A stretch of 64,000 nucleotides of DNA from Klenkia taihuensis (GTDB lineage Bacteria; Actinomycetota; Actinomycetes; Mycobacteriales; Geodermatophilaceae): NCBI RefSeq assembly GCF_900112525.1, contig NZ_FOMD01000004.1, forward strand, positions 310,001 to 374,000, read 5' to 3'. The notes under the pieces are model-generated. The model was not told the DNA's origin, made no database searches, and was given only the letters and a program-made list of their open reading frames with translations. The stretch's first letter is position 1, and every line of letters begins with the position of its first letter. The translations under genes and the position numbers were made by a program. Below, piece by piece: positions 1 to 64,000 of the stretch.

Positions 1-366
1 GCGCAGCCGGGTGACCACGTCGGGACCCCAGTGGTGGTAGCCGGCGACGATGGCCTCGGTGTCGCCCTCGGTGGCGAACTCGGCGCCCAACGCGCGCAGC
101 TCGGCGCGCAGCTCGACGTAGTTGTAGACCTCGCCGTTGAACAGGATGCGGTAGCGGTCACCGGCGTAGGGGAGGGGCTGCGGGCTGCCCTCGACGTCGA
201 TGATCGACAGCCGGTTGAACCCCAGGACGGCGTGGCCGTCGGCCCACACCGCGGTGTCGTCGGGGCCGCGGTGGTGCAGGCAGTGCAGCGCATGGCGGAC
301 GCCGTCGACCCGGGGCTGGTCGACCCGCTCGGCATCGGTGGACAGGTACGCGAGCAGGCCGCACAT
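1..366 (-). CDS. asnB: Asparagine synthase (glutamine-hydrolysing), N-terminal part
   Basis: Only the first 122 codons are inside the window; the gene runs off the left edge. The protein starts MCGLLAYLST, so Cys2 is in place as the N-terminal nucleophile of class II glutamine amidotransferases after Met removal. Further glutaminase motifs follow: HRGPDD, NRLSIID, FNGEVYN and EGDTEAI. The full enzyme would move glutamine amide nitrogen to aspartate using ATP. It lies 40 bp behind the DUF3817-like gene on the same strand and next to ctaC, as asnB does in mycobacteria (from memory). A CGGAG sequence sits about 10 nt before the ATG. A second, diverged paralogue lies at 50385-52241. Confidence 0.93.
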   Translation of the reverse strand, partial: MCGLLAYLSTDAERVDQPRVDGVRHALHCLHHRGPDDTAVWADGHAVLGFNRLSIIDVEGSPQPLPYAGDRYRILFNGEVYNYVELRAELRALGAEFATEGDTEAIVAGYHHWGPDVVTRLR

Positions 367-405
367 CAGGCAGAGGTCTCCGGGGGTCTGGGGGAGCGGA
401 GCGGG

Positions 406-771
406 TCAGACGCGCTCGCCGGCGCGGGTCCGGCGGGTCACGATGCGCTCGGCGACGAAGGACAGGAAGGGGACGGTGCCGGCGAGCAGCACGCCGAGGA
501 TGCCCTTCGCCGTCCACCGGGCGCGCAGCGCGAGGTCGAAGGCGGTGAGCAGGAAGACCGCGTAGAGGAACCCGTGCAGGGTGCCGATCACCTCGACGAG
601 CCGGGGCTCGTCGGCGAGGTACTTCAGCGGCATGGCCACCAGCACCAGGACGGCGAGCAGGACGCCGACGACGTAGGCCATCACGCGGTAGCGCAGCAGA
701 GCGGCCGGGATCCTGCGCTGCTCCCAGGTTTTGCCGCCGGGCTTCGGGGCGGTGGTGGGCTCAGCTGCCAT
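406..771 (-). CDS. DUF3817-like integral membrane protein
   Basis: A 121-residue protein with a short charged N-terminus and about three hydrophobic segments (roughly residues 30-50, 60-80 and 88-108) containing the HGFLYAVFLL core typical of the DUF3817 family. No enzymatic role is known for this family. It overlaps the end of the upstream 119-residue membrane-protein gene by 11 bp and precedes asnB, so the three probably share one transcript. The family assignment is from sequence feel, not a search. The position beside cytochrome oxidase genes is conserved in many actinobacteria as far as I recall, but gives no direct function. Confidence 0.85.
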   Translation of the reverse strand: MAAEPTTAPKPGGKTWEQRRIPAALLRYRVMAYVVGVLLAVLVLVAMPLKYLADEPRLVEVIGTLHGFLYAVFLLTAFDLALRARWTAKGILGVLLAGTVPFLSFVAERIVTRRTRAGERV

Positions 772-1120
772 CTCGACCTCGCAACGCCTTCTCGTTCAGC
801 TCGGCCAGGTACCGGTTGTAGGCGGCGAGCTCGGGGTCGCCGGTGGTGTCGATGCGGGGACGCTGGTACAGCACGACCTCCTGGCCGGGCTCGTCCTCGT
901 CGGGGTCGCGGTTCAGCTCGACCTTGACCATCTTCCCGTAGAAGAACAGGCCCATGAAGCCGTACAGCGGCCACTGCAGGGCGTAGCTCCAGTTGACCGC
1001 GCCGCCGCCGTTCTCCGCCTTGGTGAGCTGCCAGTAGCCCAGGAAGAAGGTGGCCACGAAGAGCACGGCCACCAGCAGGTGCAGGAGCACCCAGCGCGGG
1101 GTCAACAACCGGGGGAGCAC
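761..1120 (-). CDS. Small membrane protein with SURF1-like N-terminus, beside ctaC
   Basis: A 119-residue protein. Its N-terminus (PRWVLLHLLVAVLFVATFF then GYWQL) resembles the first transmembrane helix of SURF1-type oxidase assembly factors. A second hydrophobic stretch (YGFMGLFFYGKM) is followed by a soluble, acidic C-terminal tail. It is too short to be SURF1 itself. The GTG start is supported by a TACAGT -10 box ending 7 nt upstream with no Shine-Dalgarno. It is divergent from ctaC, and the two promoters share about 230 bp. A role in cytochrome oxidase assembly is inference from neighbourhood only. Confidence 0.8.
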   Translation of the reverse strand: MLPRLLTPRWVLLHLLVAVLFVATFFLGYWQLTKAENGGGAVNWSYALQWPLYGFMGLFFYGKMVKVELNRDPDEDEPGQEVVLYQRPRIDTTGDPELAAYNRYLAELNEKALRGRDGS

Positions 1121-1127
1121 GCCCCCG

Positions 1128-1133
1128 ACTGTA
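1128..1133 (-). promoter_or_regulatory. -10 box of leaderless small membrane protein gene
   Basis: TACAGT on the minus strand ends 7 nt before the GTG at 1120. There is no Shine-Dalgarno between them. Confidence 0.55.
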
Positions 1134-1238
1134 ACCGTCCACCCGGTGCCGACCGGCCGTCCGGACCCAGGTCACACCCGGTCCGACACCCGCCTGCCGG
1201 CGCCGTCGGCCAGGGGTCGCCGTCCCGGTGCGGTCGGC

Positions 1239-1244
1239 TACGCT
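1239..1244 (+). promoter_or_regulatory. Candidate -10 box for ctaC
   Basis: TACGCT about 110 nt before the ctaC GTG. If used, the transcript would have a leader of roughly 100 nt ending in a good Shine-Dalgarno. No clear -35 is seen, so this is tentative. Confidence 0.3.
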
Positions 1245-1353
1245 CGCCCTGACTGTGGTCGAAGTGGGCAGGACCTGTCGGGACACCGTGCAGGCCGCCA
1301 CCAGCCGGACCGCGCGGGGCACCTCGCGCGGAGGAACAAGGAGGCAGCGGGCA

Positions 1354-2235
1354 GTGGCTCGACGGAGCAAGCTCGCGCGGACCGCCGCGCTCGGGGTCCT
1401 GGCCGTGCTCACCCTCGCCGGGTGCGACCTGAACAACGAGTTCTGGCGGTTCGGGTGGCCCGAGGGCGTCACCGACCAGGCCGAGCAGATGCGTCACCTG
1501 TGGACCGGCTCGGTCATCGCGGCGCTGGTCGTCGGCTTCGCCGTCTGGGGCCTGATCTTCTGGTCGATGATCCGCCATCGGAAGCGCGGCGACGAGCTGC
1601 CGAAGCAGACGGCGTACAACCTGCCGCTGGAGATCGTCTACACGATCATCCCGTTCGTCATGATCGCGGTGCTGTTCTTCTACACCGTCGTCGTGCAGAA
1701 CCGGGTCCAGGAGCGCAGCAACGACCCCGACGTGACGATCGCGGTCAACGCGTTCAAGTGGAACTGGCAGTTCGTCTACCCGCAGACCACCGAGTCCAAC
1801 GGTGGCACGCCGGTCAGCACGACCGGGTCCAGCACCGAGATCCCGATCCTGGTGGTCCCGGTCGACCAGACCATCCGGTTCGAGGTCGCCTCGGCCGACG
1901 TCATCCACTCGTTCTGGGTGCCGGAGTTCCTCTTCAAGCTCGACGTCATCCCGGGCAACGAGAACGGCCGCGACAACGTCTTCGAGGTGACCGTCCGCGA
2001 GGAGGGCGCCTTCGTCGGCCGCTGCGCCGAGCTGTGCGGCACCTACCACGCGAACATGAACTTCGAGGTCCGCGCGGTGTCCGGTGAGGACTACGAGGCC
2101 TACCTGGACGCCCGCGAGGACGGCCTGTCGACCTTCGACGCCCTCGAGGAGATCGGTCAGCCCGGCGCGGCCACCACGACGCAGCCGTTCGACCAGCTCA
2201 CCGAGAACCAGCAGCTCGACGCGGCCGGCAACTGA
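1354..2235 (+). CDS. ctaC: Cytochrome c oxidase subunit II
   Basis: A 293-residue lipoprotein of the aa3 oxidase. The signal peptide ends in a lipobox (LTLAGC, Cys at about residue 23). Two transmembrane helices follow (about 50-70 and 90-115), then an extracytoplasmic cupredoxin domain. CuA ligands are visible: the H of DVIHSFWVP, and the two Cys, the His and the Met of GRCAELCGTYHANM near residue 230. It accepts electrons from the bcc complex and passes them to subunit I, which is not in this window. The GTG at 1354 was chosen because AAGGAGG lies about 9 nt upstream and it gives a proper signal peptide; the frame stays open further upstream. ctaF follows 39 bp later. Confidence 0.95.
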   Translation: MARRSKLARTAALGVLAVLTLAGCDLNNEFWRFGWPEGVTDQAEQMRHLWTGSVIAALVVGFAVWGLIFWSMIRHRKRGDELPKQTAYNLPLEIVYTIIPFVMIAVLFFYTVVVQNRVQERSNDPDVTIAVNAFKWNWQFVYPQTTESNGGTPVSTTGSSTEIPILVVPVDQTIRFEVASADVIHSFWVPEFLFKLDVIPGNENGRDNVFEVTVREEGAFVGRCAELCGTYHANMNFEVRAVSGEDYEAYLDAREDGLSTFDALEEIGQPGAATTTQPFDQLTENQQLDAAGN

Positions 2236-2274
2236 CGTGACCCGTACCCGGACCCACCAGCGGGAGGACCGACC

Positions 2275-2676
2275 GTGAAGGTCGAAGCGCTCATCTTCAA
2301 CCTGATCGCGCTGTTCGCGATCGTCGCGGCCGTGGTCTACGGCCTGTGGTCGCTGGAGCCGATCGGCACGACCGCGCTGGCGCTGTCCGGCGGCCTGCTG
2401 GGCCTGATCGGCGGGTTCTTCTGGTTCGTCTCCCGCCGCATCGACTCCCGGCCCGAGGACCTGAAGGACGCCGAGATCGCCGACGGCGCGGGCGAGCTGG
2501 GCTTCTTCTCGCCCGGCAGCTACTGGCCCTTCGGCCTGGCGCTGTCCGCCGCCCTCATGGGCCTGGCGCTGGCGTTCTTCTACCCCTGGCTGATCATCAT
2601 GGCCGGCGCCGCGCTGATCATCACCATCGGCGGCCTGCTCTTCGAGTACTACACCGGGCAGAACGCGCACAGCTGA
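2275..2676 (+). CDS. ctaF: Cytochrome c oxidase subunit IV, actinobacterial type
   Basis: A 133-residue membrane protein with four hydrophobic segments (about 5-27, 33-52, 82-100 and 104-124) and the SPGSYWPFGLAL signature typical of actinobacterial CtaF. It is a small structural subunit of the bcc-aa3 supercomplex in the cytoplasmic membrane. GGGAGGA lies about 7 nt before the GTG start. It is the second gene of a ctaC-ctaF operon and is followed at once by a strong hairpin terminator. Confidence 0.93.
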   Translation: MKVEALIFNLIALFAIVAAVVYGLWSLEPIGTTALALSGGLLGLIGGFFWFVSRRIDSRPEDLKDAEIADGAGELGFFSPGSYWPFGLALSAALMGLALAFFYPWLIIMAGAALIITIGGLLFEYYTGQNAHS

Positions 2677-2692
2677 CCCGCACCGCCCGGAC

Positions 2693-2725
2693 CAGGGCCC
2701 CGTCCACACCGTGGACGGGGCCCTG
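2693..2725. terminator. Perfect hairpin after ctaF
   Basis: Fifteen-base arms (2693-2707 and 2711-2725) match perfectly around a 3-nt loop. The arms begin CAGGGCCCCGTCC. There is no T tract, as is common for actinobacterial terminators. It lies 17 bp after the ctaF stop. Confidence 0.85.
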
Positions 2726-3322
2726 TGTCGTCGTGGGCCTGCCGAGCGGGTGGCGGTGCCGCGGCGGCGCACCCCGGTCGCAGGGGTGCGGGCATGGACG
2801 GTCCTCTCTGCTGGGGCGAAGTCGCCATGGACCAGCCCGGCTGGTGAGCGCCCTGCAGGCGCTCCGCGGCCGGGCGGGCGGAGAGGTCGACGGCCCCGGC
2901 CCGGTACGCCAGCAAGCAGCCCGGGCTCGGGCGCGCCGGTGGGAGGGCGGCTCGGATCCGGCGCGCTGCAGCGCCGACCCGTGGCGCCACCCGACGCATC
3001 AGCCCGGTCCGTGGACTGGCGTTCCGGCCGTTGCGGCCGCCCACGAGAGAGACGGTTCCTGTCCCGGGCTCACCGTCGGCCACGGGCCGCGAGGTGTTCC
3101 TGCCGGTGACAGCCTCCTGTCCCCAGCAGGCCCAGGGGCCGGCTGGCCGGCGTGCCGTCCCGGGCGGACGCAGGGAGGCGGTGGGCCGGCTCGCAGGCGC
3201 CTACGCGTCCGCTCGCGGGCTGCCCGACGTCACGTGCACTCCAGCCGGCGGGGCCCACGACGCTGCACGGGCCCGGTGCGCGAAGCGCCGGCCGGCCCGG
3301 GCGGGGGAGCGGACCCGGAACG
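2726..3322. other. Non-coding interval between ctaF and qcrB
   Basis: About 600 bp bounded by the two hairpins at 2693-2725 and 3323-3359. Open frames exist on both strands but are Pro/Arg/Gly-rich, lack ribosome binding sites and show no domain I recognise, so I call no gene. I found no clear promoter or RNA motif in it. Confidence 0.6.
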
Positions 3323-3359
3323 CACCAGGGCCCCGGCGGAGTCCGCCGGGGCCCTGGTG
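3323..3359. terminator. Perfect hairpin after qcrB
   Basis: Eighteen-base perfect inverted repeat (3323-3340 and 3342-3359) around a single central base, with arms starting CACCAGGGCCCCGG. It lies 15 bp past the qcrB stop and would end the minus-strand ctaE-qcrCAB transcript. Confidence 0.85.
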
Positions 3360-3374
3360 GGACGTGCTACCGCG

Positions 3375-5051
3375 TCAGTCGCGCGGGTCCTGCGGACGAC
3401 CGCCCGCGGAGGGACGGCCACCCTCCGACGGGCGACCCGAGGTGACCTCGCGGTCGGCCTCGGCAGCCGCCAGGCCGCGACGCTCGCGCTGCGCCTCGAG
3501 CTCGACGTCCGCGGGCTGCTCGATGGGCTTGAAGAAGCCCTTCACCGCCCGGCGGGCACCGCCGACCTGGTTCATCCGCTTGGGCACCGGAGCACCCGCG
3601 TAGGTCAGCTGGCCGTGGCCGTGCTCGTCCACGGGGCCCAGCGGCTGGTGCACCTCGATGAACTCACCGCTGGGCAGCCGGCGGATGACACCGGTCTCGA
3701 TGCCGTGCTCGAGCACCTCGCGGTCGTGCTTCTGCAGACCCAGGCAGATCCGGTAGGTCACCATGTAGGCGATCGGCGGCAGGACGACGCAGCCGATGCG
3801 TCCGAACCAGGTCATCGCGTTGAGGCTGATGTCGAACTTGTCGGCGATCAGGTCGTTGCCGCCCGACAGCCACAGCACGCCGTAGAACATCAGCGCCATG
3901 GCGCCGATCGACGTGCGGACGGGGACGTCGCGGGGACGCTGCAGCAGGTGGTGCGAGGCGTCGTCACCGGTCAGCTTGCGCTCGATCTGCGGGTAGAGCG
4001 CCAGCAGCGTGAACATCGCACCGGCGATGACGACGGTCGGCCAGAACAGCGCCGGGATCGTGTAGTCGCCGGGGAGGTTGATGTCCCACGCGGGGAACAG
4101 ACGCGTCGACCCGTCCAGGAAGCCGATGTACCAGTCGGGCTGGGAGCCCGCCGACACCTGAGCCGGGTTGTACGGGCCCCACAGCCAGAACGGGTTGATC
4201 TGGACCAGCCCGGCCAGGCCGGCGCAGAGGCCGAACACGATGAAGAACAGCGCCGTCGCCTTGCCCGCGAAGGCGGGGAAGAGCCGGTTGCCGACCACGT
4301 TGTGCTCGGTGCGGCCCGGGCCGGGGAACTGCGTGTGCTTCTGCTTGATGAGCAGCAGCAGGTGCAGCGCGATCAGCGCGAGGATGATCGCCGGCAGGAT
4401 CAGCACGTGGACGATGTAGAGCCGGCCGAGGATGACGTCGCCGACGTAGTCGCCGTCGAAGACCGCCCAGTGCACCCAGGTGCCGACGACCGGGATGCTC
4501 AGGATGATCGCCGAGACGATGCGCAGGCCGGTGCCCGACAGCAGGTCGTCGGGGAGGGTGTAGCCGGTGAAGCCCATGGCCAGGGCGAGCACCAGCAGGA
4601 CCACGCCGATGCCCCAGTTGGTCTCACGGGGCTTGCGGAACGCACCGGTGAAGAAGATGCGCAGCAGGTGCACCACGATCGCGGCGACGAACAGCAGCGC
4701 CGCCCAGTGGTGGATCTGCCGGATGAGCAGACCGCCGCGGACGTCGAAGCTGATGCCCAGCGAGCTCTCGTAGGCGCGCGACATCTCGACACCGCGCAGC
4801 GGGGCGTAGATGCCCTCGTACTCGGTCTCGGACAGCGACGGGTCGTAGTAGAACGTGAGGAACGTGCCCGACAGCAGCAGGATCACGAACGAGTAGAGGG
4901 CGATCTCCCCGAGCAGGAACGACCAGTGGTCGGGGAAGACCTTGTTCAGCGTGCGCCGCAGGGGACCGGCCACGATCAGCCGGTCGTCGACCTCCGACGC
5001 GGCCTTGCTGATCCTGGGCGCCGGCTGGTTCGGCGTGATCGTTGTAGCCAT
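3375..5051 (-). CDS. qcrB: Cytochrome bc1 complex cytochrome b subunit
   Basis: A 558-residue polytopic protein that oxidises menaquinol in the bcc complex. About nine hydrophobic helices are visible. Heme-ligand histidines fall in [15 protein letters not shown] (about residue 115) and in the [17 protein letters not shown] segment (about residue 215). The Qo-site motif appears as PDWY, the actinobacterial form of PEWY. The long hydrophilic C-terminal tail is typical of actinobacterial QcrB. The gene starts at an ATG sharing one base with the qcrA stop (TGATG), so translation is coupled. Confidence 0.96.
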
Positions 5052-6157
5052 CAGATCCGCTCTCGGTTCCAGTAGGTGGGTCCGACTGCCTCAATGTAGT
5101 CGCTGCGCGCGACGAAGTACCCCTCGTCATCCAGCGTAATCGGCAGTTCCGGCAGCGGCCGGGTGGCCGGCCCGAAGACCGGCTTGGCACCCTGGATCAC
5201 GTCGAACTGCGACTGGTGGCACGGGCACAGGATGCGGCTGGTCTCCTGCTCGTACAGCGACACCGGGCAGCCGGCGTGCGTGCAGATCTTGGAGTAGGCG
5301 ACGTAGTCGCCGTAGCCGAAGTCGGCCTGGCCCTCACGCGGCTGCAGCAGCGACATCTGCTCGGGCCGCAGCCGGATGAGCATCGTGGCGGCGTCGGCGG
5401 CCAGGTTGCCACCCGGGACGGCCGGGAAGACCGTCTCCAGCGACCCGGGCTCCTGGTCGCCGGGGCGCACCGGGGAGCCGTCCTGGCGGACCAGGCGGAC
5501 GCCCTCGGCCCACTCCGTCGTGCCCAGCGGGTTGCCCTTGTTGGGGTTCTTGATGAGGCCGCCGAGCGGGGCGATGAGCACCAGGCCCAGTGCGCCACCG
5601 GCGAAGCCGAGGCTGCGGCCGATCATCTTGCGCCGCGGGAAGCCGACCCGGTCGACCCCGCCCATCAGGGTGGCGGCGGTGGTGGTCCGGTCGAAGTGCG
5701 AGCCGTCGTGCTTGTCCTGCACGGCCGTCTCGTGCGGCAGCAGCTTCTTGACGAACAGCACCATGCCGACACCGAGGAAGATCAGCGCACCGCCCATGCC
5801 CACCCCGAGCAGCGGGGTGTACAGGGCGCTCCAGCCGTTGTCGTCCGAGGCCCACTGCCAGTCCGGCAGGAACCAGCCGGAGCCGAAGTACACGACGGCG
5901 AAGGCCAGGGCGAACAGACCGGCGATGCCGAAGGCCATCGACACCTGCCGCTCGGCCTGCTTCTCCAGCGCGGAGCCCGGAGCCGGCGGCGGGTCGACGT
6001 GCAGCACCTCGACGCCGTCGTAGCGGGCGCCCAGCCGGTTGAGCTCCTCGCGGTCCATGCCCGCGAGCTGCTCGGGGGTGTAGTCCTCGTCGGGGCCGCC
6101 GTGCAGCGGGCCCGCCTCGTCCTCGGGCCGGGAGCCGGCCCGGTCGTCCTTGCTCAC
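5051..6157 (-). CDS. qcrA: Rieske iron-sulfur protein of the bcc complex
   Basis: A 368-residue protein with three hydrophobic segments in the N-terminal half, as in actinobacterial QcrA. The C-terminal Rieske domain carries the 2Fe-2S ligands in CTHAGC and CPCHQSQFD (about residues 292-313). It takes an electron from menaquinol at QcrB and passes it to QcrC. The GTG start overlaps the qcrC stop by 4 bp. The N-terminal 80 residues are charged and probably cytoplasmic. Confidence 0.96.
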
Positions 6158-7041
6158 GCCTTCGTCCCCATCCAGAAGATCCCGAACAGCAGGGCGCCGA
6201 TGCCGACGACCCAGATCACCAGACCCTCGGAGACCGGGCCGGCGCGGCCGATGCCGGCGCCACCGGGGTCGGCCTGCTCCTTGAGGGTCTGCACGTAGTC
6301 GATGATCGAGCGCTTCTCCTCCGGGGTCAGCTGGTTGTCCCCGAACACCGGCATGTTCTCCGGGCCGGTGAGCATGGCCGCGTAGATCTCCATGTCGTTG
6401 GCGTCCTCGAGGCTCGGCGCGGCCTTGCCCGAGGAGAGCGCGCCGCCCTCGCCGACGAAGTTGTGGCAGCTGGCGCAGTTGAGGCGGAACAGCTCGCCGC
6501 CCTCGGCCAGGTCGCCCTCGCGCAGGTCACCCGACGGGAGGGTCGGCCCGCCGCCGTTGGCCTGCACGTAGGCCATCAGCTGCTCGATCTCGGCGTCGCT
6601 GAAGACCGGGGGCTTGCGGGCCGCGTCGGCCTCCTGGCGGACCAGCGGCATGCGGCCGGTGTGCACCTGGAAGTACACCGAGGCCTCGCCGACCCCGATG
6701 AGGGACGGGCCGCGGTCCTGGACACCCTGCAGGTTCGAGCCGTGGCAGCTGATGCAGCTGCGCTCGTACAGCGCCTGGCCGGCGGCCTCGGCGCTGGACT
6801 GGGTGGTGGCCGCGTCGTCGGCGGCGTTGGCCGGGGCGATCGCGGAGTAGCCGACACCGGTGAGCACGAGCGCGGCCATCAGGCCGGCCACGTTGGTCAT
6901 CCGGCGACGCTGCTTCGAGCGGCGCCGGGCCCGGGCGGCGGAGGCGGGCGACCCGGCGGACCGGCCGCCGAAGCGGGCGCGCAGACCGGCGAAGCGGCCC
7001 TCGGTCGTCGGGGCGTCGGAGGAGGGGTTCGTGGTGGACAC
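6154..7041 (-). CDS. qcrC: Diheme cytochrome c subunit of the bcc complex
   Basis: A 295-residue protein with one N-terminal transmembrane anchor (about 50-70), two cytochrome c domains marked by CISCH (about residue 96) and CASCH (about residue 190), and a C-terminal transmembrane helix. The two hemes carry electrons from the Rieske protein directly to CtaC, replacing a soluble cytochrome c; this is established for actinobacterial supercomplexes. Axial Met candidates lie in GRMPLV and NMPVFG. The start is GTG, 7 bp after the ctaE stop. Confidence 0.96.
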   Translation of the reverse strand: MSTTNPSSDAPTTEGRFAGLRARFGGRSAGSPASAARARRRSKQRRRMTNVAGLMAALVLTGVGYSAIAPANAADDAATTQSSAEAAGQALYERSCISCHGSNLQGVQDRGPSLIGVGEASVYFQVHTGRMPLVRQEADAARKPPVFSDAEIEQLMAYVQANGGGPTLPSGDLREGDLAEGGELFRLNCASCHNFVGEGGALSSGKAAPSLEDANDMEIYAAMLTGPENMPVFGDNQLTPEEKRSIIDYVQTLKEQADPGGAGIGRAGPVSEGLVIWVVGIGALLFGIFWMGTKA

Positions 7042-7048
7042 CGGTTCC

Positions 7049-7663
7049 CTAGCGGATCAGGTAGATCGTGGCGAAGAGCCCGATCCACACGACGTCGACG
7101 AAGTGCCAGTAGTAGGAGACCACGATCGCCGAGGTCGCCTGCGCCGGCGTGAAACGGCCCATCGTGGACCGCATGAGCACGAAGACGAAGGCGATGAGAC
7201 CGCCGACGACGTGCAGGCCGTGGAAGCCGGTCGTGAGGAAGAAGACCGACCCGTAGGTGGAGGAGGAGATGGTCGTGGCGTGCTCGGTCACCAGGACGCG
7301 GTACTCGTTCGCCTGGCCGAGGACGAAGACCAGGCCCATGACGAAGGTGATGGTGAACCAGCGCCGCAGGCCGTAGACGTTGCCCTGCTCGGCCGCGAAG
7401 ACACCGAGCTGGCAGGTGATCGACGACGCCACGAGGATGGTCGTGAAGACCACCGCGTAGGGCAGGTCGAGCTCGGTGGGCGGCGGGGGCCACGGTTCGC
7501 CGGCCCGGGCCCGGGCGGTGAAGTACATGGCGAACAGCCCGGCGAAGAACATCAGCTCGCTGGCGAGCCAGATGATCGTGCCGACGCTGACCATGTTCGG
7601 TCGGGTCAGGGAGTGCACCCGCGAGGTGTCGAAGGTGCTGCTCGCCACGGGGGCCGTTGTCAC
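7049..7663 (-). CDS. ctaE: Cytochrome c oxidase subunit III
   Basis: A 204-residue membrane protein of the aa3 oxidase with five hydrophobic helices and the conserved tail [20 protein letters not shown]. The GTG at 7663 gives the usual actinobacterial N-terminus, and a CATGAT -10 box ends 6 nt upstream. It is the first gene of the ctaE-qcrC-qcrA-qcrB operon. Open frames extending further upstream have no ribosome binding site and unlikely composition. Confidence 0.95.
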
Positions 7664-7669
7664 AGCGCC

Positions 7670-7675
7670 ATCATG
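7670..7675 (-). promoter_or_regulatory. Candidate -10 box for the ctaE-qcrCAB operon
   Basis: CATGAT on the minus strand ends 6 nt before the ctaE GTG. It deviates from TANNNT at the first base, so confidence is lower than for the other leaderless promoters. Confidence 0.4.
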
Positions 7676-7905
7676 GCATCGCGACAGGCGTCGGACGAGC
7701 GCGGGTGCAAGGGCGTGGCGAACCCGGGAGGCGCCCGGGAACCGGGTACCGCGCATCCGCCCCGCCTGGCGCGGACATCGGCCCCGGCGACCGCCGTCGG
7801 CGACCGCCGCGGGCGTGGCCGGTGGCCCGGTCCGGGCCGCCGTCGTGACCTGACCGTGATCTCCGGGCCCGGTCGCCGGACGGTCCGCCCGGTGCCGGCG
7901 GGCAC

Positions 7906-7911
7906 TAGGGT
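7906..7911 (+). promoter_or_regulatory. -10 box of leaderless receiver-like gene and trpD
   Basis: TAGGGT ends 7 nt before the GTG at 7919. The remaining 240 bp back to ctaE holds no other signal I can name, apart from a short direct repeat of GGCGACCGCCG near 7788. Confidence 0.6.
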
Positions 7912-7918
7912 CGCTGGC

Positions 7919-8362
7919 GTGAGCGACGCTGCTGCACCGGCCGGGACGGGACCGCGCACCGTGCTGGTCTTCAGCCACCGGCCCGAGGTCCGCGACGCCG
8001 TCCGCACGGCGGTCGGCACCCACCCGTCGGCCGACGTCGGCCCGGTGCGGTGGCTGGAGTGCTCCACCGGGGCCGAGGTCGTCGCCGCGGTGGACCGTGG
8101 CGGGGTCGACCTCTGCATCCTCGACGGCGAGGCCCAGCCCACCGGCGGCCTGGGCATCGGCCGCCAGCTCAAGCACGAGGTGGACGACTGCCCCCCGGTG
8201 CTGGTGCTCGTCGCCCGGCAGGCCGACCGGTGGCTGGCCCACTGGTCGATGGCCGAGGCGACCCTGACCCACCCGGTCGACCCGCTCGTGGCCCCGCAGA
8301 CGGTCGCCGGGCTGCTGCGCGACCGGGCCGGGCGCCCCGCCGTGCGCGGCCGCGCAGGATGA
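7919..8362 (+). CDS. Response-regulator receiver-like protein upstream of trpD
   Basis: A 147-residue protein with an alternating alpha/beta pattern like a CheY receiver fold ([17 protein letters not shown], then [15 protein letters not shown], then [14 protein letters not shown]). The Asp in LCILDGEA sits where the phospho-acceptor is expected. The usual acidic pair at the first strand and the conserved Lys are not evident, so it may not be phosphorylated. There is no output domain. It overlaps trpD by 4 bp, so the two are co-translated. The function is unknown. Confidence 0.8.
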
Positions 8363-9429
8363 GCGGCCCCACCCCAGCCGCGCCCACCGCCCCCGCCGCG
8401 CCCAGCTGGCGGGACCTGCTGTCCCGGCTGATCGCCCGGCAGGACCTGTCCGAGGACGACACGGCCTGGGCGATGCGCGAGATCATGACCGGCGAGGCCA
8501 CCCCGGCCCAGGTGGCGGCCTTCGCGGTGGCCCTGCGGGCCAAGGGGGAGGCCCCCGCCGAGGTGGCCGGCCTGGCCGCCACGATGCTCGCGCAGGCCAC
8601 CCCGGTCCGGCTGCCGCACGACTGCGTGGACATCGTGGGCACCGGCGGCGACGGCGCGCACACGGTGAACATCTCGACCATGGCCGCGGTGGTGGCCGCC
8701 GCGGCCGGCGTCCCGGTGGCCAAGCACGGCAACCGGGCCGCGTCGTCGTCCTCCGGGTCCGCCGACGTGCTCGAGGCGCTCGGGGTGGTCATCGACCTGC
8801 CCGCCGCGGGCGTGGTGCAGTGCGTCGCCGAGGCCGGCATCGGCTTCTTCTTCGCGCCGGTCTTCCACCCCGGTTACCGGCACACCGCGGCGCCCCGTCG
8901 CGAGATGGGCATCGGCACGGTCTTCAACTTCCTCGGCCCGCTGGTCAACCCCGCCCGGCCGGTCGCCGTGGCCATCGGCTGCGCCGACACCCGGATGGCC
9001 CCGGTGCTGGCCGCGGTGCTCGCCCGGCGCGGCAGCCGAGGCCTGGTCTTCCGCGGGGACGACGGCCTGGACGAGCTGACCACCGCCACCACCTCCGCGG
9101 TGTGGGTGGTGCGCGACGGCGAGGTCGTGCCCGACCGGGTGGACCCGGCCGCGCTCGGCCTGGCGGCACCGGGTCCGGATGCACTGCGCGGCGGGGACGC
9201 CGCGGCCAACGCCGAGGTGGTCCGCCGGCTCGTCGCCGGGGAGCCCGGGCCGGTGCGCGACGCCGTCCTGCTCAACGCCGCGGCCGCGCTGACCGCCTTC
9301 GACGAGCGCGCGGGCCGGTTGCACGACCAGCTCGCGGCCGGCCTGCAGCAGGCGGCGGCCGCCGTGGACGACGGCCGGGCCGCCGCCGTCCTGGACCGGT
9401 GGGCCCGGGTGAGCCAGCAGGCGCGCTAG
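8359..9429 (+). CDS. trpD: Anthranilate phosphoribosyltransferase
   Basis: A 356-residue enzyme of tryptophan synthesis that joins anthranilate and PRPP. An N-terminal helical domain is followed by the PRPP-binding GTGGD loop (about residues 93-97), NISTM, KHGNR and the [10 protein letters not shown] segment. HRARSSF-like elements are replaced by the usual family variants. The ATG overlaps the upstream stop (ATGA). No other trp gene is in the window, so the gene stands apart from the rest of the pathway, as in mycobacteria. It ends tail-to-tail with the Lrp-type gene, sharing 4 bp. Confidence 0.95.
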
Positions 9430-9707
9430 TCGAGCCCGATGGAGAACGCCGACTCCAGGTCGTGCTGGGAGTAGGCCCGGAAGGCGATGTGGGTGCGGGT
9501 GTCGAGCACCCCGGGCACCTTGTTGATGCGGCCGGCGATGACGTCGGCGACGTCGTCGAACTCGCGCACGCGCACCAGCGCGATGAGGTCGGTGCCGCCG
9601 CCGGCGACGGAGTAGACCTCGCTGACGCCGTCGAGGTCGGCCAGGGTGGCGGCGACCTCGCCGATCGAGTCGGTCGAGGCGTCGATGAGGACGATGGCGG
9701 TGATCAC
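9426..9707 (-). CDS. Stand-alone Lrp/AsnC ligand-binding (RAM) domain protein
   Basis: A 93-residue protein covering only the effector-binding beta-alpha-beta domain of the Lrp/AsnC family: VITAIVLIDA, then GVSEVYSVAGGGTDLIALVRV, then VPGVLDTRTHIAFRAY. The GGGTDL motif is the typical ligand loop. There is no helix-turn-helix, so it cannot bind DNA by itself and may sense an amino acid or oligomerise with a full-length Lrp protein. The GTG overlaps the exonuclease stop (GTGA), yet a TAGCCT box lies 7 nt upstream inside that gene, allowing independent leaderless transcription. Confidence 0.88.
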   Translation of the reverse strand: MITAIVLIDASTDSIGEVAATLADLDGVSEVYSVAGGGTDLIALVRVREFDDVADVIAGRINKVPGVLDTRTHIAFRAYSQHDLESAFSIGLD

Positions 9708-11548
9708 ACCGGCGAGGCTAGCGCCGCCCGCCGGCCCCGACCCCCCGCGCCGCGCACCCGGTCGGGGCGGGCGCGGGTCGGGCCGCCGCCGTCGCGCTCG
9801 CCGAACGGGTCGCGGGCCGAGCGGCCGGCGTCGACCCGTTCCAGGAACCCGCGCAGACCGCCGGTGCCCGGCACCCGGCAGGCCAGCGTGCCGGTGACCT
9901 CGACCAGCCGGGTGCCCGGCTTCTCCATCCAGCGCAGCACCAGCTCGGTCTCCTCGACCGAGGCGGCCAGTTCGCCGGCGGGGGCGGTGACGGTCTCGGC
10001 GGTGGCCTTGAGCAGCTGCAGGTGCGTCCGCACCGGGGTGCCCCGCACCGCCACCCCGGCCGCGACCAGCCGGCCCCGGCGGATGACCGACAGCGCCCAG
10101 CCGCCGGCGCCGTCGGGCCGGGCGAGGGTCAGCTCGGGGACCTCGGCCAGCAGCGCCAGCCGCTGGCGCCGCCGCAGTGCCCGGACCAGGACCGCGACCC
10201 GGTCGCGCAGCACGGCGGCGTCCTCGAACCGGCCCAGGCCGGCCAGCCGGTCGACGCGGGCCAGCAGCGGCGCGCACAGCCGGCCCGGGTCGGCGGACAC
10301 GGCGGTGGCGAAGACCTCGGCGGTGGCGGCGTACTCCTCGCGGCTCTGCGCCCCGGTGCAGGGCGCCCCGCAGCGGCCCATGCCGGCCAGGGCGCACCCC
10401 GGGTGGGTCGGCGAGGGGACGAGCCGGCCGCCGCACTGGCGCAGCGGCACCGCGTCGTGCACGGCCGCCACCGCGGCGTCGGCCGCGCGGCGGTCGGCGA
10501 ACGGGCCGAGGAAGGTGCCGGTGCCGGGCACGACCCGGCGGACGACGGACAGCCGCGGGAACGGCTCGTCGGTCAGCCGCACCCACAGCACGCGCTCGGG
10601 GAAGCGGGACCGGCGGTTGTAGCGGGGCTTGTGCTGGGAGATAAGCCGCAGCTCGCGGACGGCGGCCTCCAGGTCGTGCGCGCAGGGCAGGGACTCGACC
10701 CGCTGGGCCAGGCCGACCATCTCGGTCATCCGGCTGCGCTGCTCACCGGCGGTGAAGTAGCTGCGCACCCGGGAGCGCAGGTCGGTGGAGGTGCCCACGT
10801 AGAGGGGCTCGTCGCCGGGGCCGCGGAAGACGTACACGCCGGGGCCGTGGGGCACGTGCTCGGCGAGGTGCCGCTTGCGCCGCCGCTCCGGGTCGACCTG
10901 GCGGGTCAGGCCGGTCAGCTCCTCCAGCGACGTGACCCCGAGCGGCCCCAGTCGTTCCAGCAGTCCGTGGAGCACGTCGACGGTGGCCCGGGCGTCGTCC
11001 AGCGCGCGGTGGGTGGGCGTGGTGCTGGCGGAGAAGAACGGCGCGAGGGTGCCCAGCTTGCAGTTGGGCACCTCGTCGCGGGTGAGCAGCCGGCGGGCCA
11101 GCACCGCGGTGTCGACGACGGCGGCGGGGGGCCAGCCGGTGCCGGCGGCCGCGCAGGCGGCCTTGAGGAAGCCGACGTCGAAGGGGGCGTTGTGCGCGAC
11201 CAGCACCGCCCCGCGGGCGAACTCCAGGAAGTGCGGCAGCACCGCCTCGATGCGCGGCGCGGTGGCCACCATCGTGCTGGTGATCCCGGTGAGCACGCTG
11301 ATGAACGGCGGGATGGCCCGGCCCGGGTCGACCAGCGTGCCGAACTCCCCGACCACCTCGCCGCCGCGCACCTTGACCGCGCCGATCTCGGTGATCGCGT
11401 CGGTCTGGGCGGAGCCACCGGTGGTCTCCAGGTCGACGACGACGAAGGTGACGCCGGTCAGCGGGGTGCCGAGGTCGTCGATGGTCGCCTGCGCGGAGCC
11501 GGCACCGCGGTGCCGGCGGAGGAGGGGACCGAGGGGGGAACCGATCAC
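9704..11548 (-). CDS. DEDDh exonuclease fused to GIY-YIG (UvrC/Cho-like) nuclease
   Basis: A 614-residue two-nuclease protein. Residues about 30-200 are a DnaQ-like DEDDh 3'-5' exonuclease: VVVDLETTG (first D and E), AHNAPFDVGF and HRALDDARAT. A GIY-YIG domain follows (about 230-310) with GPGVYVF and LYVGTSTDLRSRV, then a UvrC-like middle region with a Cys cluster (CGAPCTG). The UvrC C-terminal endonuclease and HhH domains are absent. It probably acts in DNA repair; the M. tuberculosis Rv2191 protein has the same architecture as I recall. The GTG start follows a TAGCGT box by 7 nt. Longer upstream extensions run antisense to the NlpC/P60 gene and were rejected. Confidence 0.92.
   Translation of the reverse strand: MIGSPLGPLLRRHRGAGSAQATIDDLGTPLTGVTFVVVDLETTGGSAQTDAITEIGAVKVRGGEVVGEFGTLVDPGRAIPPFISVLTGITSTMVATAPRIEAVLPHFLEFARGAVLVAHNAPFDVGFLKAACAAAGTGWPPAAVVDTAVLARRLLTRDEVPNCKLGTLAPFFSASTTPTHRALDDARATVDVLHGLLERLGPLGVTSLEELTGLTRQVDPERRRKRHLAEHVPHGPGVYVFRGPGDEPLYVGTSTDLRSRVRSYFTAGEQRSRMTEMVGLAQRVESLPCAHDLEAAVRELRLISQHKPRYNRRSRFPERVLWVRLTDEPFPRLSVVRRVVPGTGTFLGPFADRRAADAAVAAVHDAVPLRQCGGRLVPSPTHPGCALAGMGRCGAPCTGAQSREEYAATAEVFATAVSADPGRLCAPLLARVDRLAGLGRFEDAAVLRDRVAVLVRALRRRQRLALLAEVPELTLARPDGAGGWALSVIRRGRLVAAGVAVRGTPVRTHLQLLKATAETVTAPAGELAASVEETELVLRWMEKPGTRLVEVTGTLACRVPGTGGLRGFLERVDAGRSARDPFGERDGGGPTRARPDRVRGAGGRGRRAALASPV
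9715..9720 (-). promoter_or_regulatory. Internal -10 box before the Lrp-type gene
   Basis: TAGCCT ends 7 nt before the GTG at 9707, within the last codons of the upstream exonuclease gene. Confidence 0.45.
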
Positions 11549-11555
11549 GGGGCGG

Positions 11556-11561
11556 ACGCTA
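11556..11561 (-). promoter_or_regulatory. -10 box of leaderless exonuclease/GIY-YIG gene
   Basis: TAGCGT ends 7 nt before the GTG at 11548. Confidence 0.55.
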
Positions 11562-11719
11562 GGTGGGGGGTCCGACACTTCCTGCCCCGCCGCGCGGTCG
11601 GCCCGCGCACCCGGGCGGGTGAGCGGGGAGCCACCGGGGTGCACGCGGCCCCCCGCCCGGGGATCATCGCGTCGCGGCACGACGACGGGGTCGGGCGCAC
11701 GGGGTCGGGGAGGTCCGGG

Positions 11720-13435
11720 GTGCGGTCGGGGTCGTCGTCCCTGGTGGTCGCGGTGCTGGCCGCCGTCCTGGTGGGCCTGGGGACGGCGCCGGCGGTGGCC
11801 GCCCCCAGCGAGCAACCGGGTGGGACCACCGGGGTGCTGGACAGCGCCGAGCTGACCGCGCTGCAGGACCAGGCCGCGTCCGTGCAGGGGGACCTGCAGG
11901 AGCGCCAGTCCGCGGTCGCCGCCGCGCAGACCGCGCTGGACCAGGCGCAGCAGGCCGCCGACGCCGCGGCCGCCGAGGTGACCGACGCGCAGACCGCGCT
12001 GGACCAGGCGCGGGTCGGGGTGTCGCGCTACGCGGCCGCGGTCTACCGCGACGGCGGGGCCCCCACGGCCCTCGCCCTGCTGCTCGAGGGCGGCGACCCC
12101 GGCGACGTCGTGTCCGCGATGGGCTACCTGGACGCCGTGGACGCCGAGAACGACGCGGTGCTGCTGGCCGCCGAGGACCGCCGCCGGCAGGCGCTCGCCC
12201 AGCAGGACGCCGCGGCCGCCGCGGTGGCCGACCGGCAGGCGCAGGCCGACGCCGTCGCCGCGCAGGTCGGGGACCTCGAGGCGGCCGCGGCCGCCGTCAC
12301 CGACCAGCTCGAGGGCGCGCTGGGGGCGGTGGACCGGCAGCTGGCCCAGCTGCAGGCCGAGCAGGTGCTGGTCAACCAGCAGACCGCGGCGGCCTGGCGG
12401 TCCTACGTGGACCAGCTGACCGCCGCGGGTGTCGTCCCGCCGCCGGCGGCTGCGCTGCGCGCCCCCGAGTCGGGGCTGCCCGGCGGCCTGGTGCCCGTGG
12501 GCGGCTCGACCGGTGCGGCGCAGCCCGGTGCGGCCCAGCTGCCCCGCCAGCCCGCCTCCCTGCTGGTGCTGCCGGCCGAGACGATCGCGGCGGTCAGCGC
12601 GGCGATGACCGACCTGGGCCTGCCCTTCGCGCCCGGGACGTCGGGCCCGGAGTCCTTCGACTGCGGCTCGCTGGTGCAGGCCGCCTACGGCGCCGCCGGC
12701 ATTCCGCTGCCGGCCACCCAGGGCGACCTGTTCGCGACCACCGCGCCGGTCGCGCCGGCCGACGTGCTCCCGGGGGACCTGGTGTTCCTGGGGACGCCGG
12801 AGTCGGGTCTCTCGCACGTGGGCATCGCGCTGGACCCGCAGACCATGCTCGCCGCCGACGGCCGGGCCGGGGCCGTCGTGGTGCGCACGCTGCCCACCGA
12901 CCAGGTGCTCGGCATCGGCCGGCCCAGCCTCGCGCAGCGCGCCGCCGTCGCGGTGCCCGGGCCCACCGGCGGCGCCCTGGCGGTGGAGTGCGGCAACACC
13001 GTCTACCCCGCCACCTACGACGGCAGCCGGCAGTGGGGCGGCTACCCCAACGGGCTGATCCCGCCGTCGGCGATGTGCCCGCTGGGGGCGGCCGGGCACG
13101 TGCTGCGCTGCGACGCCGCGGCGGCCTACCGCGCGATGTCGGCGGCCTACGCCGCCGCGTGGGGCTCCCCGCTGTGCATCACCGACTCCTACCGCAGCTA
13201 CGCCAGCCAGGTGACCCTCTACGGCCAGAAACCGGCCCTGGCGGCGGTCCCGGGCACCAGCAACCACGGCTGGGGCCTGGCCGTGGACCTGTGCGGGGGC
13301 ATCGAGTCCTTCGGGACGGCGCAGTACGCCTGGATGGTCGCCAACGCCGGCCGGTTCGGCTTCATCCACCCGACCTGGGCAGACCCCGGGAACGGCCGCG
13401 AGGAGCCCTGGCACTGGGAGTACGCGGGCAGCTGA
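11720..13435 (+). CDS. Secreted NlpC/P60 endopeptidase fused to M15 (VanY-like) carboxypeptidase
   Basis: A 571-residue exported protein. Signal peptide about 1-29 (ends AVAAP), then an Ala/Gln-rich coiled coil (about 40-215). The NlpC/P60 domain has its catalytic Cys in ESFDCGSLV (about residue 314) and His in LSHVGIAL. A C-terminal M15B domain (about 425-571) shows SYRSY, the zinc-ligand motif SNHGWGLAVDL (about 513-523) and EPWHWEY (about 564). The two domains would cut two different peptide bonds of the peptidoglycan stem. The GTG at 11720 has GGAGGT 5 nt upstream. The Cys motif reads CGS rather than the common CSG, but the nucleophile is kept. Confidence 0.9.
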   Translation: MRSGSSSLVVAVLAAVLVGLGTAPAVAAPSEQPGGTTGVLDSAELTALQDQAASVQGDLQERQSAVAAAQTALDQAQQAADAAAAEVTDAQTALDQARVGVSRYAAAVYRDGGAPTALALLLEGGDPGDVVSAMGYLDAVDAENDAVLLAAEDRRRQALAQQDAAAAAVADRQAQADAVAAQVGDLEAAAAAVTDQLEGALGAVDRQLAQLQAEQVLVNQQTAAAWRSYVDQLTAAGVVPPPAAALRAPESGLPGGLVPVGGSTGAAQPGAAQLPRQPASLLVLPAETIAAVSAAMTDLGLPFAPGTSGPESFDCGSLVQAAYGAAGIPLPATQGDLFATTAPVAPADVLPGDLVFLGTPESGLSHVGIALDPQTMLAADGRAGAVVVRTLPTDQVLGIGRPSLAQRAAVAVPGPTGGALAVECGNTVYPATYDGSRQWGGYPNGLIPPSAMCPLGAAGHVLRCDAAAAYRAMSAAYAAAWGSPLCITDSYRSYASQVTLYGQKPALAAVPGTSNHGWGLAVDLCGGIESFGTAQYAWMVANAGRFGFIHPTWADPGNGREEPWHWEYAGS

Positions 13436-13526
13436 GCGGAATTGTCGGTGGGCGGTCCTAGCGTCCGCGGCGCCGGACCGGACAGGGGGTCGGCACCGTG
13501 CACCACCCACCGCCAGGAGGCCCGAC

Positions 13527-13862
13527 GTGCTCATCGACTGCGACACCTGCACCGTCCGCGGGGAGGGCTGCGGCGACTGCGTGGTCACCGTGCTGCTGGG
13601 CGCCCCGCCCGGCTCCCGCGGCGCCCCGGTGGTCGTCCCGCTGGGCCGCCGGCCCGGCCGGGCCGCGCAGCCGGCACTGCCCGGGCTGACGGAGGGGGAG
13701 GGGCTGGGCGAGGCACTCGGCGACACCCTGGTGTCCGGGCCGTCCCGGCGGGGCCGGCTGGTCGACTTCGACGAGGTGGAGCGGCGCGCGCTGCTCGTGC
13801 TCGCCCAGGTCGGGCTGGTCCCCCCGCTGCGGCACCGGCCGCCGGTGCGCGACGTCGGCTGA
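13527..13862 (+). CDS. Conserved small protein with N-terminal CxxC pairs
   Basis: A 111-residue protein of unknown function. The first 20 residues hold four Cys (CDTCTVRGEGCGDC), a pattern that could bind zinc or an iron-sulfur cluster. The middle is Pro/Gly-rich and the end has a helical segment (DFDEVERRALLVLAQVGLVPPL). No signal peptide or membrane helix. GGAGG lies about 8 nt before the GTG. It sits between two peptidoglycan hydrolase genes on the same strand, and a similar small protein is found at this place in other actinobacteria as far as I recall. Confidence 0.82.
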   Translation: MLIDCDTCTVRGEGCGDCVVTVLLGAPPGSRGAPVVVPLGRRPGRAAQPALPGLTEGEGLGEALGDTLVSGPSRRGRLVDFDEVERRALLVLAQVGLVPPLRHRPPVRDVG

Positions 13863-14072
13863 CCGGACACGCCCGGCACGCCGCGGCGCGCCGCGGGTGG
13901 CGCTGATCATGCCGAAACCACACGCGTGGAACTAGCAGATCGGACGCCGATCATTGCTTCTGTGACTCTTCGTTTCGACCCGATCACGCCCGTACGTTGG
14001 TCGAGGCCGATCGAGCCCCCACCACCCGACCGCGGGTGGTCCCGGTCGGCGGAACGAGGAGAACCGCAGCCC
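13863..14072 (+). promoter_or_regulatory. Leader region of the second NlpC/P60 gene
   Basis: About 210 bp of lower GC than its surroundings. A possible -10 box TACGTT lies at 13993-13998, giving a leader of about 70 nt. GAGGAG (14056-14061) serves as Shine-Dalgarno. I looked for a ydaO/c-di-AMP riboswitch, often found before such genes, and did not see its conserved blocks. Confidence 0.4.
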
Positions 14073-15113
14073 GTGCCTGTCCGCACCAGCCCCACGTCCT
14101 CCGTCGCCCCCTCGGCCACGCTCCGCCGCGGCGGACGCGGGCTCCTGGCGGTCGGCGTGGTGGGTCTGTCGCTGACCCTGCTGCCCGCCACCGCGCACGC
14201 GGCCCCCGGCCAGGCGAGCACGCCCGAGGAGGCGACGCAGCTCGTCGCCGACGCCACCCACCAGCTCGAGGTGGTCACCGAGCAGGTCAACGACGCGCAG
14301 GTGCAGCTGGCCGAGCAGCAGGCCGCCGCCGTGGCCGCCCAGCAGTCCGCCGCCGGCGCGCAGGCCCAGCTGCAGACCCTCGGCGCCCAGATGGACGAGG
14401 TCGCCGTCAGCGCCTACACCGGCAACCCCTCCGGCTTCGCCGCGCTGCTGACCAGCGCCTCGCCCGAGGACTTCCTCGCCCAGGTCAGCACCCTGGACAT
14501 GCTCGCCGGGCACACCGACGCGCTGCTCACCGAGGTGTCGGCCGTGGCGCAGGCCGCCACCGACGCCCAGGCCGCCGCGGACGCCGCCGCCGCGCAGGCG
14601 CAGCAGACCCTCGACCAGGTCAGCGCCCAGCAGGCCGACCTGCAGCAGCAGATCGCCGCCTACCAGGCCCAGTTCGCCGCCCTCAGCGCCCCGCAGCAGG
14701 CCGCCGTCGTCGAGGCGACCAGCGGGCCCGAGGTCACCGCGCCGGCCAGCGTCGTCGCCGACAGCGCCGCCGCGCAGACCGTCGTCGACACCGCGATGGC
14801 CCAGCGCGGGGACCCCTACGTCTGGGGCGCCGGCGGGCCGGGCAGCTTCGACTGCTCGGGCCTGACCGCCTACGCCTACGCCGCCGCCGGCATCTCGCTG
14901 CCGCACTCCAGTGCCGCGCAGGCCCGGATGGGCTCCCCGGTGTCGCGGGCGGACCTGCAGCCCGGCGACCTCGTCTACTTCTACTCGCCGGTCAGCCACA
15001 TCGGCATCTACATCGGCAACGGGATGATGGTCCACGCGCCCACCTCGGGCGACGTGGTCAAGGTCGCCAGCGTCGACATGTCCGGCTACGCCGGGGCCCG
15101 CCGGCTGCTGTAG
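14073..15113 (+). CDS. Secreted NlpC/P60 peptidoglycan hydrolase
   Basis: A 346-residue exported protein. Signal peptide about 1-42 (hydrophobic GLLAVGVVGLSLTLLPATAHA), a Gln/Ala-rich coiled coil to about residue 230, then an NlpC/P60 domain with the full catalytic triad in view: Cys in SFDCSGL (about 260), His in SHIGIYIG (about 309) and His in MVHAPTS (about 320). The build is that of RipA/RipC-type D,L-endopeptidases that open the peptidoglycan stem peptide; the coil may bind a regulator such as FtsEX (inference). GAGGAG supports the GTG at 14073 rather than longer forms. Confidence 0.93.
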   Translation: MPVRTSPTSSVAPSATLRRGGRGLLAVGVVGLSLTLLPATAHAAPGQASTPEEATQLVADATHQLEVVTEQVNDAQVQLAEQQAAAVAAQQSAAGAQAQLQTLGAQMDEVAVSAYTGNPSGFAALLTSASPEDFLAQVSTLDMLAGHTDALLTEVSAVAQAATDAQAAADAAAAQAQQTLDQVSAQQADLQQQIAAYQAQFAALSAPQQAAVVEATSGPEVTAPASVVADSAAAQTVVDTAMAQRGDPYVWGAGGPGSFDCSGLTAYAYAAAGISLPHSSAAQARMGSPVSRADLQPGDLVYFYSPVSHIGIYIGNGMMVHAPTSGDVVKVASVDMSGYAGARRLL

Positions 15114-15120
15114 CGGTGGT

Positions 15121-15126
15121 TAGGGT
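15121..15126 (+). promoter_or_regulatory. -10 box of leaderless M48 protease gene
   Basis: TAGGGT ends 6 nt before the GTG at 15133, only 8 bp after the NlpC/P60 stop. Confidence 0.55.
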
Positions 15127-15132
15127 CCGGGG

Positions 15133-16368
15133 GTGGGTCCACGTCGCCCCGCCCTGCTGGCGGCACTGCTCCTCGGCCTGGCCCTCGTCGTCGTCCTCTG
15201 GCTGCGCATCCCGTGGGCGGCCGTCCCGCAGGTGACCGACCCGACCGCCGGGCTGACGGCCGAGCAGGTCTCCCGTGCGGACGCGTTCGCCGCCGCGGTC
15301 CGCCCGGCGTCGGTGGTCAACCTGCTGCTGGGTCTGGCCGTCAGCGGGGTGCTCGGACTGACCCGCCTGGGGTCGCGCTGGGTGGCCGCCGCGGCCCGGC
15401 CGCTGGGCGGGGGCTGGTTCTGGCAGGTCGTGCTCGGCACGCTGGTGCTCACCGTCGCCGGCCGGCTGGTCACCCTGCCGCTGTCGGCCTACGGCGAGGT
15501 GGTGCGGCACCGGTACGGGCTGTCCACCCGCAGCTGGCCGCTGTTCGCCCGGGACGTCGCGGTCGACACCGGCATCACCGCCGGGCTCACCGCGCTGGGC
15601 CTCCTGCTCCTCGTGGCGCTGGCCCGCCGGGCCCCGCGGACCTGGTGGGCCTGGGCCGGGGCGGGCGCGGCCGGGCTGGTGGTCGCCGGGTCCTTCCTCT
15701 ACCCGGTGGTCGTCGAACCGGCCTTCAACGACTTCACCTCCCTGCCGGCCGGTCAGCTGCGCACCGACCTGCTCGACCTCGCCGAGGCCAACGGCACCCC
15801 GGTGCAGGACGTGCTGGTCGCCGACGCCAGCCGGCGCACCACCGCGCTCAACGCCTACGTCTCCGGCTTCGGCTCCACCCGCCGCATCGTCGTCTACGAC
15901 ACCCTGCTGCAGCAGCTGCCCGACGACCAGGTCGAGTCGATCGCGGCGCACGAGCTCGGCCACGTGGCCACCGACGACGTCCTCACCGGCACCCTGGTCG
16001 GCGCGCTGGGGGCCGCGGCCGGGGTGGCGCTGCTGGGCTGGCTGCTCGGCTCGGCCCGGCTGCTGCGCCGGGCCGGCGCCGACGGTCCGGGCGATGCCCG
16101 CGTGGTGCCGCTGGTCCTGCTGCTGGTCGCGGTCGGCACCCTGCTGTCCACCCCGGTGCAGAACGGGGTGTCCCGCCAGCTGGAGGCCCGGGCCGACCAG
16201 CACGCCCTGGACCTCACCCGCGACCCCGACGCCTTCGCCGCGGTGATGCGCCGCCTCGCGGCGGCCAACCTCAACCAGCCCGACCCGCCGGCCGCCTGGC
16301 AGTGGTTCTTCGGCTCCCACCCGACCACCGCCCAGCGGGTGGCCGCCGCCCAGGAGTGGTCCCGCTGA
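15133..16368 (+). CDS. M48 family (Ste24/CAAX-like) membrane metalloprotease
   Basis: A 411-residue membrane protein. An N-terminal helix (LLAALLLGLALVVVLWLRIPW) and several further membrane segments precede the zinc motif AAHELGHVATDD (about residue 272) and the downstream glutamate ligand in LEARADQHAL (about 355). This is the Ste24 layout. The substrate is unknown; membrane-protein quality control is the usual assumption. The end overlaps the pimB start, so the two genes form a transcription unit. Confidence 0.9.
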   Translation: MGPRRPALLAALLLGLALVVVLWLRIPWAAVPQVTDPTAGLTAEQVSRADAFAAAVRPASVVNLLLGLAVSGVLGLTRLGSRWVAAAARPLGGGWFWQVVLGTLVLTVAGRLVTLPLSAYGEVVRHRYGLSTRSWPLFARDVAVDTGITAGLTALGLLLLVALARRAPRTWWAWAGAGAAGLVVAGSFLYPVVVEPAFNDFTSLPAGQLRTDLLDLAEANGTPVQDVLVADASRRTTALNAYVSGFGSTRRIVVYDTLLQQLPDDQVESIAAHELGHVATDDVLTGTLVGALGAAAGVALLGWLLGSARLLRRAGADGPGDARVVPLVLLLVAVGTLLSTPVQNGVSRQLEARADQHALDLTRDPDAFAAVMRRLAAANLNQPDPPAAWQWFFGSHPTTAQRVAAAQEWSR

Positions 16369-17486
16369 CCCGCACGCTCGTCGTCACCAACGACTTCCCG
16401 CCCCGGCAGGGCGGCATCCAGACCTTCGTCGCGGCGCTGCTGGAGCGGCTGCCGCCCGAGGACCTGGTGGTGCTCGCCTCCACCTCGCCCGGCGCCGCCG
16501 AGCACGATGCCGGGCTGCCCTACCGGGTGGTCCGCCGGCCGACCTCCGTGCTCCTGCCCACGCCCGGCACCGCGCGGGCCGCCGCCGCGCTGGTCCGCGA
16601 GCACCGCGCCGAGGCCGTCGTCTTCGGGGCCGCCGCCCCGCTGGGGCTGCTCGCCCCGGGCCTGCGGCGCGCCGGCGCCGCCCGCACGCTGGGCATCACC
16701 CACGGCCACGAGACCGGGTGGGTCGCCCTCCCGGTCGGCCGCCAGCTGCTGCAGCGCATCGCCACCGGCGTCGACGTCCTCACCTACATCTCCGACTTCA
16801 CCCGCGGGCAGCTCGCGCCCGCGCTGGGCGGGCGCGCCGAGCTGCGCCAGCTCTCGCCCGGGGTGGACGTCGACAGGTTCCACCCCGGCGTGGACGGCGG
16901 CCCGGTGCGCGCCCGGTACGGCCTCGGGGACGCACCGGTGGTGGTGTGCGTGTCGCGGCTGGTCCGCCGCAAGGGCCAGGACGTGCTCGTCGAGGCCTGG
17001 CCGCGAGTGCTCGAGCGGCACCCCGGCGCGCGGCTGCTGCTGGTCGGCGGCGGCCCGGACGAGGCCCGGCTGCGCCACCGGGTGCAGGCCGCGGGGCTGG
17101 CCGGCTCCGTCGTCCTCACCGGGCCGGTGGCACCGGCGTCCCTGCCCGAGCACTACGCGGCGGGGACGGTCTTCGCCATGCCGTGCCGCACCCGCCGGGG
17201 CGGGCTGGACGTCGAGGGCCTCGGGATGGTCTTCCTGGAGGCGGCGGCGTGCGGGCTGCCGGTGGTGGCGGGCACCTCCGGCGGCGCCCCCGAGGCGGTG
17301 CGCGAGGGCGTCACCGGCCACGTGGTGGACCCGCGCTCGCCGGACGCGGTCGCCGCGGCGCTCACCGGCCTGCTGGACGACCACGCCCGGTCGGCCGCGA
17401 TGGGGGCGGCCGGCCGGGCGTGGGTGGAGCAGCGCTGGTCGTGGACGACGATCGGGGCGACCTTCGCCGACCTGCTGGCGGGCTAG
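16356..17486 (+). CDS. pimB: PimB'-type GDP-mannose-dependent phosphatidylinositol-monomannoside mannosyltransferase
   Basis: A 376-residue GT-B fold glycosyltransferase of family GT4. The N-terminus reads RTLVVTNDFPPRQGGIQTFV, the acceptor-domain signature of PimB'. The nucleotide-sugar domain has VSRLVRRKGQD and the E-x7-E motif in DVEGLGMVFLEAAACG (about residues 286-294). It adds the second mannose in phosphatidylinositol mannoside synthesis on the inner membrane face. The start is uncertain: GTG at 16356 overlaps the M48 gene by 13 bp, and a CTG at 16365 has AGGAG in better spacing. The neighbour is fadD15-like, as in M. tuberculosis. Confidence 0.88.
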   Translation: MVPLTRTLVVTNDFPPRQGGIQTFVAALLERLPPEDLVVLASTSPGAAEHDAGLPYRVVRRPTSVLLPTPGTARAAAALVREHRAEAVVFGAAAPLGLLAPGLRRAGAARTLGITHGHETGWVALPVGRQLLQRIATGVDVLTYISDFTRGQLAPALGGRAELRQLSPGVDVDRFHPGVDGGPVRARYGLGDAPVVVCVSRLVRRKGQDVLVEAWPRVLERHPGARLLLVGGGPDEARLRHRVQAAGLAGSVVLTGPVAPASLPEHYAAGTVFAMPCRTRRGGLDVEGLGMVFLEAAACGLPVVAGTSGGAPEAVREGVTGHVVDPRSPDAVAAALTGLLDDHARSAAMGAAGRAWVEQRWSWTTIGATFADLLAG

Positions 17487-17487
17487 G

Positions 17488-19302
17488 TCAGGACCGACCG
17501 GCGGGGGCCTTGGCGTAGAGCGCCTCGACCTGGTCGCCGTACTCCTTCATGACCACGTTCCGCTTGAGCTTCATGCTCGGGGTCAGCGTGCCGTTGGCCT
17601 CGGTGAAGTCCATCGGCAGCACCCGGAACTTGCGGATGCTCTCGGCGTGCGACACCGCCTTGTTCGCCTCGGCGACCGCACCCTCCATCTCGGCCTGCAG
17701 GTCGGGGTCGTCGACCAGGTCGGCGGGGGTCAGCGAGGCGTCCTTGCCCTTGAGCTTCAGCCAGGCCGGCAGCGCCTCCTCGTCGAGGGTGATCAGCGCG
17801 CCGATGAAGGGCTTGCCGTCGCCGACGACGATGGTCTGGCTGACCAGCGCGTGCGCCCGGATGCGGTCCTCGAGGACGGCCGGCGCGACGTTCTTGCCGC
17901 CGGCGGTCACCAGGATCTCCTTCTTGCGCCCGGTGATCTTCAGGAAGCCCTGGCTGTCGAGCTCGCCGATGTCGCCGGTGTGGAACCAGCCGTCGGCGTC
18001 GATCGCCTCGGCGGTGGCCTTCTCGTTCTGCCAGTAGCCGCGCATCACGATGCCCCCGCGCAGCAGCACCTCGCCGTCGTCGGCGATGGCGGCGTCGGTG
18101 CCCGGCAGCGGCCGGCCGACGGTGCCCATCCGGAAGGCCGCGTCGTGGTTCACCGCGGCGGCCGCGGTGGTCTCGGTGAGGCCGTAGCCCTCGTAGACGG
18201 TGACGCCGACGCCGCGGAAGAAGTGGCCCAGCCGCTCGCCCAGCGGCGCACCGCCGGAGACCGCGCCGATGCAGCGGCCGCCGAGGGCGGCCCGCAGCTT
18301 CCGGTAGACGAGCAGGTCGAACACCTTGTGCGCGGCGGTGAGGCCGAGCCCGGCGCCGCCGGTGTCCTGCGCCCTGGACCAGTCGATGGCCACCTGGGCG
18401 GCCTTGTCGTAGACCTTGCCCTTGCCGCCCTCGTCGGCGGTGGCCTTGCCCTGGTTGTAGACCTTCTCGAACACCCGCGGGACGGCGAGCACGAACGTGG
18501 GCTTGAAGGTGCCCAGGTCGGCGACGAGATCCTTGATGTCGGAGGTGTGCCCGATGACGGTCTGGGTGCGGAACGCGCCGACCTGCAGGACCCGGGCCAG
18601 CACGTGTGCCAGCGGGATGAACAGCAGCAGCGACCCGTCGACGTTGAGGAAGCGGCCCAGCAGCGACATGCCGTTGTTGATCTCGAACAGGAAGTTGCCG
18701 TGCGTGAGCTCGCAGCCCTTGGGCCGGCCGGTGGTGCCGCTGGTGTAGATCAGCGTGGCCAGGCTGTCGGCGCCCAGCGTCGCCCGGCGGGCCTCGAGCT
18801 CGGAGTCGGGGACGTCGGCGCCGGCGGAGGCCAGGGTGCCGAGCACGTCGTCGTCGATCACCCAGACCGGGCCGAGGTCGGGGGCCTGGCCGCGCACGGA
18901 CTCGACGACGTCGGCGTGCTCCTGCTTCTCCACGAACGCCGCGGTGGCGCCGCTGTCGGACAGGATCCAGGCGACCTGGTCGGGGCTGGAGGTCTCGTAC
19001 ACGGGCACGACGACGCACCCGGCGGCCCAGATGCCGAAGTCCAGCACCGTCCACTCGTAGCGGGTGCGGGCCTGCAGGGCGACCCGGTCACCGGCCTTGA
19101 TGCCGCTGGCGACCAGGCCCTTGGCGACCCCGGCGACCTGCTCGCCGAACTCGCGGTAGGTGACGTCGGACCACTGCCCCGGCGAGCGCTGCACCCGCAG
19201 ACCCACCTTGTCGGGGAACTCGGCCAGGTTGTGGGCCAGCAGGTCGGGGATCGCCTCGTCGGGGCCCACGGTGTAGGTGGGGGGAACGCTCAGCTCGCGC
19301 AC
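17488..19302 (-). CDS. fadD15: Long-chain fatty-acid-CoA ligase (FadD15-like)
   Basis: A 604-residue member of the AMP-forming adenylate superfamily. The phosphate loop TLIYTSGTTGRPKG lies near residue 190, the adenine motif YEGYGLTETT near 375, the hinge GWFHTGDIGELDSQGFLKITGRKKE near 450, and a C-terminal Lys in the SMKLKRN region. It activates fatty acids to acyl-CoA in the cytoplasm. The GTG at 19302 has GGAGGAGAGG about 6 nt upstream and gives the family length; the frame stays open further upstream but lacks support. The stop is 1 bp from the pimB stop (convergent). A short palindrome at 19390-19405 overlaps its probable -35 region. Confidence 0.93.
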   Translation of the reverse strand: MRELSVPPTYTVGPDEAIPDLLAHNLAEFPDKVGLRVQRSPGQWSDVTYREFGEQVAGVAKGLVASGIKAGDRVALQARTRYEWTVLDFGIWAAGCVVVPVYETSSPDQVAWILSDSGATAAFVEKQEHADVVESVRGQAPDLGPVWVIDDDVLGTLASAGADVPDSELEARRATLGADSLATLIYTSGTTGRPKGCELTHGNFLFEINNGMSLLGRFLNVDGSLLLFIPLAHVLARVLQVGAFRTQTVIGHTSDIKDLVADLGTFKPTFVLAVPRVFEKVYNQGKATADEGGKGKVYDKAAQVAIDWSRAQDTGGAGLGLTAAHKVFDLLVYRKLRAALGGRCIGAVSGGAPLGERLGHFFRGVGVTVYEGYGLTETTAAAAVNHDAAFRMGTVGRPLPGTDAAIADDGEVLLRGGIVMRGYWQNEKATAEAIDADGWFHTGDIGELDSQGFLKITGRKKEILVTAGGKNVAPAVLEDRIRAHALVSQTIVVGDGKPFIGALITLDEEALPAWLKLKGKDASLTPADLVDDPDLQAEMEGAVAEANKAVSHAESIRKFRVLPMDFTEANGTLTPSMKLKRNVVMKEYGDQVEALYAKAPAGRS

Positions 19303-19373
19303 GCCGGTCCTCTCCTCCCCGCGCGGAGCGCCAGCCTCGTCGCCGGCCTGCGGACGCGGGATCGTGATCACCC

Positions 19374-19379
19374 AATCTA
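19374..19379 (-). promoter_or_regulatory. Candidate -10 box for the fadD15-like gene
   Basis: TAGATT on the minus strand, about 72 nt before the GTG. Its -35 would fall inside the palindrome at 19390-19405. Confidence 0.4.
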
Positions 19380-19389
19380 CCGGGCCCTC

Positions 19390-19405
19390 CCTACTGGGGA
19401 GTAGG
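19390..19405. promoter_or_regulatory. Palindrome CCTACT-GGGG-AGTAGG, possible operator
   Basis: Six-base arms around GGGG in the divergent interval between the acyl-CoA ligase and the SRPBCC gene. Size and symmetry suit a dimeric repressor such as TetR. No cognate regulator is next to it. Confidence 0.4.
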
Positions 19406-19443
19406 TGACCTGCACCGGAGCACGTCGGGTCGGGCCCGGCGAC

Positions 19444-19449
19444 TACCCT
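19444..19449 (+). promoter_or_regulatory. -10 box of leaderless SRPBCC operon
   Basis: TACCCT ends 6 nt before the ATG at 19456. Confidence 0.55.
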
Positions 19450-19455
19450 GCGCGC

Positions 19456-19887
19456 ATGGCCGACCAGTCCACCCAGTCCATCGTGATCGACGCGCCGGCG
19501 TCCGCCGTGATGGCCGTGGTCGCCGACTTCCCGGCCTACCCGCAGTGGGTGGCGGCGGCCAAGACCGTCGAGGTGCTGGAGACCGGCGCCGACGGCCGGG
19601 CCTCCAGGGTGCACTTCGTGCTCGACGCCGGGGCGGTCAAGGACGACTACGTGCTGGCCTACACCTGGGACGGCGACCGGGAGGTGCGCTGGAGCCTGGT
19701 GCAGGGCCAGATGCAGAAGCGCCAGGACGGCAGCTACACGCTCGTGGAGACCGGCGGGCGCACCGAGGTCACCTACACGATCAGCATCGACCTCTCCATC
19801 CCGATGCTCGGCATGATCAAGCGCAAGGCCGAGAAGGTCATCCTGGACACCGCGCTCAAGGAGCTCAAGAAGCGCGTCGAGGCCTGA
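19456..19887 (+). CDS. SRPBCC-fold (polyketide cyclase/START-like) protein
   Basis: A 143-residue single-domain protein with the START/SRPBCC pattern: IVIDAPASAVMAVVADFPAYPQWV at the N-terminus, a run of beta strands (RVHFVLDAG, DYVLAYTWD, VRWSLVQG, GSYTLVETGGRTEVTYTISI) and a long C-terminal helix. Such folds bind lipids or other hydrophobic ligands; the ligand here is unknown. It matches the Rv2185c type by position and look. It heads a probable operon with the ArsA-like, CxxCxxC and glucokinase genes, with gaps or overlaps of under 10 bp. Confidence 0.9.
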   Translation: MADQSTQSIVIDAPASAVMAVVADFPAYPQWVAAAKTVEVLETGADGRASRVHFVLDAGAVKDDYVLAYTWDGDREVRWSLVQGQMQKRQDGSYTLVETGGRTEVTYTISIDLSIPMLGMIKRKAEKVILDTALKELKKRVEA

Positions 19888-19895
19888 CCGGCCCG

Positions 19896-21023
19896 GTGCG
19901 CACGCTCCTCGTCACCGGCCCGGGCGGGGCCGGTTCCTCCACCGTCGCCGCGGCGACCGCCCTCGCCCTCGCCGGGTCGGGGGAGCGGGTCGTGCTGCTG
20001 GCGGCCGCCCCGCCACCGGTCGACGGCCTGGGCGGCACGGACGGCGTCGACGTGCGCGTGGTGCAGGCCGGCCCCGCGCTGGAGGCGGCCTGGGCCGGGC
20101 ACGCCGACGCGCTGGCCGCGCTGGTGCCGGTGCTGACCCTGCCGCCGGCCACCTCGGTGGTGCCCCCACCCGGCGCCGGGACCGTCGCCCTGCTGACCGG
20201 GCTGGGCCGCGTTGCCGGCGCCGCCGACGTCGTGGTGGTCGACGCCGGGCCGCTGCCGCAGGCCCTCGAGCTGCTCGCGCTGCCCGGTGCGGCGCGGTGG
20301 TGGCTGGCCCAGCTGGCGCCGCCGCGGCTGCGGGTGCTCGCGTCGGTGCGCGCGCTGACCGGGAAGGGGCGGGCCGGCGCGGTCGACGCCGCCCTGGCCG
20401 CGGTCGCCGCCCTGGAGGCCGCGTTGGCCCAGGTCCCCGAGGCGCCCGAGGTGCACGTGGTGGTCGCCCCCGACGGGCGGGCGGTGCCCGCGGTGCGCCG
20501 GGCGGGCGCCGCGGCGGGGCTGCTCGGCCACCCGCTGGCCTCGGTCACCCTGGCCCGGGTGCTGCCCGCCGGTGCGGGGGAGTGGGCCACCGCCCGCGCC
20601 GCCGTCCAGGACCGGGTGCGGGCCGAGCTGGCCGGGTTCGCCGTCCGCGAGGTGGCCGAGGCGCCGGTGCCGCCGTCCGACGTCCCCGGCCTGCGGGCCC
20701 TCGGGGCGGAGCTGCCCGGGACCGTCCCCGAGCCGCTGCCGGTGCCGCGGGCCCGGCGCGAGGGCGCCGGGTGGGTGCTGCCGGTGCCGCTGCCCGGTGC
20801 CGGGCGCGGCGAGGTCGAGCTGACCCGCTGGAGCGACGAGCTGGTGGTCGGCCTGGCCGGGCTGCGCCGGTCGCTGCCGCTGGACCCGCTGCTGCGCCGC
20901 TGCACGGTCACCGGGGCGAGCGTGCAGCACCCCGGGACGCCGGACGCCGTCCTGGCCGTGGCCTTCGCGCCCGACCCGGCGCAGTGGCCGGCCGACCTGC
21001 TGGCCGCGGAGGGCGCCCGGTGA
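19896..21023 (+). CDS. ArsA/Get3-like ATPase homologue with degenerate P-loop
   Basis: A 375-residue protein related to anion-transporting ATPases of the ArsA/GET3 class. The N-terminus RTLLVTGPGGAGSSTVAAATALALA sits exactly where the deviant Walker A (KGGVGKT) is expected, but both lysines are replaced (P and S). A Walker B-like strand ADVVVVDAGPLP and a C-terminal beta-rich region resembling the ArsA/HSP20-like tail follow. With these changes it may bind but not hydrolyse ATP. It overlaps the CxxCxxC gene by 4 bp and starts 8 bp after the SRPBCC gene. Position matches Rv2184c. Confidence 0.82.
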   Translation: MRTLLVTGPGGAGSSTVAAATALALAGSGERVVLLAAAPPPVDGLGGTDGVDVRVVQAGPALEAAWAGHADALAALVPVLTLPPATSVVPPPGAGTVALLTGLGRVAGAADVVVVDAGPLPQALELLALPGAARWWLAQLAPPRLRVLASVRALTGKGRAGAVDAALAAVAALEAALAQVPEAPEVHVVVAPDGRAVPAVRRAGAAAGLLGHPLASVTLARVLPAGAGEWATARAAVQDRVRAELAGFAVREVAEAPVPPSDVPGLRALGAELPGTVPEPLPVPRARREGAGWVLPVPLPGAGRGEVELTRWSDELVVGLAGLRRSLPLDPLLRRCTVTGASVQHPGTPDAVLAVAFAPDPAQWPADLLAAEGAR

Positions 21024-21319
21024 CCGCCACCCCGCCGCTGGGCGAGCAGCTGCGCGGCCTGGTCGAGGCGCTGACCGGCGCCCTCGGCGCGGCCGCCGGC
21101 GAGGACTCCTCCGCGGAGTGCCGCACCTGCCCGGTCTGCACCGCGCTGGCCGTGCTCCGCGGCCAGCGACCGGAGCTGTCCGAGGCGCTGGCCGACCTGC
21201 TGACCACCGCGGCCACGGCCCTGCGCGGGCTGACCCGCCCTGAGCCGCAGGACGAGGCGACGACCGACCCCGGACCGGCCCCCGCGCCGGTCCCCGTGCA
21301 ACGCATCGAGGTGGCATGA
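21020..21319 (+). CDS. Small conserved protein with CxxCxxC motif
   Basis: A 99-residue protein of unknown function. Residues about 34-40 carry CRTCPVC within a helical context (LVEALTGALGAAAG before, ALAVLRGQRPELSEALADLL after), a possible zinc knuckle. The C-terminal third is Pro/Ala-rich and probably disordered. It is locked between the ArsA-like and glucokinase genes by 4-bp overlaps on both sides, which implies fixed stoichiometry or shared function with the ArsA-like protein. Confidence 0.82.
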   Translation: MTATPPLGEQLRGLVEALTGALGAAAGEDSSAECRTCPVCTALAVLRGQRPELSEALADLLTTAATALRGLTRPEPQDEATTDPGPAPAPVPVQRIEVA

Positions 21320-22299
21320 GCTCCCCGCAGGACCTGCCGGCGCTGGGCATCGACATCGGCGGCACCAAGGTGGCCGGCGGCGTGGTGGCCCCCGACGGCA
21401 CCATCACCGACACCGCCCGCCGGGCGACGCCGGGCACCTCGGTGCGCGCCACCGAGGACGCCATCGCCGCGGTGGTGGAGGAGCTGGCCGAGCGGCACGG
21501 CGGACCGCTGGTCGGCGTCGGCGTCGGCGCGGCCGGCTGGTTCGACCGGACCGGCGACACCGTGCTGTTCTCCCCGCACCTGGCCTGGCGGAACCAGCCG
21601 CTGCGCCAGGACCTCGGCCGGCGCCTGCAGCGGCCGCTGTGGGTCGGCAACGACGCCGACGCCGCGGCCTGGGCCGAGTACCGCTACGGCGCCGCCCGCG
21701 GCTCGGACCTGGCCGTGATGATCACGCTGGGCACCGGCATCGGCGGCGGCATGGTCATCGACGGCCGGCTGCAGCGCGGGGCGCACGGGGTGGCCGGCGA
21801 GTGGGGCCACATGCGGGTGGTCCCCGACGGCCGGCTGTGCGCGTGCGGCAACCGCGGCTGCTGGGAGCAGTACGCCTCGGGCAACGCGCTGGGCCTGACC
21901 GCCCGCGAGGTGGCCACCAGCTCCCCGGCCGCGGCGGCGCTGCTGCTGGAGCGGGTGGGCGGCCGGGCCGAGCGGTTGACCGGCGAGGACGTCGCGACGG
22001 CGGCCAAGGCCGGTGACCCGCTGGCGCTGGAGCTGCTGGCCGAGGTCGGCACCTGGCTGGGCCAGGGCATCGCCGACATGGCCGCGATCCTCGACCCCGA
22101 CGTCGTGGTCATCGGCGGCGGCGTCAGCGTGCTCGGCGAGATGGTGCTCGGCCCGGCGCGGGAGCGGCTGGAGCGGGCGCTGCCCGGCCGCGGCTTCCGC
22201 CCCGGCCCGACGGTGGTGGCCGCGCAGCTCGGCGCCCAGGCCGGCCTGGTCGGCGCCGCGGACCTCGTCCGCCGCGCCGTCGCGGAGGGCACCGCCTAG
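21316..22299 (+). CDS. ROK-family glucokinase
   Basis: A 327-residue sugar kinase. The ATP phosphate-binding motif GIDIGGTKVAGGVV lies at the N-terminus, the catalytic Asp is in VGNDADAAAW (about residue 113), MITLGTGIGGG follows, and the ROK zinc motif CACGNRGCWEQYASG is near residue 175. It phosphorylates glucose with ATP in the cytoplasm. The ATG overlaps the previous stop. No helix-turn-helix is present, so this is a kinase and not a ROK repressor. Confidence 0.93.
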   Translation: MSSPQDLPALGIDIGGTKVAGGVVAPDGTITDTARRATPGTSVRATEDAIAAVVEELAERHGGPLVGVGVGAAGWFDRTGDTVLFSPHLAWRNQPLRQDLGRRLQRPLWVGNDADAAAWAEYRYGAARGSDLAVMITLGTGIGGGMVIDGRLQRGAHGVAGEWGHMRVVPDGRLCACGNRGCWEQYASGNALGLTAREVATSSPAAAALLLERVGGRAERLTGEDVATAAKAGDPLALELLAEVGTWLGQGIADMAAILDPDVVVIGGGVSVLGEMVLGPARERLERALPGRGFRPGPTVVAAQLGAQAGLVGAADLVRRAVAEGTA

Positions 22300-22303
22300 T
22301 TCG

Positions 22304-23005
22304 TCAGACCACTGCGCCGTCGTCGCCGTCGTCGGGGCGGTCGCGCATCCGGGACACCAGGACGGCGACCCCGCCGACCACCGCGAGCACCCCGATGACG
22401 ATCCCCACGTCCAGGCTCAGCCCGACGGCGCCGGGCGCGATGATGCAGACCGCGCCCGCGGCGATGAGCAGCAGCGCGTACAGCGACGCCGGGGCCGGCA
22501 CCGGCAGCGGTGGGGGCGGCGGCGGTTCGAAGTGCTCGTCGGGCCGGTCGAGGACGGGCACCTCGGCGGGGGGTGGCGGGGGGTCGTCGCGCGGCGGCTC
22601 CGGCGGGGCGGGCGGGGGAGCGCCGGTGGCGGCCTCCTCGGCCTCCCAGGCGGCGACGATGCGGGCGAACTCCGCGTCGGTGGCGGCGGCGTCCTCGGCG
22701 CGGTCGGTGCGCCGCCGCCGCGGGGTGGGCTCGGCGGCGGGGTGCTCGTCGGCGTGCGTGTCGACCAGGGTGCGGGCGTCGGCCCGGCGGGCGCGGTCGA
22801 CGAAGAGCCGGTCGGTGGGCGGGGAGGGCAGGAACTGCGTGCGGGTGTAGGGCCCGGTGTCGGTGGAGGGCGCCAGGTACGCGGCGATGCCCTCCTCGCG
22901 CAGCACGTCGAGCAGGTGCTCCCCGACCCGGGGGTCGACGTCGCGCAGGGGGTGCCAGAGGGGGGCGTCGAGGCCGTTGTCCCGACGGCCGCGCGAAGCG
23001 CTCAT
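22304..23005 (-). CDS. Proline-rich protein with C-terminal membrane segments
   Basis: A 233-residue protein. Residues 1-80 look folded (HPLRDVDPRVGEHLLDVLREEGIAAYLAPS, a pattern seen in actinobacterial proteins with a DUF2007-like signal-transducing start). A long disordered Pro/Ala/Glu linker follows (about 95-170), then two transmembrane helices (about 175-193 and 199-219). The function is unknown. GGGAGGG lies about 5 nt before the ATG. Its position between the glucokinase operon and the acyltransferase corresponds to Rv2183c. Confidence 0.82.
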   Translation of the reverse strand: MSASRGRRDNGLDAPLWHPLRDVDPRVGEHLLDVLREEGIAAYLAPSTDTGPYTRTQFLPSPPTDRLFVDRARRADARTLVDTHADEHPAAEPTPRRRRTDRAEDAAATDAEFARIVAAWEAEEAATGAPPPAPPEPPRDDPPPPPAEVPVLDRPDEHFEPPPPPPLPVPAPASLYALLLIAAGAVCIIAPGAVGLSLDVGIVIGVLAVVGGVAVLVSRMRDRPDDGDDGAVV

Positions 23006-23081
23006 GCTGCCCTCCCGTGCACGGCTGGAAGCGTTCCCGCCCGGTCGCCCGTTGTCCAGGGCCGAGCGGACCGGACCCGCG

Positions 23082-23111
23082 ATTGTGACCCAGGCCGGCG
23101 CTCCCTAGTCT
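23082..23111 (+). promoter_or_regulatory. Promoter of the acyltransferase gene
   Basis: TTGTGA (23082-23087) and TAGTCT (23106-23111) are separated by 18 bp, a fair housekeeping-sigma match. A leader of about 15-20 nt with GAGGGAGG precedes the TTG start. Confidence 0.5.
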
Positions 23112-23133
23112 GGCAGTCGCTGAGGGAGGCGCG

Positions 23134-23892
23134 TTGTTCTACTGGTTCCTCAAGTTCGTGGCCATCGGGCCGGTCGTGCGGCTGGTCTTCCGGCCGCGGG
23201 CGACCGGCCTGGAGAACGTGCCCGCCCGGGGTGCCGCCGTGCTGGCGAGCAACCACCTGGCGGCCTCGGACTGGATCTTCATGCCGCTGGTGCTCAAGCG
23301 GCGGGTGACGTTCCTGGCCAAGGCCGAGTACTTCACCGCGCCGGGGGTCAAGGGCTTCCTGCAGCGCATCTTCTTCGGCGGCAGCGGCCAGGTGCCCATC
23401 GACCGCGCCAGTGCCGACGCCGCGGAGAACGCGCTGACCACCGGCATCCGCATCCTGCGCGAGGGCAAGCTGCTGGGCATCTACCCCGAGGGCACCCGCT
23501 CGCCCGACGGCCGGCTCTTCCGCGGCAAGACCGGGGTGGCCCGGATGACGCTGGAGACCGGCTGCCCCGTCGTCCCGGTGGCGATGGTGCCCGGCCGCAC
23601 CTTCAGGGTGCTGGGCAAGAAGCTGACCCGTGTGGACGTCGTCATCGGCGAGCCGCTGGACTTCTCCCGCTACGCCGGGCTGTCGGGTGACCGGTTCGTG
23701 GAGCGGTCGATCACCGACGAGATCATGTACGAGATCATGCTGCTGTCGGGCCAGGAGTACGTGGACCTCTACGGCGCGAAGGTGAAGAAGTCGATGGACT
23801 CCACCGGGGCCAGTGCCGTCGAGGTGGTCGGCAAGCTGCAGCCGCCGCCGCACGAGGCGGCCGACCGCCTGCCCAGCTCGCTGGCCGGCTGA
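23134..23892 (+). CDS. 1-acyl-sn-glycerol-3-phosphate acyltransferase (PlsC family)
   Basis: A 252-residue membrane-associated acyltransferase of phospholipid synthesis. Motif I is SNHLAASDW (H-x4-D, about residues 47-53), motif III YPEGTRSPDG (about 117-126) and motif IV PVVPVAM. One N-terminal hydrophobic segment (FYWFLKFVAIGPVVRLVF). The start is TTG, chosen because GAGGGAGG lies 5 nt upstream and no other start gives a complete N-terminus. It corresponds to Rv2182c by position. The gene is monocistronic and ends 12 bp from the convergent TetR gene. Confidence 0.92.
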   Translation: MFYWFLKFVAIGPVVRLVFRPRATGLENVPARGAAVLASNHLAASDWIFMPLVLKRRVTFLAKAEYFTAPGVKGFLQRIFFGGSGQVPIDRASADAAENALTTGIRILREGKLLGIYPEGTRSPDGRLFRGKTGVARMTLETGCPVVPVAMVPGRTFRVLGKKLTRVDVVIGEPLDFSRYAGLSGDRFVERSITDEIMYEIMLLSGQEYVDLYGAKVKKSMDSTGASAVEVVGKLQPPPHEAADRLPSSLAG

Positions 23893-23904
23893 CCCGGCCC
23901 GCCC

Positions 23905-24453
23905 TCAGCGGGCGGTGATCCGGGCCAGCACGTCGGTGGCCAGCGCCAGCACCTCGTCGCGGGCCATGCTCGGCTCGGCGGTCCAGCCGATGACCAGGTC
24001 CTCGGTGAAGGCGAACCACGACCGCACGAGCTGGCGGTGCCGCGGGTCGTCGGGCAGGCCGACGGCGGTCAGCGTGCCGTCGACCAGCCGCTCGCGGGCG
24101 CGGGTGTACACGTCGGCGACCGCGGGGTCGCCGCCCACCGCGCCGCGGACGAAGGCGACGTAGCTGTCCCGGTAGGTCTCTACCCAGCCCACGAACCGGT
24201 CGAGCATGCCCGCCTGCGCGCCCGGACCCTCCAGCACGTGGGTGCACAGCAGGTCGGCGGCCGCGGTGGTGACGGCGTCGATGTAGTCGGTCTTGGTGGC
24301 GAAGTAGTGGAACAGCAGGCTGCGGCTGATGCCGGCCCGCCGGGCCACCTCGTCGACGGTGAGCTCGGGCACCGGGGTGGTCGGCAGCAGCTCCAGGCCG
24401 ATCTCGACCAGCTGGGCCCGACGGTCGGCGGCCGAGCGCCGGGACGCGGTCAC
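23905..24453 (-). CDS. TetR-family transcriptional regulator
   Basis: A 182-residue repressor. The N-terminal helix-turn-helix reads ELTVDEVARRAGISRSLLFHYFATKTDYI (about residues 30-58). The C-terminal ligand domain is helical and carries TYRDSYVAFVRGAVGG. The GTG overlaps the hydrolase stop by 4 bp, so it is the last gene of the BVMO-hydrolase-tetR operon. It is the obvious candidate to bind the two palindromes at 26913-26964, which would autoregulate the operon and the divergent SDR gene (inference). Confidence 0.92.
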   Translation of the reverse strand: MTASRRSAADRRAQLVEIGLELLPTTPVPELTVDEVARRAGISRSLLFHYFATKTDYIDAVTTAAADLLCTHVLEGPGAQAGMLDRFVGWVETYRDSYVAFVRGAVGGDPAVADVYTRARERLVDGTLTAVGLPDDPRHRQLVRSWFAFTEDLVIGWTAEPSMARDEVLALATDVLARITAR

Positions 24454-25367
24454 GGGCTGGGCAGCAACCGGCGGATCGCGTCGGTCACCAGGTCGGGGCG
24501 CTCCTGGGGCAGCATGTGCCCGCAGCCGGGCACGATCTGCAGGTGGGCGGTCGGGATGGCCTCGGCCAGCTTCCCGGAGTGCTTCACGGGGGTCAGCTTG
24601 TCGGAGTCCCCGACCAGCACCTCCACCGGGACCGTACCGAGCTCGGCGAGGGCCGCGGCCTTGTCGTGCGCGCCGAGGGCGGGGTAGAAGGCGACGAAGG
24701 CCCGCACCGACGACCCGGCCATGATCTCCGCACCGCGGGCGACCATGTCGTCGGTGGCGTCGGTGCCGTAGAGGATGCCGCGCACGACGCGGCGGTGGTG
24801 CGGGCTCGACGGCGGGACCCGCCGGCGCCAGCCCTCGACCCGGCGGGCGTGCGCCACGGCCCAGGCACCGACGACGGGCAGCAGCTTCTCCTGCAGCCGC
24901 TCCACGGCGTTCCGCGGCGGGTGCGAGAGCTCGCCGGCCGACGTGTCCACCAGCGCCACCCCGCGCACCCGGTCCCCGATCAGCTCGGGGTGCGCCGCGG
25001 CCAGCGCCATGATCGTCATGCCGCCCATCGAGTGGCCGCCGAGCACCACCGGCCCGGACGGCGCCAGCGCCTCGAGGACGGCGGCCAGGTCCTCGCCGAG
25101 CAGGTCGATCGACACCGGGTCGGCCCCGCCCCAGGTGGAGCGGCCGTGCCCGCGCTGGTCGTAGCGGACCAGCCGCAGCGCGCCGGCTGCGACGTCGGGG
25201 GCCAGCAGCGCGGCGACGTCGTCCCAGGCGGCCTGGGCCAGCGTCCAGCCGTGCGCCAGGACGACGGTCACCGGGGCGGCGTCGTCGCCGTCGACCGTGG
25301 CGTGCAGGAGGGCGCCGTCGGGCGTGCGGACGGCGTGCACCTCGTGGCGGGTGAGCGCGGTGGTCAT
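24450..25367 (-). CDS. Alpha/beta hydrolase
   Basis: A 305-residue serine hydrolase. HGWTLAQAAWDD is the oxyanion region, YDQRGHGRS follows, the nucleophile elbow is GGHSMGG (Ser at about residue 118), and the catalytic His is in PGCGHMLPQE near residue 282. No signal peptide, so cytoplasmic. Between the Baeyer-Villiger enzyme and the regulator, it is well placed to hydrolyse the ester or lactone made by the monooxygenase (inference). Start and stop overlap its neighbours by 4 bp each. Confidence 0.92.
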   Translation of the reverse strand: MTTALTRHEVHAVRTPDGALLHATVDGDDAAPVTVVLAHGWTLAQAAWDDVAALLAPDVAAGALRLVRYDQRGHGRSTWGGADPVSIDLLGEDLAAVLEALAPSGPVVLGGHSMGGMTIMALAAAHPELIGDRVRGVALVDTSAGELSHPPRNAVERLQEKLLPVVGAWAVAHARRVEGWRRRVPPSSPHHRRVVRGILYGTDATDDMVARGAEIMAGSSVRAFVAFYPALGAHDKAAALAELGTVPVEVLVGDSDKLTPVKHSGKLAEAIPTAHLQIVPGCGHMLPQERPDLVTDAIRRLLPSP

Positions 25368-26890
25368 GCCGCCACCCCGGCGGTCTCGCGCTCCGGCGTC
25401 CCCACGTAGTTCTCCCGGTCCAGGTCACGGGTGAGGCGGCGGAACAGGAAGGTGAAGTCCGGCCACAGCGTGGTGTTGTGCCCGTGCCGGTCCAGGTACC
25501 AGGAGCCGCAGCCCCCGCCCAGCCACACGGTGCCCGCCGAGCGCTGCGCGATGAGCTCGCGGTAGGCCTCCTGGGCGGCCGGGGTGGTCTCCAGCGTGGC
25601 CAGGCCCTCGACGGCCATCGCCCGCAGCGCCTCGCCGACGTAGGCGACCTGCGACTCGATCATGTAGACCATCGAGGTGTGCCCGACGCCGACGTTGGGG
25701 CCGACCAGCAGGAACAGGTTCGGGAACCCGGCGACGGTGGAGCCGCGGTTGGTGACCATGCCCTCGTCCCAGACCTCGGCGAGGCTGCGGCCGTCGCGGC
25801 CGGTGATCCGGTGCGCGATGGGCAGGTCGGTGACGTGGAAGCCGGTGGCCAGCACCAGGGTGTCGGTGGGCCGCTCGACGCCGTCGCGGGTGACCACCGA
25901 GTGCGGGCGGATCTCCGCGATGCCGGCGGTGACGACCTCGGCGTTGGGCGCGGAGACGGCCGGGTACCAGTCGTTGCTGATCAGGATGCGCTTGCAGCCG
26001 ATCGTGTAGTCCGGGGTGACGGCGGCGCGCAGCTGCGGGTCCCGCACCTGGCGCTCCAGGTGGGTGCGGGCCAGCTTCTGCACCGGGGCCAGCAGCCGCC
26101 GGTTCTTGGCCATGCCGAACACCAGGAACTCGCGGCCGGCGTAGAGCGCGCCGCGCACCGCCTTCTGGACGGCGGGGAAGCGGCGGTACAGCGCGCGCTC
26201 GAAGGGGGTGGTGGGCCGGTCGCCGCGGGGGATGACCCACGGGGGAGTGCGCTGGTAGACCGCGATCGACCCGACGCGGGGCTGGATGGCCGGCACGACC
26301 TGGATCGCCGAGGCGCCGGTGCCGATGACCGCGACCCGCTCCCCGGCGAGGTCGTGCTCGTGGTACCAGCGAGCGGTGTGCATGACGGTGCCGGCGAAGG
26401 TCTCGATGCCGGGGATGTCGGGGTAGGAGGGGTCGGCCAGCGCGCCCGCGCCGGAGACCAGGACCTTGGCCCGGAAGTCGCCGGCGGTGGTCTCGACGTC
26501 CCAGCGGCGGGCCGCGTCGTCCCAGGTGGCGGCGGTGACCTCGGCGCCGAAGACGTGCTTGTCGCGCAGCTCGTAGCGGTCGGCGACGCCGCGCAGGTAG
26601 GCGAAGATCTCCGGCTGCTCGGAGTAGGTGCGCGGCCAGTCGGGGTTGGGCGCGAAGGAGAAGGAGTAGAGGTTGGACTGCACGTCGCAGGCCGCGCCCG
26701 GGTAGCTGTTGTCGCGCCACGTGCCGCCGACGTCGTGGCCCCGCTCGAGCACCACGAAGTCCTCGATGCCCTGCTTGCGCAGCTGGATGGCCATGCCGAG
26801 GCCGGCGAACCCGGACCCGATGACGGCCACGTGGACCTCGCGGACGGTGCCGGGCTTCTCGGCGCGGCTCTTCTCGATCGTGCTGGTCAC
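25364..26890 (-). CDS. FAD-dependent Baeyer-Villiger-type monooxygenase
   Basis: A 508-residue flavoprotein. The FAD-binding GSGFAGLGMA lies at about residue 20, the BVMO fingerprint FAGTVMHTARW (FxGxxxHxxxW) near 165, the NADPH-binding GTGASA near 185 and the ATG motif LVLATGFHVTD near 340. It would insert one oxygen next to a ketone, giving an ester. The last position of the fingerprint is WY rather than WP, as seen in some class members. The GTG at 26890 has AGAGGAG 6 nt upstream. It is the first gene of a three-gene operon. It resembles MymA-like enzymes of mycobacteria. Confidence 0.93.
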   Translation of the reverse strand: MTSTIEKSRAEKPGTVREVHVAVIGSGFAGLGMAIQLRKQGIEDFVVLERGHDVGGTWRDNSYPGAACDVQSNLYSFSFAPNPDWPRTYSEQPEIFAYLRGVADRYELRDKHVFGAEVTAATWDDAARRWDVETTAGDFRAKVLVSGAGALADPSYPDIPGIETFAGTVMHTARWYHEHDLAGERVAVIGTGASAIQVVPAIQPRVGSIAVYQRTPPWVIPRGDRPTTPFERALYRRFPAVQKAVRGALYAGREFLVFGMAKNRRLLAPVQKLARTHLERQVRDPQLRAAVTPDYTIGCKRILISNDWYPAVSAPNAEVVTAGIAEIRPHSVVTRDGVERPTDTLVLATGFHVTDLPIAHRITGRDGRSLAEVWDEGMVTNRGSTVAGFPNLFLLVGPNVGVGHTSMVYMIESQVAYVGEALRAMAVEGLATLETTPAAQEAYRELIAQRSAGTVWLGGGCGSWYLDRHGHNTTLWPDFTFLFRRLTRDLDRENYVGTPERETAGVAA

Positions 26891-26912
26891 CGGTCGGCTC
26901 CTCTGCTGACGG

Positions 26913-26935
26913 CTTGCTGAGCAACGCTCAACAAG
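26913..26935. promoter_or_regulatory. Operator 1 of the BVMO/SDR divergent region
   Basis: Imperfect inverted repeat with arms CTTGCTGAGC and GCTCAACAAG around AAC (one mismatch). It lies over the start region of the BVMO operon, next to a minus-strand TACCTT at 26933-26938. Confidence 0.65.
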
Positions 26936-26943
26936 GTACACAT

Positions 26944-26964
26944 CTGTTGAGCAGTGCTCAACAG
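26944..26964. promoter_or_regulatory. Operator 2 of the BVMO/SDR divergent region
   Basis: Perfect inverted repeat with arms CTGTTGAGCA and TGCTCAACAG around a single G. Its centre is 30 bp from that of operator 1, about three helical turns. It lies between the probable SDR promoter and its GAGGAGG Shine-Dalgarno. Confidence 0.75.
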
Positions 26965-26987
26965 CAACTCGACGAGGAGGAGCCCCG

Positions 26988-27896
26988 ATGGCCCGCAGGA
27001 CCCGGAACACCCGCTCGCTGGCCGGCCAGGCCGTGCTCATCACCGGGGCCGCCCGGGGGATCGGCGCCGAGCTCGCCCGCAAGGCCGCCGCCCGCGGCGC
27101 CCGGGTGGCGCTGGTCGGCCTCGAGCCCGAGCTGCTCGCCCAGGTCGCCGCCGAGCTCGGCCCCGAGCACCTGTGGGTCGAGGCCGACGTCACCGACGCC
27201 GACGCCATGGCCGCCGCGGTGACCCGGGCGGTGGACGTCTTCGGCGGCCTGGACGTCGTCGTGGCCAACGCCGGCATCGCCCCGATGAACACGGTGGCGA
27301 CGGCGTCGGCGCGGGCGCTGGCCCGCACCATCGAGGTCAACCTGACCGGCGCGATGCTCACCGCGCACGCCGCCCTGCCGGAGATCTCCGAGCGCCGGGG
27401 CCACGTGCTGCTGATCTCCTCGGCGGCCGCCTTCTCGGTGCTGCCCGGGTTGAGCGCGTACTGCGCCGCCAAGGCCGGCCTGGAGCGGTTCGGGGACGTG
27501 CTGCGGCTGGAGGTCGCGCACCGCGGCGTGACCGTGGCCAGCGCGCACCCGGTGTGGATCGACACCGACATGGTGCGCGACACCAAGGCGGCGCTGCCCA
27601 CCTTCAAGGCCACCCTCGACCGGCTCCCCGGGCCCCTGGGCTCCTACACCTCGGTGTCCGACTGCGCCGACGCGCTGCTGCGCAACCTGGAGAACCGGGG
27701 CCGGCGCGTGTTCGTCCCCCGCTCGGTCGGCGTCGTCGCCGCCTGGCGCCAGGCCATCATCGGCGCCCTCGGCGAGAAGCTGGTGCTGACCCAGGCGAAG
27801 ACGGCCGTGCCGCAGCTGGAGCAGGAGATCGCCGCGCTGGGCGGCGAGGAGTTCGGCGCCAACTCCGTGGAGCGCGGCCGCCGCACCGCGGGCTGA
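26988..27896 (+). CDS. Short-chain dehydrogenase/reductase
   Basis: A 302-residue classical SDR. Cofactor motif TGAARGIG (about 21-28), NAGIAP (about 92), catalytic Ser in LLISSAAAFS (about 145) and YCAAK (about 158-162). The C-terminal extension is longer than in basic SDRs. GAGGAGG lies about 7 nt before the ATG. It is divergent from the BVMO operon and shares its operators; it probably interconverts the alcohol and ketone that feed the monooxygenase (inference). Confidence 0.92.
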   Translation: MARRTRNTRSLAGQAVLITGAARGIGAELARKAAARGARVALVGLEPELLAQVAAELGPEHLWVEADVTDADAMAAAVTRAVDVFGGLDVVVANAGIAPMNTVATASARALARTIEVNLTGAMLTAHAALPEISERRGHVLLISSAAAFSVLPGLSAYCAAKAGLERFGDVLRLEVAHRGVTVASAHPVWIDTDMVRDTKAALPTFKATLDRLPGPLGSYTSVSDCADALLRNLENRGRRVFVPRSVGVVAAWRQAIIGALGEKLVLTQAKTAVPQLEQEIAALGGEEFGANSVERGRRTAG

Positions 27897-27906
27897 CCCG
27901 TCGAGC

Positions 27907-27953
27907 GTGCAGCTGCGGCCCCCGGAAGCACACTCCCGGGGCCGCAGCTGCAC
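27907..27953. terminator. Bidirectional hairpin between the SDR and DUF6584-like genes
   Basis: Sixteen-base perfect arms (27907-27922 and 27938-27953, starting GTGCAGCTGCGGCC) around a 15-nt loop. It lies between two convergent genes, 10 bp and 6 bp from their stops. Confidence 0.8.
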
Positions 27954-27959
27954 AGTGGG

Positions 27960-28478
27960 TCAGGAGACGAGATCGACCAGCCACCGGACGACGGTCACCG
28001 TCCCGACGACGGTGCACCCCAGGACGAGGACGACGACGCCGCCGATCGCCCAGTCCAGGACGCGGTCCCCGGCGGTGGGTTCCCAGGGCTCCTCGCGACG
28101 CCGGCCCGTGGCCCAGTCGACCGGCCCACCCGCCTCCTCCTCCGCCTCGGTGCGGAGCGCGCGCAGGCGTTCGGCGGCGGAGGGCCCGGCAGCGTCCTCC
28201 GGGCCGGACCACCGCAGGGCGCGTACGCGCTCGCCCGCGGTCGGCCACGCCTCGTGGAACGCGGCCCGCTCGACGGGGTCCGGTTCGGCGTCGAGGTAGG
28301 ACCACCGGCCCGCCTGGGCCAGGTCACCGGCGGTGCGGTACGCCAGCGCCAACGCCGAGCGGACGTCCAGGCGGGCGGGGTAGGTCCCCACCAGGCTGCG
28401 CAGCCGCTGGCGGGCGGTCGCGACGTCGCCGGCGGCGAGCTCGGCGCGGGCTCGGGCGAGGGTCTGGTCGGCGGGCAC
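27960..28478 (-). CDS. TPR-like protein with C-terminal membrane anchor (DUF6584-like)
   Basis: A 172-residue protein. Residues 1-75 form a TPR-like helical hairpin set (ARARAELAAGDVATARQRLRSLVGTYPARLDVRSALALAYRTAGDLAQAGRW). A charged linker follows, then one transmembrane helix (about 146-166). The first half resembles DUF6584 proteins, by memory only. The start GTG has no clear Shine-Dalgarno. It is divergent from the RNase AS gene with 68 bp between. Function unknown. Confidence 0.72.
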   Translation of the reverse strand: MPADQTLARARAELAAGDVATARQRLRSLVGTYPARLDVRSALALAYRTAGDLAQAGRWSYLDAEPDPVERAAFHEAWPTAGERVRALRWSGPEDAAGPSAAERLRALRTEAEEEAGGPVDWATGRRREEPWEPTAGDRVLDWAIGGVVVLVLGCTVVGTVTVVRWLVDLVS

Positions 28479-28533
28479 CGGGGGAGCGTGCCGGAGCGGT
28501 GGCCCCGCGACCAGCCATTTCCCGGGACCCGCC

Positions 28534-28539
28534 TACCGT
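28534..28539 (+). promoter_or_regulatory. -10 box of leaderless RNase AS gene
   Basis: TACCGT ends 7 nt before the GTG at 28547. Confidence 0.55.
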
Positions 28540-28546
28540 GGCCGGC

Positions 28547-29026
28547 GTGCGGCGCTACTTCTACGACACCGAGTTCATCGAGGACGGCACCACCATCGAC
28601 CTGGTGTCGATCGGCGTCGTCGACGAGACCGGCCGGGAGTTCTACGCCGTCTCCACCGAGTTCGACCCCGACCGGGCCATCCCGTGGGTCCGCCGCAACG
28701 TGCTGGACAAGCTGCCCCCGCCCTCGGACCGGGCGTGGCGCACCCGCGCGCAGATCCGCGCCTCGCTGCTGGACTTCCTCACCGGACCCGGTGAGGACGT
28801 GCAGCTGTGGGCCTGGATCGCCGCCTACGACCACGTCGCGCTGTGCCAGCTGTGGGGCGCGATGCCGGCGCTGCCGCGCCAGGTGCCGCGGTTCACCCGT
28901 GAGCTCAAGCAGCTCTGGGAGGACGCCGGGTCCCTGCCGATCCCGCGCAAGCCGGAGGGCGCCCACGACGCCCTGGTCGACGCCCGGCACGGCCTCGCCA
29001 TCTGGCGCGCGGTCACCGGGGGCTGA
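28547..29026 (+). CDS. Polyadenylate-specific 3'-exoribonuclease RNase AS
   Basis: A 159-residue DEDDh exoribonuclease. Catalytic elements are visible: YDTEFIEDG (first D and E, about residues 6-8), AYDHVALCQLWG (middle D, about 92) and AHDALVDARHGL (H and last D, about 143-148). It degrades adenylated RNA; the founding member is M. tuberculosis Rv2179c, whose length and motifs agree. A longer frame exists upstream but the leaderless GTG start fits the family N-terminus exactly. Confidence 0.93.
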   Translation: MRRYFYDTEFIEDGTTIDLVSIGVVDETGREFYAVSTEFDPDRAIPWVRRNVLDKLPPPSDRAWRTRAQIRASLLDFLTGPGEDVQLWAWIAAYDHVALCQLWGAMPALPRQVPRFTRELKQLWEDAGSLPIPRKPEGAHDALVDARHGLAIWRAVTGG

Positions 29027-29029
29027 CCC

Positions 29030-31135
29030 TCAGACGGTGAAGACGGCGAGCAGCCGGGTCAGCTCGCCGGACAGCTGGGCCAGCTCCGCGGCCGCACCCC
29101 GGGCGGTGTCCACGTCCTCGGCGGTGCGCTCGGCGTCGCTGCTCACCTCCTGCATGGTCGTGGAGACCGCGCCGGCACCCGCCGCGACCGCCGAGACGCT
29201 GCGGCTGAGCTCGCCCGTGGTGGCCGTCTGCTCCTCGACGGCCGCGGCGATGGTGGCCTGGTGCGCCTCGATCACCCGGATGACCTCGGTGATCCGGGTG
29301 ATGGACCCGACGGCCGCCTCGGTGTCGGCCTGGATCGCGCTGACCCGGCGGGTGATCTCGTCGCTGGCCCGGGACGCCTCCTGCGCCAGGTCCTTGACCT
29401 CGGTGGCCACCACGGCGAACCCGCGGCCGGCCTCGCCCGCGCGGGCGGCCTCGATCGTGGCGTTGAGGGCCAGCAGGTTGGTCTGCGCGGCCACCGCGGA
29501 GATCACCGAGACCACCTCGTTCACCTCGGCCGACGAGGTGCCCAGCGCCGACACGGTGGCCTCGGTGGCCGCGGCGAGCGCGACGGCCTCGCTGCCCACC
29601 CGCGCGGCCTCGGCCGCCGACCGCGACACCTCGGCGATGGAGGCGCCCATCTGGTCGGTGCCGGCCGCGGCGGCCGAGACGCCCTGGGTGATGCCGGCGC
29701 TGGCGCGGCTGGCCTCGCCGGCCTGGTCCCGGCTGCGACCGGCCTGCTCGGCCAGCCCGTCGGCCACCTCGGACACCCCGGCCGCGGACCGGGCCAGCGC
29801 CGTGGCGCAGCTGCCGATGTCCCGGACCGTCCCGGCCACCTTGTCCACGAACCGGTTGAAGGCCCGCGCGAGCTCCCCGACCTCGCCGCCGGTGGACACC
29901 GTCACCCGCTGGGTGAGGTCGCCCTCGCCGTCGGCGATCTCCTCCATCCGGCGCTGCAGGCGGGCCAGGGGTGTGGTCAGCCGCCGGCCGAGCAGCCAGG
30001 CCACCACCCCGCCCAGCACCGTGACCGCCGCGGCGGCGAGCACCAGCGCGAGCAGCATGGTGTCCCGCCCCTGCTCCAGGCGGGTGACCGGGCCGGCGGC
30101 GTCGGAGTCCTGCGCGTCCACGACGACCACCCAGTCCCACGGCGCGTAGTAGGCGACCTGCACGGTGTGCGTGCCGGTGGCGGCGTCGCGGTAGCGGACG
30201 GTCGCCTGCTCCCCGTCGCCGAGCGCGACCGCGGCGTCGACCGCCCGGGCCACCCACGCGGCGCCGTCGGCGTCGGTGCGCTCGAGCGCGGACTCGCCCT
30301 CACCCGTGCCGTCCTGGGTCATGAGCACCGTGCCCCGCCGCGCTCCGGTGCCGCCGAGCACGGTCACCGACCCGTGCTCGCCGACCCTGGTCGCCTGGAC
30401 GGCCTGGCGGAGGGTGGGCAGCGACTCCTGCTGCTCGCCGACGTAGAGCATGCCGATCACCGCGCCGGAGGCGTCGGTCAGCGGGCTGTACGCGGTGACG
30501 TACCAGGAGTCCACGACGAAGGCCGTGCCCCGGTAGGTCTGCCCGGCGGTGACGGCGGCGACCACCGGGTTCGGGGTGCCGTCGGCGGCCACGGCCGGGA
30601 TGTAGGTGCCGATCGCCCGCGCGCCGCTGGTCCCGACGACGTTCGTGGCCACCCGCAGCATGTCGCCGGTGGGCATCAGCTGGAAGACCGTCGCCGTCCC
30701 GCCCACCAGGTCGCGGACCTGGTCGACGACCGGGGTGGCCACCGACGGGTCGGCGTTCTGCCCCAGCCAGCTGCCCCCCACCAGCAGCTGGGGGAGGGTC
30801 AGCTCGGTGGCCTCTCCGCTGACCTGGTCCTTCGCCGTCCAGGCGACCTGACGGGTGCCCACCGAGACCCCGCCGGCCGACGCCAGGACGTACTGCGCCA
30901 CGGCGAGGTCGTCGTCCACCTTCGCCGCCGTCGAGGCGCCCTGGGTGGAGACGACGTCGTAGACACCGGTCGTGGTGCGCACCAGACCGGCGTCGGTGAG
31001 CGCCTGCACGTCGGTGCGGGCCTCGCCGGCGAAGCGGTCGCTGCGCCACGCGCTCACCCCGGCCATCGCGGCGCCGGTCACGACGGTGCTGGTCAGCGCG
31101 AGCGCGACCACCTTGCTGCGGATGCTGGACAGCAC
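29030..31135 (-). CDS. Methyl-accepting chemotaxis protein with Cache-type sensor
   Basis: A 701-residue chemoreceptor. TM1 at about 9-29, a large extracytoplasmic region (about 30-350) of fused Cache type ([12 protein letters not shown] and GTVLMTQDG-like strands), TM2 at about 355-380, a HAMP domain (to about 433) and a cytoplasmic coiled coil. The signalling tip is [27 protein letters not shown]. The start GTG has GGAGG 6 nt upstream. No che genes are in the window, so it feeds a chemotaxis system elsewhere, implying a motile stage. It ends 3 bp from the convergent RNase AS gene. Confidence 0.94.
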
Positions 31136-31211
31136 CTGGTCCTCCGGGGTCCCGGCCGGAGCAGTTCCCCGACCGTCCTCCCATCGGCGGTTCCGGGCCC
31201 GATGTGGACCG

Positions 31212-34509
<3,298 letters not shown>

Positions 34510-34531
34510 CGCCGTCCCCCCGGCACAGGAG

Positions 34532-34569
34532 TCCGTCCCCCTGCACCAGATCTGGTGCAGGGGGACGGA
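34532..34569. terminator. 38-bp perfect palindrome after the threonine aldolase gene
   Basis: Nineteen-base arms meet without spacer at the AGATCT centre (34532-34550 and 34551-34569). It lies 23 bp after the stop, between convergent genes, so it most likely terminates transcription from both sides. A partial direct copy, CCGTCCCCCCGGCAC, precedes it at about 34513. Confidence 0.75.
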
Positions 34570-34613
34570 GTTCGATCAACCTCCCTGGTCATCGCTGCGG
34601 GAGGGAGGGTGGG

Positions 34614-35789
34614 TCAGTAGTCGCTGAACAGCAGGTCGCCGCCGGCGGTGCTGCTGGCGACCGCGCCCTGGGTGGCGTTCGAGGTCAGCTCGGCCGCCAC
34701 GGCCGCGGGGCTGGCACCCGGGTTGGTCTGCAGGTACAGCGCCGCGACACCGGCCACGTGCGGGGTGGCCATCGAGGTGCCGCTGATCGTGTTGGTCGCG
34801 GTGGAGGACCCGATCCAGTCGCTGGTGATGTCCACCCCCGGGCCGAAGAGGTCGACGCACGAGCCGGTGTTGCTGAAGGACGCGGGGCGGTCCTGCCGGT
34901 CGGAGGCGCCGACGGTGATCGCCGCCGGCACCCGGGCCGGGGACTGGGTGCAGGCGTCGACCGGGATGCCCAGGGCGTTGCCGTTGCCGGCGGCGATCGC
35001 GTAGGTCACCCCGTCGGCGATGGAGCGCTGCACGGCCTGGTCCAGCGCGGTGGAGGTGCCGCCGCCCAGGCTCATGTTGGCCACCGCGGCCTCGCCGGCC
35101 TGGTGGTCGGCGGTCACCCAGTCCACGCCGGCGATGACGCCGGAGGTGCTGCCCGAGCCGCTGCAGTCCAGCACCCGGACGGCGACCAGGCTGGTCTGCT
35201 TGGCGATGCCGTAGGTGGACCCGCCGACGGTGCCGGCGACGTGCGTGCCGTGGCCCTGGCAGTCGTCCGCCGCCCCGCCGTCGACCGCGTCGTAGCCGGT
35301 GACGGCGCGGCCGCCGAAGTCGCGGTGCCCCAGGTTGATGCCGGTGTCGATGACGTAGCTGGTCACGCCCGCGCCGGTGGCGCCGTAGCCGTAGGTCCCC
35401 GACAGGGGCAGGGCGCGCTGGTCGGTGCGGTCCAGGCCCCAGGTGGCGCCGGACTGGGTGGCCGACAGCTGGACGACCTGGTCGGGCTCCACGGCGACGA
35501 CACCGGGCAGGGCGGACAGCTGGCCGGCCAGCGCGGTGGGCAGGGTGACCGCGAAGCCGTTGAGCGCGTGCTCGTACACGTGGGTGATGTCACCGCCGAG
35601 CGCGTCGGCGAGGCCGACGGCCTGGGTGCTGATGGTGTCCGGGTCGAGCGTGACGATGTAGCTGCCGAGGGCCGACGAGGAGGCGGTGTCGTCGGCGGCG
35701 GCGGTGCCGGCCGAGGCGGCGAAGCCGGCGGTGGCCAGCGCGGCGATCGCGGCGATCGCGACCGGGCGGGCCGAGGGGCGTGCGTGCAC
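34614..35789 (-). CDS. Secreted subtilisin-like serine protease (S8)
   Basis: A 391-residue exported protease. Signal peptide about 1-33, an inhibitor-I9 type propeptide ([14 protein letters not shown] to [13 protein letters not shown]), then the catalytic domain with Asp in [11 protein letters not shown] (about 150), His in [10 protein letters not shown] (about 185), oxyanion Asn in AIAAGNGN and Ser in [12 protein letters not shown] (about 345). No C-terminal P-domain or PPC domain. The GTG at 35789 has TGGAG about 10 nt upstream; a GTG 12 nt further upstream is possible. It belongs to the proteinase K/aqualysin-type extracellular proteases. Confidence 0.92.
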
Positions 35790-35989
35790 GGGCGTCACTC
35801 CAGTGTGAGGCGGGTGCTCCGGCCAGTCGCACAGCCGGAGCTCGAGGTGCGCACAACTGAACACGGCTAGTGACCCGTGCGAAAGATCCGCGGGCCATGA
35901 GATCGATCCCGCAACATCCCGTTCACGCTGGTCAGAAGCGTGCCGGAACCGTCCGGTCGGGACGGGTCGGGCGGGATCGGGTGCCGGCG

Positions 35990-36874
35990 TCAGCCGGTGA
36001 CAGCACGGCGGTCGTGCAGGGAGCGCAGCGCGGAGATGTCCCGTGCGTGCCCCTCCCACGGCCCGGCGGCGGTCGCGGAGGGCGTCTCGACGACCACGGG
36101 GACGCCGGTCAGGGCCGGGTGGGCGAGCAGCTCGGCGAAGGCGTCCAGCCCGATCGTGCCCTCCCCGATCGAGGTGTGCCGGTCCCGCCGGGAACCACGG
36201 GCGTCGAGGGAGTCGTTGGCGTGCACGAGCCCGAGTCGGCCCGGTCCCACCGCCTCCTCCAGCGCCTCCAGGGTGGCCGCCGCGCCGCCGGCCGTGACCA
36301 GGTCGTGACCTGCCGCCCAGGCGTGGCAGGTGTCCAGGCAGACCCCGACGCGCGGGTGGTGCTCCAGGGCGGCCAGGTAGGGCGCGAGGTCCTCCACCCG
36401 CGCCGCCAGGGCCCGGCCCCCGCCGGCGGTGGGCTCGACCAGCAACCGGGGGCCGTCGTCGGGGAGCGCGTCCAGCAGGGGCAGCAGCCGCTCGTGCAGC
36501 TGCCGCAGCGCCGCGTCGTACCGGTCGGGGCCCACGGCGGACCCGGCGTGCACCACCACGCCCGCGCAGCCCAGCTGCACGCCGCGGGCCAGGTCGGCGG
36601 CCAGGGTGGCCACCGAGGCGTCGACGGTGGCCGGGTCCGGCGAGCCCAGGTTGACCAGGTAGGGGGCGTGGATGAACGACGGGGCACCGCGCTCGGCGCA
36701 GCCGGCGGTGAAGGCGGCGTCCTGCGCCGGGTCGCCGGGCGAGCGGCGCCAACCGCGCGGGTTGCCCACGAAGACCTGGACCGCCTCCGCGCCCACCGCG
36801 TCGGCGTACGCGAGCCCACCGGTGGCCAGCCCCCGGCCCACCGGCACGTGCGCCCCGACGGGGCCCGGGATCAC
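35990..36874 (-). CDS. nfo: Deoxyribonuclease IV (AP endonuclease, Nfo family)
   Basis: A 294-residue TIM-barrel endonuclease of base-excision repair. Metal-ligand motifs are visible: GAHVPVGRGL, VVVHAGSAVG, LLVEPTAGGG, VCLDTCHAWAAGHD, LVHANDSLDARGSRRDRH, GEGTIG and VVVETPS. It cuts 5' of abasic sites. The GTG overlaps the kinase stop by 4 bp, so it is cotranscribed with the PASTA kinase. The region upstream of the subtilase start (35790-35989) contains no gene and no clear hairpin. Confidence 0.93.
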   Translation of the reverse strand: MIPGPVGAHVPVGRGLATGGLAYADAVGAEAVQVFVGNPRGWRRSPGDPAQDAAFTAGCAERGAPSFIHAPYLVNLGSPDPATVDASVATLAADLARGVQLGCAGVVVHAGSAVGPDRYDAALRQLHERLLPLLDALPDDGPRLLVEPTAGGGRALAARVEDLAPYLAALEHHPRVGVCLDTCHAWAAGHDLVTAGGAAATLEALEEAVGPGRLGLVHANDSLDARGSRRDRHTSIGEGTIGLDAFAELLAHPALTGVPVVVETPSATAAGPWEGHARDISALRSLHDRRAVTG

Positions 36875-38844
36875 CCGAAGGTCACCAGGATGGTCACCGA
36901 GGTGCCCGGGTCGACGACCTCGCCGGCGGCGGGGGTCTGGCGCAGCACGGTGTCGCCGAAGAACTGGGTCACCGAGACCTCCAGGCCGGCGGCCTCCAGC
37001 GCGGCGACGGCGGCGTCCTTGGTCTGCCCGACCACGTTCGGCACGGTCACCTGCACCGGCCCGACGGACACCGTCAGCGTGATGGTCGAGCCGTAGGCCT
37101 GGTTGCCGCCGGGGGAGGCGGAGACGACCTCGCCGGTGGAGACGGCGTCGCTGCGGCCCTCGTCGCGGGTGACCTCGAAGCCCAGGCCCTCCAGCGTCGC
37201 CTGGGCGTCGTCGGGGTCGCTGCCGGCCAGGTCGGGGACGTCGGCGGTGGCCGGGCCCTCGGCGACCTGGAGGGTCACGGTGTCGCCGCGGCGCAGCTCG
37301 GTGCCCGCGGCGGGGTCGATGGCCATCACCGAGCCCGCGGCGACGTCGTCGCTGCGCCCGGTGGTGCGGGCCACCTGCAGGTCGCCGCCCAGGGCCTCGA
37401 TCGCGGCCTGCGCGTCGTCGGCGGGCTGGCCCACCAGGGCGCCGTCCACGGTGAACCGCTCGGGGCCCTTGGACACGGTGAGCGTGACGTCGCTGCCGAT
37501 GATGATCCGGGCCCCGTCGGCGGGGTCGGCGGAGACGACCGTGCCGGCCGGGACGTCCTCGCTGAACACCTCGGTGACCACCGGGTCCAGCCCGGCCTCC
37601 TGCAGGAACCCGATGGCCTGCTGCTGGCCCTGCCCGGACACCTCGGGGACGTCGGTCCACCTGCCCGACCCCAGCCACCAGCCGACCGCGCCGATGGTCA
37701 CCGCCATGAGCAGCACGACGGCGACGGCCAGCCGCACCCGGCGGCGCCGGATGTGGTCGGGCACGCCGACCCGCGGCAGCGGCCGGGGTGCGGTGGGGTG
37801 CGGGGGACGGCGACCGCCGACCGCCCCGGTGGGCGGCAGCGGCACCATCGCGGTGCGCCCCCCGGGCCGGTGCGGCGAGATGACCTCGGTGCGCGGGTCG
37901 TCGCCGCCGCGCGCGGCCGAGGGTCGGTTGACCGGGCGGATCGTGGTGGTGTGCGTGCTGGCCCGGCCGGTGGGCACCGGGGTGCGGCCCAGCCCGAGGT
38001 CGCGGGAGATGTCCTCGATCTCGGCGAGGAAGGCGCCGGCGTCCAGCGGGCGGGCGCCGGGGTCGCGGCGAGTGGTGCGGGCGACCAGCTCGTCGACCTG
38101 CCACGGCACCGACGGGGTCTCCTCCGACGGCGGCGGGACGTCGTGGTGCACGTGCTGGTAGGCCACCGCCAGCGGGGTGTCGCCGGCGTAGGGCGGGTGC
38201 CCGGTGAGCAGCTCGTAGAGGACCACACCCGCGGCGTAGACGTCGGAGCGGGCGTCGGACTTGCCGCGCTCGAGCTGCTCGGGGGACAGGTAGGCGACCG
38301 TGCCGATGAGCACGCCGCCGGTGTGGCTGGTGTGCCCGGTGCCGGCGACGGCGCGGGCCAGCCCGAAGTCGGCGACCTTGACCTGGCCGGTGGAGGAGAT
38401 GAGCACGTTCTCGGGCTTGATGTCGCGGTGCACGATGCCGGCCCGGTGCGCGGCGGTCAGCCCGGACAGCACCGGCTCCATGACCGCGAACGCCTCGCCG
38501 ACGGTCAGCCGGCCGCGGGCCTGCAGCAGGTCGCGCAGGGTGCGGCCCCGGACGAGCTCCATGACCAGGTAGACCAGGCCCTGGTCGCTGCCCTGGTCGC
38601 TGACGCCGACCACGTTGGGGTGGCTGAGCATGGCCGCGGCGCGGGCCTCGCGGATGAACCGGTCGACGAAGGCCGGGTCGTGGGCGAGGTGCTCGACCAT
38701 GACCTTGACCGCGACCTGGCGGTGCAGGCGGAGGTCGGTGGCGGCGTAGACGGTGGACATGCCGCCGCGCGCCACGCGCTCCTCGAGGCGGTAGCGCCCC
38801 TCCAGGACCAGCCCCAGCACGGGGTCGGTCACGGCGGTGTCCAC
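36871..38844 (-). CDS. pknL: Serine/threonine protein kinase with four PASTA domains (PknL position)
   Basis: A 657-residue membrane kinase. The kinase domain (about 10-275) has ARGGMSTVYAATD, HRDIKPENVLI and VADFGLARAV. A Pro-rich juxtamembrane stretch leads to one TM helix (about 368-388) and four extracytoplasmic PASTA repeats (about 395-657), which sense peptidoglycan fragments in related kinases. The gene is near an Rv2175c-like gene, as pknL is in M. tuberculosis, but the mycobacterial PknL has no PASTA repeats as I recall. The GTG at 38844 follows TAGACT by 7 nt, which removes ten weakly supported residues. Confidence 0.93.
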   Translation of the reverse strand: MDTAVTDPVLGLVLEGRYRLEERVARGGMSTVYAATDLRLHRQVAVKVMVEHLAHDPAFVDRFIREARAAAMLSHPNVVGVSDQGSDQGLVYLVMELVRGRTLRDLLQARGRLTVGEAFAVMEPVLSGLTAAHRAGIVHRDIKPENVLISSTGQVKVADFGLARAVAGTGHTSHTGGVLIGTVAYLSPEQLERGKSDARSDVYAAGVVLYELLTGHPPYAGDTPLAVAYQHVHHDVPPPSEETPSVPWQVDELVARTTRRDPGARPLDAGAFLAEIEDISRDLGLGRTPVPTGRASTHTTTIRPVNRPSAARGGDDPRTEVISPHRPGGRTAMVPLPPTGAVGGRRPPHPTAPRPLPRVGVPDHIRRRRVRLAVAVVLLMAVTIGAVGWWLGSGRWTDVPEVSGQGQQQAIGFLQEAGLDPVVTEVFSEDVPAGTVVSADPADGARIIIGSDVTLTVSKGPERFTVDGALVGQPADDAQAAIEALGGDLQVARTTGRSDDVAAGSVMAIDPAAGTELRRGDTVTLQVAEGPATADVPDLAGSDPDDAQATLEGLGFEVTRDEGRSDAVSTGEVVSASPGGNQAYGSTITLTVSVGPVQVTVPNVVGQTKDAAVAALEAAGLEVSVTQFFGDTVLRQTPAAGEVVDPGTSVTILVTFG

Positions 38845-38851
38845 GGCGGCG

Positions 38852-38857
38852 AGTCTA
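38852..38857 (-). promoter_or_regulatory. -10 box of leaderless PASTA kinase gene
   Basis: TAGACT ends 7 nt before the GTG at 38844. Confidence 0.55.
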
Positions 38858-38908
38858 CGAGCGCGGGCCAGCACCCGAGGTCAGCGACGCGGGGGTCGCT
38901 CGTCCCGG

Positions 38909-40051
38909 TCAGCGGCTGGTCCAGCCGTACCGGGTCACCAGGTCGGGGGTGACCTCGGCCGGGGAGGCGACGCCGCACAGCGTCATGGTGTGCGCCAGCT
39001 CCCCGGTGAGCCCGGTGAGGACGCCGGCCACCCCGTCGGCCCCGCCGCAGGTCAGCCCCCAGGCGGTGGGCCGGCCGAGGAAGACCGCGCGGGCACCGAG
39101 GGCCAGCGCGACGAGGGCGTCGGAGCCGGTGCGCACCCCGCCGTCGGCGTAGACCTCGACGTCGGAGCCGTCGGGCGCGGTCTCGCCGCGGACGGCGTCG
39201 ACCACCTCCGGCAGGGCGTGCGCGCTGGGCACCACCAGGTCGACCTGCCGCCCGCCGTGCGCCGACACCCACACCGCCGAGGCGCCCGCCTGCACGCAGG
39301 CCACCGCGTCGTCGCCGCGCAGCACGCCCTTGACCACCACCGGCAGCCCGCTGACCTCGGCGAACCGGCCGACGTCGGCGAGCACCCAGCCGGGGCTCTC
39401 GTTCGCCGCCAGCGGCGGCCGGTCGTCGGGGGCGGGGTGGTTGGCCATCCGCAGCCCGGCCGGCAGCGCGAAGTCGTTGCGCAGGTCGCGGTGCCGGCGG
39501 CCGAGCACCGGCAGGTCGACGGTGAGCACCAGCGCCCGGTACCCGGCGTCCCCGGCCCGGCGGGCGAGGTCGTCGGTGTGCGCGGGGGAGTGCTGGGCGT
39601 AGAGCTGGAACCACGCCGGCGACCCGGTGGCGGCGGCGACCTCCTCGACGGTGTGCGTGGCGCTGGTGGACACGCACAGCAGCGCGCCGGCGGCCGCGGC
39701 GCCCCGGGCGGTGGCCAGCTCGCCGTCGGGGTGGGCCATCGACTGGTAGGCCCACGGCGCGACGCCGACCGGGGTGGCCACCTCGGTGCCCAGCAGGGTG
39801 GTCGCCGTCGTCGCCGTGACCCCGCGCAGCACCCGGGGCCGCAGCCGCCAGGTGCGCCAGGCCACCGGAGCCTCGGCCAGCGAGGTCTCGGTGCCGGCGC
39901 CGCCGGCGTAGTAGTCGAAGACCGCGGGGTCCAGCAGGCCCCGCGCGCGCTCCTCGAGGTCGTCGAGGTCCAGGAAGGGCGGCGGCGCGGTGGGGTCGGC
40001 CGGGCGGGGCACCTCACCCGGGGCGCGGCGGCGCTGGGTCTGACCGGTCAT
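38909..40051 (-). CDS. FMN-dependent alpha-hydroxy-acid oxidase/dehydrogenase
   Basis: A 380-residue TIM-barrel flavoprotein of the glycolate oxidase/lactate dehydrogenase family. FDYYAGGAGTETS marks the N-terminus, VAPWAYQSMAHPDGE and WFQLYAQHS follow. The catalytic His-Gly-Gly-Arg set is in VSAHGGRQVD (about residue 260) and the FMN phosphate site is VYADGGVRTGSD. It oxidises a 2-hydroxy acid; which one cannot be told. The divergent Rv2175c-like gene starts only 22 bp away, so their promoters overlap. Confidence 0.92.
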   Translation of the reverse strand: MTGQTQRRRAPGEVPRPADPTAPPPFLDLDDLEERARGLLDPAVFDYYAGGAGTETSLAEAPVAWRTWRLRPRVLRGVTATTATTLLGTEVATPVGVAPWAYQSMAHPDGELATARGAAAAGALLCVSTSATHTVEEVAAATGSPAWFQLYAQHSPAHTDDLARRAGDAGYRALVLTVDLPVLGRRHRDLRNDFALPAGLRMANHPAPDDRPPLAANESPGWVLADVGRFAEVSGLPVVVKGVLRGDDAVACVQAGASAVWVSAHGGRQVDLVVPSAHALPEVVDAVRGETAPDGSDVEVYADGGVRTGSDALVALALGARAVFLGRPTAWGLTCGGADGVAGVLTGLTGELAHTMTLCGVASPAEVTPDLVTRYGWTSR

Positions 40052-40061
40052 GCACCAGACC

Positions 40062-40067
40062 TAAACT
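40062..40067 (+). promoter_or_regulatory. -10 box of leaderless Rv2175c-like gene
   Basis: TAAACT ends 6 nt before the GTG at 40074. The same bases read on the minus strand (AGTTTAGGT) may hold the -10 of the divergent oxidase gene. Confidence 0.55.
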
Positions 40068-40073
40068 GATCGC

Positions 40074-40397
40074 GTGGAGTTCTACACCCCCCAGGACGTC
40101 GCGAAGCTGATCGGCGTGTCGCCCAACCGCGTGCGCCAGCTGGTCAACGACGGCAAGCTCCTCGCCCTCCCGGGCAGCGGCCGCAGCAAGATCCCCGTCG
40201 ACGTCATCCAGGACGGCGAGGTGCTGCGCCACCTGCCCGGCCTGCTCACCCTGCTGCACGACGGCGGGTTCTCCGAGCAGGAGGCCTTCGACTGGCTCTT
40301 CCGCGAGGACGAGTCGCTGCCGGGCACCCCGATCCAGGCGCTGCGCGACGACCGGCACACCGAGGTCACCCGACGCGCCCAGGCGCTGGCGTTCTGA
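40074..40397 (+). CDS. Rv2175c-like winged-helix DNA-binding protein
   Basis: A 107-residue protein. The N-terminal helix-turn-helix reads YTPQDVAKLIGVSPNRVRQLVNDGKLLALPGSGRSKIPVDVI, as in MerR/excisionase-like folds. The C-terminal half is helical (GLLTLLHDGGFSEQEAFDWLFRED). Mycobacterial Rv2175c is a DNA-binding substrate of PknL (established there); here the kinase gene lies 1.2 kb away, separated by the oxidase. The gene overlaps the start of crtYc by 4 bp and may lead the carotenoid transcript. Confidence 0.9.
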   Translation: MEFYTPQDVAKLIGVSPNRVRQLVNDGKLLALPGSGRSKIPVDVIQDGEVLRHLPGLLTLLHDGGFSEQEAFDWLFREDESLPGTPIQALRDDRHTEVTRRAQALAF

Positions 40398-40756
40398 GCC
40401 AGTTCACGTACCTCGGCCTGCTGGCCGGGGTGCTGGTCGTGACCGCTCCGCTGGAGCTGGTGCTGCACGTGCGGGTCTACCCGCGGTGGCGCCGGCTGCT
40501 GGTGGCGATCGCCCCGGAGTTCGTGGTCTTCGTGACCTGGGTGCTCTACGCCATCCACCAGGGCCACTGGGACTACAGCGCGGTCTACACGACCGGCGTC
40601 CGGCTGCCCGGCGGCATCCCGGTCGAGGAGGTCCTGTTCTTCCTCGTCGTCCCGCTGGCGTCGGTGCTGGCGCTGGAGGCGGTGCGGAAGGTGACCGGCT
40701 GGGACGCCGGCTACCCCGCCGAGGAAGCCGCGCCGGCGAACGGGGCCGGTCGATGA
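40394..40756 (+). CDS. crtYc: Lycopene cyclase subunit CrtYc
   Basis: A 120-residue membrane protein with three helices and the conserved P-V-E-E-V-L-F-F motif (about residues 77-84), half of the heterodimeric actinobacterial lycopene cyclase that cyclises lycopene ends in the membrane. The start is CTG at 40394, overlapping the upstream stop (CTGA); it restores the family N-terminus LSQFTYLGLLAGVLVVTAPLEL. The first GTG (40430) would cut the first helix. It overlaps crtYd by 4 bp. Confidence 0.88.
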   Translation: MSQFTYLGLLAGVLVVTAPLELVLHVRVYPRWRRLLVAIAPEFVVFVTWVLYAIHQGHWDYSAVYTTGVRLPGGIPVEEVLFFLVVPLASVLALEAVRKVTGWDAGYPAEEAAPANGAGR

Positions 40757-41100
40757 GCTACAGCGCGCTGGCGGTGACCGCGGTCGTCGTCGTCCTGCTG
40801 CTCGACCTCGTCGTCTACCGGACCCGGATGGTGACCCGGAAGGCGTACTGGACCGCCTACGCGATCATCGTGTCCTTCCAGCTGCTGATGAACGGCGTGC
40901 TCACCGGCCTGGGCGTGGTCACCTACGACCCGGGCACCATCTGGGGCCCGCGGATCGCCTACGCGCCGGTGGAGGACCTGCTCTTCGGCTGGGCGATGGT
41001 GACCCTGACCCTGGCCAGCTGGGCGGCGGTCAACCGGCGGGCGAACACCGCCAGGCGGCGCGGCCTGGACACCGACACCCGGCCGTCGAGCACCCGGTAG
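40753..41100 (+). CDS. crtYd: Lycopene cyclase subunit CrtYd
   Basis: A 115-residue membrane protein, the partner of CrtYc. Three helices, with the motif APVEDLLFGWAMV near residue 75 matching the P-x-E-x-x-x-F signature. The usual C-terminus comes near WAAVNRR; here about 20 more polar residues follow, and this tail is encoded antisense to the end of crtB (142-bp convergent overlap). ATGA start overlap with crtYc. Confidence 0.9.
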   Translation: MSYSALAVTAVVVVLLLDLVVYRTRMVTRKAYWTAYAIIVSFQLLMNGVLTGLGVVTYDPGTIWGPRIAYAPVEDLLFGWAMVTLTLASWAAVNRRANTARRRGLDTDTRPSSTR

Positions 41101-41888
41101 TCCACCTTCTCGATCTCGCGCAGGATGCCGCCGTACAGGTCGGTGGCCGCCCGCACGCAGTCCCGCGACTCCGGGGCGAGCATCGCCGTGCCGGGGGCGG
41201 CGTCGTCGTAGCGGCGGCGGACGACGTCGACCATCTCCCGCATCAGCGCGGTGAACCCCGGCGTGTGCCGGCGTTGCGCCAGCTGCTCGCGGGTGACGCC
41301 GTGCGCGGCCATCATGTCCGCGGGCAGGTAGACCCGGCCGCGGTCGACGTCCTCGGCGACGTCGCGCAGGAAGTTGGTCAGCTGGAAGGCCTCGCCCAGC
41401 GCGATGGCGTGCGGGGCGGCCTCCTCGCGGGCGACGCCCGCAGCCGTCCCGAGCACCGGGAGGACCTGCAGCCCGATGACCGAGGCCGAGCCCCACATGT
41501 ACCGGTCGAGCGCGTCGAGGTCGGCGTAGCCGGTGACGTCGAGGTCGCTGGTCATCGCGGCGAGGAAGTCGACCAGGTGCTCGCGCGGGATGTCGTAGCG
41601 GCGCACGGTGTCGGCCAGCGCCAGCCGCACCGGGTCGTCGGAGTGCCCGCTCTCCACGGCGGCCAGCGCGTCCCCGGACCAGGCCAGCAGCTCGGCCTCG
41701 GGGTCGCGACCGGGCTCGTCGGCGCCGACGTCGACGATGTCGTCGGCCACCCGGGCGGCGGCGTAGAGGGCGTGGATGGCCTGTCGCCGGTCGGGGGTGA
41801 GCAGCCGGGTGGCCAGGAAGTAGGACTTGCCGTGCTCGGCCGCGATCGCCCGGCACCGGGCGTAGGCGGCCTCCAGCTGCGCGCTCAC
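40959..41888 (-). CDS. crtB: Phytoene synthase
   Basis: A 309-residue prenyltransferase that condenses two geranylgeranyl diphosphates to phytoene. The two Asp-rich sites are DDIVDVGADE (about 47-56) and RDVAEDVDRGRVYLP (about 170-184). Also YFLATRLLTPDRRQAIHALYAAAR and EKVDYRVLDGRVSVSRPRRL. The tail beyond this last motif (about 28 residues) lies inside the crtYd overlap and is probably dispensable. The GTG overlaps the crtI stop (GTGA). Confidence 0.95.
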   Translation of the reverse strand: MSAQLEAAYARCRAIAAEHGKSYFLATRLLTPDRRQAIHALYAAARVADDIVDVGADEPGRDPEAELLAWSGDALAAVESGHSDDPVRLALADTVRRYDIPREHLVDFLAAMTSDLDVTGYADLDALDRYMWGSASVIGLQVLPVLGTAAGVAREEAAPHAIALGEAFQLTNFLRDVAEDVDRGRVYLPADMMAAHGVTREQLAQRRHTPGFTALMREMVDVVRRRYDDAAPGTAMLAPESRDCVRAATDLYGGILREIEKVDYRVLDGRVSVSRPRRLAVFARRLTAAQLARVRVTIAQPKSRSSTGA

Positions 41889-43351
41889 CCGGTGATCCGC
41901 TGCGCCGCGAGCCGGCCGCTGACCAGCACCATGGGGACGCCGACGCCGGGCTGCACGCTCGACCCGGCCAGCACCACGTTCTCCGGTCCGCCGCGGGGGT
42001 AGGTCGAGGGCCGGAACGGGCCGGTCTGGCCGAAGGTGTGCGCGAGGGCGAACGGGGTGCCCGCGGCCATGCCCTGGGCGGCCCAGTCGGCCGGGGTGAT
42101 CAGCTCCTCGACCTCGATCGCGCCGGTCAGGCCGGTCCAGCCGCGCCGCTCCATCGTCTGCAGCACCTCGTCGCGGTACCGCGGGGCCAGCGTGGGCCAG
42201 TCGATGCCGGGCGCGAGGTCGAGGTTCGGGGTGGGCGCCACGATGCTGAGCACCTGCCCGCCCTCGGGGGCCAGGGTGCGGTCGGTGCGGCTGGGCATGG
42301 AGACCAGCAGGCTGGGGTCGCTCATCGGCCGGCCCGTGACGGTCAGCTCCTCGAACACCTGCTCCCAGGCCGCGCCGAAGGTGATGGTGTGGTGCGCCTG
42401 GCCGGCCATCTCGTCGCGCACGCCGACGTGGATGGCCACGCAGCTGGGCGAGTAGGTGGGCTTCCGGCGCCGGCGCAGCGGCACCAGCAGGTCGGCCTGG
42501 TCGGCGGTCACGACGACGGCGTCGGCGGGCAGCAGCTCGCCGTCGGCCAGCCGGACGCCGTGCGCCCGCCCGCCGCGCAGGTCCAGCGAGGCGACCGCGG
42601 TGTCGTAGCGGAACACGACGCCGGCGTCGGCCGCGGCGGCGGCGAGCGCGGCCGGGACGGCGTGGATGCCGCCGACCGGGTGCCAGACGCCCTTGCCGAT
42701 GTCGAGCTCGGCGATGACGGCGTAGGCGGCGATGGCCCGGAACGGGGAGACCCCGGCGTAGAGGGCCTGGAAGCTGAACAGCCGGCGCAGCCGCTCGTCG
42801 GTGAAGAACCGGTCGACGTGCGGGGCGAGCTTGCCGAACCCGCCCTTGCGCACCAGCTCGAGCAGCGGCCGGCCGAGCAGGTCGAGCGGGGTGTCGAGGT
42901 TGCGGTCGATGAAGACGTCCCACTGCAGGGCGTCCAGCTCGCGCAGGTGGGCCAGGTAGCGGGTGACCTCCGCGCCGGCGCCGGGGCCGCAGACGGCCTC
43001 GGCCTCGGCGGCGAAGGCGGCCGGGTCGGCGTGCACGTCGATGGTGGAGCCGTCGGCGTACTGCGCCCGGTAGGTGGTCTCCAGCGGCAGCAGCTCGAGC
43101 CGGTCCTCGAGGGTCTCGCCGACGCAGGCCAGTGCGTCGCGGACCAGGCCGGGGGCGGTGAGCACCGACGGGCCGGTGTCCAGCGCGTAGCCCTGGCGCT
43201 CGACCCGGCCGGCGCGACCGCCCGGGTCGGGTCCGCGCTCGACGACGGTGACCTCGCGGCCGGCACCGCGCAGCCGCAGCGCCGCCGAGAGCCCGGCCAG
43301 CCCGGCGCCGACCACCACGACCCGGTCGGTGGGTCCTGGGACGGTCCTCAC
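41885..43351 (-). CDS. crtI: Phytoene desaturase
   Basis: A 488-residue FAD-dependent desaturase converting phytoene to lycopene at the membrane. The N-terminus VVVVGAGLAGLSAALRLRGAGREVTVVERGPDPGGRAG is the FAD motif with its extended loop. The C-terminal signature reads NVVLAGSSVQPGVGVPMVLVSGRLAA. The dehydrogenation stop point (neurosporene or lycopene) cannot be told, but the CrtYc/CrtYd cyclase implies lycopene. It overlaps crtE by 4 bp and is the middle gene of crtE-crtI-crtB. Confidence 0.95.
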   Translation of the reverse strand: MRTVPGPTDRVVVVGAGLAGLSAALRLRGAGREVTVVERGPDPGGRAGRVERQGYALDTGPSVLTAPGLVRDALACVGETLEDRLELLPLETTYRAQYADGSTIDVHADPAAFAAEAEAVCGPGAGAEVTRYLAHLRELDALQWDVFIDRNLDTPLDLLGRPLLELVRKGGFGKLAPHVDRFFTDERLRRLFSFQALYAGVSPFRAIAAYAVIAELDIGKGVWHPVGGIHAVPAALAAAAADAGVVFRYDTAVASLDLRGGRAHGVRLADGELLPADAVVVTADQADLLVPLRRRRKPTYSPSCVAIHVGVRDEMAGQAHHTITFGAAWEQVFEELTVTGRPMSDPSLLVSMPSRTDRTLAPEGGQVLSIVAPTPNLDLAPGIDWPTLAPRYRDEVLQTMERRGWTGLTGAIEVEELITPADWAAQGMAAGTPFALAHTFGQTGPFRPSTYPRGGPENVVLAGSSVQPGVGVPMVLVSGRLAAQRITG

Positions 43352-44481
43352 GTGGTGCGGGTGGTGGCGGCGACGGCGAGGGCGTCGAGGGCGGTGCGGG
43401 CCTCGTCGGTGACCGGTGCCTCGGCGATGGCCTCGCGGGCGGCGGTGGTCTGGGTGCTGATCCGGTCCTCGACCTGCTGCAGCGCGCCGGTGGCGCGCAT
43501 GAGGTCGCGGACGGCGTCCAGCTCCTCGGTGGTGGACCCGGGGTGCCCCAGCACGTCGGCCAGCAGTGCGCGGCCGGGGTCGTCGGCGGCCTCCTCGGTG
43601 AGCGCCACGAGCAGGGTCTGCTTGCCCTCGCGGAGGTCCTCGTCGGCGGACTTGCCGGTGACGGCCGGGTCGCCGAAGACGCCGAGGACGTCGTCGCGCA
43701 GCTGGAAGGCCTCGCCGAGGGGGAGGGCGATGCCGGTGTAGGCCTCGACCACCTCGGGGCCGGCGTCGGCGATGGCCGCGCCCAGGTGCAGCGGGCGCTG
43801 CACGGTGTACCCGGCGCTCTTGTACCGCGCGACCTTGAGGGCGCCCTCGGGGCCGGGCAGGCCGCCGGCGGCGCGGAGCAGGTCCAGGTACTGCCCGGCG
43901 GTGACCTCGGTGCGCATGGTGTCCCAGACCGGGCGGGCCCGGCCCAGGGCCTCGGCGGAGATGCCCGAGCGGCGCAGGAGCTCGTCGGACCAGACCAGGG
44001 CCAGGTCGCCGACCAAGATGGCCGCGCCGGTGCCGAAGAGGGCGGCGTCGCCGGTCAGGCCGCGGTCGCCGTGCCGGCCGGCGAAGCCGACGTGGGTGGC
44101 GGGACGGCCGCGGCGGGTGGTGGCGGCGTCCATGACGTCGTCGTGGACCAGGGCGGACCCGTGCACGAACTCCAGGGCGGCCACGGCACGGAGCACGGCG
44201 GCCTCGTCCTCGGGGTGCGCGGTGGCGATCGCCCGCCAGCCCCAGTACGCGAAGGCGGGGCGCAGCCGCTTGCCGCCCTCGGCCACCGCGGCCACCTCGT
44301 CGACGACCGGGACCAGCTCGTCGTCCATGCCCGAGAGCACGCCGCGCTTCTCGGCGAGGAAGGCGTCCAGGGCCTCGCTGACCGCCTCGCGGAGCCGGCC
44401 GAGGTGGGCCACATCGGCGGAAACCGCCTGGTCAGCGCCGTTTGCGCTGGTGGGGTCGGCTGATCGGGTCCCTGCGGTCAC
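43348..44481 (-). CDS. crtE: Geranylgeranyl diphosphate synthase
   Basis: A 377-residue all-helical isoprenyl diphosphate synthase. First Asp-rich motif [11 protein letters not shown] (about 118-124), chain-length region EFVHGSA upstream, second motif [13 protein letters not shown] (about 255). It makes C20 diphosphate for carotenoids. The GTG at 44481 follows CATACT by 6 nt; an ATG 24 nt upstream is possible but would overlap that box. First gene of crtE-crtI-crtB. Its place next to metF matches idsA2-Rv2172c in M. tuberculosis. Confidence 0.93.
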
Positions 44482-44487
44482 GGACCG

Positions 44488-44493
44488 AGTATG
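44488..44493 (-). promoter_or_regulatory. Candidate -10 box for crtE-crtI-crtB
   Basis: CATACT on the minus strand ends 6 nt before the GTG at 44481. First base deviates from TANNNT. Confidence 0.4.
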
Positions 44494-44570
44494 CCCGCCC
44501 CCCATGACGCGGGCACGCCATGATCGGGACGGGGTGCCGCAGGTCGCACCCGGAGGGCGGTGCGGTTCCG

Positions 44571-44576
44571 TACCGT
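44571..44576 (+). promoter_or_regulatory. -10 box of leaderless metF
   Basis: TACCGT ends 8 nt before the GTG at 44585. Confidence 0.5.
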
Positions 44577-44584
44577 GTGCGGTC

Positions 44585-45484
44585 GTGACCGGCACCGTGC
44601 GCGAGCTGCTCGAGAAGGGGCAGCCCACCTGGTCCTTCGAGTTCTTCCCGCCCAGGAGCCCGGCCGGCGAGGCCCAGTTGTGGACGGCGCTGCGCGAGCT
44701 GGAGCGGCTGGCGCCGTCGTTCGTGTCGGTGACCTACGGTGCCGGCGGCTCGACGCGCGAGGGCACCCTGGCGGTCACCGAGCGGATCGCGACCGACACC
44801 ACGATGCTGCCGCTGGCCCACCTCACCGCGGTCGACCACTCCGTCGACGAGCTGCGCAACGTGGTCGCCCGGCTGGCCGCCGCGGGGGTCACCAACATCA
44901 TGGCGCTGCGCGGCGACCCGCCCGGCGCCGACCCGCAGGCCGACTGGACGGCGCACCCGCAGGGGCTGTCCTACGCCGCGGAGCTGGTCGAGCTGGTGCG
45001 GGGGATGGGCGAGTTCTGCGTGGGCGTGGCCGCCTTCCCCGAGACCCACCCCCGCTCGCCCGACGCCGAGACCGACGCCGACATGTTCGTGGCCAAGTGC
45101 CGCGCGGGTGCCGACTTCGCGATCACCCAGATGTTCTTCCGGGTCGAGGACTACCTCCGGCTGCGCGACCGGGTGGCCGCCCGGGGGTGCGACGTCCCCC
45201 TGCTGGCCGGGGTGATGCCGGTGACCAGCGCGAAGCAGATCGCCCGCATCGTGCAGCTGTCGGGCCAGGCGTTCCCGGCGGAGCTGGCGGAGCGCTTCGC
45301 GGCCGCCGCCGACGCCCCCGCCGACGAGCAGCGGGCGCTGGGCGTCGACGTGGCCACGCAGCTGTGCGAGCAGCTGCTGGCCGAGGGCGTGCCCGGCATC
45401 CACTTCATCACCATGAACAGGTCGACGGCGACCCGCGAGGTCTACGAGCGGCTGTCCCCGGTCAGCGCGGCGTCGGCCTCCTGA
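44585..45484 (+). CDS. metF: Methylenetetrahydrofolate reductase
   Basis: A 299-residue TIM-barrel flavoprotein that reduces 5,10-methylene-THF to 5-methyl-THF for methionine synthesis. Motifs: [14 protein letters not shown] (catalytic Glu), [43 protein letters not shown] and DFAITQMFF. Divergent from crtE; 104 bp between the starts contains both promoters. The last 43 bp overlap the convergent uncharacterised gene. Confidence 0.94.
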
Positions 45485-46077
45485 GCCGCGCGGCGCAGGG
45501 CCACCCGCTCGGCCCGGTAGCCGCCCAGCACACCCACCACCGGCAGGTTCGACAGCGCCCGAGCGCCCAGGTTGCCCTTGGGCCGGGCGTCGAGGGCGTC
45601 GTCGATGCGCGAGAGCGTGCGGGTCACCCGCCACAGCGTGCGGGCCGCGCCCGCGGCGCCGCGCCGCCGGTCCTGGGCGCCCAGCACCTCCTCGGCGTAG
45701 GCACCCTTCTGCCGCTGCAGCAGCGGGGTGACCTGCTCGGCGGTCAGCGGGCGGTCCAGCAGCACCCGGGCCAGCAGCGCCACCCGGCGGGCCGGGTCGT
45801 CGACGTCGTGCTCGGCGGCGATGCCCAGCACCACCAGGGACTGGATGCCCGCGCCGATGCCGTTCTGCAGCGGCAGCAGGTCGGCGAGCTTGCCGGCGAA
45901 CCGCGGCGCGGCCGAGCCCACGGCGACCACCCGGGCGACCGTCTCGGCCCACCACTCCGCCCGCTGCGCCGCCGGCATGGCCGGTGGGCGGTCCAGCCGG
46001 GCGACCACGGGGGCCCACAGCCGGTCGACCCGGCGGAGGACGTCGACCACGACGGCGTCGGAGACGGGGGGCGCCAT
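45442..46077 (-). CDS. Uncharacterised protein, weakly EcsC/DUF697-like
   Basis: A 211-residue protein I cannot assign. It is mostly helical: an N-terminal amphipathic region, [22 protein letters not shown], a second set [22 protein letters not shown], and a C-terminal [25 protein letters not shown]. The small-residue GIGAG and PVVGVLGGY segments recall EcsC or DUF697 proteins, but no clear membrane helix is present. The ATG at 46077 follows TAGCGT by 8 nt. Its 3' end overlaps metF by 43 bp. Confidence 0.7.
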
Positions 46078-46085
46078 GCCGAGGG

Positions 46086-46091
46086 ACGCTA
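46086..46091 (-). promoter_or_regulatory. -10 box of leaderless uncharacterised gene
   Basis: TAGCGT ends 8 nt before the ATG at 46077. Confidence 0.5.
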
Positions 46092-46117
46092 GCGCCGCCG
46101 CTGTGCGCCCGCTCTGC

Positions 46118-46123
46118 GACGAT
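46118..46123 (+). promoter_or_regulatory. Candidate -10 box of UPF0303-like gene
   Basis: GACGAT ends 6 nt before the GTG at 46130. The same variant precedes the YbaK gene at 60080. Confidence 0.35.
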
Positions 46124-46129
46124 CCGGGC

Positions 46130-46606
46130 GTGAGCGACGACGTGCAGGCCCTGATCGCCCGGGTGCAGGAGCAGGAGCGCCGGCTGGTGCTGCCCCGGTT
46201 CACCCACGACGACGCCTGGGCGCTGGGCACGCTGCTGGTCGGGACGGCCCGGGAGCGCAGGCTGCCGGTCACCGTGGACATCACCCGCGGCCAGCAGCAG
46301 CTCTTCCACGCCGCGCTCGAGGGCACCGCCGCGCACAACGACGTGTGGATCGCGCGCAAGGTCGCCACCGTGCGGGAGCTCGGGTGCTCGTCGTTCCTCG
46401 CCGGCCTGCAGGCCCGGGCGCGCGGGGAGGTCTTCGAGGACGCGCCGTGGATCGACGCCGCGCGGATGGCCGGGCACGGCGGCGCGTTCCCGCTCACCGT
46501 GGCCGGGGTGGGCGTCGTCGGGACGCTCACCGTCTCGGGTCTGCCGCAGGCCGAGGACCACGCGCTGGCCGTCGAGGCGCTGGAGGCGTTCCTCGCCCAG
46601 CTGTGA
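46130..46606 (+). CDS. UPF0303/GlcG-HbpS-fold (heme-binding-like) protein
   Basis: A 158-residue single-domain protein. The core PVTVDITRGQQQLFHAALEGTAAHNDVWIARKVATVREL and the end AFPLTVAGVGVVGTLTVSGLPQAEDHALAVEALEAFL match the UPF0303 branch of the GlcG/HbpS fold. Databases label some members heme-degrading, but that role is unproven. No signal peptide. It is divergent from the uncharacterised gene (52 bp between). Confidence 0.85.
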   Translation: MSDDVQALIARVQEQERRLVLPRFTHDDAWALGTLLVGTARERRLPVTVDITRGQQQLFHAALEGTAAHNDVWIARKVATVRELGCSSFLAGLQARARGEVFEDAPWIDAARMAGHGGAFPLTVAGVGVVGTLTVSGLPQAEDHALAVEALEAFLAQL

Positions 46607-46644
46607 GGACTCCATGAAAACTGCAGCACCGGTGCGCACGCACG

Positions 46645-46650
46645 TACGGT
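46645..46650 (+). promoter_or_regulatory. -10 box of leaderless LolA-like gene and ABC operon
   Basis: TACGGT ends 6 nt before the GTG at 46657. Confidence 0.55.
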
Positions 46651-46656
46651 GGGCCG

Positions 46657-47757
46657 GTGCTCCGACGACGCTGGCGCTGGGCCGTGGTGGCCCTCGGCCT
46701 CGCCGTCCTGGTCGCCCTCCCCGCGCTGGTCGAGGCGCTGCCGGCCCGCGACGGCGGCGCCTCCGCCGCCGACCTGCGGGACCGGGTGCTGGCCAGTGAG
46801 GACGTCGCGTTCTCCGGCTACGCCATCTCCACGGGGGGCCTGACCCTGCCGGTGTCCGACGCGCTCACCGGGGTGGCCGACCTGCTGTCGGACCAGACCT
46901 CGCTGCGCGCCTGGTACCGCGGCGCCGACGACTGGCGGGTCGACGTCGTCACCGCGACCGGGGAGACCGGCACGCACCGCGACGCCACCGGCACCTGGAC
47001 GTGGGACTACGCGGACCAGGCGGCCAGCCGCGGCACGCTGCCCCCGCTGGCCCTCCCCACCGCCCCCGACCTGCTGCCCAGCGCGCTGGGCCGGCGGTTG
47101 CTGAGCGAGGCCGCCGACGACGAGCTGTCCCGGACCGCACCGGCCCGGGTGGCCGGCGTCGACGCCCTCGGGCTGCGGTACACCCCGGCCGACGCCGCCG
47201 CGTCGGTGTCCGAGGTCGACGTGTGGGTGGACCCGGGCACCGGGCTGCCGCTGCGGGTCGTCGTCCGCGGCGGGGACACCGCGACGCCGGCGCTGGACAC
47301 CCGCTTCCTCGACCTCTCCCTGACCACCCCGGACGCCTCGACCACCGACTTCGTCCCGCCGCCCGGTGCCGACGTCCGCTCCGACCAGGAGCTCACCGAC
47401 GTCGACCTGGGCCGGCAGGAGCGCGCCGACCTGCCCGGCACGCTGGCCGACCTGGGCCGGCGCACGTTCGACGGCGTCCCCGAGCAGGTCGGCGTCTACG
47501 GCTCGGGCATCACGGTGCTCGCGGTCAGCGCGCTGCCCGGCCGGGCCGCAGCCGGGCTGCGCGACCAGCTCGCGGCCACCCCGGGCGCGGTCGTCGACGA
47601 CCTCGGCGTCCGGATCGCGGCCGGCCCGCTGGCCCTCATGGTGGCCGGCACCAGCACCCGGGACGGCGGCAGCGGCACCTACCTGCTGGCCGGCACGGTC
47701 ACCCTCGACGCGCTGGCCACCGCCGCGCGCCAGATCCAGGAGGCACCAGCCCGATGA
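46657..47757 (+). CDS. Exported LolA/RseB-fold protein
   Basis: A 366-residue protein with an N-terminal anchor or signal (RWRWAVVALGLAVLVALPALVEAL) and an extracytoplasmic body rich in beta strands: FSGYAISTG, LRAWYRGADDWRVDVV, TWTWDYAD and VDVWVDPGTGLPLRVVV. This pattern is that of the LolA/MucB-RseB fold, which binds lipids or lipoproteins. It is the first gene of an operon with an ABC ATPase and permease (4-bp overlaps), so it may be a ligand-binding or regulatory part of that exporter (inference). Confidence 0.82.
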   Translation: MLRRRWRWAVVALGLAVLVALPALVEALPARDGGASAADLRDRVLASEDVAFSGYAISTGGLTLPVSDALTGVADLLSDQTSLRAWYRGADDWRVDVVTATGETGTHRDATGTWTWDYADQAASRGTLPPLALPTAPDLLPSALGRRLLSEAADDELSRTAPARVAGVDALGLRYTPADAAASVSEVDVWVDPGTGLPLRVVVRGGDTATPALDTRFLDLSLTTPDASTTDFVPPPGADVRSDQELTDVDLGRQERADLPGTLADLGRRTFDGVPEQVGVYGSGITVLAVSALPGRAAAGLRDQLAATPGAVVDDLGVRIAAGPLALMVAGTSTRDGGSGTYLLAGTVTLDALATAARQIQEAPAR

Positions 47758-48671
47758 GCGACACCGTCATCGCCACCCACGGGTTGCGCAAGGCGTACGG
47801 GGCGGTGACGGCCGTCGACGGCATCGACCTCGACGTCCGGGCCGGCGACGTCTACGGCTTCCTCGGCGCCAACGGGTCGGGCAAGACCACCACCGTGCGG
47901 ATGCTGCTGGGCCTGGTGCTCCCGACCGCCGGCACCGTCGAGGTGCTCGGCCGGCCCATCCCCAGGGCCGGCCGCGAGGTGCTGCCCCGGGTGGGCGCGC
48001 TGATCGAGGGCCCCGCGGCCTACCCGCACCTGTCCGCCTCGGCCAACCTGTCGCTGATGGACGCCGCCGGGCCGGGCGGTGCCCGCCGCGGTCGGGGGCA
48101 GCGGATCGCCGAGGTGCTGGACCAGGTCGGTCTCGGCGGGGTCGGCAAGCGGCAGGTCCGCGGGTTCTCCCTGGGCATGCGGCAGCGGCTGGGCCTGGCC
48201 GGGGCGCTGCTGCGCCGGCCCGACCTGCTGGTCCTGGACGAGCCGACCAACGGCCTGGACCCGCAGGGCATCCACGAGATCCGCACCCTGCTGCTGGACC
48301 TCAACCGCACCGGGACGACGGTCTTCCTCTCCAGCCACCTGCTCGCCGAGATCGAGCAGCTGGCCACCCGGGTCGGCGTGCTGGACCGCGGCCGGGTGGT
48401 GCTGCAGGACGACCTGGCCACCCTCACCGCACCCACCGGTGCCACCGTGGTGCGCACCCCCGACCCGGCCCGCGCCGTCCGCGAGCTCGGCGACCGGGTG
48501 CTGTCGGCCGAGGGGGACCGGCTGGTGGTGCGCGGCAGCGAGCCTGCCGAGGTCAACGCCGTCCTGGTGGGGGCGGGGGTGCCCGTCTCCGGGTTGGCGC
48601 TGGACCGGCCCACGCTGGAGGACGTCGTGCTGGCCGCGGCCGCCGGTTCCGGGGACCGGGTGGCCGCGTGA
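47754..48671 (+). CDS. ABC transporter ATP-binding protein
   Basis: A 305-residue ATPase of the CcmA/DrrA type. Walker A GANGSGKTT (about 40), signature FSLGMRQRLGLAGALL (about 138; LSGGM replaced by FSLGM, common in this group), Walker B LLVLDEPTNGLDPQG and H-loop SSHLLAEIEQ. The C-terminal 80 residues are the usual accessory domain. It pairs with the permease that follows (GTGA overlap) to form an exporter or ABC-2 type system of unknown substrate. Confidence 0.94.
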   Translation: MSDTVIATHGLRKAYGAVTAVDGIDLDVRAGDVYGFLGANGSGKTTTVRMLLGLVLPTAGTVEVLGRPIPRAGREVLPRVGALIEGPAAYPHLSASANLSLMDAAGPGGARRGRGQRIAEVLDQVGLGGVGKRQVRGFSLGMRQRLGLAGALLRRPDLLVLDEPTNGLDPQGIHEIRTLLLDLNRTGTTVFLSSHLLAEIEQLATRVGVLDRGRVVLQDDLATLTAPTGATVVRTPDPARAVRELGDRVLSAEGDRLVVRGSEPAEVNAVLVGAGVPVSGLALDRPTLEDVVLAAAAGSGDRVAA

Positions 48672-49480
48672 TCGGCGTCGAGCTCCGCAAGCTGTTCCGC
48701 CGTCCCCGTACCTGGATCACCATCGCGCTGCTCAACGCGCTGCCGGTGCTGGTCGCGGTGCTGCTGAAGGTCACCGACCTGGCGCCGCGGCCGGGGGAGG
48801 GGCCGGCGTTCCTGTCCGCCGTCCTCACCAACGGCACGCTGTTCCCGCTGGCCGCGCTGGCGATCGTGCTGCCGCTGTTCCTGCCGATCGCGGTCGCCGT
48901 CGTCGCCGGGGACGCCGTCGCCGGCGAGGCGCAGGGCGGGACGCTGCGCTACCTGCTGGCCCGCCCGGCCGGCCGCACCCGGCTGCTGGTGGCCAAGCTG
49001 GTCGCGGTCATCGCGTTCGTGCTGGTCACCGTGGTGGTCGTGGCCGCGGTCGGCTACGTCGTGGGGACGACGCTGTTCGAGGTGCAGTCCCTGGGGGCGA
49101 CCACCGGCATCTCGGGGACGTCGCTGACGCCGCAGCAGGTGGCCGGCCGCACGCTGCTGTCGATCGGCTACATCACGGTCTCGATGCTGGGCGTGGCGGC
49201 GTTCGCGCTGTTCTTCTCCACGCTCACCGACTCCCCGCAGCTGGCCACCCTCGGCGCGCTGGCGGTGCTCATCGGCTCCTCGCTGCTGTTCACCCTGGAC
49301 GCGGCCTCGGACATCGCGCCCTACCTGCCCACCCGGTACTGGCTCAGCTTCGTCGACTTCTTCCGCGACCCGATCCTGTGGCGCAACACCGCCCGGGGGC
49401 TGGGCCTGCAGGCGGTGTACGTCGTCGTCCTGCTGGGCGCGGCGTGGGCGAACTTCACCACCAAGGACGTCACCTCCTAA
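48668..49480 (+). CDS. ABC-2 type transporter permease
   Basis: A 270-residue membrane protein with six helices (about 18-36, 58-80, 105-130, 160-185, 188-210 and 240-260). It starts VIGVELRKLFRRPRTW, the coupling-helix start typical of ABC-2 permeases, and has GTLRYLLARPAGRTRLLVAKL at the second cytoplasmic loop. Last gene of the three-gene operon. Confidence 0.92.
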   Translation: MIGVELRKLFRRPRTWITIALLNALPVLVAVLLKVTDLAPRPGEGPAFLSAVLTNGTLFPLAALAIVLPLFLPIAVAVVAGDAVAGEAQGGTLRYLLARPAGRTRLLVAKLVAVIAFVLVTVVVVAAVGYVVGTTLFEVQSLGATTGISGTSLTPQQVAGRTLLSIGYITVSMLGVAAFALFFSTLTDSPQLATLGALAVLIGSSLLFTLDAASDIAPYLPTRYWLSFVDFFRDPILWRNTARGLGLQAVYVVVLLGAAWANFTTKDVTS

Positions 49481-49483
49481 CCT
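49478..49483 (+). promoter_or_regulatory. -10 box of leaderless ASCH/HhH-like gene
   Basis: TAACCT ends 8 nt before the GTG at 49492 and overlaps the permease stop codon. Confidence 0.45.
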
Positions 49484-49491
49484 CACCGCTC

Positions 49492-50274
49492 GTGAGGATC
49501 AGCCCGGCGGAGCTCGACGCGGTGGTCGCCGGCACGGTGGACCTGGCCTTCCGGCGGTGGGACCGGCCCCGGGTGCTGCCCGGCACCCGCATGCGCACCC
49601 GGGTCGGCCTGGTGGAGGTGACCTCGGTCGACGTCGTGGACGCCGCCGACCTGACCGAGGACGACGCCCGCCGCGCCGGTGCCCGGGACCTGGCCGCCCT
49701 GCAGCGGGGGCTGGCCGCGCACGCCGACCGGCCGGTGCACCGGGTGGGCATCCGGTTCGCCGGCGAGGACCCCCGCGCGGTGCTGCGCCGCACCGTGCCC
49801 ACCGACGACGAGGTCGCCGCGCTGCAGGCCCGCCTCGACCGGCTGGACCGGGCCTCCTCGATCGGCCCCTGGACGGCGGCCACGCTGGCGGTCGTGGACG
49901 CGCACCCCGAGCGGCGGGCGCCGGAGCTGGCCGAGGAGCTGGGCCGGCCGACGCCGGAGTTCAAGCGGGACGTCCGCAAGCTCAAGGAGCTCGGGCTGAC
50001 CGAGTCCCTCGACATCGGCTACCGGCTGTCCCCGCGCGGCGAGGCGGTGGTCAACGCCGCCCGCCGGGCCGCGGGGGAACCGGTCCCCGAGCGCACCCCG
50101 CCGCCGGCCGGGACGCCGCTGCCGAGCCTGGGCGCCCCGGCGACCCGGGCGCTGCGGGCCGCCGGGCTCACCACCCTGGAGGCGGTCGCCGCCGTCGGTG
50201 AGGAGGAGCTGCTGGCGCTGCACGGCGTCGGGCCGATCGCCGTCGCGAGGATCCGGACGGCCCTCGGCCGCTGA
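49492..50274 (+). CDS. ASCH-like domain plus C-terminal helix-hairpin-helix protein
   Basis: A 260-residue protein. Residues 1-110 begin RISPAELDAVVAGTVDLAFRRW and contain RVGLVEVTSVDVVDAADLTEDDARRAG, the pattern of ASCH/PUA-like nucleic-acid binding folds. The middle holds a winged-helix-like segment (APELAEELGRPTPEFKRDVRKLKELGL TESL region). The last 50 residues are a helix-hairpin-helix motif (RAAGLTTLEAVAAV...ALHGVGPIAVARI). All three parts suggest nucleic-acid binding. Exact role unknown. Confidence 0.82.
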   Translation: MRISPAELDAVVAGTVDLAFRRWDRPRVLPGTRMRTRVGLVEVTSVDVVDAADLTEDDARRAGARDLAALQRGLAAHADRPVHRVGIRFAGEDPRAVLRRTVPTDDEVAALQARLDRLDRASSIGPWTAATLAVVDAHPERRAPELAEELGRPTPEFKRDVRKLKELGLTESLDIGYRLSPRGEAVVNAARRAAGEPVPERTPPPAGTPLPSLGAPATRALRAAGLTTLEAVAAVGEEELLALHGVGPIAVARIRTALGR

Positions 50275-50295
50275 CCCCTCGGGCGTGGGATCGAT

Positions 50296-50320
50296 TGCCT
50301 GTGAACCCGGGTTGCAGGCA
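50296..50320. promoter_or_regulatory. Upstream palindrome before the second asnB
   Basis: Near-perfect 25-bp inverted repeat: outer arms TGCCTG and CAGGCA, core AACCCGGGTT. It is placed about 65-90 bp before the asnB ATG. Confidence 0.5.
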
Positions 50321-50331
50321 CCTCGCCCCGG

Positions 50332-50368
50332 GTGTGCAATCGGTTGGTAAGACCAACTGATTGCACAC
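50332..50368. promoter_or_regulatory. GntR/FadR-like palindrome before the second asnB
   Basis: A 37-bp inverted repeat with outer arms GTGTGCAATC and GATTGCACAC, inner arms GTTGGT and ACCAAC and an AAG centre; only one G/T pair breaks symmetry. The core TTGGT-AAG-ACCAA fits the TNGT-N3-ACNA pattern of FadR-type GntR operators. It ends 16 bp before the ATG, so it could act as an operator or as an RNA hairpin. Confidence 0.6.
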
Positions 50369-50384
50369 CACTGGAGGTAGCGAC

Positions 50385-52241
50385 ATGTGCGGCATCGCGG
50401 GCTGGGTCTCCTTCGACGACGACCTCCGCCGGCACCGGTCCACCGCCGCGGCGATGACCGCGACCATGGCCTGCCGGGGCCCGGACGACGAGGGCCTGTA
50501 CGTGCGCGAGCACGTGGCGCTGGGGCACCGCCGCCTGGCCGTCGTCGACGTCGTGCACGGCCGCCAGCCGATGGCGCTGTCCACCGGCGGCGCGCTGGGC
50601 ACGGGCCCCGACGCCGACCGGGTCACCGACGACGCGCTGGCGATCGTCTACTCCGGCGAGGTCTACGACTCCCGCGAGCACCGGGCCGCCCTCGGCGGGG
50701 AGTTCGCCACCGGCAGCGACACCGAGGTCGTGCTGCGCGCGCACCGCGCCGCGGGCGACCGCGACCCCCGCGAGGTGGTCGCCGGGCTCAACGGCATGTT
50801 CGCCTACGCCCTCTGGGACGCCCGCCGCGAGGAGCTGCTCCTGGTCCGCGACCGGCTGGGCGTCAAGCCGCTGTACTACTACCCGACCCGCGACGGCGTG
50901 CTGTTCGGCTCCGAGCCCAAGGCCGTGCTGGCCCACCCCGACGTCCCCCGGGTGATCGACGCCGCCGGGCTGCGCCGGGTGCTCGGCATGGTCGCCGACC
51001 CCGCCGGCACGCCCTTCGCCGGGCTGCGCGAGGTGCCGCCCGGCCACGTCGTCCGGATCAGCCGCGCCGGGGTCCAGGAGCTGCGCTACTGGCAGCTGGA
51101 GTCGACCCCGCACACCGACGACGTCGACGCCACGGTCGCCCGGGTGCGGGAGATCCTCGACGACACCGCCCGCCGGCAGCTGGTCGCCGACGTCCCGCTG
51201 TGCACCCTGCTCTCGGGCGGGCTGGACTCCTCGGCGCTCACCGCCCTGGCCGCCCGCCGGCTCGGCGAGGCCGGGCAGGGCCCGGTGCGCTCCTTCGCCG
51301 TGGACTTCGCCGGCAACGACACCGACTTCGTGCCCGACGAGGTCCGCGGCACCCCCGACGCCCCCTACGTCGCGGACGTCGCCGCGCACGTGCGCAGCGA
51401 CCACACCGACGTCGTCCTCGACGACGCCCGGCTGCTGGACGACGCGGCCCGGGACGCCGTCCTGCGGGCCCGGGACACCCCCGGCATGGGCGAGATCGAC
51501 ACCTCGCTGTACCTGCTGTTCGCCGCCGTCCGGCAGAGCTCCACGGTCGCGCTGTCCGGCGAGAGCGCCGACGAGGTCTTCGGCGGCTACGTCGACTTCC
51601 ACGACCCGGCCGCGGTGGGCGCGGACACCTTCCCCTGGCTGGCCGGACGGATGATCGCCAGCATGGCCGGCGGCGGCCCCGGGGACCTGCTGCACGAGCG
51701 GGTGGCCAAGGAGCTCGACCTGGCCGGCCACGTCGAGGACGCCTACCGGCAGACCATGGCGGAGGTGCCCCGGCTGGACGGCGAGACCGGCCACGACGCC
51801 CGCATGCGCGAGGTCTCCTACGCCTACCTGACCCGCTTCCTCCCGGTGCTGCTGGACCGCAAGGACCGGATGAGCATGGCCGTGGGCCTGGAGGTGCGGG
51901 TGCCCTTCTGCGACCACCGGCTGGTCGAGTACGTCTTCAACACTCCCTGGCACCTGAAGACCTTCGACGGCCGGGAGAAGAGCCTGCTGCGGGCGGCCAC
52001 CGCCGACCTGCTGCCGCGCTCGGTCGTCGAGCGGGTGAAGAGCCCCTACCCCTCCACCCAGGACCCGCGCTACGGCGCGGGCATCGCCTCCCGCTACGCC
52101 ACGCTGGCCGACGACCCCGGCTCGCCGCTGGCCGACCTGGTCGACCTCGACGCCGGCCGCCAGGCCTCGCGGACGGTGCAGGACCGGCTGCTGTTCGTCG
52201 ACCGCTGGCTGCGCGAGTACGAGGTCGACGTGACGGTCTAG
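50385..52241 (+). CDS. asnB: Asparagine synthase (glutamine-hydrolysing), second copy
   Basis: A 618-residue two-domain enzyme. The glutaminase domain starts MCGIAGWVSF with Cys2, and carries HRRLAVVD, VYSGEVYD (in place of the usual FNGEIYN) and GSDTEVVL. The synthetase domain has the PP-loop TLLSGGLDSSALTALAA (about residue 277) and LSGESADEVFGGY (about 388), then RKDRMSMAVGLEVRVPFCD. It is complete. GGAGGTAG lies 8 nt before the ATG. The stop shares 4 bp with the convergent lipase gene. Two asnB genes in one window suggest separate roles or regulation. Confidence 0.95.
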   Translation: MCGIAGWVSFDDDLRRHRSTAAAMTATMACRGPDDEGLYVREHVALGHRRLAVVDVVHGRQPMALSTGGALGTGPDADRVTDDALAIVYSGEVYDSREHRAALGGEFATGSDTEVVLRAHRAAGDRDPREVVAGLNGMFAYALWDARREELLLVRDRLGVKPLYYYPTRDGVLFGSEPKAVLAHPDVPRVIDAAGLRRVLGMVADPAGTPFAGLREVPPGHVVRISRAGVQELRYWQLESTPHTDDVDATVARVREILDDTARRQLVADVPLCTLLSGGLDSSALTALAARRLGEAGQGPVRSFAVDFAGNDTDFVPDEVRGTPDAPYVADVAAHVRSDHTDVVLDDARLLDDAARDAVLRARDTPGMGEIDTSLYLLFAAVRQSSTVALSGESADEVFGGYVDFHDPAAVGADTFPWLAGRMIASMAGGGPGDLLHERVAKELDLAGHVEDAYRQTMAEVPRLDGETGHDARMREVSYAYLTRFLPVLLDRKDRMSMAVGLEVRVPFCDHRLVEYVFNTPWHLKTFDGREKSLLRAATADLLPRSVVERVKSPYPSTQDPRYGAGIASRYATLADDPGSPLADLVDLDAGRQASRTVQDRLLFVDRWLREYEVDVTV

Positions 52242-53044
52242 CTGGACAGCCGGGCGCAGTCGGCCGGGCCCAGGTCGACCGGCTGCCCCGACGCCAGCTC
52301 GGCGACGACCATGCCCTGCACCAGGGGGTCGGTGGGCAGCTGCCCGTGGCCCACGGTGCTGTCGGCGCACACCGACTGCACGGTCAGGTTCAGCGCGCCG
52401 TCCAGGCGGGCGGAGTCCGGCGGGGTGACGGTGGTGTCGTCCTGCGTCCAGATCGACACCCAGGTCGGCCCGGTCGGGGTCTCGTCACCGGCGTTGAGCC
52501 GGCGCAGCAGCCCGCTGCCGGTCTGCAGCTGCTGGCACGCGACCGGGCACTGGTCGGGGGCCAGCGACCCGGCCAGGTCGGCGACCGTCGTGCCGTGGTG
52601 CGGCGAGCCCAGGGTGAGGACCCGCCGGGCCTGGGCGGCCCCGCCGTCGGCGGCCCACAACCGCGCCACGACCCCGCCCGCGGAGTACCCGACCACGTCG
52701 ACCGTCGCTGCCCCGGTGCGGGCGAGGGCGGCGTCCACGGCCTGGCCGAGGACCTCGGCCGACGCCTCCAGGTCGCCGGTGCCGTCCCCGGGCACCGGGA
52801 CCACCGTGGCGTCGCGGCCGGCCGTGCCGAGCACGTCGGCGAGGACCTGCAGCCCGGTCGTCGAGCCGCCGTAGCCGGGCACCAGCAGCACCGGGCCGGG
52901 GTCGGCCTGGCTGACCGGGGTGGGGGAGTCGGCCGTCAGCCGCGGCACCAGCACGGCCGCGGCCACGGCCACCGCGCCCACGACCAGGGCGGCGAGCAGG
53001 CCCAGCACCAGACGGCGGCGGGCGGGGGAGAGGCCGGCGAGCAC
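52238..53044 (-). CDS. Lipase-like alpha/beta hydrolase, membrane-anchored or secreted
   Basis: A 268-residue protein with an N-terminal hydrophobic helix (LVLGLLAALVVGAVAVAAAVLV) that acts as a signal or anchor. PVLLVPGYGGSTTG is the oxyanion region and the nucleophile lies in VDVVGYSAGGVVARLW (about residue 118), as in Bacillus LipA-type lipases. LGSPHHGTTVADLAG follows; catalytic Asp and His candidates are in DDTTV and TVGHGQLPTDP. It probably acts on extracellular esters. Confidence 0.88.
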   Translation of the reverse strand: MLAGLSPARRRLVLGLLAALVVGAVAVAAAVLVPRLTADSPTPVSQADPGPVLLVPGYGGSTTGLQVLADVLGTAGRDATVVPVPGDGTGDLEASAEVLGQAVDAALARTGAATVDVVGYSAGGVVARLWAADGGAAQARRVLTLGSPHHGTTVADLAGSLAPDQCPVACQQLQTGSGLLRRLNAGDETPTGPTWVSIWTQDDTTVTPPDSARLDGALNLTVQSVCADSTVGHGQLPTDPLVQGMVVAELASGQPVDLGPADCARLSS

Positions 53045-53050
53045 GCCTCC

Positions 53051-53067
53051 ACTGTCCCTGGTGGACT
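53051..53067. promoter_or_regulatory. Divergent candidate -10 boxes of lipase and CDP-alcohol transferase genes
   Basis: Minus strand GACAGT (53056-53051) ends 6 nt before the lipase GTG; plus strand TGGACT (53062-53067) ends 6 nt before the GTG at 53074. Only 29 bp separate the two start codons. Confidence 0.35.
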
Positions 53068-53073
53068 GGGGTC

Positions 53074-53736
53074 GTGTCGCGCTACCTGACCCGGGAGGAG
53101 TACTTCGACGCCTGGGCCCGCTGGCACGGAGGCACCGACCCCCGCGCCTCGGCCGTCGTCCGCGGCTGGCTGACCATCGCGCACACCCTGGCCCGCCCGC
53201 TCGCCGGGCTGTCGCCGACCGTCGTCACCGCCGTCGGCCTGCTGGTGGCCCTCTCCGCCGTCGGCCCGGCCGCGGCCGGCGGCTGGTGGCTGGTCCCGGC
53301 CGGGCTGCTGGTGGGCCTGTCCGGCCTGCTGGACTCCCTGGACGGCGCGCTGGCCATCGCCGGCGGGCGCGCCAGCCGGCGCGGCTACGTGCTGGACTCC
53401 GCCGTCGACCGGCTCACCGAGGTCGGCTACGCGCTGGCCCTCTGGCTGGCCGGCGCCCCCGTCTGGCTGGCGGTGGCCTTCGGCGCGCTGTGCTGGTTCC
53501 CCGACTACCTGCGCGCCCGTGCCGGGCAGGCCGGCGTCGACGAGACCGGCGCCATCTCGGTGTGGGAGCGCCCGACCCGGGTGGCGATGACCGGGATGAC
53601 CCTCGGCGGGGCCGGCGTGGTGTCCGCCCTCGGCCTCGACGTGGTCGTCGTGGTGGCGGGGACGGCGGTCGGCGCCGTCCTCGGGCTGGTCGGCACCGCG
53701 CAGCTGGGCCGCCAGCTCCGCCGGGCACTGGGCTGA
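53074..53736 (+). CDS. CDP-alcohol phosphatidyltransferase family membrane protein
   Basis: A 220-residue membrane protein with about five helices. The family motif appears as LLDSLDGALAIAGGRASRRGYVLDSAVD: both leading Asp and both trailing Asp are present with the G-x3-D-x3-D spacing, though the Arg after the motif's Ala is shifted. Such enzymes join a CDP-activated lipid or alcohol to a second alcohol. The head group here is unknown; the YLRARA and ERPTRVAM segments match the actinobacterial branch. Confidence 0.9.
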   Translation: MSRYLTREEYFDAWARWHGGTDPRASAVVRGWLTIAHTLARPLAGLSPTVVTAVGLLVALSAVGPAAAGGWWLVPAGLLVGLSGLLDSLDGALAIAGGRASRRGYVLDSAVDRLTEVGYALALWLAGAPVWLAVAFGALCWFPDYLRARAGQAGVDETGAISVWERPTRVAMTGMTLGGAGVVSALGLDVVVVVAGTAVGAVLGLVGTAQLGRQLRRALG

Positions 53737-53824
53737 GGGCCGCCGTTACGCTCGGGTGAACCCCGGGTGGCGTGCGCGCCGAACACACCGGGTCCAGCCT
53801 GTCGAAATCCCCTGGAGCGCCACC

Positions 53825-54817
53825 GTGTCCGTCGCCGTGACCGGTTCGATCGCCACCGACCACCTGATGACCTTCCCCGGGTCGTTCAGCGAGCAGTTCG
53901 TCGAGGGCCAGATGGAGAACGTCTCGCTGTCGTTCCTGGTCGACGACCTGGTGCAGCACCGCGGCGGGGCCGGGGCGAACATGGCCTACGGCATGGGCCT
54001 GCTGGGCCTGGCGCCGGTGCTGGTCGGCTCGGTGGGCAGCGACTTCGACGACTACGACGCCTGGCTGCAGCGGCACGGCGTGGACACCGAGAGCGTCCGC
54101 TGGTCCGACGTCAAGCACACCGCCCGGTTCACCTGCACCACCGACGTGGCCGGCAACCAGATCGCGTCCTTCTACTCCGGCGCCATGGCCGAGGCCTCGA
54201 TGATCGAGCTGGCGCCGGTGGCCGCCCGCGTCGGCAGCCTGGACCTGGTGATCATCGGCCCCAACGACCCCACCGCGATGGTGCGGCACACCGAGGAGTG
54301 CCGGGAGCGCGGCTACCGGTTCATGGCCGACCCGTCCCAGCAGCTGGCGTGGGCCGACGGCGAGATGATCCGCAGCCTGGTCGACGGCGCGGACCTGCTG
54401 TTCACCAACGAGTACGAGGCCGCCCTGCTCAAGCAGAAGACCGGCTGGTCGCACGAGGAGGTCCTCGACCGGGTGGGCACCTGGGTCACCACCCGGGCCG
54501 CCAACGGCGTGCGGGTCGAGCAGGCCGGCGCCGACACCATCGAGGTCATCGCCGTCCCCGAGACCAAGCCGGTCGAGCCCACCGGCGGCGGCGACGCGCT
54601 GCGCGCCGGGTTCGTCGCCGCCCGCCAGTGGGGCCTGGGCCTGGAGCGGGCCACCCAGGTCGGCTCGGCGGTCGCCACCGCCGCCGTCGAGGTCGTCGGC
54701 ACCCAGGAGTACGACCTGCCCCGGGAGTCGTTCCTGGAGCGGTTCGCGCAGGCCTTCGGTGCCGACGCCGCCGACGAGGTGGCCCCGCACCTGCCTCAGT
54801 CGCCGCGCAGCGCCTGA
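53825..54817 (+). CDS. adoK: PfkB-family kinase, adenosine kinase-like
   Basis: A 330-residue ribokinase-fold enzyme. VAVTGSIATDHLMTFPGSFSEQF is the N-terminal substrate motif with the mycobacterial AdoK look, HRGGAGANMAYGMGLLG is the PfkB signature 1 region and PTGGGDALRAGF (about residue 255) holds the anion hole and catalytic Asp. It would phosphorylate adenosine or a related sugar. In M. tuberculosis this gene (Rv2202c) lies next to asnB; here an asnB is 1.6 kb upstream. The GTG at 53825 has TGGAGC 6 nt upstream. It overlaps the convergent flavin reductase by 22 bp. Confidence 0.9.
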   Translation: MSVAVTGSIATDHLMTFPGSFSEQFVEGQMENVSLSFLVDDLVQHRGGAGANMAYGMGLLGLAPVLVGSVGSDFDDYDAWLQRHGVDTESVRWSDVKHTARFTCTTDVAGNQIASFYSGAMAEASMIELAPVAARVGSLDLVIIGPNDPTAMVRHTEECRERGYRFMADPSQQLAWADGEMIRSLVDGADLLFTNEYEAALLKQKTGWSHEEVLDRVGTWVTTRAANGVRVEQAGADTIEVIAVPETKPVEPTGGGDALRAGFVAARQWGLGLERATQVGSAVATAAVEVVGTQEYDLPRESFLERFAQAFGADAADEVAPHLPQSPRSA

Positions 54818-55443
54818 CCGATCGACGGGTCGGCCTGCCAGTCGCTGTAGGGGATCCGGCGGATCTCCTTCAGCTCGCCGATCGTCGACCACTCGTTGCC
54901 GCCCAGGCGGGCCAGCGGGCGCAGCCCCTCGATGCGGGGCCGGCCGTCGCGCACCGCGTCGGCGTGCGCGCTGACGTGCACCACCCGGCCGAACACGACC
55001 GTGCTGTCGCCGAAGGACGTCGTGGCGTGCAGCCGGCACTCCAGGGTGACCGGGCTGGCCGCGACCCGCTTGACCGAGACCACGTCGCTGTCCTCCAGCA
55101 CGACGCCGGTGTGCTCGGCCTCGTCCTGGTCCGGCGGGAAGTCGGTGCCGGTGGCGTTGACCTGCTCGAACAGCTCCTCCGGGGTCAGGCTGACGGTGAA
55201 CTCACCGGTCGCCTCGACGTTGGTCAGGCTGTCCTTGCGGCCGACGCTGGTGAACTGCACGACCGGCGGGTCGACGCAGGCCACGGTGTAGAAGGAGTGC
55301 GGGGCCAGGTTGTGCACGCCGTCGGCCGAGCGGGTGCAGACCCAGGCGATCGGCCGCGGGACGACGACGGAGTTCATCACCCGGTAGAAGGCCTTGGGGT
55401 CCATCTGCGCGGGGTCGAAGGTGGTGCGCTCGTGTGCGGTCAC
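54796..55443 (-). CDS. Flavin reductase-like (FMN-binding split barrel) protein
   Basis: A 215-residue protein of the DIM6/NTAB flavin reductase family. YRVMNSVVVPRPIAWVCT, then NLAPHSFYTVACVDPPVVQFTS and a KDSLTNVEATGEFTVSL segment form the FMN-binding barrel. The substrate is unknown; members provide reduced flavin or act as oxidoreductases. The start GTG overlaps the stop of the glycosyltransferase (GTGA), so it is the last gene of the minus-strand carotenoid-type operon. Confidence 0.9.
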   Translation of the reverse strand: MTAHERTTFDPAQMDPKAFYRVMNSVVVPRPIAWVCTRSADGVHNLAPHSFYTVACVDPPVVQFTSVGRKDSLTNVEATGEFTVSLTPEELFEQVNATGTDFPPDQDEAEHTGVVLEDSDVVSVKRVAASPVTLECRLHATTSFGDSTVVFGRVVHVSAHADAVRDGRPRIEGLRPLARLGGNEWSTIGELKEIRRIPYSDWQADPSIGQALRGD

Positions 55444-56570
55444 CCGGTCAGTGTGCGGCCCCGCCAGCGCAGCGTCCCGCGGGAGTGGCCGAGCACGGAG
55501 CGGACCAGCAGCAGGTCCAGCACCGCCACCCCGAGGGGGTGGGCGAGGGCGTCGGGCCACACCCGGCCGCCGGTGCGCGCCGCGGTGACCGCCCGCCCGG
55601 CCACCCCGGCGGCGTAGCCGACCAGCCCGGCACGTCCGCCGGCCAGCGGCGGCACCACCCACACCGCGGCCAGCGCGGCACCGGCGGCCAGGCTGCCCAC
55701 CGGTGAGCCGCCGAGGGCCGACCACAGCGACTTCTCGTACCCGGCCGCCAGCTCGGCCCAGCCGGCGTACATCCGGGTCGTGGCCAGCCGCGACCCGTCG
55801 GCGACGACACCGCGCCCGCCGGACCGCTTGACCGCCCGCAGCAGCGCGATGTCCTCCAGCACCTCGCCGCGCACCGCGCCGTGCCCGCCGGCCCGCTCGT
55901 ACCCGGCCCGCCGCAGCGCGAGGAACTGCCCGTTGGCGGCGGCCATGGAGGGCCGGCCGGGCCGCTCGGCCAGCCGCAGCGGCAGGGTGGTGGCCCACAG
56001 CCACTGCTGCAGCGGCTGCACCAGGCGCTCGGCGGGGGTGAGGGCCAGCTGGCGCGGCCAGGGCGAGACCAGGTCGAGGTCGTGCCGCTGCAGCAGGGCG
56101 ACGGCGGCCGCGACCGCGTGCGGGGCGAGCCGGACGTCGGCGTCGACGAAGACGAGCACGTCGACGTCCCCGGCGTCGGCGGCACCCTGCGCGCAGGCGT
56201 TCGGCTTGCCCAGCCAGCCCGGGGGCGGCGGGGCGGCGGCGAGCACCCGGGCGCCGTGCGCGGCGGCGACGCCGGCGGTGCCGTCGGTCGACCCGTCGTC
56301 GACCACCACGACCTCCAGCCGTGGGACGCCGGTCTGCGCGGCCAGCGCGTCCAGGCACCCGCCGAGCTGGTGCGCCTCGTCCCGGGCGGGGACGACGACC
56401 CGCACCCGCGCGGTGGTGGCCGGCGGGTCCGCCGGCGGCGTGCGCAGCAGGACCGCGTTGAGGACGGCGTGCGCGGCGAGGGCGACCGAGGTCCCGGCGA
56501 GCACCCGCACCACCCCCCGCCCGCGCCCCCGCCCGCGCCCCCGCCCGCGCCCCCGCCCGCGTCGCGTCAT
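55440..56570 (-). CDS. Family 2 glycosyltransferase, CrtQ-like, with RG-repeat N-terminus
   Basis: A 376-residue glycosyltransferase. After a low-complexity N-terminus of Arg-Gly repeats, a hydrophobic helix precedes the GT2 core: VRVVVPARDEAHQLGGCLDALAAQ, VVVVDDGSTDGT, the DxD in VFVDADVRLAP (about residue 140) and a late VLEDIALLRAVKRSGG. Two or three C-terminal membrane helices. The layout matches diapocarotenoid glycosyltransferases (CrtQ) and related lipid GTs. Translation may start after the repeat, at the Val-Val-Arg-Val segment. It is followed by the CruF-like and desaturase-like genes upstream in the operon. Confidence 0.85.
   Translation of the reverse strand: MTRRGRGRGRGRGRGRGRGVVRVLAGTSVALAAHAVLNAVLLRTPPADPPATTARVRVVVPARDEAHQLGGCLDALAAQTGVPRLEVVVVDDGSTDGTAGVAAAHGARVLAAAPPPPGWLGKPNACAQGAADAGDVDVLVFVDADVRLAPHAVAAAVALLQRHDLDLVSPWPRQLALTPAERLVQPLQQWLWATTLPLRLAERPGRPSMAAANGQFLALRRAGYERAGGHGAVRGEVLEDIALLRAVKRSGGRGVVADGSRLATTRMYAGWAELAAGYEKSLWSALGGSPVGSLAAGAALAAVWVVPPLAGGRAGLVGYAAGVAGRAVTAARTGGRVWPDALAHPLGVAVLDLLLVRSVLGHSRGTLRWRGRTLTG
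56517..56561. repeat. 12-bp tandem repeat encoding the Arg-Gly N-terminus
   Basis: More than three copies of the unit CCGCGCCCCCGC on the plus strand, reading as alternating Arg and Gly codons at the 5' end of the glycosyltransferase gene. Length may vary between strains by slippage. Confidence 0.8.
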
Positions 56571-56577
56571 GTGACGG

Positions 56578-57381
56578 TCAGGACCCGGAACGCGGCCCGG
56601 ACGGGTCCTGGGCGTCGGATGACGGCGCCGGGACGGCAGGGGTGCGGGCGCGGCGGCGGGCGAGGGCGACGAGCACCGGCAGGCTGAGCACCACGCCCCA
56701 CACGGCGGAACCGGGCAGGCCGAGCCAGCCGGCGTGGGCCAGCGCGCCGCCCAGCACCATCCAGGCCAGCGCGACCAGCGGGGCGGAGTCGGGCAGCGCG
56801 GCCGGCCGGTCGGCGACCAGCAGGTCCAGCAGGGCCATCAGCACCAGCCCGGCCAGCAGCCAGCCACCCAGGTTGGTCAGCGGCACGGTGTCGATCCCGG
56901 GCAGCCCCGGGGTGGGGTGCGCCCAGGTCCAGTAGCCGGCCTGCACCAGCTGCGGGTCCAGCACGACGTCCCACGCGGCGAAGACGTACGCGGCCACCAC
57001 GATCCGTCCGCCCCGGTGCGCGGGCACCAGCCGGCGGGCCAGCAGCCAGCTGGGCCAGACCATCATCAGCCAGGCCAGCGGCACCAGGAACGGCACGCCC
57101 AGCAGCGTGGGGCCCAGGGCGTCGGAGTAGGTGTAGCTGCCGTACGGGAACCCGGTGGCCAGCCCGACGGACTCGAACAGCACCGACGCGGCCACGGTCA
57201 CCGCGGCCACGGCCAGCCCCGTGCGCCACCCGCGGGACAGCCCGGCGTGCACGACGGTCAGCGCGGACCCCAGCAGCACGATGGTCCAGCTGACCGCGTC
57301 GCGGACGCCGCCGGCGGTGAGCGGGTAGGCGATCGCGGTGGCCAGCAGCGCCGCGGTGAGCACCCAGGGCGCGCGGGTCAC
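56578..57381 (-). CDS. CruF-like carotenoid biosynthesis membrane protein
   Basis: A 267-residue protein with about seven hydrophobic helices. The motifs LFESVGLATGFPYGSYTYSDALGP and AAWDVVLDPQLVQAGYWTW are characteristic of the CruF/bisanhydrobacterioruberin hydratase family (DUF422), which adds water at the 1,2 double bond of acyclic carotenoid ends. The GTG overlaps the oxidoreductase stop (GTGA). Presence beside a glycosyltransferase suggests a hydroxylated and then glycosylated carotenoid (inference). Confidence 0.87.
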   Translation of the reverse strand: MTRAPWVLTAALLATAIAYPLTAGGVRDAVSWTIVLLGSALTVVHAGLSRGWRTGLAVAAVTVAASVLFESVGLATGFPYGSYTYSDALGPTLLGVPFLVPLAWLMMVWPSWLLARRLVPAHRGGRIVVAAYVFAAWDVVLDPQLVQAGYWTWAHPTPGLPGIDTVPLTNLGGWLLAGLVLMALLDLLVADRPAALPDSAPLVALAWMVLGGALAHAGWLGLPGSAVWGVVLSLPVLVALARRRARTPAVPAPSSDAQDPSGPRSGS

Positions 57382-58979
57382 CGGCGCAGCAGGCGGCGCA
57401 GGGCGGCGGTCCGGCCACCGCGGTCGGCCAGCACCACGCGGGCCGCCGTCCGGCCGCTGTTGCCGCTGACCCCGCCGCCGGGGTGGGTGGAGGCCCCGGT
57501 CAGGTAGAGGCCGGGCAGGCCCGGCACCCGGTGGCCCGACAGCGCGGGGGTGGGCCGGAAGGCGAACATCGAGGCCAGCGACATCTCCACGTGCATGACG
57601 TTGCCGCGCGGCAGCCGCAGCTCCTGCTCGAGCTTGAGCGGCGTCTGGATGTACAGCGACTGCACCGAGTCGGCGAAGCCGGGGGCGAACCGGTCGACGG
57701 CGTCGACCAGCCGGGCGGCCTCGGCCTCGGCGATGGCGTCCCAGTCGCGGCCGTCGCCGAGCCGGTAGGGGTACCACTGGCCCCAGATGGTGACCACGTG
57801 CCGCCCGGGCGGGGCCAGGGTGTCGTCGCTGGCCGAGAAGCTCATCGCCAGCGGCACCGGCTCGCGGGGCAGGTCGCCGGCCTGCCAGTCACCGTGCGCC
57901 CGGGCGAGCACCGCGCGGTCGGTGCACAGCAGTTGCAGTCCCTGCAACGAGTCGGCCGGGTCGACGCCCGGGTAGGCCGGCAGCGCGTCGGTCAGGCAGC
58001 GGACGACGAGGCCGAACCCGTTGCCCAGCGGCGGGTCGGCGTCGCGCAGCGCGGGCGGGGCGTGCTCGCCGGCGATCGCACGGGTGGCCCCGACGTGGCA
58101 GGCGGCGACGACGGTGGAGGCCTCGATCCGCCGGCCGGACTCCAGCACGACGCCGGCCGTGCGGCCGTCCTCGACCAGCAGCGAGGCGGCGCCGTCGCCG
58201 AGGGTGACCCGGCCGCCGTGGGCCTCGAGCTTGCGGCGCAGCGCCGCGGTCAGCCCGCCCGAGCCGCCGACCGGGTGGCCGGGCGGGGTGGTGTGCAGCA
58301 GCGCCGCCCAGCCGACCATCGCCGCGGTGCCCGGCTCGGACATCGGGGGGCCGGACTGCGCGCCGAACCAGGCCAGGGCCGCCTTGAGCCGCTCGCTGGT
58401 GAACCAGCGGTCCAGCAGGGCGTCGCCGGAGCCCAGGAAGTCGGTGGCCAGGTCGCCGCCGGACACCCGGGGGCGGCCCTTGGCCGGGGCGCCCAGCGGC
58501 CAGAGGTGGCGGGCCAGTCGGCCGGGGCTCGGCCGGTCGCCGAAGGCCTGCACCACCCGCGCGCTGCGGGGGCCCCACACCTCGACGAAGCGGCGGTAGG
58601 CCGCGGCGTCCTCGGCCCCGCAGGCGGCCTCGATCGAGGCGCAGGTGGCGTCGAGGTCGACGGAGAAGACCAGCGGCCGGCCGTCGGGGCCCTCGCTGCC
58701 CGGGGCGGGGGCGGGGGCGAAGCCCCAGGGGTCGCAGTCGACGTAGCGCAGGCCGTGCGCGGCGAGGTCGAGCTCCTCGACGACGCCCGAGTGCCGGACG
58801 ATGACGTGCGCGCTGGACCCGCGGTCGACCCGCACGCCGGGCCAGCGCTCCACGGTGGAGACGGCGCCGCCCAGCACGTCGTCGGCCTCCACGACCTCGA
58901 CGTCCAGGCCCGCGACCGCCAGGTGGCAGGCGGCGACCAGGCCGTTGTGCCCGGACCCGACGACGACGACGTCGGCCAC
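57378..58979 (-). CDS. CrtI/CrtO-like FAD-dependent oxidoreductase
   Basis: A 533-residue flavoprotein. The N-terminus VADVVVVGSGHNGLVAACHLAVAGLDVEVVEADDVLGGAVST binds FAD. GHPVGGSGGLTAALRRKLEAHGG and the C-terminal GLPGLYLTGASTHPGGGVSGNSGRTAARVVL match the CrtO/CrtU-like branch of the phytoene-desaturase superfamily. Ketolase, desaturase or isomerase activity cannot be decided. The GTG shares one base with the GNAT stop (TAGTG). It is part of a minus-strand operon from the GNAT gene to the flavin reductase. Confidence 0.88.
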   Translation of the reverse strand: MADVVVVGSGHNGLVAACHLAVAGLDVEVVEADDVLGGAVSTVERWPGVRVDRGSSAHVIVRHSGVVEELDLAAHGLRYVDCDPWGFAPAPAPGSEGPDGRPLVFSVDLDATCASIEAACGAEDAAAYRRFVEVWGPRSARVVQAFGDRPSPGRLARHLWPLGAPAKGRPRVSGGDLATDFLGSGDALLDRWFTSERLKAALAWFGAQSGPPMSEPGTAAMVGWAALLHTTPPGHPVGGSGGLTAALRRKLEAHGGRVTLGDGAASLLVEDGRTAGVVLESGRRIEASTVVAACHVGATRAIAGEHAPPALRDADPPLGNGFGLVVRCLTDALPAYPGVDPADSLQGLQLLCTDRAVLARAHGDWQAGDLPREPVPLAMSFSASDDTLAPPGRHVVTIWGQWYPYRLGDGRDWDAIAEAEAARLVDAVDRFAPGFADSVQSLYIQTPLKLEQELRLPRGNVMHVEMSLASMFAFRPTPALSGHRVPGLPGLYLTGASTHPGGGVSGNSGRTAARVVLADRGGRTAALRRLLRR

Positions 58980-59542
58980 TAGGCGGGTGTCCCGAGCGGG
59001 AGGCGCGCGCCGAGGATGGCGAAGGGCCGGGCGTCGCCGGGGAAGTGGTGGTTGCGGGCCAGGTCGACGAAGCCGTCGGCCCGGTAGAGCCGGAAGGCCT
59101 TGGTGTCGGAGTCCGGGGTCGACAGCAGCGCCGCGGGGTAGGGCAGGTCGCGCACCAGCGCGTGCAGCAGCTGGCGGCCCAGGCCCTGGCTCTGGTGGTC
59201 GGGGTCGACGTGCAGCTCGCAGACCTCGAAGCCGCCGGGCAGCCAGCGCTTGGCGGTGCGCCGGTCGAGGGCGTGCCGGACCTGGTCGTGCCACCACTGG
59301 CCGGGGGCGACCAGGTAGCCGTAGCCGAAGCCGACCAGGTGCTCGCCGTCCGGGCCGGCCGCGAAGGCGCCGACCGCCCGGAAGCCCTGCCGCTCGGTGT
59401 GCTGCACCGCGTAGCCGTACCGGCCGGCGACGACGGAGTCGCCGTAGCCCATAGCGCGGCCGTAGATGGCCAGCGCCTCGTGCAGGTGCTCGCGCATCCA
59501 AGCGGTGGGCAGCTCGGTCACCCGGGTCGTGGGTGCGGTCAT
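58979..59542 (-). CDS. GNAT-family N-acetyltransferase
   Basis: A 187-residue acetyltransferase. The acetyl-CoA binding loop reads VDPDHQSQGLGRQLLHALV (about residues 113-131), preceded by the strand FEVCELHV and followed by ALLSTPDSDTKAFRLYRADGFVDL. The ATG at 59542 was chosen over a GTG 33 nt upstream because the usual family N-terminus starts close to it; the choice is not firm. It heads the second carotenoid-type operon, though its own substrate is unknown. Confidence 0.85.
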   Translation of the reverse strand: MTAPTTRVTELPTAWMREHLHEALAIYGRAMGYGDSVVAGRYGYAVQHTERQGFRAVGAFAAGPDGEHLVGFGYGYLVAPGQWWHDQVRHALDRRTAKRWLPGGFEVCELHVDPDHQSQGLGRQLLHALVRDLPYPAALLSTPDSDTKAFRLYRADGFVDLARNHHFPGDARPFAILGARLPLGTPA

Positions 59543-59597
59543 GCTGCGGGCTCCGGCATGCAGCGATCCTCCCACTGGTGGCGCCCCGGCGGGTCGC

Positions 59598-60080
59598 TCA
59601 GCCGGCGTCGACCTCGGCGGCGGTGCCCGCGGTGATGCGCAGCAGCTCGTCGTAGGTGGTGGGGAAGACCGCGTGCGGGTGCCCGGCGGCGGCCCAGACC
59701 TGCGGGAAGCGGGCCAGCGTGATGTCCACCAGGGTGCCGATGAGCTCGGGGTGGCCGACCGGGGCGACCCCGCCGATCGCCTGGCCGGTGTGCTCGCGGA
59801 CGAAGGCGGCGGTGGCCTTGCGCAGCTCGGGGACGCCGAGCAGCCCCGCCACCTTGGCGGTGTCCACCCGGTGCGCGCCGCTGGTCAGCACCAGCACCGG
59901 GTTGCCCTCGACCTCGAAGACCAGGCTGCTGGCGATCGCGCCGACCTCGACGCCGAGCACGGCGGCGGCCTCCTGCGCGGTGCGGGCGCTGTCGGCCAGG
60001 TGCACCACCTCGCCGGTGGCCCCGGCGTCCCGGAGCACCTGCTGCACGTGGGCCACCATCGGGTGCTCGGTCGAGGTCAC
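59598..60080 (-). CDS. YbaK/EbsC-type aminoacyl-tRNA deacylase
   Basis: A 160-residue single-domain protein. The core is AQEAAAVLGVEVGAIASSLVFEVEGNPVLVLTSGAHRVDTAKVA with the conserved Lys in LRKATAAFV and GGVAPVGHPE. Free-standing YbaK-type proteins hydrolyse mischarged aminoacyl-tRNAs such as Cys-tRNA-Pro. The GTG at 60080 has no Shine-Dalgarno; a GACGAT box ends 7 nt upstream. It is divergent from the fic gene, and the repeat array between them may regulate both. Confidence 0.92.
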   Translation of the reverse strand: MTSTEHPMVAHVQQVLRDAGATGEVVHLADSARTAQEAAAVLGVEVGAIASSLVFEVEGNPVLVLTSGAHRVDTAKVAGLLGVPELRKATAAFVREHTGQAIGGVAPVGHPELIGTLVDITLARFPQVWAAAGHPHAVFPTTYDELLRITAGTAAEVDAG

Positions 60081-60087
60081 GCCGCCG

Positions 60088-60093
60088 ATCGTC
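60088..60093 (-). promoter_or_regulatory. Candidate -10 box of the YbaK gene
   Basis: GACGAT on the minus strand ends 7 nt before the GTG at 60080. Confidence 0.35.
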
Positions 60094-60102
60094 GCACCCG
60101 GG

Positions 60103-60169
60103 TGCGAACCCGGCCGGCTGTTGTTCGCACGTACGGCACAAGTGCGAATAAGATCGCCGTGTGTTCGCA
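60103..60169. promoter_or_regulatory. Four alternating TGCGAA/TTCGCA half-sites before fic
   Basis: TGCGAA at 60103-60108 and 60143-60148, TTCGCA at 60124-60129 and 60164-60169: alternating orientation, start spacing 21, 19 and 21 bp. The last site lies within the first codons of fic. The middle two form a GTTCGCAC...GTGCGAAT inverted repeat. Confidence 0.65.
60149..60154 (+). promoter_or_regulatory. -10 box of leaderless fic gene
   Basis: TAAGAT ends 6 nt before the GTG at 60161 and lies between the third and fourth half-sites. Confidence 0.55.
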
Positions 60170-61354
60170 GATGGTGAGGGCTGGCCGGCCATCGGCAGCC
60201 GCGAGCTGCCGTGGCGTCCGGGGCTGCCCGACGACGTCGTACCCCGCGCGGTCCGGCTGCGGCACGCCGGCCCCTACCGGGCCGCGGTCGTGCCGACCAT
60301 CGCCGACCGGGTCCCGGTGGTCGGGGCCGGCGTGCTCCGGGCCGCGGAGGACGCGGCCGCGGAGGTCGCCCGCTTCGACACCCGGATGGGGGCGGAGGTC
60401 GCCCCGTTCGCCGCGGTCCTGCTCCGCACGGAGTCGGCGTCCTCCTCGCGCATCGAGCAGCTGACCTCCGGGGCGCGGGCGATCGCCGTCGCCGAGATCG
60501 GGTCGCCGTCCACGCGCAACGCCGAAGCCGTGGTGGGCAACGTCGCCGCGATGCAGGCGGCCCTCGACCTCTCCGACGAGCCGACGCCCGGCGCGGTGCT
60601 CGCGATGCACCAGGCCCTGCTGGGGGACACCGAGCCGGCCATCGCCGGGCGCTGGCGGGACGAGCAGGTGTGGGTGGGGGGCACGTCCTACGGTCCCCAC
60701 GAGGCCGAGTACGTGGCGCCGGTCGCGGACGACGTGCCGGGGCTGGTGGCCGACCTCGTCCGCTTCGCGGTCCGCACGGACGTGGCGCCCCTGGTGCTGG
60801 CGGCGGTCGCGCACGCGCAGTTCGAGACGATCCACCCCTTCCCGGACGGCAACGGCCGCACCGGCCGGGCCCTGGTGCACTCGCTGCTGCGCCACCACGG
60901 GGTCACCCGGGCGGTCACCGTGCCCGTGTCGGCCGGGCTGCTGGTGGACGTCGAGGGGTACTTCGACGCGCTGACCGCCTACCGCCACGGTGAGCTCGAG
61001 CCCGTCGTCGAGGCGTTCACCGGCGGCACGCTGGCCGCGATCACCAACGCCACGCAGCTGGTGGAGCAGCTCCGGTCGGTGCGGGCCGGGTGGACGGGGA
61101 CCGTCCGCGCCCGGTCCGACGCCGCGGCCTGGCGGCTGGCGGACCTGCTCGTCCGCCAGCCCGTGGTGGACGCCGGCGTCGTCGCCCGCGAGCTGGGCAT
61201 CCCGGCGCAGAACGTGCCCCGAGCCCTGGCGCCGCTGGAGACCGCCGGGGTGGTCACCGAGTTCACCGGCCGGCGTCGCAACCGCATGTGGCAGGCCCGG
61301 GAGGTCCTCGACGCGCTCGACGCCTTCGCCGCCCGGGCGGGCCGACGCCGGTGA
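60161..61354 (+). CDS. Fic-domain AMP-transferase family protein with winged helix
   Basis: A 397-residue protein. The Fic motif HPFPDGNGRTGRALVH is intact (about residues 224-239), with catalytic His. An N-terminal helix SSSRIEQLTSG has the S-x3-E layout of the inhibitory alpha helix of class II Fic proteins, so activity may be self-restrained. The C-terminal 90 residues form a winged helix (LVRQPVVDAGVVARELGIPAQNVPRALAPLETAGVVTE). It could AMPylate a protein target and bind DNA, perhaps its own promoter repeats (inference). No toxin-antitoxin partner is seen. Confidence 0.92.
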   Translation: MFADGEGWPAIGSRELPWRPGLPDDVVPRAVRLRHAGPYRAAVVPTIADRVPVVGAGVLRAAEDAAAEVARFDTRMGAEVAPFAAVLLRTESASSSRIEQLTSGARAIAVAEIGSPSTRNAEAVVGNVAAMQAALDLSDEPTPGAVLAMHQALLGDTEPAIAGRWRDEQVWVGGTSYGPHEAEYVAPVADDVPGLVADLVRFAVRTDVAPLVLAAVAHAQFETIHPFPDGNGRTGRALVHSLLRHHGVTRAVTVPVSAGLLVDVEGYFDALTAYRHGELEPVVEAFTGGTLAAITNATQLVEQLRSVRAGWTGTVRARSDAAAWRLADLLVRQPVVDAGVVARELGIPAQNVPRALAPLETAGVVTEFTGRRRNRMWQAREVLDALDAFAARAGRRR

Positions 61355-61446
61355 CCCCGGTGGACGTGCCGCGCCGCGCCCGGGCAGGGGGCGCCGCGTG
61401 CGGTCGCAGGCCTCCGGCGCGGGGCGCGGCCGCACCTCGAGCCCGA

Positions 61447-61485
61447 CCCCGGCCTGCCCGAGGGCAGCTGGTCCCGGGGCCGGGG
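61447..61485. terminator. Possible hairpin between fic and the POT transporter gene
   Basis: Eight-base arms CCCCGGCC and GGCCGGGG with an inner TGCCC-GA-GGGCA hairpin, in the 130-bp convergent gap. Weaker than the other terminators. Confidence 0.4.
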
Positions 61486-61486
61486 C

Positions 61487-62956
61487 TCAGCGCACCCCGG
61501 ACATGAGCCGCCGGATCGCCGGGGTGGCCAGGGCGAGGACCACCCCGAGGACGACGGCGACGCCGCCGAGGGTGCCGAAGTAGGCGGTCTGCGTGGCCGG
61601 GTCGTACGTCCCCGCGAAGACGCCGGCCAGCGAGGTGCCGATGGCCGTGGAGAGGAACCACAGCGCGACCATCTGGGTGCGGTAGGCCGCCGGCGCCAGC
61701 TTGGTCGACAGGGACAGCCCCACCGGGGACAGCAGCAGCTCGGCCACGGTGAACACCAGCAGGATGCCGACCAGGCCCAGCAGCGGGGCCCCGCCCGGGC
61801 CGTCGCCGGCCATCGGCAGGAACAGCAGGAACGCGACGCCCATGATCGCGGTGCCGGCGGCGAACTTCACCGGCGTCGAGGGCTGGCGGGGGCCCAGCCG
61901 GGTCCAGAGCGCGGCGAACGCACCGGACAGCAGGATGATGAAGACCGGGTTGATCGACTGCACCCACGACGCCGGGACGGTCCAGCCGAACAGGTCGCGG
62001 TCGAGCTGGGAGTCCGCGTACAGCGCCACCACGGTGGACTGCTGCTGGTACAGCGACCAGAACGCCACGCTGGCCACGAACATGGGGATGAAGGCCAGCA
62101 CCCGGCGCCGCTCGGTGCCGTCGACCCGCGCGCTGCGCAGCAGCTGGACGAAGTAGCCGACCGAGACCACCACGCAGACCCACACGACGACGGTGGCCAG
62201 CCGGTCGGCGCGCAGCACCCCGGTCAGCGCCAGCACGACGAGGACCAGCACGCCGACGACGGCGCCGACCGCCCAGCGGGACCGCTGCTCGGGCGGCAGC
62301 GGCGAGGGCACCTCGCGCCCGGTGCCGGCCGGCCCGCGGCGGCCCCAGGCGTACTGGGCCAGGCCCGCGGCCATGCCGACGGCGGCCAGGCCGAAGCCGA
62401 GGTGGAACCCGACCGCCGACTGCGCCAGCCCGGTCAGCAGCGGCCCGACCAGCGCCCCGACGTTGATGCCCAGGTAGAACACGGAGAACCCGGCGTCCCG
62501 GCGCTCGTCGCCGTCGGCGTAGAGCAGGCCCACCAGGGTGGTGGCGGTGGCCTTGACCCCGCCGCTGCCCAGCGCGATGAGGACCAGGCCGACGCCGACG
62601 CCCAGCAGGCCCGGCACCAGCGAGAGCGCCACGTGCCCGGCCATGACGACGACGGCGGACCAGAACAGCACCCGCTCGGGGCCGGCCAGCCGGTCGGAGA
62701 CCCAGCCGCCCACGATCGTGGACAGGTAGACCGTGCCGCCGTAGGCGCCCACGATGCTGGCCGCGGTCGAGGTGCTGATGGCCAGCCCGCCGTCGGCGAC
62801 GGAGTAGGAGAGGTAGTACAGCAGGATCGCCTGCATGCCGTAGAAGCTGAACCGCTCCCACATCTCGACGCCGAACAGGTGCGCCAGGCCGCGCGGTTGA
62901 CCGAGGAAGGTCGTCCCGTCCGCACGGGTGTCGGGGGATGCAGTTGCCACGCCCAA
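61487..62956 (-). CDS. POT/PTR-family proton-dependent oligopeptide transporter
   Basis: A 489-residue transporter of the major facilitator superfamily with about fourteen hydrophobic helices. The N-terminal LFGVEMWERFSFYGMQAILLYYLS is the PTR2 signature with its E-x2-E-R type proton site, and FSVFYLGINVGALVGPLL is the second signature. It imports di- and tripeptides with protons. The start is uncertain: TTG at 62956 has GAGGGG about 9 nt upstream; a GTG two codons later is possible. Confidence 0.92.
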   Translation of the reverse strand: MGVATASPDTRADGTTFLGQPRGLAHLFGVEMWERFSFYGMQAILLYYLSYSVADGGLAISTSTAASIVGAYGGTVYLSTIVGGWVSDRLAGPERVLFWSAVVVMAGHVALSLVPGLLGVGVGLVLIALGSGGVKATATTLVGLLYADGDERRDAGFSVFYLGINVGALVGPLLTGLAQSAVGFHLGFGLAAVGMAAGLAQYAWGRRGPAGTGREVPSPLPPEQRSRWAVGAVVGVLVLVVLALTGVLRADRLATVVVWVCVVVSVGYFVQLLRSARVDGTERRRVLAFIPMFVASVAFWSLYQQQSTVVALYADSQLDRDLFGWTVPASWVQSINPVFIILLSGAFAALWTRLGPRQPSTPVKFAAGTAIMGVAFLLFLPMAGDGPGGAPLLGLVGILLVFTVAELLLSPVGLSLSTKLAPAAYRTQMVALWFLSTAIGTSLAGVFAGTYDPATQTAYFGTLGGVAVVLGVVLALATPAIRRLMSGVR

Positions 62957-63056
62957 CCACTGTGCCCCTCATGGGTCGGTCGCGCACGCCCGGTCCGGTC
63001 CGCGCGGGCGACGACGGCGAACTGTCGGTGGTCCGTGCTGTGCTCCGGGCATGCAG

Positions 63057-63072
63057 ACGAACACGTGTTCGA
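63057..63072. promoter_or_regulatory. LexA-type SOS box A (one mismatch)
   Basis: ACGAAC-ACGT-GTTCGA differs at one base from the actinobacterial consensus TCGAAC-N4-GTTCGA. It is centred 61 bp before box B. Confidence 0.7.
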
Positions 63073-63117
63073 CGCCCCGGTTGACGGCCTCGGGCGCGCA
63101 TGGTGTCCTGGTCGTGT

Positions 63118-63133
63118 TCGAACGCACGTTCGA
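63118..63133. promoter_or_regulatory. LexA-type SOS box B (perfect consensus)
   Basis: TCGAAC-GCAC-GTTCGA matches the mycobacterial LexA box exactly, and symmetry extends to GTTCGAAC on both sides (63116-63135). It lies 37 bp before the ATG at 63171. Confidence 0.85.
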
Positions 63134-63170
63134 ACAGCGGGAGGGGTCCCGGGGCGAGGGGGAGGCGGCG

Positions 63171-63443
63171 ATGGTCCAGGTGCTGGCGGGTGCGGGGGAG
63201 CGGGTGCAGGTGGAGCGCGGGCCGTCCGGCCCGCTCCGGTTCTGGCGGGGCGAGGGCCTGGGCCGGGGCCGGTACGAGGTCGGGCAGCTCGTCGAGCACC
63301 GGGTGGAGGCGGGCCCGGGGCGGCAGGTCTGGCGGGTGGAGGCGGTGCGCTCGGGCCGGTCGCGCACCAGCTTCGCCGGGGTCTTCGACCTGACCTGGGA
63401 GCCGGCGGCCGACCGCTGGTCGCTCGTGCGGGTGCACGACTGA
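63171..63443 (+). CDS. DUF6504-like small protein
   Basis: A 90-residue protein. RFWRGEGLGRGRYEVGQLVEHRVEAG and the end GVFDLTWEPAADRWSLVRVHD fit DUF6504, a small family found near Y-family polymerase genes in actinobacteria (from memory). The ATG at 63171 has GGAGG 6 nt upstream. A longer reading from 63051 is rejected because it would place SOS box B inside the coding region. Its stop overlaps the next start (TGATG). Function unknown; the SOS boxes imply DNA-damage induction. Confidence 0.8.
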   Translation: MVQVLAGAGERVQVERGPSGPLRFWRGEGLGRGRYEVGQLVEHRVEAGPGRQVWRVEAVRSGRSRTSFAGVFDLTWEPAADRWSLVRVHD

Positions 63444-63928
63444 TGGGCGCGGTCCGGGTGCTGTCACCCGCCCAGCTCGAGCTGACGCCACCGCTGCCGC
63501 CGGCGGCCTCCCAGCTGCTCGGCCAGGCCCACCGCGGCCTGGCCGAGGCGGCGGGGTGCCGTGACGCCGGCTGGCGGTACGCCACCGCGCACCTGGCCGC
63601 CCTGCGGGGGGCGGCGGCGGTGCTGGCCGCCCGCACCCGGCCCGAGTCGGGCCGTCGCCGGCCGCGCAGCGCGTGGGTGCTCATCGGCCAGGTGGCGCCG
63701 GAGCTGGGGGAGTGGGCGGCGTTCTTCGCCGCGGGCGCGGCCAAGCGCGCCGCGGCCGAGGCGGGGCTGAGCTCGGCGGTCACCGAGCGCGAGGCCGACG
63801 ACCTGGTCCGCGACGCCGGCGCGTTCCTCGCCGTCGTGGAGACGACGCTGGGCCGGCCGGTGTCCGCGGCGGCCGCCGAGCCCGCCCCGCCGGGCCGGCC
63901 GGAGGTGCGCCGGCTGCGGCCGGCCTGA
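63443..63928 (+). CDS. SAV_6107-type HEPN-domain protein
   Basis: A 161-residue helical protein. AASQLLGQAHRGLAEAAGCRDAGWRYATAHLAALRGAAAVLAARTRP, APELGEWAAFFAAGAAKRAAAEAGL and EREADDLVRDAGAFLAVVETTLG match the SAV_6107 HEPN family. HEPN proteins are often nucleases or nucleotide-binding partners; the R-x4-6-H ribonuclease motif is not evident here. It is coupled to the DUF6504-like gene and probably precedes imuA'/imuB/dnaE2-like genes beyond the right edge (inference). Confidence 0.85.
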   Translation: MGAVRVLSPAQLELTPPLPPAASQLLGQAHRGLAEAAGCRDAGWRYATAHLAALRGAAAVLAARTRPESGRRRPRSAWVLIGQVAPELGEWAAFFAAGAAKRAAAEAGLSSAVTEREADDLVRDAGAFLAVVETTLGRPVSAAAAEPAPPGRPEVRRLRPA

Positions 63929-64000
63929 GCCCGGGGTCCGGGCGCGCCCGTTTGCCGAACCGGCACGGTTGCTTGCGGCAGCGGTCGCGCAGGTCGAGGG
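63929..64000. other. Right-edge sequence, no gene called
   Basis: The last 72 bp after the HEPN gene show no confident start codon or ribosome binding site. Confidence 0.4.

Follow-up and report, generated by a model that had tools for sequence, protein, structure and literature searches.

The C-terminal domain of ImuB also occurs as a small standalone protein, ImuB-C. Both ImuB-C and DnaE2-[ImuB-C] complexes have been published, with the standalone protein described as a partner of DnaE2 (PMC3765255, PMC6511836, PMC12926913). The polymerase type DnaE2B is reported where ImuA and ImuB are missing, with ImuB-C as the sole linked partner of one group (PMC12926913), and in Deinococcus imuY and dnaE2 are reported as required for UV mutagenesis (PMC8072749). 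The survey of HEPN domains places their RNase motif, Rx4-6H, at the end of helix 3; it lists the SAV_6107 HEPN family as lacking a conserved Rx4-6H, in an entry that gives no gene neighbourhood (PMC3710099). This survey was the only source on SAV_6107 in the literature searched, where DUF6504 was not found by name. The same searches found no HEPN protein together with LexA, the SOS response or DnaE2 and, by title, nothing relevant on HEPN and translesion. HEPN is absent from the main texts of PMC12926913 and PMC3765255, and the main text of the Streptomyces venezuelae LexA study PMC9380542 does not mention it.

Here, we describe a LexA-boxed pair of small genes in Klenkia taihuensis, encoding ImuB-C and a SAV_6107-type HEPN protein. 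The window, i.e. the whole stretch of 64,000 nucleotides analysed, covers positions 310001-374000 of contig C3 in a 4.3-Mb genome. Judged from its genes and their arrangement in relatives, the locus is probably what remains, as two LexA-repressed genes, of an actinobacterial SOS mutagenesis operon, the full form of which would read box - imuB-C - HEPN - dnaE2B. We did not find the link to HEPN, or the exchange of polymerase cassettes behind it, in the main texts of the published work.

The boxed gene pair

A sequence-only reading of the window had placed one perfect and one near-perfect TCGAAC-N4-GTTCGA box directly before two small genes, and all four elements were located. The proximal LexA/SOS box TCGAACGCACGTTCGA (63118..63133, no strand assigned) has 0 mismatches to the consensus, the distal box ACGAACACGTGTTCGA (63057..63072, no strand assigned) has 1, and the genes follow at 63171-63443 and 63443-63928. 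The window contains five box sites at ≤2 mismatches against 1.26 expected from 100 dinucleotide shuffles, a number equalled in two of these shuffles. Genome-wide, 36 places match at ≤1 mismatch, compared with six for a reversed control pattern; among them are boxes adjoining lexA, recA and dinB (assigned by Pfam) and an imuA′-imuB-dnaE2 cluster. The distal box has the same letters as the one adjoining recA. By their sequence, both boxes read as real LexA-type operators.

Between the two boxes lies a candidate –35 element, TTGACG (63081..63086, + strand), which is conserved in 7/7 same-genus genomes aligned, followed after a 17-nt spacer by a weak candidate –10 element, TGTCCT (63104..63109, + strand). 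Both were read from the sequence as putative promoter parts. In the alignment of the seven same-genus upstream regions, the proximal box lies 31 nt beyond TTGACG, about where transcription would start, and an operator is located in the candidate promoter of the pair, as is typical of the LexA (SOS) regulon.

To follow the boxes through relatives, we used the 55 of 60 searched genomes, our own included, in which the HEPN gene is present; from the other 54 we picked 40 to cover the spread and took longer stretches, which together with our own gave 41 same-order genomes. A box at ≤1 mismatch precedes the pair or the HEPN gene in 39 of these 41, own genome included, and is perfect in 36; when these loci were cut into 811 tiles of 720 bp, 46 tiles contained such a box, the upstream boxes themselves counted. 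The two exceptions are L097, where the box has 2 mismatches, and L108, where the sequence ends inside the HEPN gene. Within the genus, the proximal box is perfect in G000 (the window's own genome), G001, G002, G003 and G006. The distal box has one mismatch in G000 and G001, is degraded in G002, G003 and G006, and is absent from G004 and G005; it appears to be a local, lineage-specific addition that is not widely conserved. Conservation of the boxes in close relatives, on which the sequence-only reading had staked its proposal, was thus borne out for the proximal box and not for the distal one. Many relatives have a YbaK-like gene close upstream of the box. In the window, what we take to be a Fic-like gene and a gene for a POT-type transporter (59598-62956) lie between the YbaK-like gene and the box.

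Gene 1 (63171..63443, + strand) encodes a protein of 90 aa, shorter than its orthologues, which we read as a standalone ImuB-C (DUF6504-like) protein. It scores 17.2 bits against Pfam DUF6504 (PF20114), under the cut-off of 24.2. Because all five orthologues scanned at the same place clear this cut-off (L085 32.5, L092 60.8, L122 60.5, L118 49.0 and L093 24.8 bits), we read gene 1 as a short, diverged member, its low score reflecting the limits of detection and not a property of the family. The protein aligns to 20 such ImuB-C proteins at 33-81% identity and is modelled as all-beta, with seven strands and no helix (pLDDT 80). PF20114 also matches aa 426-504 of three alphaproteobacterial ImuB proteins (30.6, 27.9 and 22.8 bits, with 22.8 falling under the cut-off), and an HMM built only from standalone ImuB-C proteins finds alphaproteobacterial ImuB with E-values of 2.3e-6, 2.6e-6 and, for the third, 0.15. 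Against eight actinobacterial ImuB proteins, this HMM gave E-values of 0.03-560 for six and reported no match for two, and hhalign of DUF6504 with five full-length actinobacterial ImuB proteins found no match (probability 0.3). We therefore draw the connection to ImuB from the alphaproteobacterial matches and the published ImuB-C work, and gene 1 reads as the C-terminal domain of ImuB in standalone form, short and diverged. A solved-structure search with the ImuB-C profile returned ten matches at E 0.18-0.49, all to mitochondrial RNA polymerases, which we took as chance, and NCBIfam has no family for the protein of gene 1 or of gene 2. Across the phylum, PF20114 was found in at least 72 of 298, a count that is too low for ImuB-C since the profile misses gene 1 of our own genome.

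The ATG of gene 2 (63443..63928, + strand) overlaps the gene 1 stop by 1 nt. The encoded protein of 161 aa matches HEPN_SAV_6107 (Pfam PF18726) with 127.6 bits (cut-off 27.2) and is modelled by AF2 as a helical bundle with a mean pLDDT of 86. Over 122 HEPN rows, with our own counted twice, R45 is conserved in 99% and H50 in 89%; this R45-x4-H50 is the sole such spacing and lies where helix 2 begins. The end of helix 3 has an invariant R102, after which the window protein contains no H, so that the Rx4-6H of catalytic HEPN RNases is missing from its expected place. Since the family is also listed without the motif, we discarded the reading of gene 2 as an RNase toxin, and the absence of Rx4-6H leads us to favour a role as adaptor or regulator. 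The HEPN protein had no match in a plasmid search, and its profile found 2hsb as best solved structure, at E 0.84. It weakly matches the PADLOC candidate PDC-M05B (E 4.7e-4).

The slot behind the HEPN gene

The pair had been expected to head a mutagenesis operon continuing past the right edge of the window. Two SAM methyltransferase genes follow gene 2 directly; most of the genes beyond them carry names that we assigned by reading their sequence. No C- or Y-family polymerase match occurs between gene 2 and dinB, the longest-frame start of which lies at L005 10397, ~9 kb from gene 2, behind a perfect box of its own. An intact mutasome operon past the edge was rejected, as the sequence up to L005 19901, ~18 kb beyond it, shows none. 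Neither imuA′, imuB nor dnaE2 was found at this locus, and no DnaE2B gene adjoins imuB-C here. Instead, an imuA′-imuB-dnaE2 cluster with a perfect box at its head lies on contig C7, its imuB assigned by an IMS match, its dnaE2 by a polymerase profile and its imuA′ by position, no Pfam match being obtained. Among the polymerase matches of the genome, there is only one in the DnaE1 range and one in the DnaE2A range.

Several other boxed places in this genome deserve mention. The dinB box (L005 10389-10404, contig C3:382888-382903) overlaps the longest-frame start at 10397, and the true dinB start is probably downstream. The region separating lexA from a divergently oriented gene holds three boxes within 95 bases, one perfect and two with a single mismatch (L009 3349-3443). 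A perfect box with the letters of the dinB box (L007 3148-3163, contig C5:544147) is found by a small hypothetical gene; its other neighbour reads like a short-chain dehydrogenase, and we recognised no repair gene nearby. Another perfect box (L006 3186-3201, contig C5:128185) stands at the start of a gene for a 593-aa DUF222 protein, and DUF222 genes may form a further SOS class in this genome. A one-mismatch box (L012 2990-3005, contig C5:641989) lies at the beginning of a gene for a radical SAM protein; this gene resembles the SOS-linked radical SAM gene described for Streptomyces venezuelae (PMC9380542).

The local result, no repair genes nearby, was overturned by the relatives because there a polymerase follows the HEPN gene. 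Seventeen of the 41 same-order genomes show the arrangement box - ImuB-C - HEPN - DnaE2B, and in four others (L090, L093, L095, L100) imuA′-imuB-dnaE2 occupies the slot. In 14, a methyltransferase gene is the next to be recognised, with no polymerase before it, and the remaining six show something else or a contig end, among them L119 with dnaE2 tail to tail with HEPN. Of the proposed operon it is the link to SOS mutagenesis, seen in relatives, that survives, not its presence downstream of this window. The order HEPN - methyltransferase - dinB, with dinB within ~2 kb, occurs in eight of the 41 (L087, L088, L089, L091, L096, L098, L101, L102). ImuB-C precedes HEPN in 27 of 41 according to an HMM whose seed includes most of these rows.

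We then inspected the junctions, taking as start the nearest in-frame start codon before the conserved N-terminal motif. The HEPN and DnaE2B genes share exactly 4 nt in 12 of the 17 same-order loci, and the HEPN stop and the DnaE2B start are no more than 8 nt apart in 15. In a second set, the best 80 of 524 HEPN loci, 9 of 14 resolved HEPN/polymerase junctions show the 4-nt overlap, some genomes being in both sets. Among these best 80 of 524, a DnaE2B-type polymerase follows HEPN in 15, all with ImuB-C, which the HMM finds in 21 loci. By title, most of the remaining loci of the 80 belong to Streptomyces; ImuB-C was not found there, and the box, if present, is degenerate. For the 48 HEPN - methyltransferase loci in this set, we counted a site at ≤2 mismatches in 22, at 3 mismatches in 14 and none in 12, for which our own window, with five sites at ≤2 mismatches in 64 kb, is a rough yardstick. 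A box with 2-3 mismatches is kept in front of many Streptomyces HEPN genes (L159-L233), ~222 bases ahead of the HEPN match, a hint that LexA may weakly control these genes too.

HEPN is not needed for every DnaE2, as three (G042, G043, G058) of the five sampled relatives without a HEPN match still have a polymerase in the DnaE2A range. The arrangement also extends beyond HEPN. Of the 30 best PF20114 loci in the wider phylum, at least 21 contain the exact 14-mer box core and at least 26 a box at ≤1 mismatch, both being lower bounds, where shuffles of two-base blocks gave an expectation of 1.0; 17 have a same-strand DnaE and five a HEPN gene. From these counts, box - ImuB-C - DnaE2B looks older than the entry of HEPN, and ImuB-C without a neighbouring polymerase is common.

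Probable polymerase exchange and rates of change

In a tree of 58 rows, DnaE1 and the ImuA/B-linked DnaE2 (DnaE2A) each form one group (SH-aLRT 100 each), and the polymerases of the HEPN loci group with Streptomyces DnaE2 and most DUF6504-adjoining polymerases of more distant actinobacteria. The tree was built by a quick method and includes nine short rows, one of which (L080) falls elsewhere; row L054, which nests inside the group, was labelled as distant and is a HEPN locus too. Judged by its location and neighbours, the HEPN-locus polymerase corresponds to the DnaE2B described in PMC12926913.

In a comparison of 30 genomes, DnaE2B and ImuB are mutually exclusive, G009 aside. None of the 14 genomes with an ImuB-type IMS match has a polymerase scoring in the DnaE2B range, and an ImuB-type match is missing from 15 of the 16 DnaE2B genomes; the score range alone served to type some rows, and the genomes are related and thus not independent points. 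The sixteenth, G009, has, besides two full IMS matches, unclear partial ones of 96.6 bits (profile 1-96) and 33.2 bits (profile 89-147), which do not look like ImuB. They lie at C40:86952-107514 and may represent fragments or a broken gene. G039 and G054 have three DnaE matches each, two of them in the DnaE1 score range.

Five genomes of the genus (G000, G001, G002, G003, G006) are without DnaE2B and carry DnaE2A. The other two, G004 and G005, carry DnaE2B, and so do 14 of 15 further family members tested; the fifteenth, the draft G031, has neither polymerase and no HEPN match. In the tree, Klenkia DnaE2A is sister to that of G037, which belongs to another family. By parsimony, this suggests that the Klenkia line lost dnaE2B and gained an imu cassette.

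This difference allowed us to compare the evolution of ImuB-C and HEPN with and without DnaE2B. In the five DnaE2B-less genomes (10 non-independent pairs), dN is 0.137 for ImuB-C and 0.025 for the HEPN core, a ratio of 5.43, as opposed to 0.66-1.64 in six sets keeping DnaE2B (1 to 6 pairs per set). These values come from a repeat estimate restricted to the HEPN core and to comparisons within genera, in which set g11 keeps 27.3 HEPN gap codons per pair; a first estimate with full-length HEPN had given 3.35 versus 0.70-0.78. For ImuB-C, dN/dS is 0.31 without DnaE2B versus 0.14-0.30 in the sets keeping it, and for the HEPN core 0.05 versus 0.07-0.35. Since the HEPN value drops, the shift reflects a slow HEPN as much as a fast ImuB-C. 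The plainest change of ImuB-C where DnaE2B is gone is in length, with 16.8 gap codons per pair versus 0-2.0 in the sets keeping DnaE2B. By these rates, ImuB-C has come under weaker constraint or taken on another job, and HEPN has not.

Proposed role and comparison with described systems

We propose that, as long as the DNA is undamaged, LexA bound at the proximal box would occlude the promoter start; once RecA triggers LexA cleavage, both genes would be derepressed along with imuA′-imuB-dnaE2 and dinB, which have boxes of their own. In relatives, the small, putatively beta-barrel ImuB-C may bind DnaE2B at its PHP domain, following the published model for ImuA-ImuB-DnaE2. HEPN, predicted to be a non-catalytic helical bundle and presumably translated in step with the polymerase, could serve as a further adaptor or regulator. 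The Klenkia lineage has no dnaE2B, carries a DnaE2A-type cassette in its stead and encodes an ImuB-C minus a segment. Because HEPN is tightly conserved while ImuB-C changes faster, the Klenkia HEPN protein most likely still serves a SOS polymerase, which may be DnaE2A or DinB.

The pair might head an intact damage-induced mutagenesis operon in this genome, given its two boxes, its short two-gene unit and the mutasome genes that adjoin it in relatives. We consider this extremely improbable, as methyltransferase genes come next, no C- or Y-family polymerase precedes dinB ~9 kb on, and the mutasome and dinB each have their own box. It is also very unlikely that both genes are decaying relics without a present role: the dN/dS of 0.31 and the many length changes of ImuB-C where DnaE2B is gone would fit such decay, but in the same genomes the HEPN core has a dN/dS of 0.05, the proximal box is perfect in G000-G003 and G006, and both frames are intact.

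Two further explanations accept a function for HEPN and assign it differently. HEPN could act with ImuB-C on DinB rather than on any DnaE2, as the HEPN - methyltransferase - dinB order in eight of 41 genomes and the reported frequent adjacency of standalone ImuB-C and DinB (PMC3765255) would suggest. Here, however, dinB is ~9 kb off with its own perfect box, and it is the DnaE2B gene, not dinB, that HEPN overlaps; this reading is on the unlikely side, while deserving some weight. Alternatively, HEPN could be induced by the SOS response to slow growth during repair, as a toxin directed at RNA or as an RNA binder, its adjacency to the polymerase reflecting shared timing only. Most HEPN domains have the RNase motif, many are toxins, and some motif-less ones may bind RNA (PMC3710099); moreover, the HEPN box is kept even where no polymerase follows, and the weak PADLOC match to PDC-M05B points the same way. 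Against this, SAV_6107 HEPN is listed without Rx4-6H in that survey, no H follows R102, and 12 of 17 loci show the 4-nt overlap with the polymerase gene, so that we regard a toxin or RNA binder as improbable.

The remnant of a SOS mutagenesis operon is thus the reading we retain. The sequence-only reading had considered both small proteins as new mutasome parts. For the DUF6504-like protein this does not stand, since it is the already published ImuB-C; HEPN is the only new candidate of the pair, and a good one. Beyond this locus, we tentatively suggest, with confidence slightly short of even, that HEPN_SAV_6107 may have been overlooked as a general accessory factor for SOS polymerases in actinobacteria. 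The slot behind it would exchange C-family cassettes (DnaE2B, ImuA′-ImuB-DnaE2A or none) while HEPN and the LexA box stay, and in Klenkia the re-shaped ImuB-C and HEPN would serve an unlinked, newly gained mutasome. The known accessory set of ImuA, ImuB, ImuB-C and RecA may be incomplete in Actinobacteria, which bears on how DnaE2-type polymerases gain access to DNA and stay in check. A LexA-boxed HEPN gene that overlaps the polymerase gene and is kept through polymerase exchange is a concrete new accessory candidate, and the Klenkia swap offers a natural before/after comparison for ImuB-C without its polymerase.

Among described systems, the putative DnaE2B-[ImuB-C] mutasome of Actinobacteria (PMC12926913) shares with the full form a standalone ImuB-C by DnaE2B without ImuA and ImuB, as in 17 of our 41 same-order genomes; it differs in that the polymerase is missing at the Klenkia locus and that its main text is without HEPN. 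With the ImuA′-ImuB-DnaE2 (DnaE2A) mutasome, which is encoded elsewhere in this genome and lies behind HEPN in four of 41, the locus shares LexA-box control and differs in having no imuA′, imuB or dnaE2. The Deinococcus imuY-imuB-C-dnaE2 cassette (PMC8072749) is likewise a LexA/RecA-controlled mutagenesis cassette with a standalone ImuB-C (80 aa), whereas it includes lexA and a predicted inactive PolY and no HEPN, and the role of ImuB-C itself is described there as not established. Finally, gene 2 shares with the HEPN-M (SAV_6107) family (PF18726; PMC3710099) its membership and the loss of Rx4-6H, to which the present analysis adds the SOS box and the link to a polymerase.
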